The translations under genes were made by a program, and so were the position numbers. The notes beneath the pieces were generated by a model, which was given only the letters and a program-made list of their open reading frames with translations, did not search any database and was not told where the DNA came from. From a virus: a stretch of DNA of 26,737 nt. How positions within the stretch are numbered: the stretch's first letter is position 1; every line of letters starts with the position of its first letter. Where the stretch lies: positions 1-26,737 of the IMG/VR virus record IMGVR_UViG_3300013372_001917; one strand, given 5' to 3'. This document shows positions 1 through 26,737 of this stretch, piece after piece.

Positions 1-3000
1 CTTTCAGATCTGTTAAGAGATTCAATTAAATCTTTTAGGGCTTTACCTTCTTCTTTAGCCTTTTTTAGCTCTTCTATAGATCTAGGTAAACCAGGCATTC
101 CAATTGTGTTTCCTACCGAGCCTTTAGCAGCTGCGGCAGCAAGCTTTGACTTGTCTATATAATCTTGCATTGTTTCTTTAAGATTGAAATACTTTACTCC
201 AGCTTGCTCTGCGGCCTTTGCTGTCATAGAAAGACCCATTGTTGCATCTTGCTGAGCATCTTTATAATCTTTATAAAGTTTAAATCCTATACTTGCAGCT
301 GCTATAGCTGCTCCAACTAGTCCAAAACCCTTTAATACCATTAAAGCCTTTTGTGCAATCTGAGTAAAGCTTAGAACACCTGTTCTTAATGCTGTAAAAC
401 CTTTGTTAGCTGAAGCAGCTCCTGCTTTAATTTTATCTAGCATCTTAACAATTGGCAGCATGGTAAGTAAAATGCTTCCAAACGATACTGCCGTTCCAGC
501 AGTCATTCCTGACATTTCTGTGCCTGCAATCTTAACTTTTTCTTTGCTCATCAAAGCCATACCAGCCATTGATCCAGCCATGCCCACTCCCATTTGAGCA
601 CCCATTCCCATTATGCGAGGTTGGGCAATACCTGCAGCTCTTGCTTGTGAAGCAGACATTTTTGTAGACTCACCAGTTGACGTATTTAAATACTCCGTCT
701 TTCTCATACCAAGGGTTCCAACTTTGCGCTGGAGCATACCTTCTTGACCCGCTACTGGTTTGTATCCACCAATAAGTGCTGGGCCAGTCATCATTCCTAC
801 TGGTTTTCCAGTAGCAAGATTTATAGGCATTCCAGTTCTAGGATCTGTTCCATACATTCCTGGGTAAGCCTGTCCCAATCTTCCAGCATTTTCAGCCCTA
901 ACCCCATTTGCAAAAATTCCTCCAGCTGCTTGAAGCGTAGCCATATATTGTTTAACCGTAGCATGTTGCACCCTTGCAGAATTAATTATTCTACGTGCAG
1001 AATCTTTATAGGCTCCAACAATATAAGATCCAGATGTTTTAGCGGAAGCCTGTAGAATTGCACTTCCATTTATTAATGAAGATGCAATTGATTTTGAAAG
1101 AGCATTGAGATGTCCAGTGTACATAAATGATGCATTTCTTAATGGTTGCATCATAGACTGTTGAATTGCTGAGCCTGGATTATAAAATGATGTTGTTCCT
1201 GTTCTTACAGCTTCTCTTCCTGTTCCACTTGTTAATGCTTGCTGACCGTAAACTTGATGAGATGCAGCTCTAGAGGCTGCGGCCCTCGAATCTCTTTCTC
1301 TTTGTGCACGTTTCTCAGCCTCCCATGCTGCTCTAGCAGCTGGGTTTCCTGGCCTTCCGTAAGCATTACGTCCTTTTCGAACTGGGCCTCCAACTGGCCC
1401 TCCAGCATTAAGATATTTTGGATTAGAGTGTATAGAATGATATTTACTCCAATCAACACCTATTCCGTCATCCAATCTCTTGAGCATTGCTTCATACGGT
1501 TTTCTAAGACCTACAGGCAATTCATTTATTATTTTTACTAATTCTGGACGAGCTTTTTCTAGTGTGGTCTTCATCAATCGACCATATTTTTTTGGGCTCA
1601 TCTTACTGACTATTGAAGCAGTATCACGGGCAAAATCTTTTCTTGCTCCGCCTCTAACAGCAAGTAGATTAATCATTGCTTGCTTTTCCATAGAGTTCAT
1701 TTCATCAGCTGTTGCCAGACGTGTATTACCAGATGCTGCTTTAAACACTCCAGCATTTCCAACATCTGGATTAAAATTACCAAATACGTTTGACCTAGAT
1801 AAATCTTTATTGTTCATGAGAAGAGAATTAGCAAGCTGTCTAATTACTTGATCTTCATTCATCTCTACATTAGTTTTGCCAAAACGCGGGTCAAAGTCTG
1901 ATTCTAAAGCAAGGAGCTTACTTTTCCTACTTGGATCTAACGGATTGACCACTGTTCTCGCTCTTTGGACTGGAGACTCTATTCCAAAAAGCCTTCTTGT
2001 AATATCGGTTCCAATTGGCTCATGGATTGCAGTTAATTCATTAGGAACGCCTTTAACAAAAACTCGTCTGCCCCCAATTTTATATATTCCAGATACGCCA
2101 GGTATGGGGTAACTCATACCAGAACTAGCAGAAATTTGATGTCCGTATTGAGTTACTGGTGTATCAGCAAACGAACCTAGTGAACTTCTCGAGCTTAATG
2201 TTTTTGCTGTTGTTAAAACATCAAGCATCTTTTCTGGCGGTAGTAATTTTAATAATGGGGATACACTAGATCCCCTGTTCCTTCCCGCTACGGCTTCTTT
2301 AATCCATGGGTACTTAATCATATCGGACTCACGCTTTTTAGCATTTGCAGCCTGTTGAGCTAATCTAATAGCCTCTAGTCTTGGGGATAGAGGTGGAACT
2401 CCATATGAAAATCTATTTGAAGAGATAGAGCCACCTGGAATCATTCCGCCCTTATTGTATGCTCCTGCTACAAGCATGGGTCTTGGAGGTCTTCCTAAAA
2501 ATGCCCATCTTTGTCTTTTTGCCGCAGCCTCTAAAAACATTTTTAAAGAATTTCTTTGCTCTTTGGTTGCTCTTACAACATTGCCAGAAGATATTTGATC
2601 TTTGCTCTTAAACTTTCCATCGTCTTGTACTGCCGCATAGAGATCATCCACTGTTGTGAACTTATCCATTCCTGTACGCTTTAATGCTAGTTCAAAGTTT
2701 GCTCTTGCGTTAGCACCGTTTAAATTTAGAACATCTCTTGATAATCCAATTCCTTCCAGCCTGCTCATGATACTGTTTACTGCGGAAGGCAATATAGCAG
2801 CTGTTCCCATGTAACCGCTGGTCATATAGCCAAGTGTACCTCGACGTCTTATGTGCCCCCTGTCATGCAAGTCCTTAATACTTGGAGAACCATCTGCATT
2901 TAAAAATGTTGTTGGCTTAACACCTTCTATTAAATCTTTTACTAAAGCAAATTGTGGATCAAGAATCATTGCTTCTCTAACTTTATTTAAATTCCAATTG

Positions 3001-6000
3001 AGAGCTTTGCTAGAACTTGTCTGAGCAGATTTAGCATTTTTAACTCTTAATGCTGGATACTTTCTCTCTAAAGCCTTTACTTGCTTTATTCTTTCTGCTA
3101 TAAACTTTTCATCAGATCCGCCTGATGATAATTTAGCAGCATCAAAATTAGATGTTGCTTTCTGTATTGCTTTATCCATAGGCATTTTTGCAGTATAAGA
3201 TAGCTCTGCAGCATCCAACATGATCATTCTTATTCTCATGTCGTCTTCATATCTTGGATTATTAATAAACCTTAAGTACTCTTTGTACTGTTTTTTAAAT
3301 AGTTTTTCATCCATGCCAGAAGATGGAGTCTTATCTGTTTGTCTTCCATATCCAGTAATGCCATTCATAATCTGCCCGCCAAAATTATATCCGTTATTTG
3401 CTGCATCTACTGCTGCGTACAGCTCAGGCATTCTTTGAATCTTAGGACCAAAAACTGTTTCCAATGGAGTCAAAGCTGCTGTGATTTTTCCGCCGCCTTC
3501 ATATGTATTTGCAGCCATTTCAACAAGCGGTGCGTTTGCTGGATCCATTGAAGCAGATTGATTTAATACATATCCACCAACTGGTACGCTTCCAAGTCGG
3601 TCATCATAGTTAATTGAAGATGGGCCAGATACTGTTGTTTTACCTGGTCCGAATTCTTCAACTACTCCACCGATATTAAACTTAGGCAGCCTTGTTGTTT
3701 GAATACTATATGGTGCTCCAAATGTTCTTACGCCACGAAGTCTTCCAAACTCTTCCATAACAGAAGCGTTTGCTTTTTTCTTGTATAAATCTCTAAGTGT
3801 AAATTGTCCATTAGCATCAACAACTGGTTGATCCATCATTGGGGCTCTTGTTAAATCAATTGTTCTTCCTCGTCCTGCAGCATACATGCTTACTGCAGCG
3901 CCCATGTCTGCTTCTATTTGTGCATTTAAAGCAAGTATTCTTGCTTTTGCTTGCTCAACAGTTATTTCTGCATTTCTCATTTGCTGAACAATTAATGCTG
4001 ATTGCGTAGCAGCACTATTTGCAAACTTTTGAGTTATTGGTAAAATATCGTCAAACGTGTCTAGCAGCTCTCTACTTACTGTTCCGCCCATAGCAATAGT
4101 TTTCTTTAGTGCTGCAACTTCTTGCTCTGTTTGCATACCAAGTGTTGCCATAAGTGCATGGAATTTGGCGGCTTCTCCTGAAACAATTCCTGTAGATATT
4201 CCCTTAACACTTGTTAGTCCTTCAACATTTGGAAGTCTATCATGCATATAGATTTGAGGAGTTCTTGATATTCCTCTATTAACTGGAATAGCTCCTGGGA
4301 CCCCGCCAAACAAAGTGGCTGGATTATTGGGATCTCTTGGTCTAATATGAGACATTGCTCTAGTGTTAGGATCTCCAACATATGGATCATTAGGATCTAC
4401 AATTCTTCTACCAGCTGCCATGACTGTATTTCCAGCAACTGTACTAACTCCTGGGTTTACTGGAACTGCATTTTTCATTGAAGCTGCTTGCAAATTTTGA
4501 TAATCTAAAACAAGCTTTTGTAAAGCATTGTGTAGGACTTGTGCGGCTGCTGCATCTGAATAGAATGCATTTTCAACCATCTCTGCTGCTTTTTGAGCAG
4601 CAATAATTTCTGGCGTAAGCATTTTCCATCCGCTTGCTCTCATAAAGAAAGATCTAAGCTGTACTATTCCTTTTGTTATGTATCCAAAGAAGTTCGCAAG
4701 TACACCAGTTAACATAATTAGTGGTCCAACTAATGCTGTAAATCCTGCCATAAATGTTAGAGCTTTTTTAATTGGTGATGGCAAATCAGTAAAGAAATTT
4801 AAAATCTTTGATGCAGCGGAGATAATCTTAGTAGCAACGCCTAAAAACTCTTCACCGACTTCTGCCAGAGTGGCTTTAAGTGTTTCCATTGCTTTTCTGT
4901 ATTTACCAGATGCAGACTCTGTAATCATTCCTAATTCTCGCTCTGCTATTCCCGCCAAATCTGAAGTACTTGCTTTCATTAAATCCATAACTTGAAGAGT
5001 TTGGCTTCCTTCTTTTCCTAAGTTATTAAGCAACGCACTCATTCTTGCAAATTGGAACTTACCAAACATCTGCTCTAATGCTCTTGCTTTGCTTAATGGA
5101 TCTAGTTTATCTAGCGCATCTTGCAAATCCATTAAGAGACCAGTTGTGTTTCCAGTATTTTTTGCAACCATTCCCATTACATCTATTCCAAAATCTGACA
5201 TTAATCCTACTGTTTGTTTTGTAGGGTTAATTAAAGAAGCAAGTCCAGACTTTAATGCGTTTGCACCTTCAGATGCATTGATACCACCCTCTCTCATTGC
5301 TGTCATGTAGAGAGCTAAATCCTCAATGCTTCCGCCTAGTTGCTGTATAACGGGACCAGCCTTTGGAATAGCTTCCACTAAATCGTTAAGAGTTGTAGAC
5401 GTCTGGTTTTCAACTGCGTTAAGAAAGTTAATTGATTCTGTAAGTTGTTCTGTATTCTGCTTAAATGCGGTTTGAATTGAAAGTGTAGCCTTCATAGCAT
5501 CTTGTCTATCAACTTCTCCAAGGATAGACAATCTGGTTGTTTCTTCAATAGAACCTAAAAGATCATTACCCATCTTTCCAGTTGCCGCAATATCTGCACC
5601 TAAAGCAATTGTATCTTTAAAAGAAGCTCCCATTGTTTGAGATAAAGACTTTGCTGTCTGTACAACTTCTTCTCTAATTGCTTTTAAGTCTGCTGCAGAT
5701 GTTGCAGCTAGACCACCGTAAACCTTTGTAAGTCTTACAAGCTCCTGGTCTGCTTCTCTAAATGCTTTTCCTGCTGCAGCACCAAACATTGTTAATGGCA
5801 CTGTTAGGCCAACTGTAAGCTGACGACCTGCCCACTGAGTATTCTTACCCCAGTTAATTAAAGATCCCGCTCCTTCAGATAGTGCACGATTCATTATCTG
5901 TAGCTCCATACGAGCTAGCTGTGCACTATTTTTTACAGCATCTAGCCCTCTTGGAATCATAACATTGTACTGCATTAAACCTTGAGCATTTCTGCCTAAA

Positions 6001-6374
6001 GGTTGTAGTACTGAGTTTTGAAGCATGACTTGCTCTTTAGCAAGCTCTCTGATCATTCCCTTTTGAGTGGTTGCATGCTCTCTAAAGGTTGAGAAATAGT
6101 TCTTAAGCTTTAATCTACCAGCGTCTAGGTTTTTACCAAACTTATCTACATCTGAATTAAGGTTTACGAAGTGACTAGAGAACTGTCCACTACTAGTTAA
6201 TGTGTCTCTAAATAAATTATTTGCTAATTTTGTTGAAGCAGAGATTGCTTTGTTGGATGCAAGCAGCTCTCTTTGTAATTGTTGGAGACTAGAACTAGCC
6301 CTGTGTACTTCGGACACAAGGCTAGATAAGTCGGCTTTGGCGACTATACTGGTTACAATTTGTTCGTCAGCCAC
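1..6374 (-). CDS. tail tape measure protein with kinase-like insertion (C-terminus beyond window)
   Basis: The frame is open from a GTG at 6374 to the window edge, giving at least 2,124 codons, so the 3' end is missing. The GTG overlaps the preceding TAG by one base (TAGTG). AGGAG at 6381-6385 gives a good ribosome site, and an in-frame TAA lies two codons upstream. Roughly residues 200-390 look like the TP901-type tape measure core (for example LVRLTKVYGG and EGANALKSGLASLINP). A hydrophobic stretch lies near 530-567, a Gly-rich FNIGG segment near 900, and further hydrophobic stretches near 1920-2040. The protein sets tail length and helps DNA entry; it follows the chaperone pair as usual. 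Residues ~1425-1620 are unusual: GIYKIGGRRVFVKG (Lys1441), a helix with IHEPIGTDITRRLFG, then KDLSRSNVFGN (Asp1524, Asn1529) and PDVG (Asp1537). This recalls the ATP-binding and catalytic loops of kinase-like folds. Identity as tape measure is very likely; the kinase-like domain is an inference. Confidence 0.93.
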   Translation of the reverse strand, partial: MADEQIVTSIVAKADLSSLVSEVHRASSSLQQLQRELLASNKAISASTKLANNLFRDTLTSSGQFSSHFVNLNSDVDKFGKNLDAGRLKLKNYFSTFREHATTQKGMIRELAKEQVMLQNSVLQPLGRNAQGLMQYNVMIPRGLDAVKNSAQLARMELQIMNRALSEGAGSLINWGKNTQWAGRQLTVGLTVPLTMFGAAAGKAFREADQELVRLTKVYGGLAATSAADLKAIREEVVQTAKSLSQTMGASFKDTIALGADIAATGKMGNDLLGSIEETTRLSILGEVDRQDAMKATLSIQTAFKQNTEQLTESINFLNAVENQTSTTLNDLVEAIPKAGPVIQQLGGSIEDLALYMTAMREGGINASEGANALKSGLASLINPTKQTVGLMSDFGIDVMGMVAKNTGNTTGLLMDLQDALDKLDPLSKARALEQMFGKFQFARMSALLNNLGKEGSQTLQVMDLMKASTSDLAGIAERELGMITESASGKYRKAMETLKATLAEVGEEFLGVATKIISAASKILNFFTDLPSPIKKALTFMAGFTALVGPLIMLTGVLANFFGYITKGIVQLRSFFMRASGWKMLTPEIIAAQKAAEMVENAFYSDAAAAQVLHNALQKLVLDYQNLQAASMKNAVPVNPGVSTVAGNTVMAAGRRIVDPNDPYVGDPNTRAMSHIRPRDPNNPATLFGGVPGAIPVNRGISRTPQIYMHDRLPNVEGLTSVKGISTGIVSGEAAKFHALMATLGMQTEQEVAALKKTIAMGGTVSRELLDTFDDILPITQKFANSAATQSALIVQQMRNAEITVEQAKARILALNAQIEADMGAAVSMYAAGRGRTIDLTRAPMMDQPVVDANGQFTLRDLYKKKANASVMEEFGRLRGVRTFGAPYSIQTTRLPKFNIGGVVEEFGPGKTTVSGPSSINYDDRLGSVPVGGYVLNQSASMDPANAPLVEMAANTYEGGGKITAALTPLETVFGPKIQRMPELYAAVDAANNGYNFGGQIMNGITGYGRQTDKTPSSGMDEKLFKKQYKEYLRFINNPRYEDDMRIRMIMLDAAELSYTAKMPMDKAIQKATSNFDAAKLSSGGSDEKFIAERIKQVKALERKYPALRVKNAKSAQTSSSKALNWNLNKVREAMILDPQFALVKDLIEGVKPTTFLNADGSPSIKDLHDRGHIRRRGTLGYMTSGYMGTAAILPSAVNSIMSRLEGIGLSRDVLNLNGANARANFELALKRTGMDKFTTVDDLYAAVQDDGKFKSKDQISSGNVVRATKEQRNSLKMFLEAAAKRQRWAFLGRPPRPMLVAGAYNKGGMIPGGSISSNRFSYGVPPLSPRLEAIRLAQQAANAKKRESDMIKYPWIKEAVAGRNRGSSVSPLLKLLPPEKMLDVLTTAKTLSSRSSLGSFADTPVTQYGHQISASSGMSYPIPGVSGIYKIGGRRVFVKGVPNELTAIHEPIGTDITRRLFGIESPVQRARTVVNPLDPSRKSKLLALESDFDPRFGKTNVEMNEDQVIRQLANSLLMNNKDLSRSNVFGNFNPDVGNAGVFKAASGNTRLATADEMNSMEKQAMINLLAVRGGARKDFARDTASIVSKMSPKKYGRLMKTTLEKARPELVKIINELPVGLRKPYEAMLKRLDDGIGVDWSKYHSIHSNPKYLNAGGPVGGPVRKGRNAYGRPGNPAARAAWEAEKRAQRERDSRAAASRAASHQVYGQQALTSGTGREAVRTGTTSFYNPGSAIQQSMMQPLRNASFMYTGHLNALSKSIASSLINGSAILQASAKTSGSYIVGAYKDSARRIINSARVQHATVKQYMATLQAAGGIFANGVRAENAGRLGQAYPGMYGTDPRTGMPINLATGKPVGMMTGPALIGGYKPVAGQEGMLQRKVGTLGMRKTEYLNTSTGESTKMSASQARAAGIAQPRIMGMGAQMGVGMAGSMAGMALMSKEKVKIAGTEMSGMTAGTAVSFGSILLTMLPIVKMLDKIKAGAASANKGFTALRTGVLSFTQIAQKALMVLKGFGLVGAAIAAASIGFKLYKDYKDAQQDATMGLSMTAKAAEQAGVKYFNLKETMQDYIDKSKLAAAAAKGSVGNTIGMPGLPRSIEELKKAKEEGKALKDLIESLNRSE

Positions 6375-7041
6375 TAATTACTCCTAGAGTATCCTAACCC
6401 TGCGCCTATTCCAAATCCAGCTTGTGCTGCGAAGGGTCCTTGCAAACTAACAACATCATCTGCTGATGTTTTAATTCCAAGAGCTCTTCTTTGGATATCT
6501 TCAAAGGTAGAACCTTTTTCTTTTTCTTCTGCTTCATCATCTAATTGGATTCCTTTTAGTGATGCTGCAAACTTTCTCTGGTTATGTTCTTTTTGATTCA
6601 TTGCCGTTAAGGTCTGAATCAATTCTGGCATTGATAAATTCTCTTCTAACTCCTCGTAATTCTTCCAATGTCCTAAAAGAAAAACTTGTCCCTCTAAAGC
6701 GGCTAAATCTAGTTCTGACCAGCCAGTACCGCTGCCGCTATTAGGTTTGGGTCGTCCATCTTAATTCCTCCGCAAACTTCAAGGATTCTGTTAATGGTTG
6801 GAACATCTAGTGCATCTTCAAGTTTGTCTAGATCTGCAACAAGATCTGGCAGCTGAGTTTCTAGTGCTACTCCACATGCCTCAACAAGAATGCCTAGTGT
6901 TGCTGTCTCGTCTTCTGCATCTTGTACTTTCTTAATTACTTCCATAAACTTTCGTAGTTGCTTGATTGATAATGGCTTGAGCTTTACTTTAGCTCCGCTT
7001 TGTAGTTCAATCTCTTCTACATCATATACTGTACTTGCCAA
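6374..7041 (-). CDS. tail assembly chaperone, long form made by -1 frameshift (G-T type)
   Basis: The short upstream frame (7041-6709) and the -1 frame (open 6760-6374) overlap. The overlap contains the slippery heptamer C CCA AAC at 6751-6745, in the correct phase for tandem -1 slippage. The predicted fusion is 99 residues of the first frame followed by 123 residues beginning PNSGSGTGWSELDLAALEGQ, 222 aa in total. The downstream part has no credible start of its own: the only ATG, at 6631, lies well inside the open frame and lacks a ribosome site. This matches the gpG/gpGT arrangement directly before tape measure genes in siphoviruses. There, a minority long form binds tail tube and tape measure during tail assembly. 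A possible 6-bp stem (AGCGGC at 6739-6734 with GCCGCT at 6703-6698) starts five bases after the slip site and could stimulate shifting. Confidence 0.85.
6709..7041 (-). CDS. tail assembly chaperone, short form
   Basis: This 110-aa acidic, helical protein (MASTVYDVEEIELQSGAKVK...) starts at a TTG codon preceded by AAGGAGG. It ends at TAG 6711-6709 if no frameshift occurs. The position between major tail protein and tape measure, the size and the internal -1 slip site identify it as the G-like tail assembly chaperone. It shares its first 99 residues with the frameshifted long form. The 0-frame end after the slip site is only 11 residues (LIAAAVLAGQN). It has its own extended -10 promoter about 30 bp upstream and lies just after a strong terminator. 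Its expression is therefore probably set separately from the tail tube gene. No residue-level function can be read from the sequence. Confidence 0.85.
   Translation of the reverse strand: MASTVYDVEEIELQSGAKVKLKPLSIKQLRKFMEVIKKVQDAEDETATLGILVEACGVALETQLPDLVADLDKLEDALDVPTINRILEVCGGIKMDDPNLIAAAVLAGQN
6745..6751 (-). promoter_or_regulatory. programmed -1 ribosomal frameshift site (CCCAAAC)
   Basis: On the minus strand the heptamer reads C CCA AAC in the frame of the short chaperone, the canonical X XXY YYZ layout. After slippage, P-site CCA becomes CCC and A-site AAC becomes AAA, and translation continues in a frame open for 123 codons. The zero frame stops 11 codons later. A possible stem, AGCGGC with GCCGCT, begins five bases downstream. 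Confidence 0.8.
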
Positions 7042-7069
7042 TTTATCCTCCTTAAGGATCGTCTAAATT

Positions 7070-7098
7070 ATTATAGCATAACCATTATAAGGGTACAA
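7070..7098 (-). promoter_or_regulatory. extended -10 promoter for the chaperone/tape measure genes
   Basis: The minus strand has TATAAT at 7075-7070 preceded by TGC (an extended -10). TTGTAC lies at 7098-7093 with a 17-nt spacer; only its TTG matches the -35 consensus. It lies between the terminator hairpin and the AAGGAGG/TTG start of the chaperone gene. A second TATAAT-like box lies at 7089-7084. Confidence 0.5.
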
Positions 7099-7102
7099 CA
7101 GC

Positions 7103-7128
7103 AAAGCCCCCAATTTCTTGGGGGCTTT
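7103..7128 (-). terminator. intrinsic terminator after the major tail protein gene
   Basis: There is a perfect 11-bp inverted repeat, AAAGCCCCCAA / TTGGGGGCTTT, with a 4-nt loop, 20 bp past the stop of the major tail protein gene. The arm ends in TTT on either strand, so it could work in both directions. The only genes here are on the minus strand. Confidence 0.8.
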
Positions 7129-7148
7129 GATATTAATTATTAATATAA

Positions 7149-7910
7149 TTAAACTGTTAGAACGCGGTCAATAATCTTACCGTATTCTGAACCAGCGTGA
7201 GCTGCGTCACCTGATGGTAGAAGACGGAATGTTACTGGGAATGTTGTTGCTGCTGTACGAGCCAAAGAGAACTGTGACTGTTCTACAGACAAAACACGAC
7301 GTGCATAATATACACGCTCAGTTGCTGATGCCTCTGAAGTTGGAGCCTGTCCAACTGCAATTAGCTGACGCTCTGTTGGAGCTGCACCTAGTGCACCTGC
7401 TTCCAAACCTAGTGTGTCAACTGCTGTTGCACCTGTTCCTGCTGATGTAAGTGTTGATCCCTTTTGACCAAATACTGCAAGAACGTTCTCTAGAGTACCT
7501 TCTGCCATTTCTGTTGAGATCTGAACCATCATTGCAGACTTAAACAGCTTAGCTGTATCTAGCAACTGATCAACAGTTACTGAGTCGAATGTTGGCTGGT
7601 AGCTGATCTGTAGACCGTTATTTGTGTAACCAACGTTACGGTAAGCTCCACCAATTGCTGGTGATGCCTCTGTAGGCGTTGCTGTCTGAGTAGCACCTGT
7701 TGTTGTTAAAACTTTATTTAGTGTTGTAGTATAAGACTCTCCTGATGAGAATGCTGGTACGAAACGATTCTTTGATGCAACGAAAGCGTTTGCGTCGCCT
7801 GCATCCATGCTTGAATCGTAACCAGATACTGTTGAGTCTTCTACTGACAAGAATAGCGGTGATGCACCAACAAGAATGTTTCTTGCGTCACCTGTATTTT
7901 GATATGCCAT
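7149..7910 (-). CDS. major tail (tube) protein
   Basis: This encodes a 253-aa protein starting MAYQNTGDARNILVG, rich in Ala, Thr, Ser and Gly. I place the start at 7910 because AGGAGG lies ten bases upstream. The earlier in-frame ATG at 7934 lies upstream of this AGGAGG, so the site would be inside the coding region. The location between the tail terminator candidate and the tail assembly chaperones, the size, and flanking by its own promoter and a strong terminator fit a highly expressed tail tube protein. A central GTLENVLAVFG segment follows a stretch like those of other phage tube proteins, but no diagnostic motif is decisive. The call rests mainly on gene order. Confidence 0.75.
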   Translation of the reverse strand: MAYQNTGDARNILVGASPLFLSVEDSTVSGYDSSMDAGDANAFVASKNRFVPAFSSGESYTTTLNKVLTTTGATQTATPTEASPAIGGAYRNVGYTNNGLQISYQPTFDSVTVDQLLDTAKLFKSAMMVQISTEMAEGTLENVLAVFGQKGSTLTSAGTGATAVDTLGLEAGALGAAPTERQLIAVGQAPTSEASATERVYYARRVLSVEQSQFSLARTAATTFPVTFRLLPSGDAAHAGSEYGKIIDRVLTV

Positions 7911-7983
7911 AATTGTATTGCCTCCTGATTTCATGAAATTGATATATATATATTTGGCTGGCTAGGCCCTTTCCTCTGTTCTA

Positions 7984-8012
7984 ATTTTACTCTACTAAGC
8001 TATAAAAGGCAA
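7984..8012 (-). promoter_or_regulatory. promoter candidate for the major tail protein gene
   Basis: TTGCCT (8012-8007) and TAAAAT (7989-7984) are separated by exactly 17 nt on the minus strand, in the 103-bp gap before the tail protein start. The same TTGCCT hexamer with a 17-nt spacer occurs before the prohead protease gene, which supports a phage-specific promoter class. The leader would be about 65 nt and contains the AGGAGG site. Confidence 0.4.
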
Positions 8013-8013
8013 A

Positions 8014-8523
8014 TTAAGCAAATCTGCCTTGGCCATTGGTTATTCTTGAATACTTTGCTTCCAATATTACATCTGCTGCATAGAAGCCTTGAATCTCTTC
8101 TGATGGGGCTGTAGATGATATGTCTGCTATTTGTATGCTATGGAACTTGAATTTATCTGATAGCCCCGACCACTTATTGACATCCCTTGCAGACTCATCC
8201 ATTCTTCTAAACTCATCAGTTAGAAAGTTTCTGATCTCAACAATATCAAGCAGATCTGGTGAATATAGGGTTAATAGGATTTGTTCGCAGCATATCATCC
8301 AGTTGTTCTCATAAGACATTCCTACCTTATCGTAGACTATATGCTTTTTTCCGCTTAAGAATTGATTCATTTCTGGCTGCTGCTGTACTGGCACTATCGG
8401 GATCAAAGACTCCCCCAGGTTGTCTGAATAATAGTCTTCTTCGTCAAATATATTAAGGGCTGTAAGTCTACCCCACAGGAATTTTCTTATTTCAAACATT
8501 GCATCTAGTTTATAATTAGCCAT
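8014..8523 (-). CDS. tail terminator / tail completion protein candidate
   Basis: This 169-aa protein starts MANYKLDAMFEIRKFLWGRL. Its start overlaps the end of the preceding gene by eight bases (ATGGCTAA), which suggests translational coupling. It falls directly before the major tail protein gene. In siphovirus head-to-tail modules this slot is usually filled by the tail terminator (gpU-like) or tail completion protein, which caps the tube and joins it to the neck. Size fits. The N-terminal helix followed by a mixed alpha/beta pattern (EQILLTLYSPDLLDIVEIRNFL) is compatible with that fold, but I see no diagnostic motif. The assignment is from order and length. Confidence 0.55.
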   Translation of the reverse strand: MANYKLDAMFEIRKFLWGRLTALNIFDEEDYYSDNLGESLIPIVPVQQQPEMNQFLSGKKHIVYDKVGMSYENNWMICCEQILLTLYSPDLLDIVEIRNFLTDEFRRMDESARDVNKWSGLSDKFKFHSIQIADISSTAPSEEIQGFYAADVILEAKYSRITNGQGRFA

Positions 8524-9307
8524 TTGCTAACCTCGCAAATGCTGATGATGTAGCAGCCTCTGCTTCATTTGCCAACTGATTTGGAGAGAAGCTATATTTA
8601 ACTGTTTTAACTTGTGCTGGAACACCTAATGCTCTAGACAATGATGAATTAAATAGTCTTTGGAATCCAGATTTTTTTATTGACATATTAACTAGATTGC
8701 CAGTAAAGAAATATTTATATGCAGAAAAGAAAGAGTTTTTAGTTGCCGCTCCGCCTGGCTTTCTGACAGTAACAGATTCCCCCTTTGGCATAAATACAGT
8801 ATATCCATCTACTTCAAATACTAATCTTTCTGAAAATCTTGGAGATATAACTACAGTTTTTCCTTGCTCCATTATTTCAGCCTTTTTTACAAAGACATGC
8901 CTATTATTAGAATTTTCAGATGGAACAAAAGATTTGGAGTCTATCAGCTCATAGTTAACTTTTAAAGATAGTCCGTCTGCTGGAAGTTTTTTTAGCTTAA
9001 ACAGTCTTGCCTCATTGTCGCCAATTCTTCCCCATTCATAAACATGGTGAAAAGACTTTGGAGATGTTCTTGATTTTGCATCTATATAGTCGCCAAAATC
9101 AACTTGCAGCTGGTCAAAAATTACATTTCTAAATGCAGATTGAAATTGTGGATTTGATGCTAGTTTTGCCATCACATTTGTTTTATAAAATAGAGCTGCG
9201 GATATTTGTGCAACAGTGCTATCTTTTATTGCACCGCTAGCTGGCCTACTAGACATTAAACTGACTAGCCCGCTTGCCGCTTTAATTGCTAAAATTTCAG
9301 ATGCCAA
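8516..9307 (-). CDS. neck / head-tail connector protein, unknown family
   Basis: The open frame can begin as far up as a TTG at 9361, which would overlap the preceding gene by 65 bases with no ribosome site. I prefer the TTG at 9307 (MASEILAIKAASGLVSLM...), which has GGAG about ten bases upstream and an 11-base overlap with the preceding stop. The product is about 263 aa. It has a helical Ala-rich N-terminus, then a beta-rich middle (EWGRIGDNEARLFKLKKL; PRFSERLVFEVDGYTVFMPKG) and a basic C-terminal part. Its place between the putative stopper and tail terminator points to the neck, an HK97 gp10-like or minor tail position. I do not recognise the family. Confidence 0.55.
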   Translation of the reverse strand: MASEILAIKAASGLVSLMSSRPASGAIKDSTVAQISAALFYKTNVMAKLASNPQFQSAFRNVIFDQLQVDFGDYIDAKSRTSPKSFHHVYEWGRIGDNEARLFKLKKLPADGLSLKVNYELIDSKSFVPSENSNNRHVFVKKAEIMEQGKTVVISPRFSERLVFEVDGYTVFMPKGESVTVRKPGGAATKNSFFSAYKYFFTGNLVNMSIKKSGFQRLFNSSLSRALGVPAQVKTVKYSFSPNQLANEAEAATSSAFARLANG

Positions 9308-9722
9308 TTTGCTGATTCTCCGCTCTTTGTAATGAAGAGTTATATCCAACAACATTTCCAAACGGGTCTGCTATTGGAGTGGTTCCTAATACATCAAATA
9401 CTGTGTCTGTATCATTTGGATAATTTAGCTCGTACCAAATTGGTTTTCCATTTACATCTCTAATATTTTTAACCTTATCTCTAGCAGTTAATCTTTCAGA
9501 TGTTCTAACTTCTATATATTGATCATTAGAATATTTATTAGAAAACTTCTGTTTATCATTTCCTTTAGTTCCGCTTTGTGTAATAATTCCACGAGCATAG
9601 CAGTCTATTGTTTTTATATAAGAAAACTCTCTAACCATTGCACCTGTATTTGCGTCTTGTCGTTCAGATTGACGGTAGACATCAATTTTCATAGTCATTA
9701 AACCATCAACCACGTCAAACAT
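9297..9722 (-). CDS. head closure (stopper) protein candidate
   Basis: This 141-aa protein starts MFDVVDGLMTMKIDVYRQSERQ. The start codon shares one base with the preceding stop (TAATG), so translation is probably coupled. It is beta-rich, with a DVYRQ...DANTGAMVREF opening and a late VRTSERLTARDKVKNIRD segment. That pattern is common in phage head-tail joining/stopper proteins, which open with a strand describing a short-range joint. It follows the adaptor gene, the normal position for the stopper. The family is inferred from order, length and strand pattern, not from a firm motif. Confidence 0.5.
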   Translation of the reverse strand: MFDVVDGLMTMKIDVYRQSERQDANTGAMVREFSYIKTIDCYARGIITQSGTKGNDKQKFSNKYSNDQYIEVRTSERLTARDKVKNIRDVNGKPIWYELNYPNDTDTVFDVLGTTPIADPFGNVVGYNSSLQRAENQQIGI

Positions 9723-10705
9723 TACACCAGTACCATTTGTGTTATAACATAATCTGCTAGAAGCTTGTCTGCGTAAGAAGATCCAGTTCCGTTAAATGCT
9801 TCTGAAGAATATTCAAAGTCCCAGTCTGTTGTAGATATTTTTTTAACATATCTATCTCTCCACACACGATCTTTTGCAAAGTACATCTTCATTAGCTCAA
9901 CTGCTGCGTCTCTAACTTCATTTGGAATATAATCCCAGCCAAATCTTGCATAAACTTTATACGACTTTGATCTTCTAAAAATATTTGGGGAGGAGTCATT
10001 TATTGAAGGCGGTACCATTCCATTTGCAATATACACATCGTCATTAATGCCAGAAAAATGATTGGCTCTTATGCCAAATCCACTTACTGTATTTTCAACA
10101 ACTATGCCTAAGTTATTAACACTATTGATATTATCTATAAGCAATTCATCATTAGCATATAAGGTATGTAGCCGATTTATTTTTTTAGGCATTGAAAGTG
10201 TATCTGAATCACTTCCTATTGTAAAGAATCTATCATCATGCAAATAAAACTTTTGTCCTGTATGTCCTTCAATTATGTTTCTAGCGTATCTTTCCGCCAA
10301 CCTTAATTCCTGATGTGTTTTATGATTTGGATCATTTGCATCTGAGCCAAGCCCCATTTCTTGTGCTGCTTCTTGTATATCGACATACGGAGTAACAACA
10401 TCAAGGTAAGTTGTATTTGAATAGGATACTGAGTCGTATTGCCAATCCCAGACTAACTTAAACTTTCTGTTTCTTGCTGTATACTGTGTTGGAAGGTATA
10501 CACTAAAGGAGCCTTGATCAACCTCGCTTGCTTCTGCTGTAATAGTGGTAACAATTGCTGAAGGGCTAATTTGTGGAGAGACAACGGGATCACCAGTTAT
10601 ATCATAAAATTTTACGATTACCGATGAGGTAGGCGTTACTGCTTCACCTTTTACGTAAAGCTTTGTTGTTGCTGCAGTACTTGTATTCTGGTATATCTCT
10701 GCCAT
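9722..10705 (-). CDS. head-tail adaptor (connector) with N-terminal beta domain
   Basis: This encodes 327 aa. Residues 1-105 look like a separate beta-sandwich domain (KLYVKGEAVTPTSSVIVKFYD, repeated Thr/Val strands). The remainder (VDIQEAAQEMGLG..., RLAERYARNIIEGHTGQKFYL, then a strand-rich middle and EVRDAAVELMKMYFAKDR) has the helical head-tail connector look of gp6/gp15-like adaptors that bind the portal. Adaptors of this type are usually about 100-200 aa, so the N-terminal third is an addition that could decorate the neck. The gene follows the small 132-aa gene by nine bases without a clear ribosome site. The adaptor call is moderate; the domain split is inferred. Confidence 0.6.
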   Translation of the reverse strand: MAEIYQNTSTAATTKLYVKGEAVTPTSSVIVKFYDITGDPVVSPQISPSAIVTTITAEASEVDQGSFSVYLPTQYTARNRKFKLVWDWQYDSVSYSNTTYLDVVTPYVDIQEAAQEMGLGSDANDPNHKTHQELRLAERYARNIIEGHTGQKFYLHDDRFFTIGSDSDTLSMPKKINRLHTLYANDELLIDNINSVNNLGIVVENTVSGFGIRANHFSGINDDVYIANGMVPPSINDSSPNIFRRSKSYKVYARFGWDYIPNEVRDAAVELMKMYFAKDRVWRDRYVKKISTTDWDFEYSSEAFNGTGSSYADKLLADYVITQMVLV

Positions 10706-10714
10706 GTATTAGGC

Positions 10715-11113
10715 TTAGTTGTAGTACTCCTGTACTTCTCTAGGTGTAGCCAATCTAAACCCTTCCTCCTTATCAAAAATTTCTTGAGCCACATCTGGCT
10801 TCATTGCTACAAATGGGTGCTCTAGTGTGAATGTAAAACCTAGTGCATCGTATCTGTAGTTTGGTCGATCCATTTTTACTAGAACCATATCTTCATCTAG
10901 CTTCTGATTTGGATCTAGTCTAGGAAGAATTTCATCTGCGTCTTCTTTTGCGTTCTCTATGTTTTTAAGTGTACCTTGGTAAACTGACCAAGTTACTCCT
11001 TCTTCTGCTAGGGCTGCAATAACATCTGCTTTATTTTTTAGGCCATCAACATCAACTGCGAAGTCCGCTGCTAATGTCTTTAGTTCTTTGACCTTAAGTG
11101 TGTCAAATGACAT
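10715..11113 (-). CDS. small structural-module protein with SAP/Rho-N-like N-terminus
   Basis: This 132-aa protein is the first gene after the capsid terminator and has its own promoter and an AGGAG site seven bases before ATG. Residues 3-40 (LKVKELKTLAADFAVDVDG...KADVIAALAEEG) resemble the short helix-extended-loop-helix (SAP, HeH or Rho-N) motifs found in phage proteins next to the major capsid protein. The C-terminal half is acidic, then has a short strand-rich segment (YDALGFTFTLEHPFVAMKP). It may be a minor head protein or head-tail factor. No function can be shown. Confidence 0.6.
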   Translation of the reverse strand: MSFDTLKVKELKTLAADFAVDVDGLKNKADVIAALAEEGVTWSVYQGTLKNIENAKEDADEILPRLDPNQKLDEDMVLVKMDRPNYRYDALGFTFTLEHPFVAMKPDVAQEIFDKEEGFRLATPREVQEYYN

Positions 11114-11140
11114 ATATATACTCCTTTGGTATGTATATAA

Positions 11141-11169
11141 ATTATAGCACTATAAAATTAAAATGAAAA
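11141..11169 (-). promoter_or_regulatory. extended -10 promoter for the connector operon
   Basis: TATAAT at 11146-11141 on the minus strand is preceded by TGC. TTTTCA (four of six -35 positions) lies at 11169-11164 with a 17-nt spacer. The start point would fall about 20 nt before the ATG at 11113, leaving room for AGGAG. It partly overlaps the terminator arm of the capsid operon. Confidence 0.5.
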
Positions 11170-11195
11170 GCCCCTAAAATTAATTAGGGGCCTTT
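11166..11195 (-). terminator. intrinsic terminator after the major capsid gene
   Basis: On the minus strand AAGGCCCCTAA and TTAGGGGCTTT form an 11-bp stem with one G-T pair and a 6-nt loop, followed by TCATTTTAATTTT. The stem starts about 20 bases after the capsid stop codon. Confidence 0.8.
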
Positions 11196-11215
11196 CCAGC
11201 AAGTTATTTCTTAAA

Positions 11216-12265
11216 TTAAGAAGCAACCTTAACGTCTTTAACGACTACCCATGCGTCTGCCTGCTCAATTTGGGTACCAACGCGAGTATACATTGTATAT
11301 TCGATTGAGTCCTTCTTTGGCCAGAAGAAGCGGTAAACAGTTACATCGCGCTTGATACCAATAACAACGTTATTTGGGAATGTCAAGTGGACGTCTCCGT
11401 GCTCTCCTGTTGGTGTTGCATATGATCCTACCTGAGTTTCCTTAAGTAGTGGAACTTCAACAATTGGAATACCAAATGCGAATGGTGCAACATATCCTGC
11501 TGGACCACCTAGAGCACCTTCGTTTCCACGGATAATGCTTGAAGCAATATCTTGTGGGTTAACGTTCTGGATGTTCTGTGAAGTTGAATACAAGTAATCT
11601 TGTATAAGGTTTGAGCCTGCAAGGAAGCGTAGGTCTGGACGACGCTGCTTGTACTTACGTGGCATTGCCTTTAGAGCCTTGTTGAAGATGTCACGAGATA
11701 CTCCTGCACCCGCTCCAGCTACTACACGACCATTTGTCTTTGCAATCTTGACAATACCGTCGAATGCCTTATAAAGGTTATCTCCAGATAGTGCTGTGTT
11801 ACCGTTAAGGACTACGTCCTCTAGGTCGTTACCAGCCTGTGTTGCCATGAGTCTTGCAATGTGATCTTCTAGATCTGCACCTTCAATGTTGTCTTCTAGA
11901 GACTCAGTTGAAAGCTCCCAATCTAGGCGAAGTTTCTTTGTTGTGAGAGAAATCTTTGAGAACTGTACGGCTGCATTTGAGCCAGTGTTCTCTGCTTCAG
12001 ATGCAAGCTTCATAAGCTTTTCTCCGACGCCGATACGATCAATCTCTGTAGTGTCAGCTCTCATTCGAACTGTACGTGCTACTTTACCGATTACTGTTGC
12101 ATCGAACATGTAATCAAGGAATCTTGCGGATTGCTCAGGATTGAGCAAGCCTCCCTTACCCTCGGAACCTACGTGAATTCCGTCGGTAGGGTTTGCTGCG
12201 CCAGTCATTCCACCTGTTAGTGTTGTGCCTGCTTCAGCTGCTTTTGCTAATAGTTCATTACTCAT
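11216..12265 (-). CDS. major capsid protein, HK97 fold
   Basis: This 349-aa protein starts MSNELLAKAAEAGTTLTGG with AAGGTG seven to eight bases upstream. After a short, flexible N-terminal arm it shows the HK97-like sequence pattern: LNPEQSARFLDYMFDATVIG, then strands, LRLDWELSTESLEDN (spine-helix region), GNDLEDVVLNGNTAL, a long A-domain, and a YRFFWPKKDSIEYTMYTRVG strand near the end. It directly follows the prohead protease and is closed by a strong terminator, as expected for the most abundant head protein. Only about 45 residues precede the folded part. That is too short for the long scaffolding delta domain of HK97 capsid proteins, so scaffold function probably sits in the neighbouring protease fusion. 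Confidence 0.87.
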   Translation of the reverse strand: MSNELLAKAAEAGTTLTGGMTGAANPTDGIHVGSEGKGGLLNPEQSARFLDYMFDATVIGKVARTVRMRADTTEIDRIGVGEKLMKLASEAENTGSNAAVQFSKISLTTKKLRLDWELSTESLEDNIEGADLEDHIARLMATQAGNDLEDVVLNGNTALSGDNLYKAFDGIVKIAKTNGRVVAGAGAGVSRDIFNKALKAMPRKYKQRRPDLRFLAGSNLIQDYLYSTSQNIQNVNPQDIASSIIRGNEGALGGPAGYVAPFAFGIPIVEVPLLKETQVGSYATPTGEHGDVHLTFPNNVVIGIKRDVTVYRFFWPKKDSIEYTMYTRVGTQIEQADAWVVVKDVKVAS

Positions 12266-12284
12266 TAGTTTTTCACCTTACCCT

Positions 12285-13598
12285 TTATTTTGTTAATTCG
12301 CTAACGGAACCGAGGAAAGTGCCGTTCCATTTTGATTTTTTGATTGTTACTCCTGTTGACCCGCCAAGGTCAGAGGACTTCTTGATTGCAGTGTCTGATT
12401 CTACTGCGTCTACTCTTTTTTCAACTGTGTCCATGATAGACTTAATTGAATCAACTGCTGTTGAGAGTTCTGTGTGCTTTTCTGCTAATTCTGAAATTCT
12501 CAAATCGACATTCTTGCTAAAAGCTTCGACTGTCTCCTTGATTGTTGAAACCTGAGCAGCGTTTGCCTCAGAGGCCTTTTCCAAAGTCTCTGAGAAGAAA
12601 CCCTTAAGGTCGCCTAGCATTTTAACAAAGTCAGGTGATTCCTGAACTGTTAGTTCTGCTGATTTTTCCAGAACTTCGGCAGAAGTTACTTCAGCTACAA
12701 CTTCAGCAGAATCTTGTTCTACTGGGGCAACTTCTTCAATAATTTCTGCAGGTGTTTCTACAACTGCTTCTTCTACTACTGGAGTTGCTTCTGTTACATT
12801 AAGCTTTTCCACTTCATTTCCTCCTTCTGCAATTGCCGTATTTATATTTTGTGTTTCAGGCAATGTTTGCAATCTTGATCTACGTGAATCAAGAATCTTT
12901 TCTATTTCTTTTCCTTTGTTTACGTCGTTTGATTCTACCCATCCAATGAGTTCTGTTTTTTTACCAGTAACTGGAGATATGTATTCTGATTCTGTTGACA
13001 TAAATACAGAATCACTTTCTGCACAATAAAAAATATTTTCCATTTTAACATCTGCTGCGATTCCTTTAAAAATCATTTGTCCATTTACTTTTTCAATAGA
13101 TAAAATGTTACATAGTTCATTTGCTGGTGAATCAACGATTGATAGTTCAACTAGTGCATAGTCTTTAATAAACCTTACTGATGCTCCTGTTGATTTGTTT
13201 ACTTCGTTATCTGATTCAATAATCTTTCCGCCAATAGAAAATCCTGTTAGTGTTCCGTCTAGAACCTTTTCCCAAGTATCTTGAGCGCCCTTAGAAATGT
13301 ATGCATCAACGTAAACACCATTGTAAAATTCTTTTGTTGCAGGGTCATAAAAAGTTTCTGGTCTAAATGATGCCACCTTGCCTACTGCAAGTGGCTGATG
13401 CATTTCTCTTAGATTACCTCTAAAGCTTTCAAACGCTTTCATGCTAGCTTCTTGAGTAACTACATCACCAGTCTGATCCAGGTTATCTAGTGTTGCGAAT
13501 CCTGAGACTGTTCTTTTTTCTCTATTGACCTTCGTAAATGGAACTGATAAATTAATAGCATTTCCATTAGAAGACCAATGTGACTTTTCTATGATCAT
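12285..13598 (-). CDS. prohead protease fused to acidic coiled-coil (scaffold-like) domain
   Basis: This encodes 437 aa. Residues ~15-165 are an S78/HK97-type prohead protease: VSGFATLDNLDQTGDVV, then His67 in REMHQPLAVGK, Ser121 in LTGFSIGGK, and ELSIVDSPAN (Glu151). His and Ser would form the catalytic core that trims head proteins during maturation. A middle section near 180-240 (FYCAESDSVFM...LIGWVESNDVNKGKEI) is of unknown fold. Residues ~250-330 are very acidic and Pro/Val/Glu-rich. Residues ~330-410 form helices with heptad-like spacing, followed by a basic tail. The family is usually about 200 aa, so the extra 230 residues look like a built-in scaffolding domain. The gene has its own promoter with the -10 nine bases from the ATG and no Shine-Dalgarno. 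Confidence 0.88.
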   Translation of the reverse strand: MIIEKSHWSSNGNAINLSVPFTKVNREKRTVSGFATLDNLDQTGDVVTQEASMKAFESFRGNLREMHQPLAVGKVASFRPETFYDPATKEFYNGVYVDAYISKGAQDTWEKVLDGTLTGFSIGGKIIESDNEVNKSTGASVRFIKDYALVELSIVDSPANELCNILSIEKVNGQMIFKGIAADVKMENIFYCAESDSVFMSTESEYISPVTGKKTELIGWVESNDVNKGKEIEKILDSRRSRLQTLPETQNINTAIAEGGNEVEKLNVTEATPVVEEAVVETPAEIIEEVAPVEQDSAEVVAEVTSAEVLEKSAELTVQESPDFVKMLGDLKGFFSETLEKASEANAAQVSTIKETVEAFSKNVDLRISELAEKHTELSTAVDSIKSIMDTVEKRVDAVESDTAIKKSSDLGGSTGVTIKKSKWNGTFLGSVSELTK

Positions 13599-13607
13599 AT
13601 GTTATAT

Positions 13608-13636
13608 ATTATAGAGATTGTTACATAAAAAGGCAA
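13608..13636 (-). promoter_or_regulatory. promoter with near-leaderless start for the protease/capsid genes
   Basis: TTGCCT (13636-13631) and a perfect TATAAT (13613-13608) are separated by exactly 17 nt on the minus strand. Only nine bases lie between the -10 and the ATG at 13598, so the transcript would begin within about three bases of the start codon. No Shine-Dalgarno is present. Confidence 0.6.
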
Positions 13637-13638
13637 AT

Positions 13639-13662
13639 AACTAGTTGAGTAAGACTAGTTGA
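13639..13662. repeat. direct and inverted ACTAGT repeats just upstream of the protease promoter
   Basis: ACTAGTTGA occurs at 13640-13648 and 13654-13662, 14 bp apart. The same bases also form an inverted repeat, AACTAGT / ACTAGTT (13639-13645 and 13654-13660, 8-nt loop). It overlaps the portal stop codon and ends two bases upstream of the -35 box. It could be a regulator site or a weak AT-rich hairpin. Confidence 0.35.
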
Positions 13663-15235
13663 CTTGTCTTCCATCTCCCTTTGCATTTCTGCCCTCCCCA
13701 GATTTATCTGGTGAATTGGCAGATCTTTCTTGATCACGGGCTCTGCTTTGGGTTGCTTGGGCTTTAATTTCTGCGGCTTGGGCTGCAAGATCTACTGGAA
13801 CGTCCCCGCCTTCTCTTGGAACCATACCCATTCTAACTCTAATTTCATTTGGAGTTATTACCTGGAATCTAAGATATCTTTCATCAATCTTTGACTGGGT
13901 ATCAGCATCCGTTAAACTTAATTCATTAAATTTAAGCTCTAAGGCATCAGTCATTTCCTGGATTATTTTATTAATCTTTTTCTCAAGGTTTTCTTGCGCT
14001 GGCCTGCAAACTTGCTCTTTAAATGTTTTATCTGCATCTCTTGCGGCAGCTAAATTAATACCTGCTGGGGTCCCAATTTTATTAATTGGGACTCTATGAG
14101 CCATCAATATTTCATCTCGATTTGAATTTCTGTACTTTTCAAAAGAACCTTCTTGTGCCCCTGCTTCAATTGGCTCCATTTTAAATTCAGTTTTTGAATC
14201 TGATGAGTCTGGTGGGAGTGGAATATACAGGGATCTATGATTTTTTCCTTTAAGCCCAACCTGAAAAAATTCAAGCAATTTACGCTCTGACTCTGGGGAA
14301 AGCTTTGCCCCCTTTACTGTAATAATATACCTTGGTACCGCTTTATTTTCAAAGTAGTCCAGATTATACTTACCAGCAAATTCATTGCCTGCCATAGCAT
14401 TTTGTGCAGCAATAATATCTGGGATTCCATAATAATTATTTTTTGGAGTGTACTTCTTTAAATGAATAATTTCATTAGGTCTATCCTCTTGGCCAGCAAT
14501 TGGGTTTACGGTTTCTGTGTCTCCGAAGTTTCTAAAGAATACTGCCTTACCATATAGAAGCTGTATAAAACCGTCTCTGAGGCGCCTCACACGCATTGTC
14601 TTTGAAGGTATATGACCGATGTACCCTATCTTGCCAGTCGTTGTTCTACCGACCTCCAGATAGCCATTACCAGTAGCCTCTATGTCAGTGTAGAACTTTA
14701 TAAGTGTTTCTTTAAATGTCTCATCTCCATTGCAATCTTCTAGCCAACGATGCAGGTCTTGCTTAATTCTATTTAACTTTTTACGTGCTCTTTCTAATTG
14801 CTTTTCATCTTCGATATCTTCAAGAGTGTCTGTAGTTTTTTTTGATTCAATAAAGTCAAATCCTAAACCTACAATATTAGCAACTTTTGCATTTATTGCT
14901 GCGTAGTTGTAAGGTGAAATTTCATAAATTGTTGAAAGATAGTCTAAGTTGTATTCTGGTTGAATTAAGTCAAATGTTGCGTACCCGCTAACTGCCTGTT
15001 GATGTTGAAGTTGCTGACTTACAGAACCATCTTTTCCAGTAAAAGCTTTTTGCAAATCTCTAGATACTTTTCTTCTAAATGAGGCTCCAAGGCCTGAAAG
15101 CTTTAATACTTCTTCTGCATCTATGTCAAACAGGTCGTCAGACTTTTGAGTCGTAGGGTTATTAAATCTTACCCAGTCTGCTGCATTTGAAATGTCAATA
15201 TTTTCGCTAAAAATTTCGTCTTTAGATTCAATCAT
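13655..15235 (-). CDS. portal protein
   Basis: This 526-aa protein starts with an ATGA overlap with the preceding gene. It has a typical portal layout. The N-terminal region contains SPYNYAAINAKVANIVGLG. A clip/stem region follows with EIIHLKKYTPKNNYYGIPD and NEFAGKYNLDYFENKAVPRY. Then comes SEGRKLLEFF-like helical text (SPESERKLLEFFQVGLKGK) and NRDEILMAHRVPINKIG, which matches PBSX/HK97-type portals. The C-terminus is polar, with NEIRVRMGMVPREGG and a Gln/Arg/Ser tail. Twelve copies form the DNA entry ring at one capsid vertex. The protease and capsid genes follow directly. No terminase precedes it in this window. Confidence 0.92.
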   Translation of the reverse strand: MIESKDEIFSENIDISNAADWVRFNNPTTQKSDDLFDIDAEEVLKLSGLGASFRRKVSRDLQKAFTGKDGSVSQQLQHQQAVSGYATFDLIQPEYNLDYLSTIYEISPYNYAAINAKVANIVGLGFDFIESKKTTDTLEDIEDEKQLERARKKLNRIKQDLHRWLEDCNGDETFKETLIKFYTDIEATGNGYLEVGRTTTGKIGYIGHIPSKTMRVRRLRDGFIQLLYGKAVFFRNFGDTETVNPIAGQEDRPNEIIHLKKYTPKNNYYGIPDIIAAQNAMAGNEFAGKYNLDYFENKAVPRYIITVKGAKLSPESERKLLEFFQVGLKGKNHRSLYIPLPPDSSDSKTEFKMEPIEAGAQEGSFEKYRNSNRDEILMAHRVPINKIGTPAGINLAAARDADKTFKEQVCRPAQENLEKKINKIIQEMTDALELKFNELSLTDADTQSKIDERYLRFQVITPNEIRVRMGMVPREGGDVPVDLAAQAAEIKAQATQSRARDQERSANSPDKSGEGRNAKGDGRQVN

Positions 15236-15576
15236 TTTTGAGGACCCCTAAGTTTAGCCATCTCTTCCTTGTGAACTCCTATGTCCAACGGATCTGGGGT
15301 AAGACCCCATCTTAATCTTTGCTTCTGGTATTCAAACTCTTCTTCATCAATTTGTCGGCTTCCTTCAATAAATTTAGGCTGGCCTTCTTCAATTCCATAA
15401 TGAGCAACCGCTTTTGCTAACAAATCAATTCTTTCTTTATTGCCCAGCATTGATTGTATAGACAAGAAGTTGTTGTCTTCGTCGCCAATCCATCTGCCGT
15501 CAGGCATCTCCCAGACATAGACTCCCAGCCTGGTCTCGCCAGATTTCATTTGAGCATTGATTCTTTTAATGTCCAT
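15232..15576 (-). CDS. small conserved-looking protein before portal, unknown function
   Basis: This 114-aa protein starts MDIKRINAQMKSGETRLGVY and is probably translated together with portal (4-nt ATGA overlap). It is hydrophilic, with VYVWEMPDGRWIGDEDNNFLSIQ early, a helix with NKERIDLLAKAVAHYG, and an EEFEYQKQRLRWGLTPDPLD C-terminal part. There is no signal peptide or membrane segment. Its start lies eight bases after a TGG-TAAAAT extended -10 and lacks a Shine-Dalgarno, so a leaderless mRNA is likely. Its place suggests a head-assembly role, but I do not recognise the family. Confidence 0.7.
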   Translation of the reverse strand: MDIKRINAQMKSGETRLGVYVWEMPDGRWIGDEDNNFLSIQSMLGNKERIDLLAKAVAHYGIEEGQPKFIEGSRQIDEEEFEYQKQRLRWGLTPDPLDIGVHKEEMAKLRGPQK

Positions 15577-15584
15577 AGTTAATT

Positions 15585-15613
15585 ATTTTACCATTCTTAT
15601 ATACATAAGTCCA
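15585..15613 (-). promoter_or_regulatory. extended -10 promoter, leaderless type, for the pre-portal gene
   Basis: TAAAAT at 15590-15585 is preceded by TGG. TGGACT (four of six -35 positions) lies at 15613-15608 with a 17-nt spacer on the minus strand. Eight bases separate the -10 from the ATG at 15576. Confidence 0.4.
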
Positions 15614-15616
15614 GCT

Positions 15617-15639
15617 TTTTGTCACGCAACCTGACAAAA
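15617..15639 (-). terminator. hairpin after the LamG gene (weak terminator or operator)
   Basis: There is a perfect 8-bp inverted repeat, TTTTGTCA / TGACAAAA, with a 7-nt loop. It begins at the base after the LamG stop codon and sits a few bases upstream of the next promoter. There is no U-tract on the minus strand, so terminator and protein-binding operator are both possible. Confidence 0.35.
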
Positions 15640-17403
15640 TTATAGTATTTGTAGCACGACTCTGTCTCTAGAGTATGTTCTTACTGAATCTTCTGTCAGG
15701 GTGGCTGACGATCCTTGGGCAATTGAGGCTGGCTTGCCAATATACAGGTCATAATGCTCTTGATGACTAATAGCGTCATTAGTATACAGCGCTATATTTT
15801 GATATAAATTGTCATCTAATACACCTGATCTTACTCCCAACAATTGCTTTCCATTAAACCATATTTGACCAGTTATTGCATCAGTTGTTTTTATTAGTAT
15901 ATAATTTGGCTCTCCTATATAAAGATATGAGGATATGTTTGTAGCAGATGAGGCATCCTGGCCATTGATATATATATTGCTAATATTAGACTTTGTTATT
16001 GCTCCGCCTGCCGCCCATGATAGTGCTGTTTCTACAGAGCCAGTTTTGTTAAATAAGATATGACCGCTAGATAATGTTTTTGGAGTAAAGATCATTTCAA
16101 TGTTTCTATTTTGTGCAGCAGAGTCAATAAAGAAAGCTGAAGATTTTGGGCGTATCCCATCTTTATAATTTCTTGATCTTGCTGGATAGCTTTCATTTGA
16201 AATATCAAAGTCCCAGTAGGTTCCAGTTGTTGGTTCAGATATAGACAATGTACTTCCACCATTATGAGCAAACATTCTTTTTCGTGAGTAAAAATAAATC
16301 TTTAATGAATAAAGTTCTGGCAAATAAACATCTGAATTTGTAGAATTAAATACAAACTTAAAATATAGTATTTTTGTTGACGAAAAATTAGATCCTTGAG
16401 AAAATCCTGGAATAGATGATCCGTTTACACAGGAGGTCCATGGACCAGATGCTGAAACTTCTGAAACATATACTGAAACGCCACTAGAAGATACCCAGTC
16501 GATCTTTGAAGACACATAGCTTTTTGTAATGTTTAAAACAATGTCTTCCACAAACTCACCAGATGTAAATCCTGAATTTAAATAAATGCTGTTACCGTTT
16601 TCGCTATAAGATAGCGCCTGATTGTCATAAATTAAAGTGTCCCAAGAAACTTGTGCTGGATAAACATATTTAGTTTCAACATCTTGATATCTCTCTGATG
16701 CTCTAAACAGCTCACCTAAATCTGGTCCTGAAACTTGCTCATCGTTATTTAAAAATAAATTATTATAGTGTGCAAGTATGGATTTTTGGGATAGTGAATA
16801 TCTATATACAGCTGGGCAATCAATTATAAAATGTTCTCCAGATAAAGCAGGTCCTGAAAAAAGAACAAGGCTGGTGTTTGTAAACTTAACAGATATTGAT
16901 TTAGATGCTACCAATACACCATCGACATAAAGACTTATATGGGAAACTGAATAAACACCAACAAGGTGAATTACTTTATTAGGATTAGGAACAGAGTAAT
17001 CAATTCTTTCCCCTTCTAATTTAAACACAGCATTTCCATTATCCCAGTATAATCCAATACCATTTGAGTCAGCGAGTATAGGCGTTAAAGATGTTATTGT
17101 TTTTGGATGTATCCATGCTTCTAGTGTAAAATCATTATCATATGTGGAATTGGTTGCAAATCCTCCCGTACCAACTGTTCCAGAAAAATCTTTTGATATG
17201 GTAAATTGCAAATAGTTTGTGCTATCTATTTTGTTAGAATGTAATCCACCAGATACAATTGGCATGCCAGATTTAACTAATTGACCTACGTACGATCCAT
17301 GATTATTGCAGCCTGAAATATCATAGGCCACTACTCCAGATAACTCGTCTAATTTCCACAAGCCAACTGGTGAATCTTTTATTGCTGTAAGATAGTACGA
17401 CAT
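15640..17403 (-). CDS. LamG / concanavalin A-like domain adhesin (tail fibre or tailspike type)
   Basis: This encodes 587 aa. The N-terminus YYLTAIKDSPVGLWKLDE followed by SGCNNHGSYVG is the typical opening of a laminin-G/ConA-like jelly roll. The pattern continues with FTLEAWIHPKT and HLVGVYSVSHISLYVDGVLVAS, ending near residue 220. A linker region near 240-370 has beta-strand patterns. A second ConA-like part seems to cover about 390-560, including FWFNGKQLL-type text (TGQIWFNGKQLLGV). Such domains in phages bind surface glycans, so this is a receptor-binding or virion-decorating protein. There is no signal peptide or enzymatic motif. The ATG lies six bases after a TGA-TATAAT extended -10, without a Shine-Dalgarno. 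It separates the oxygenase block from the head genes. Confidence 0.8.
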   Translation of the reverse strand: MSYYLTAIKDSPVGLWKLDELSGVVAYDISGCNNHGSYVGQLVKSGMPIVSGGLHSNKIDSTNYLQFTISKDFSGTVGTGGFATNSTYDNDFTLEAWIHPKTITSLTPILADSNGIGLYWDNGNAVFKLEGERIDYSVPNPNKVIHLVGVYSVSHISLYVDGVLVASKSISVKFTNTSLVLFSGPALSGEHFIIDCPAVYRYSLSQKSILAHYNNLFLNNDEQVSGPDLGELFRASERYQDVETKYVYPAQVSWDTLIYDNQALSYSENGNSIYLNSGFTSGEFVEDIVLNITKSYVSSKIDWVSSSGVSVYVSEVSASGPWTSCVNGSSIPGFSQGSNFSSTKILYFKFVFNSTNSDVYLPELYSLKIYFYSRKRMFAHNGGSTLSISEPTTGTYWDFDISNESYPARSRNYKDGIRPKSSAFFIDSAAQNRNIEMIFTPKTLSSGHILFNKTGSVETALSWAAGGAITKSNISNIYINGQDASSATNISSYLYIGEPNYILIKTTDAITGQIWFNGKQLLGVRSGVLDDNLYQNIALYTNDAISHQEHYDLYIGKPASIAQGSSATLTEDSVRTYSRDRVVLQIL

Positions 17404-17409
17404 TTTTTA

Positions 17410-17418
17410 ATTATATCA
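17410..17418 (-). promoter_or_regulatory. extended -10 promoter, leaderless type, for the LamG gene
   Basis: TGATATAAT lies at 17418-17410 on the minus strand, six bases before the ATG at 17403. The expected start point falls on or within a base of the start codon. No good -35 is seen, as is usual for extended -10 promoters. Confidence 0.45.
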
Positions 17419-17426
17419 GAGTATTT

Positions 17427-17981
17427 TTAAATCCAGTAACCTGTAGCTAAATACCTAGAATTTTTAGTACCAGGCTCAGAGGCAATCCTGTAGTCTGAGG
17501 GATATATTAAAAGGCTTCCAGCTTCGGGTTTTAAAGTTTTTCCTGTATTTTCAAATTTGACTTCTCCTCCATCGTAAGAAGAATTAATATACATTTTTGC
17601 TGTATACTTGCCATTAGGCAAATCACTGTCGCCAAAACCCTCGTAGTACTTTCTCAAAAGATAATTGGGCTCTAGCTTTACGGGACCGTCTATGTTGTTG
17701 TATATCTTATATTGAGTAAAGCAATGATGAAAAGTTGCTTTTAAGTTGTTAATTATAAACAAGCTTCTTGTATCTACAACACTGTCTTGTTCAGAAAAAT
17801 TCGAAGAAATCTTTTTTTCTGAGAAAGAGTCTTGATGCTCCCATTTTTTGATTAAGGAGTTATTCGTGTTTGTATTACTCTCCGTGTCTTCAATAAATCC
17901 AATATAGTTACCAATCTCTTGAAGGCAATAAGTAAAATAAAAAACTTTTGGTGCCATTTCTTGAAACACATACATTGCCAT
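17427..17981 (-). CDS. degenerate 2OG-oxygenase-fold paralogue, probably without catalysis
   Basis: I start this at the ATG at 17981 (MAMYVFQEMAPKVFYF), nine bases after the preceding stop. An ATG at 18017 would overlap that gene by 26 bases. The 184-aa product aligns with the preceding oxygenases: KVFYFTYCL with KVYYYKN, EDTESN with EETESE, AKMYINSSYDGGEVKF with VMYLNDDYEGGELSF, and LKPEAGSLLIYPS with LKPEAGSVIIFPS. The iron site is gone. The segment that should carry HxD reads EGFGDSDLPNGK with no His, and the distal His position falls in YRIASEPGTKN. An Arg (NSRYLATGYW) remains where the co-substrate-binding Lys lies in its relatives. The frame is intact to the normal C-terminus, so it looks like a maintained non-enzymatic fold rather than a decaying gene. 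Confidence 0.7.
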   Translation of the reverse strand: MAMYVFQEMAPKVFYFTYCLQEIGNYIGFIEDTESNTNTNNSLIKKWEHQDSFSEKKISSNFSEQDSVVDTRSLFIINNLKATFHHCFTQYKIYNNIDGPVKLEPNYLLRKYYEGFGDSDLPNGKYTAKMYINSSYDGGEVKFENTGKTLKPEAGSLLIYPSDYRIASEPGTKNSRYLATGYWI

Positions 17982-17991
17982 TTGATAACCT

Positions 17992-18753
17992 TTATTCTGG
18001 AACAAAGACTCCGTCAATAAACGAGCCTTTATTCAACCAAAATGACGGAACCATGTATTTGGATCCGCTTTTTACTAAATGTGCTGTGTGACTGTATGGA
18101 GGCTCTGAAGGAAAAATAATTACACTACCTGCTTCTGGCTTTAAAGAAAAAGTAACTCTTTCTTTATTCCTAGGGTCACTTAATTCTTCGGCAGCTGCAA
18201 ATTCTGTTGAAGTCAAAACTCCATCTTTAATACTAAATGACAATTCTCCACCTTCATAGTCATCGTTTAAATACATTACCAAAGAATACTTTAATCTCTT
18301 GTCGCCTTCTTGTTGATCAAAATGGGATCCCATAAATGTTCCAGCTTCATAACGCTTGATAGCCGTGTCTGTCATTAAAATTAATTTAGACTCTTCATTT
18401 ACTTTTTCAGCATAATCTAGGCAAACATTTTTGAAGCCATCAAAAATTTCATTAAATATGTATTTAGAGTCTTCTATAATATCTTCTGGGCATTTTTGCA
18501 AAATTTCATCCAGCTTTAACATTTTAATTCTTTTATGGCTTCCATAAACATACATTTCTCCGCTACATGCGCTCCACTCTTCCCAGGGCGTAATGAACTT
18601 TGAATATTTTTCTGATTCCGTTTCTTCAATTAACTTAACTAAATTTTTTGGATCAGATACTACATTTTTGTAATAATAAACCTTATCGTGCAATTTTTCA
18701 GATATCATTTGTTCTCCTTCTAATACATTCTTAATTATACCACTGTCTATCAT
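17992..18753 (-). CDS. 2-oxoglutarate/Fe(II) dioxygenase (prolyl hydroxylase-like)
   Basis: This encodes 253 aa from the ATG at 18753, which overlaps the preceding stop (ATGA). A second ATG at 18708 (MISEKLHDKVYYYKN) has a much better GAAGGAG site and may be the real start. The P4H-type beta-helix carries His144-x-Asp146 (GSHFDQQEG), the conserved MYLNDDYEGGELSF strand-turn, KPEAGSVIIFPS, distal His222 (YSHTAH) and Lys232 for the 2OG carboxylate. It should hydroxylate a protein or other substrate using Fe(II), oxygen and 2OG. It is the closest relative of the preceding gene product: the metal ligands fall at the same residue numbers, which indicates a tandem duplication. The substrate is unknown. 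Confidence 0.85.
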   Translation of the reverse strand: MIDSGIIKNVLEGEQMISEKLHDKVYYYKNVVSDPKNLVKLIEETESEKYSKFITPWEEWSACSGEMYVYGSHKRIKMLKLDEILQKCPEDIIEDSKYIFNEIFDGFKNVCLDYAEKVNEESKLILMTDTAIKRYEAGTFMGSHFDQQEGDKRLKYSLVMYLNDDYEGGELSFSIKDGVLTSTEFAAAEELSDPRNKERVTFSLKPEAGSVIIFPSEPPYSHTAHLVKSGSKYMVPSFWLNKGSFIDGVFVPE

Positions 18754-19559
18754 TTAAATAAATCTTCTTTATCTGGGTATACAAACTCTAGTTGAAAATC
18801 TGGGTCTTGTTTAAAAAGAACATCCTCTCCAGATGGATCTATCCAGAACATTGGTAGCATATACTTCCATCCAGACTTGACTTCGTGTGCAGTGTGACTG
18901 AATGGAGATGGTGATGGGAATATCACAATGCTACCAGCTTCAGGCTTAATATAGAAGTCGTACAATCCTTCATTTTGAGGATCAAGTATGTCTCCCTGCA
19001 AAGCTCTTTCTGTTCCAGTTATAATTCCTTCGCTTATGCTAAATGATAGCTCTCCGCCTTCGTAGTCGTCATTTGGCCATACAACTAAAGAGTAAAGTAG
19101 TCTTGTGTCGCCTTCTTGAGAGTCATGATGAACTCCCATATAGTTACCAGCTCTATATCTGTGAACACCAAACTGTTCCAAAAGAATAAGCTCTTTATCT
19201 ATCTGCTGCTCTTTTTTATAGTCTTCACATACCGCTTTTATAGCGTTAAACAATGGATCTCTTATATCAATAAAACGCTGCTTTGTTTCTTCGGAAACAT
19301 CTTTATCTATATTATAAACGCTATTCAGCAGGCAAAGCTTTTTGTATCCATAAACATATGGGTGACCCATAGATCTGTTTTCATCTACATCCCATTGGTT
19401 CCAGGGAGTAATTATTGAATAAAGCTCTTCGTGATTTTCAGAATCATTTACAAGATCTAGCCACTCTTTTACGTTTGGTATAGCATTTCTATAATAATAA
19501 ACTTGTGGATGAAGCTCTTCTCTAATCATTCCGTTTTCTAGTACAGTAGTCTTTGTCAT
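18750..19559 (-). CDS. 2-oxoglutarate/Fe(II) dioxygenase (prolyl hydroxylase-like)
   Basis: This 269-aa protein starts MTKTTVLENGMIREELHPQVYYYRN with AGGAG seven bases upstream. The iron and co-substrate residues are all present: His144-x-Asp146 (GVHHDSQEG), WPNDDYEGGELSF, KPEAGSIVIFPS, distal His222 (FSHTAH) and Lys232. It matches the next gene product along its whole length (ELHPQVYYYRN with KLHDKVYYYKN; TPWNQW with TPWEEW), so the two arose by duplication. It has a slightly longer C-terminal tail (DVLFKQDPDFQLEFVYPDKED). There is no signal peptide or membrane segment, so it acts in the host cytoplasm during infection or inside virions. The substrate cannot be read from sequence. Confidence 0.86.
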   Translation of the reverse strand: MTKTTVLENGMIREELHPQVYYYRNAIPNVKEWLDLVNDSENHEELYSIITPWNQWDVDENRSMGHPYVYGYKKLCLLNSVYNIDKDVSEETKQRFIDIRDPLFNAIKAVCEDYKKEQQIDKELILLEQFGVHRYRAGNYMGVHHDSQEGDTRLLYSLVVWPNDDYEGGELSFSISEGIITGTERALQGDILDPQNEGLYDFYIKPEAGSIVIFPSPSPFSHTAHEVKSGWKYMLPMFWIDPSGEDVLFKQDPDFQLEFVYPDKEDLFK

Positions 19560-20317
19560 TTTGTTTCTCCTATTTTTAAAGCAACTTCTTTTTTAGCAGT
19601 TTGATCTGGTCCTGGTTTTAGTCTTTCACCTTTTGCTTTAAGTTCTGCCCATTTTTCTGCATCCTCTGCTTGTCTTTTTCTTTGTTCCGCAATATCTTCT
19701 TCCCAATTTTTTTGTTTATCTTCGCTATAATCAGATTCTTCATTATCCCAAAATGAACCAATTGTCCACCTTTCACCCTTTGTAATCATTTGAACCTCAT
19801 GAATATTTTCATGACCACCAGCAAAAGCTGCTAGAGTTCCTGTTTTAGGCTGAAGGGTAATTGGATGATCTCTAAAGTTAAGCGCACCGCCTTCAAAATC
19901 TTCATTAAGGTATAGAAATGCCGCCCACTTGCTTCTTTCAAATGAGTTATACTCTGGGGAGTCTATTGGAGTGTTATCAGAATGGTATCCAGCATAAGCA
20001 CCTTCTATCCATTTTTGTGCATGATAACTTACTAGCTTTACTTTGTCTCCGCGACAAATAGCCACGGCCTCTTGAATTTTATCTTGAAGATCAGTAAAAA
20101 AATTATTTTCAAAACCAAATTTTTCTTTTTCTTCATTATCTGGTAGGTTGGAAGCAAAGGAGTCGTAAAAAGAAATTGGTGCCCAAAGAATAGTATCTTT
20201 TTCAGCACAATCTTTCCAATATTTAATTACGTTAGAACACTCTTCTTCAGTAAGAAAATTTTCAAAAAACACAATGTCTTGTTTTACACGATTTTGAGTT
20301 TCTAGATTAAATGGCAT
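19556..20317 (-). CDS. 2-oxoglutarate/Fe(II) dioxygenase with charged C-terminal tail
   Basis: This 253-aa protein starts MPFNLETQNRVKQDIVFFENFL; AAAGGA lies nine bases before the ATG, and the start overlaps the preceding gene by 11 bases. The oxygenase core shows His112-x-Asp114 (GYHSDNTP), AFLYLNEDFEGGALNF, LQPKTGTLAAFAGG, a distal His at 173 (NIHEVQ; His169 is an alternative) and Arg183 (GERWTIGSFW). The FFENFLTEEEC opening is typical of P4H-like enzymes. About 60 residues after the core are highly charged and helical (NWEEDIAEQRKRQAEDAEKW), then Lys/Pro-rich. They could be a binding tail for a partner or for nucleic acid. It is more distant from its neighbours than the two genes that follow it. 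Confidence 0.83.
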   Translation of the reverse strand: MPFNLETQNRVKQDIVFFENFLTEEECSNVIKYWKDCAEKDTILWAPISFYDSFASNLPDNEEKEKFGFENNFFTDLQDKIQEAVAICRGDKVKLVSYHAQKWIEGAYAGYHSDNTPIDSPEYNSFERSKWAAFLYLNEDFEGGALNFRDHPITLQPKTGTLAAFAGGHENIHEVQMITKGERWTIGSFWDNEESDYSEDKQKNWEEDIAEQRKRQAEDAEKWAELKAKGERLKPGPDQTAKKEVALKIGETK

Positions 20318-21161
20318 TTAAGTTAATCCTTTCTAATTTTTTAAGTTCTTCATAGTTTATCGTTTGATAAGCTCCAGATTTTCTTTCCTGTTTAGTTCTA
20401 GCAATTTCCATTTCTTTCCAAATTTCCCGACCATATAGCTTTTCATTCTCTAACCATTCTGGTGATCCAGGATAAAATCTAACCCAGTGATTTCTAATAA
20501 AATACTTTGGGGTGCCTTTTACTTTTTCAACTCCGTGCATATAGAATTGTCCAGAGTCAGAAAGAAAGTCTGGATCTCCTGCTGGGAATAACAAAATATC
20601 GCCTTTTTCTGGCTTATAATAAAAAGTTTTATTGTCTACTAAAAATGTAAGCCCGCCGCCTTCGTAGTCTCCATTTAAATACATGGTACATGTAAACGTA
20701 AACTTATATCCTCTAAACTCATGATAGTCTCTTTGATAGTCTGTGTGAACGTGCATAGCCAGGTCTGACTCTTCGATACCACCTTCGACTTCATACTTGC
20801 ATATTGAAGGACCCATTCTTTTCCATAACTGAGTATTCAAGCCATCTTCTTCATTCAAAACTTCTGCGTCAAGATCTAAGGGTACACCAAAGGTATCTGC
20901 ATACTGATTCGTTGTTTTGTTAAACACATCTATAATTTCATCCCAGAGGCGTTTTTCTAGATCTGTTCTTTCGGATGATTCAACTGAGTAATTAATCTGA
21001 TCTGCTTCTTTGCCAAATGTATACCAGCCATGCCAATTTAAAGCGGATCCTTCTGGATTTTGTTCAGAATCTATAATGGTTTTTGTTAACAGATCAATAT
21101 CTTTCCATGGATTTTTAAAAACCCATATCTTTGGATATAATTCTTTATACTCAAGACTCAC
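20307..21161 (-). CDS. 2-oxoglutarate/Fe(II) dioxygenase
   Basis: This 284-aa protein starts at a GTG that overlaps the preceding stop (GTGA), with GGAG about ten bases upstream. The motifs are His139-x-Asp141 (HVHTDYQRD), TCTMYLNGDYEGGGLTF, YYKPEKGDILLFPAG, distal His209 (FYMHGVEKVKG) and Lys219. About 110 residues precede the catalytic part, with a YPKIWVFKNPWKD opening shared in style with the other family members here. About 55 residues follow (SPEWLENEKLYGREIW...), basic and helical. A complete, probably active enzyme; the substrate is unknown. Confidence 0.84.
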   Translation of the reverse strand: MSLEYKELYPKIWVFKNPWKDIDLLTKTIIDSEQNPEGSALNWHGWYTFGKEADQINYSVESSERTDLEKRLWDEIIDVFNKTTNQYADTFGVPLDLDAEVLNEEDGLNTQLWKRMGPSICKYEVEGGIEESDLAMHVHTDYQRDYHEFRGYKFTFTCTMYLNGDYEGGGLTFLVDNKTFYYKPEKGDILLFPAGDPDFLSDSGQFYMHGVEKVKGTPKYFIRNHWVRFYPGSPEWLENEKLYGREIWKEMEIARTKQERKSGAYQTINYEELKKLERINLNAI

Positions 21162-21847
21162 GGCTGTTTATCTCCAGTATGTTCAAGTATTCGCCAGAAG
21201 AATGGTGATGTATATCTTCCTCCATCAATTATTGGTCTTACTCCATGAATGTAGCCTTTGTCTCCAGGGAAAAAATATGCTGAGCCACCAACTGGTTTAA
21301 ATTCAATTCCTTGAATTGGAAAAAAAAGTTCTCCGCCTTCGTAATCATCATTAAAGTAAAACAATGAGGCTAAATCATAGTGTGGGAAATCGTTTGGGGT
21401 TCCAGCATCTGGGCCTTCATGTAACTCTTTGTCAGCGTGAGGGTCTTGCCTGGAACCAACTGGCCATTTAACTATAGCTGGCCCCGTAGGTTGAATTTTA
21501 ACTTTAAAAAATTTTTCTACTTCAATTTGTAACCTATTAATAAGTCCTTCTACAACATCAACAATTGTTGGGTCAGCAGAAATCTGCATTGATCTTTTTG
21601 TGCAAACCCTGTCTGCCCAGGCGTTAGCATCATAAATAACTGTTCCATTTTCGTTAACATGAGAATCAGTTATATCCCAGGTTTTGTTTGTTTTTGCAAA
21701 CTCGGTGAGTCTAATTCTTTCTTCATCTGTTAAAAAATTTTTTAATTCCACAATATTTTCAGGACCACTGCCAAAAAACCCTGAAGGAGTTATTGATGCA
21801 ACTGATTTATAGTTATGATCGTTATTTGTGTTGATTTGCTTTTGCAT
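21158..21847 (-). CDS. 2-oxoglutarate/Fe(II) dioxygenase
   Basis: This 229-aa protein's ATG follows the preceding stop with no gap. Residues 30-50 (ENIVELKNFLTDEERIRLTEF) are the usual P4H-like opening. The active site is His137-x-Asp139 (QDPHADKE), LFYFNDDYEGGELFF, FKPVGGSAYFFPGD, distal His201 (GYIHGVRPI) and Arg211 (GGRYTSPFFW). Arg in place of Lys at the co-substrate position is common in this superfamily. It sits directly behind the DUF6065-like pair and is co-transcribed with the oxygenases that follow. A complete, probably active enzyme. Confidence 0.85.
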   Translation of the reverse strand: MQKQINTNNDHNYKSVASITPSGFFGSGPENIVELKNFLTDEERIRLTEFAKTNKTWDITDSHVNENGTVIYDANAWADRVCTKRSMQISADPTIVDVVEGLINRLQIEVEKFFKVKIQPTGPAIVKWPVGSRQDPHADKELHEGPDAGTPNDFPHYDLASLFYFNDDYEGGELFFPIQGIEFKPVGGSAYFFPGDKGYIHGVRPIIDGGRYTSPFFWRILEHTGDKQP

Positions 21848-22567
21848 TTACCTGTACTTTCTCCTTGTCCAAAAAAGCTTCTTATATACTCCGCCCTCTG
21901 GTTTTCTAAATAAATCAGAGGTTTCTTTTGCTTTTTTCATAATATCACTAGCCGAATAAAAAACTTTTTCTGACTCCCAGTTTTCTCTTTTAAAGGGAAT
22001 GACTTGCAAATACGGTGTTCCTGCTGGGACTATTCCAGTAAAACCCTTTTTAATAAAAAATGGAAGGAGCCCAGAGGTTGTTACCTTATCGCTATCTATT
22101 ATACCACCGACGGTTAGCCACGGCAAGTCAAAATGATTTATTGGAGGAACATAAATAGAGCTATATCCTTCTGGCAATTCTGGTGCCCAGTTTGCGTACC
22201 AATGGAAATGATTCGCTTCGTAACCTGATGGAACTGCAAAGCCCATAGAAATGCCACGCTCTCCAACAAAGTCATCAAAATTTAATGGAACCTTTGCTTT
22301 TATTCTACCCGATTTTTCATAAAATTCAATGTCACACGGAGTTAATAAAGTATATCCTGTTGTAAAAGTATCTAACATTGCTGGACATGCCTTAAAATTA
22401 AGTGCTTTACCGCCATCAAGTGATTGATTAGAAACAAAGTTGCCATAGAAATCTTTTACGTATACATCAGCGTCGTGCCACCATTTAGGGATAGCTTTTG
22501 CTGCTGGAACGGGAGCAGTTTTTTCTTCATTATAATGCTTGTTTGAATGCCATATAATTTTATTCAT
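21848..22567 (-). CDS. phage protein distantly related to the preceding DUF6065-like protein
   Basis: I place the start at the ATG at 22567 (MNKIIWHSNKHYNEEKT), where ATGA overlaps the preceding stop. The ATG at 22582 would put the AAGGA too close. The 239-aa product has no signal or membrane segment. Several segments line up in order with the preceding gene product: CPAMLDTFTTGYTLLTPCDIEF with its FPVSLSNTLGWGISFPSEISF, and IVPAGTPYLQVIPFKREN with its TIPANTPVAAIIPISLSN. That suggests a common beta-rich, possibly cupin-like, fold. A His-rich NHFHWYANW segment could bind metal. I recognise no named function; position points to work with the oxygenases. Confidence 0.65.
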   Translation of the reverse strand: MNKIIWHSNKHYNEEKTAPVPAAKAIPKWWHDADVYVKDFYGNFVSNQSLDGGKALNFKACPAMLDTFTTGYTLLTPCDIEFYEKSGRIKAKVPLNFDDFVGERGISMGFAVPSGYEANHFHWYANWAPELPEGYSSIYVPPINHFDLPWLTVGGIIDSDKVTTSGLLPFFIKKGFTGIVPAGTPYLQVIPFKRENWESEKVFYSASDIMKKAKETSDLFRKPEGGVYKKLFWTRRKYR

Positions 22568-23298
22568 TTTTGAATACCACATCCTTCTGGTCCTTCAAAA
22601 TAGGTATTGTCCGTTTTTAATTTTAAAGATTTTACTTCATGGGATCCAATTTTATTATTTTTGTGGTCAACAGCATCTCTGTAAAAATTTGTCCATTTAC
22701 CAGATTTATTTATATCACTAACAATTTTCCCATAATCTTCTTTTGGAAAAAAATCTTCTGGAAGATCGTTACGGCCTCTAATTGTTGCAACTGAATTATT
22801 TAAATTTGAAAGAGATATGGGAATAATAGCTGCTACTGGCGTATTTGCTGGGATAGTAATGATTTCGTTTGCCCTTGTAATTTTCCAAGCTACAGGAAAA
22901 GTTCCTTTAAAAAACGATGTGCTTATTAATGTTGTAAATGGCCAGACTCCGTCTATAGGCCAATTTGGAGTAGGCATGGCAAGCATAGACACATTGTCTT
23001 CTGTTTTGATAACCAAGTTTGTATTAAAACTTAATGTTGCATTTGCTCTTGCAGTAGAAACAAATTGTTTGCCAGACAAAACTTTGACATGAGTATCTGT
23101 TGAGTCTGAAATCCCGTCCCAAATAAAAGATATTTCTGATGGAAAAGATATACCCCAGCCTAAAGTATTTGAAAGACTTACAGGGAAACAATGATAAGCA
23201 TGCTTATCAGTTGTGTCGTCCATCCATTGGCGTCTTGCTCCAAGGGGTTCTAGATTGGCACATTGTTCTGGATATATATTATAAACACTAAAATTCAT
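22564..23298 (-). CDS. DUF6065-like protein
   Basis: This 244-aa protein begins MNFSVYNIYPEQCANLEPLGARRQWMDDT. The YPE...L.PLGARRQWMD opening, the following YHCFPVSLSNTLGWGISFPSEISFIWDG, and the AMPTPNWPIDGVWPFTTLISTSFF and IPANTPVAAIIPIS segments look like the DUF6065 family of phage and bacterial proteins, whose biochemical role is unknown. The family name is from memory of its motifs and was not checked. There is no Shine-Dalgarno of any strength, and the gene follows the first oxygenase stop by eight bases. It sits inside the oxygenase block and has a distant relative directly downstream. Confidence 0.65.
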   Translation of the reverse strand: MNFSVYNIYPEQCANLEPLGARRQWMDDTTDKHAYHCFPVSLSNTLGWGISFPSEISFIWDGISDSTDTHVKVLSGKQFVSTARANATLSFNTNLVIKTEDNVSMLAMPTPNWPIDGVWPFTTLISTSFFKGTFPVAWKITRANEIITIPANTPVAAIIPISLSNLNNSVATIRGRNDLPEDFFPKEDYGKIVSDINKSGKWTNFYRDAVDHKNNKIGSHEVKSLKLKTDNTYFEGPEGCGIQK

Positions 23299-23306
23299 GT
23301 TTAATG

Positions 23307-24008
23307 TTAATCTTTCATAGACAAGCTTGACATAAATTGTCTATAAAATTGCTCGTTGTGTGTAGCATCATTATAATCTGTCATTGTAACAATTGAATAT
23401 TTTAATCCAGATTTTACTGGTAATGCCGCATGGGAAAATAAAAATGTTGAAGGGAATATATATAAATCTCCTGCAGTAGGTTTGATTGTTAAATCAAACT
23501 TATCAAATCTTAGCCCACCTTCTTCGTAGTCATCATTAATATATGCAACCATTGATACTGTTGATATATATGACCAACCATGATCTGCGTGATAAGAAAA
23601 ATGTTGTCCTGGTCCATATTTAATAAAATTCATAGCTTCCCAATATTTCATTTCAATTTTATAAAATGAGCAGTAATCTGCTAAAGCAATTTTTTGAGAA
23701 TCATACACATCTTGCCAAATAGAGTCTACGTCTTTATTGTATTTGTTAGATGGTTCGTCTGGATTAAACTTTTTCCATTTAAAATCTACGCAATCCCTAT
23801 AGTCAGGCATTTTTTCTCTATATCCAACTGTTGCTTCTTTCCAGGTATGCATACCATTTGAGCTAGATATTGCTTCTTCAAGCCTATTTATAATATTTAG
23901 TTCTGGCTTTATTGCATTTCTATAAACCCAAATTCCTGGGGCAAGCTCTTCTTTTGATGAATATGCTAAATCCATTAATCTGTTCTGCTCTCTATTACTG
24001 CTAGACAT
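23307..24008 (-). CDS. 2-oxoglutarate/Fe(II) dioxygenase, first of the block
   Basis: This 233-aa protein starts at the ATG at 24008, which has no clear ribosome site. An ATG at 23975 (MDLAYSSKEELAPGIWVYRN) is an alternative. The core is complete: His140-x-Asp142 (SYHADHGWS), MVAYINDDYEEGGLRF, IKPTAGDLYIFPS, distal His193 (FSHAALPVKSG) and Lys203. The ELAPGIWVYRNAI opening is shared in style with others in the block. It lies 47 bases after a fibre-accessory gene and before the DUF6065-like gene, so it links the adhesin genes to the modification genes. The substrate is unknown; prolyl hydroxylation of a protein is the family precedent. Confidence 0.85.
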   Translation of the reverse strand: MSSSNREQNRLMDLAYSSKEELAPGIWVYRNAIKPELNIINRLEEAISSSNGMHTWKEATVGYREKMPDYRDCVDFKWKKFNPDEPSNKYNKDVDSIWQDVYDSQKIALADYCSFYKIEMKYWEAMNFIKYGPGQHFSYHADHGWSYISTVSMVAYINDDYEEGGLRFDKFDLTIKPTAGDLYIFPSTFLFSHAALPVKSGLKYSIVTMTDYNDATHNEQFYRQFMSSLSMKD

Positions 24009-24055
24009 TCTGTTATAGAAAGCCTATTTCTTTTTTTAAGTTTGCCGCCTTAATA

Positions 24056-24499
24056 TTATTGAGGAGGATTAAAACTTGTACCATCCCAAACAAATCCTGG
24101 TGCAACTATTTGATTTTCAGTAAGTTCAATAATTTTTATTGAACTGTTTAAATATGTTGTAAGCATTTTGTCCTCTATGGAGCTTTTATCATTTGCAAAA
24201 ACAATTAAAAGTTTTGAATCAGCAAGTACTGCTTTTTTATTTGGAAACACGTTTGACATAGGATACACTTGTTCTGTTCCGCCAGTAAAACCGTTTCCAT
24301 TCCAAACGCCGTTCTTTTTTATAGATTCACTATCAATGCTTGAAATGTCTACCAAAGAAATAACAGCATTAGACAAGACGGCATCTTTAATTAAGTCATC
24401 TAACTCAATTGTTTGTGGACTAGATGCATCAATTCTTAGTATTTTAAAAACTTTCCATGAATTAACATCATCTTGACTTGCAAATGCAAAATTGCTCAT
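24056..24499 (-). CDS. small fibre-accessory-like protein, unknown function
   Basis: This 147-aa protein starts MSNFAFASQDDVNSWKVFKI; AAGGAG lies seven bases before the ATG at 24499. The longer frame from 24553 would run through a hairpin and is rejected. The C-terminus, APGFVWDGTSFNPPQ, and an internal NGVWNGNGFTGG are of the type often ending small proteins encoded next to phage tail fibre genes. The middle (LLIVFANDKSSIEDKMLTTYL) is alpha/beta. It might be a fibre chaperone or a small fibre part. It is the first gene after a hairpin and a TGATACAAT box, so it may head the transcript that contains the oxygenases. Confidence 0.6.
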   Translation of the reverse strand: MSNFAFASQDDVNSWKVFKILRIDASSPQTIELDDLIKDAVLSNAVISLVDISSIDSESIKKNGVWNGNGFTGGTEQVYPMSNVFPNKKAVLADSKLLIVFANDKSSIEDKMLTTYLNSSIKIIELTENQIVAPGFVWDGTSFNPPQ

Positions 24500-24518
24500 T
24501 ATATTTCTCCTTGTTTTT

Positions 24519-24527
24519 ATTGTATCA
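24519..24527 (-). promoter_or_regulatory. extended -10 candidate at the head of the oxygenase block
   Basis: TGATACAAT is read at 24527-24519 on the minus strand, just after the hairpin and about 20 bases before the ATG at 24499. No convincing -35 is present; that position falls in the hairpin. Confidence 0.3.
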
Positions 24528-24530
24528 TTT

Positions 24531-24556
24531 AGCTTGGGCCCCGTGAGGCCCAAGCT
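24531..24556 (-). terminator. strong hairpin after the (F/H)FPP-repeat gene
   Basis: There is a perfect 10-bp GC-rich inverted repeat, AGCTTGGGCC / GGCCCAAGCT, with a 6-nt loop, starting eight bases after the stop codon at 24564. There is no U-tract on the minus strand, so it acts as a U-less terminator or as an mRNA end stabiliser. Confidence 0.6.
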
Positions 24557-24563
24557 AAACTAA

Positions 24564-25538
24564 TTAGTGGTGGTTACATCCAAAACCGCAGAAGTACGGT
24601 GGGAAGAATGGCGGGAAGAACGGTGGGAAGAACGGTGGGAAGTGTGGTGGGAAGAACGGTGGGAAGAACGGTGGGAAGAATGGTGGGAAGAACGGTGGGA
24701 AGAATGGTGGGAAGAACGGTGGGAAGTGTGGTGGGAAGAACGGTGGGAAGAACGGTGGGAAGAACGGTGGGAAGAATGGCGGGAAGAACGGTGGGAAGAA
24801 TGGTGGGAAGTGTGGTGGGAAGAATGGTGGGAAGAATGGTGGGAAGAACGGTGGGAAGAACGGCGGGAAGTGTGGTGGTGTAAATGTTTGTGGGTCGGAG
24901 GTTGTGGCTCCTAATGATGTTCCATTAGCATTAATTGCAAAAACTGTATATGTTTCAGCGTTTGGAGAAACTGTATCAAATGGAGATGTTGCGTTTGCGG
25001 AAAGCTCTCCCCGTGCACTAGATGTTATTCTAAATGAAGTGATTGCAGAACCACCCGTTGCATTGGCAGAAAATGTAATTCTATCACTACCAGATGCTGG
25101 TACAGGACTTGGGCCAGCTGCACTTGTAGAAGCTGATGCCGATGGTGCTTGAGGAACTGTTGTTATTGAAGTCGATGAAGATGTTGTTGACGCAGAATTT
25201 CCAGCGGCATTAGTAGCTACAACAGTAAATGTATACGCAGTTCCTGATGCTAATCCTTGAAAAGTATAAGAAGTATTACTGTTTCCAGTAACAACTGTAT
25301 ATGTTGCAGGGGATGTTGTAATTGTATAAGATGTTGCTGGTGGAGAAGCTGCTGGCAAAGTCCATGATAAGCTTGCTGCGCCACCAGTTCCTGCGGCAGA
25401 TGCTGCAGAAGTTGTGTTAGCGCTTGCCAAATATGTCCGCCCAGTACCCACATTTGTTGCAGTTAAGGAAGTAACTGCACTTGGTTCTAAGAAGTTATCC
25501 TGTGCTGAGGATTTTCTACCTATTTTCTTATTTGCCAT
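24564..25538 (-). CDS. FN3-type protein with 23 tandem (F/H)FPP units and Cys/His tail
   Basis: This 324-aa protein starts [20 protein letters not shown] with GGGG eight bases upstream. Residues ~19-130 form one fibronectin type III-like domain (AVTSLTAT..., [24 protein letters not shown]). Residues ~130-220 form a second Ig/FN3-like domain. Residues 223-314 are 23 four-residue units, 19 FFPP and 4 HFPP, with His units spaced 5, 7 and 7 apart. The last ten residues are [10 protein letters not shown], with two Cys and two His that could bind metal or cross-link. The repeat would make a stiff, aromatic, proline-rich rod. Location next to the fibre gene suggests a virion surface protein, and it is the neighbour most likely to be hydroxylated on proline. 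No signal peptide. Confidence 0.75.
24598..24873 (-). repeat. 12-bp tandem repeat, 23 units, encoding (F/H)FPP
   Basis: The plus-strand unit is GGTGGGAAGAAC or GGTGGGAAGAAT, with four GGTGGGAAGTGT (or GGC-) variants that change Phe to His. The units are near-identical in DNA with few synonymous changes, so the array is recent or kept uniform by slippage and recombination. It is kept in frame and should vary in copy number. Confidence 0.95.
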
Positions 25539-25567
25539 CTATTTAGCCCCTATCTTTATTTTTTTAA

Positions 25568-26737
25568 TTATGCTGTCAAGTCTCCAGCTAGCAACCAAGT
25601 GTTTGTTGCAACCTTGGTGAGTGTTGCTGATGAATATGTTGTTCTTAGTGTTAGTCCTGGTGTACGAAGAATTGTAACTGTACCATCTGCTGCTACAAAG
25701 TTTGCGCCAGTTCCTGATGCTTGGTAAAAATCAATTGATGTACCAATTGGAAAGGCTGTTGTTGCATTTGTTGGTATTGTAATTGCTCGTGTACCTGCAA
25801 TTGGGATAAGTTGATCTCTTAGTGCAAGGCCACCTGTTGATAGGTTATATGCTGCTGAGATTTCAGTTCCAATTGTTGTAAGTGATGGTACGCCAGCTTT
25901 TGTTTGAGTTCCGTCTGTAAATGCTACTCCTGCTGCCGCAACTGTAACTGTACCAGTAAATGTTGGTGAGGCAAGTGGTGCTTTTAGGCCAAGACTTGTT
26001 GTTACAGATGTAGCAAAGTTTGCGTCATCTCCAAGTGCTGCAGCAAGTTCATCAAGTGTGTTGAGTGCTGCTGGGGCAGATGCAATTACTGCATTTACTT
26101 GTGCTGTTGCATCTGCAATTGCTTCTGACTTAGCAGTTGCAATTGCTGTAGCCTGTGCTGTAGATACTGGCTTTGCTGAGTCTGCTGTGTTATCAACAGA
26201 TCCAAGCCCAACCATAGTTTTTGTAATTCCTGATACTGTACCAGTAAATGTTGGTGAGGCAAGTGGTGCCTTATCAGCAAGATCGGATGTGAGGCCTGAG
26301 ATCTTAGACTGAGCAATTGCTGCTGATGCGTTAACATCTGCATCTACAATTGTTCCGTTTGCAATCTTAGCTGAAGTTACTGCGCCATCTGCAATCTTTG
26401 CTTCAGTTACTGCATCAGTTGCGAGCTCTGAGCTAGTTACCGATGCTGCAATAATTTCTGCAGTTCCAACTGAATCATCTGACATCATTGATTGAGTAAT
26501 TGTGTTTGCAGGTAGAGTTACTGTTCCTGTAAATGTTGGTGAAGCTAGTGGTGCTTTTAGATCTATTTGGCCTTGTATACTAGATGTTACTCCGTTTAGA
26601 TACCCTATTTCTTGGTTGCTCACATCGCCAATTGAAGTTGATTCTGGAAGAGTTACTGTACCAGTAAGTGTTGGTGAGGCTAGTGGTGCATAGGTGCTAG
26701 CAGCAGTTGCTGAGGCTAGCTTAGCATCGATCTGTCC
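25568..26737 (-). CDS. repeat-built tail fibre protein (N-terminus beyond window)
   Basis: The frame is open from the window edge to TAA at 25570-25568, giving 389 codons; the 5' end is missing. An internal GTG at 26623 is not a real start, because the same repeat structure continues above it. The protein repeats APLASPTFTGTVT-type units four times (one begins YAPLASPTLTGTV). It contains KTMVGLGSVDNTADSAKPVSTAQ, a hallmark of phage tail-fibre and collar-type proteins, and Ala/Thr/Ser-rich helical stretches (VTEAKIADGAVTSAKIANGT). The C-terminal 100 residues (IPIAGTRAITIPTNATTAFPIG..., LRTTYSSATLTKVATNTWLLAG) look like a compact beta tip common in phage fibres. It most likely forms a trimeric receptor-binding fibre. 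Confidence 0.85.
   Translation of the reverse strand, partial: GQIDAKLASATAASTYAPLASPTLTGTVTLPESTSIGDVSNQEIGYLNGVTSSIQGQIDLKAPLASPTFTGTVTLPANTITQSMMSDDSVGTAEIIAASVTSSELATDAVTEAKIADGAVTSAKIANGTIVDADVNASAAIAQSKISGLTSDLADKAPLASPTFTGTVSGITKTMVGLGSVDNTADSAKPVSTAQATAIATAKSEAIADATAQVNAVIASAPAALNTLDELAAALGDDANFATSVTTSLGLKAPLASPTFTGTVTVAAAGVAFTDGTQTKAGVPSLTTIGTEISAAYNLSTGGLALRDQLIPIAGTRAITIPTNATTAFPIGTSIDFYQASGTGANFVAADGTVTILRTPGLTLRTTYSSATLTKVATNTWLLAGDLTA
25947..26690 (-). repeat. four dispersed copies of a fibre-repeat DNA segment
   Basis: About 36 bp with plus-strand text GTACCAGTAAATGTTGGTGA followed by GGCAAGTGGTGC recurs near 25947-25982, 26235-26270, 26517-26553 and 26650-26690, with small differences. 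Each copy encodes the APLASPTFTGTV unit of the fibre and could support recombination between units. Confidence 0.85.

Follow-up and report, generated by a model that had tools for sequence, protein, structure and literature searches.

The window analysed here is a 26.7 kb virus fragment (IMG/VR record IMGVR_UViG_3300013372_001917); it is a contig fragment, as are many of the loci with which it was compared. On its minus strand, a tail fibre-like gene cut by the window end (25568-26737; similar to tail fibre families of PHROG, with E 2e-16 for the top match that carries a name) is followed by a gene coding for an FN3 domain and a Phe-Pro repeat (24564-25538), a gene for a small protein (24056-24553), the gene for 2-oxoglutarate (2OG) oxygenase A (23307-24008; PF13640 E 2.5e-11) and two DUF6065 genes (22564-23298 and 21848-22582). 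Then follow the genes for the 2OG oxygenases A2 (21158-21847; E 5.7e-6), B (20307-21161; E 7.8e-8), C (19556-20317; E 1.3e-9), D (18750-19559; E 2.8e-9), and E (17992-18753; E 3.3e-12), the 2OG-fold pseudoenzyme F (17427-17981), a LamG protein, another small protein, and the portal, and further on those for protease, capsid, head-tail proteins, and tape measure. The nine ORFs between 17427 and 24008 lie end to end, all on the minus strand. An earlier note, made from the sequence alone, had described this stretch as a block of seven 2OG genes; the common strand was confirmed, but the block is interrupted by the two DUF6065 ORFs at 21848 and 22564, which are not 2OG proteins. The small protein between the repeat gene and the first 2OG gene has no Pfam or PHROG match, and distantly similar proteins are encoded at the same place in the relatives L014, L059, and L060.

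The head genes of the window resemble those of Streptomyces phages of the Coruscant type, with proteases that are 45% identical. In a test for Stanwilliamsviridae-like actinophages, the order LamG, small gene, portal, protease, capsid was found to be common to the window and Coruscant; however, phages of the Coruscant type lack the 2OG block. A GC content of 38% together with the actinophage-like head genes suggests an aquatic actinobacterium as host. When isolate phages were searched for DNA similar to the block, there was no match.

Six proteins of the block exceed the curated cut-off (27 bits) of the Pfam family 2OG-FeII_Oxy_3 (PF13640) with E values from 3e-12 to 6e-6, and HxD, the distal His, and the Arg or Lys (Lys in A) are in register in all six. 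Residues H137, D139, H201, and R211 of the core member A2 are invariant in 27 relatives, and the iron triad and the Arg/Lys for 2OG are invariant in A2/C relatives. Most paralogue pairs are 19-30% identical over long alignments, and D and E (18750 and 17992) are 45% identical. With a profile of A2, the best matches in the PDB were 3itq and 5hv0 (E 2e-17), which we take to be the prolyl 4-hydroxylase (P4H) of Bacillus anthracis, and further matches comprised P3H1, PiuC, the P4H of PBCV-1, PHD2, and the lysyl hydroxylase LH3. The enzymes of the block belong to a class related to prolyl hydroxylases, turnover of peptidyl-proline being a prediction. PHROG labels such as DNA endonuclease occur among the matches of the block proteins. 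PF13640-type proteins also carry the names ferrochelatase or DNA endonuclease in public cyanophage annotations and in PHROG, which looks like propagated mislabelling.

With 21.9 bits, protein F stays below the PF13640 cut-off of 27 (phrog_61 E 1e-9). HxD and the distal His, and with them the iron triad, are absent, and the Arg is retained. For its AlphaFold model (pLDDT 81.8), a comparison with PDB structures gave 2OG oxygenases as matches, with E values down to 2e-6; the Mimivirus lysyl hydroxylase is one of them (PDB 6ax6, E 2e-5). The same ligands are lost in close relatives at 42-73% identity, and an orthologue in the relative L337, 36% identical to F, still fits the active-site pattern. 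Since the fold is kept and the losses are common to relatives, with an intact orthologue in L337, F is a retained pseudoenzyme and not a case of recent decay. These HMM matches, the residues in register, and the model of F thus bear out the view of the earlier note that six ORFs carry the full 2OG signature and a seventh keeps only the fold. The start of the degenerate gene had to be revised; it probably lies at 17981, since orthologues begin at that Met.

The DUF6065 proteins were considered as further members of the 2OG fold and rejected, as the model of the protein encoded at 22564-23298 (PF19541 E 6e-33; AlphaFold pLDDT 82.4) gave a dUTPase-like fold instead (Foldseek E 9e-4; VIA-align Z 10.7, rmsd 2.8 over 111 residues); at the sequence level, DUF6065 proteins have no match to dUTPases. 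The second, DUF6065-like protein (21848-22582) belongs to phrog_7084 (E 3e-29). Genes of this type accompany 71 of 73 A2 loci and 44 of the 48 FFPP loci that have three or more 2OG genes, among the matches listed. Haloarchaeal tailed viruses encode distant DUF6065 relatives, and in HRTV-7 the gene is a neighbour of that for thymidylate synthase.

Directly upstream of the array lies a gene (24564-25538) that the earlier note had missed. Its product consists of an FN3 domain (fn3 above cut-off, E 2.1e-13), about 23 Phe-Phe-Pro-Pro units (FFPP or HFPP), and a short Cys/His tail, the repeat being a 12-nt tandem array of 23.3 copies. Of the differences between units, 13 of 21 are synonymous versus 22% expected (p 1e-4), a count complicated by repeat homogenisation, and this excess fits selection on the protein level of the repeat. 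An antisense origin of the FFPP ORF, which would make it an artefact, was considered, but it is disfavoured by the FN3 domain in the same frame and by the excess of synonymous differences. The scan for FFPP loci described below contained, among the matches listed, 7 loci with a longer opposing ORF and 14 without a sense FFPP ORF, all excluded from the strict counts. In Pro-aromatic segments comprising 21,298 residues, Pro and Phe account for 30% each, PFFP, FFPP, PPFF, and FPPF are the commonest tetrapeptides, and the residue before Pro is F or P in 84%. Across relatives, units of the types FFPP, FFPYFP, and FFSPPGFF or FFGPPGFF are found, usually after FN3 domains. The Gly-X-Y repeat of collagen is absent from the window protein, whose FFPP units contain no Gly; among repeat proteins, a Pfam collagen match occurs only in L024 and is weak (23.3 bits versus a cut-off of 27.2).

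At the C-terminus of some relatives (L024, L033, L034, L037, L069, L072, and L081), the Phe-Pro repeat is followed by a Hint or bacterial intein-like (BIL) domain, which was judged by eye in L024 and L034. A profile of five aligned C-termini matches the BIL structure 2lwy (E 7e-7), and the PT-HINT match in L069 (E 9e-5) is below the cut-off. This domain, which is absent from the repeat protein of the window, could cleave or ligate the repeat protein of those relatives. A search with the repeat protein of L033 gave no match in isolates. On contig L111 (positions 1-785), the gene directly before LamG and portal codes for a Phe-Pro repeat protein that apparently includes a Hint domain; this 7 kb contig, truncated upstream, has no 2OG gene. 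Near the repeat gene of L151, L161, and L171, and in 21 loci of the survey that counted the DUF6065-type genes, there is a gene for a small protein of about 80 aa that is rich in Cys (motif CPE...C..C).

The Phe-Pro repeat gene and the 2OG genes are paired with conserved linkage and gene order. IMG/VR was scanned, blind to oxygenases, for DNA encoding a 12-residue FFPP-type sequence, with GPT-repeat fibres as control; the counts from this and the following viral scans are samples and not censuses, and the FFPP, FFxPPG, and A2 scans have some contigs in common. Among the matches listed, 2OG genes were present at 83 of 120 FFPP loci versus 10 of 120 GPT-repeat fibre loci (odds ratio 24.7, p 1.5e-23), or 301 genes in 1,016 kb versus 13 in 1,078 kb, as detected with a profile that was built from the array family itself and may miss distant 2OG proteins. 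Where 3 kb downstream and a sense ORF were available, 51 of 59 FFPP loci have a 2OG gene (46 of 53 after clustering), and 8 of the 59 have none nearby, again among the matches listed; the repeat protein may not always need oxygenases, or their genes may sit elsewhere. The nearest same-strand 2OG gene lies downstream of the FFPP repeat gene in 55 of 55 listed cases, and the nearest 2OG gene is on the opposite strand at 9 of the 64 listed FFPP loci that combine a 2OG gene with a sense ORF. For a second motif, FFxPPGFFxPPG, 62 of 66 loci among the matches listed have 2OG genes, and 59 of 66 have at least three. The nearest same-strand 2OG gene is downstream in 79 of 81 such loci, at a median distance of 69 bp, and in 12 loci the nearest 2OG gene is on the opposite strand, both among the matches listed.

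In the reverse direction, an alignment of A2 served as query. A same-strand Pro-aromatic ORF was found upstream in 35 of the 35 listed loci with 6 kb of upstream DNA, representing 31 DNA clusters and carrying 3-11 2OG genes each (median 7), whereas such an ORF was present in 1 of 120 controls and at 0 of 56 bacterial-genome loci, nearly all of them with fewer than three 2OG genes. As the A2 loci form one orthogroup, this test measures that lineage, and the FFPP and FFxPPG scans are broader. The single 2OG genes of the cyanophages and methylophages ACG-2014f, Melnitz, and S-T4 have no Phe-Pro partner nearby. The proposal of the earlier note that the battery is a dedicated modification system gains support from the linkage to the repeat gene across IMG/VR.

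A scan for portal relatives recovered at least 80 loci, at least 22 of them with three or more 2OG genes at the same place before the LamG gene. Because it recurs in many related contigs, the array is not due to chance. Among the matches listed, a Pro-aromatic ORF is present in 14 of the 22 loci with at least three 2OG genes versus 1 of 58 others; several array-bearing loci without it are cut off upstream, and all array-bearing relatives that reach far enough upstream have a Pro-rich aromatic ORF before the first 2OG gene. An exception is L069, cut off at its upstream end, in which the Pro-rich ORF is flanked by 2OG genes on both sides. Where relatives have no array, its position is taken by fibre or spike genes. 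A tree was built of 72 proteins encoded by 12 phages; in it, A2 and C are each recovered as a single, well-supported orthogroup represented in 12 of 12 phages, orthogroup A likewise occurs in 12 of 12, and B and D/E are common to many. The paralogues are ancient and have been kept apart, which speaks for action at different sites or steps rather than for dosage and agrees with the distinct roles that the earlier note had postulated. Isolates have essentially no orthologues of A2 and C; the only matches, all weak, came from cyanophages and marine single cells.

We consider it likely that the block is a self-contained protein-hydroxylation module, in which prolyl hydroxylases would modify a Phe-Pro repeat made by the phage itself, probably as a fibre or surface brush. 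We infer from the sequences that the repeat is the substrate, that its prolines become hydroxylated, and that the product is located on the virion and may affect adsorption. Linkage is no proof of substrate identity, and both partners could act on a third one. With some likelihood, though clearly less, the oxygenases might modify other virion proteins, such as the tail fibre or the LamG protein, or the host surface, the Phe-Pro protein being merely co-inherited in a host-recognition cassette. The module does lie in a cassette that is exchanged between phages and is bordered by fibre genes and LamG; at this place, array-free relatives encode different fibre or spike proteins, and 2OG arrays of S-CAM8 adjoin a tail fibre without any Phe-Pro repeat. 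Yet the link to the repeat gene extends over many DNA clusters and both types of repeat, the order is fixed and the distance often less than 100 bp, and GPT-repeat fibres show no such link.

Rather improbable seems a role as auxiliary metabolic genes that reprogram 2-oxoglutarate, nitrogen, or iron metabolism of the host. This is the published reading for cyanophage S-SCSM1 with its 24 2OG genes, but that same paper states that functions were not specifically investigated (PMC9602691). Lowering 2OG would require neither six ancient conserved paralogues nor a fixed position behind a repeat protein, and the array lies among late structural genes. Hydroxylation or hypermodification of DNA bases, which the earlier note had kept as an alternative, is very improbable: some 2OG families (TET/JBP) do act in this way, and labels like DNA endonuclease occur among the PHROG matches, but no TET/JBP or AlkB family was found among Pfam matches up to E 0.1, no DNA-modification gene was recognised within the window, and proteins are the substrates of the closest relatives by profile and by structure. 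From the range of targets originally envisaged (fibre, capsid, host surface, or DNA), protein therefore stands, given the prolyl and lysyl hydroxylase relatives in the PDB, and the genetic evidence favours the neighbouring Phe-Pro protein.

If hydroxylation of the repeat is assumed, the phage would make a late protein with an FN3 domain followed by a long Phe-Phe-Pro-Pro repeat, and during late gene expression the downstream oxygenases would use Fe(II), 2-oxoglutarate, and O2 to hydroxylate its prolines. Several enzymes might be kept for different proline contexts (F-P-P and P-P-F; in relatives also P-P-G and units with Y, S, or A), or the sites might be modified one after another in a set sequence, and pseudoenzyme F may present or hold the substrate. 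Hydroxylation would render a very hydrophobic polypeptide more polar and shift it towards an extended conformation of the polyproline type; since unmodified (FFPP)n should be strongly hydrophobic, the modification could plausibly serve solubility and shape. The product would be a fibre or surface brush, to which further groups could perhaps be attached. More tentatively, and with slightly less than even chances, phages might share a widespread hydroxylated aromatic-proline biopolymer, in which specialised hydroxylases and a pseudoenzyme serve different positions of one repeat protein and the intein-like domain of some relatives could cleave or attach it.

Parts of such a system have precedents. 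The P4H of Bacillus anthracis is associated with collagen-like GXT proteins; it is a single bacterial enzyme, whereas the candidate substrate in the window is aromatic and non-collagenous. Mimivirus makes both a hydroxylating enzyme and its presumed collagen fibre substrate, but there lysine in collagen repeats is modified and the host is eukaryotic. The prolyl 4-hydroxylase vCPH of PBCV-1 (PDB 5c5t; profile match E 2e-10), to be seen together with the proline-rich or collagen-like proteins of chloroviruses, is virus-encoded and has the P4H fold, like the window enzymes; it differs in belonging to a eukaryotic giant virus and in that its substrate is not a Phe-Pro repeat encoded directly before the enzymes. 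To our knowledge, PBCV-1 has no hydroxylase array of the kind found in the window. A Baltic study cites evidence for hydroxyproline in viral proteins and calls the viral use of prolyl 4-hydroxylase still cryptic (PMC9301287).

The genomes of T4-like cyanophages also contain large numbers of divergent 2OG paralogues, part of them grouped near tail fibre genes, and ten of the 2OG genes of S-SCSM1 are of PF13640 type (PMC9602691). By MS, 45 virion proteins of S-SCSM1 have been identified. In contrast to the window, these sets are described as auxiliary metabolic genes with no substrate named, and no FFPP protein was found at the loci examined. In S-SCSM1 (locus L333, 4180-5445), two groups of annotated 2OG genes flank the gene for a short tail fibre protein, whose insert of 250 residues is rich in Arg (30%) and Pro (12%) and might represent another type of substrate. 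According to other reports, 2OG proteins similar to human EGLN3 are widespread in phages (PMC12774648), and pelagiphage 2OG genes lie near genes annotated as ferrochelatase (PMC9599517). A Phe-Pro repeat partner is not named in the accessible portions of these four papers (PMC9602691, PMC9301287, PMC12774648, PMC9599517), nor was a 2OG/Phe-Pro substrate pairing found in the open-access literature on phage prolyl hydroxylation with tail fibres. Large 2OG sets of cyanophages are thus already known, and for the paired phage-made Phe-Pro substrate we found no previous report.

The 2OG oxygenases of aquatic phages are common, unexplained, and usually filed under auxiliary metabolism. A paired substrate made by the phage makes the question of their function directly testable with few genes. 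If the reading as a biopolymer is true, phages would have an equivalent of the extensins of plants or the adhesive proteins of mussels. If confirmed, hydroxyproline would become part of phage virion chemistry, and Phe-Pro repeats would constitute a new class of fibre material.
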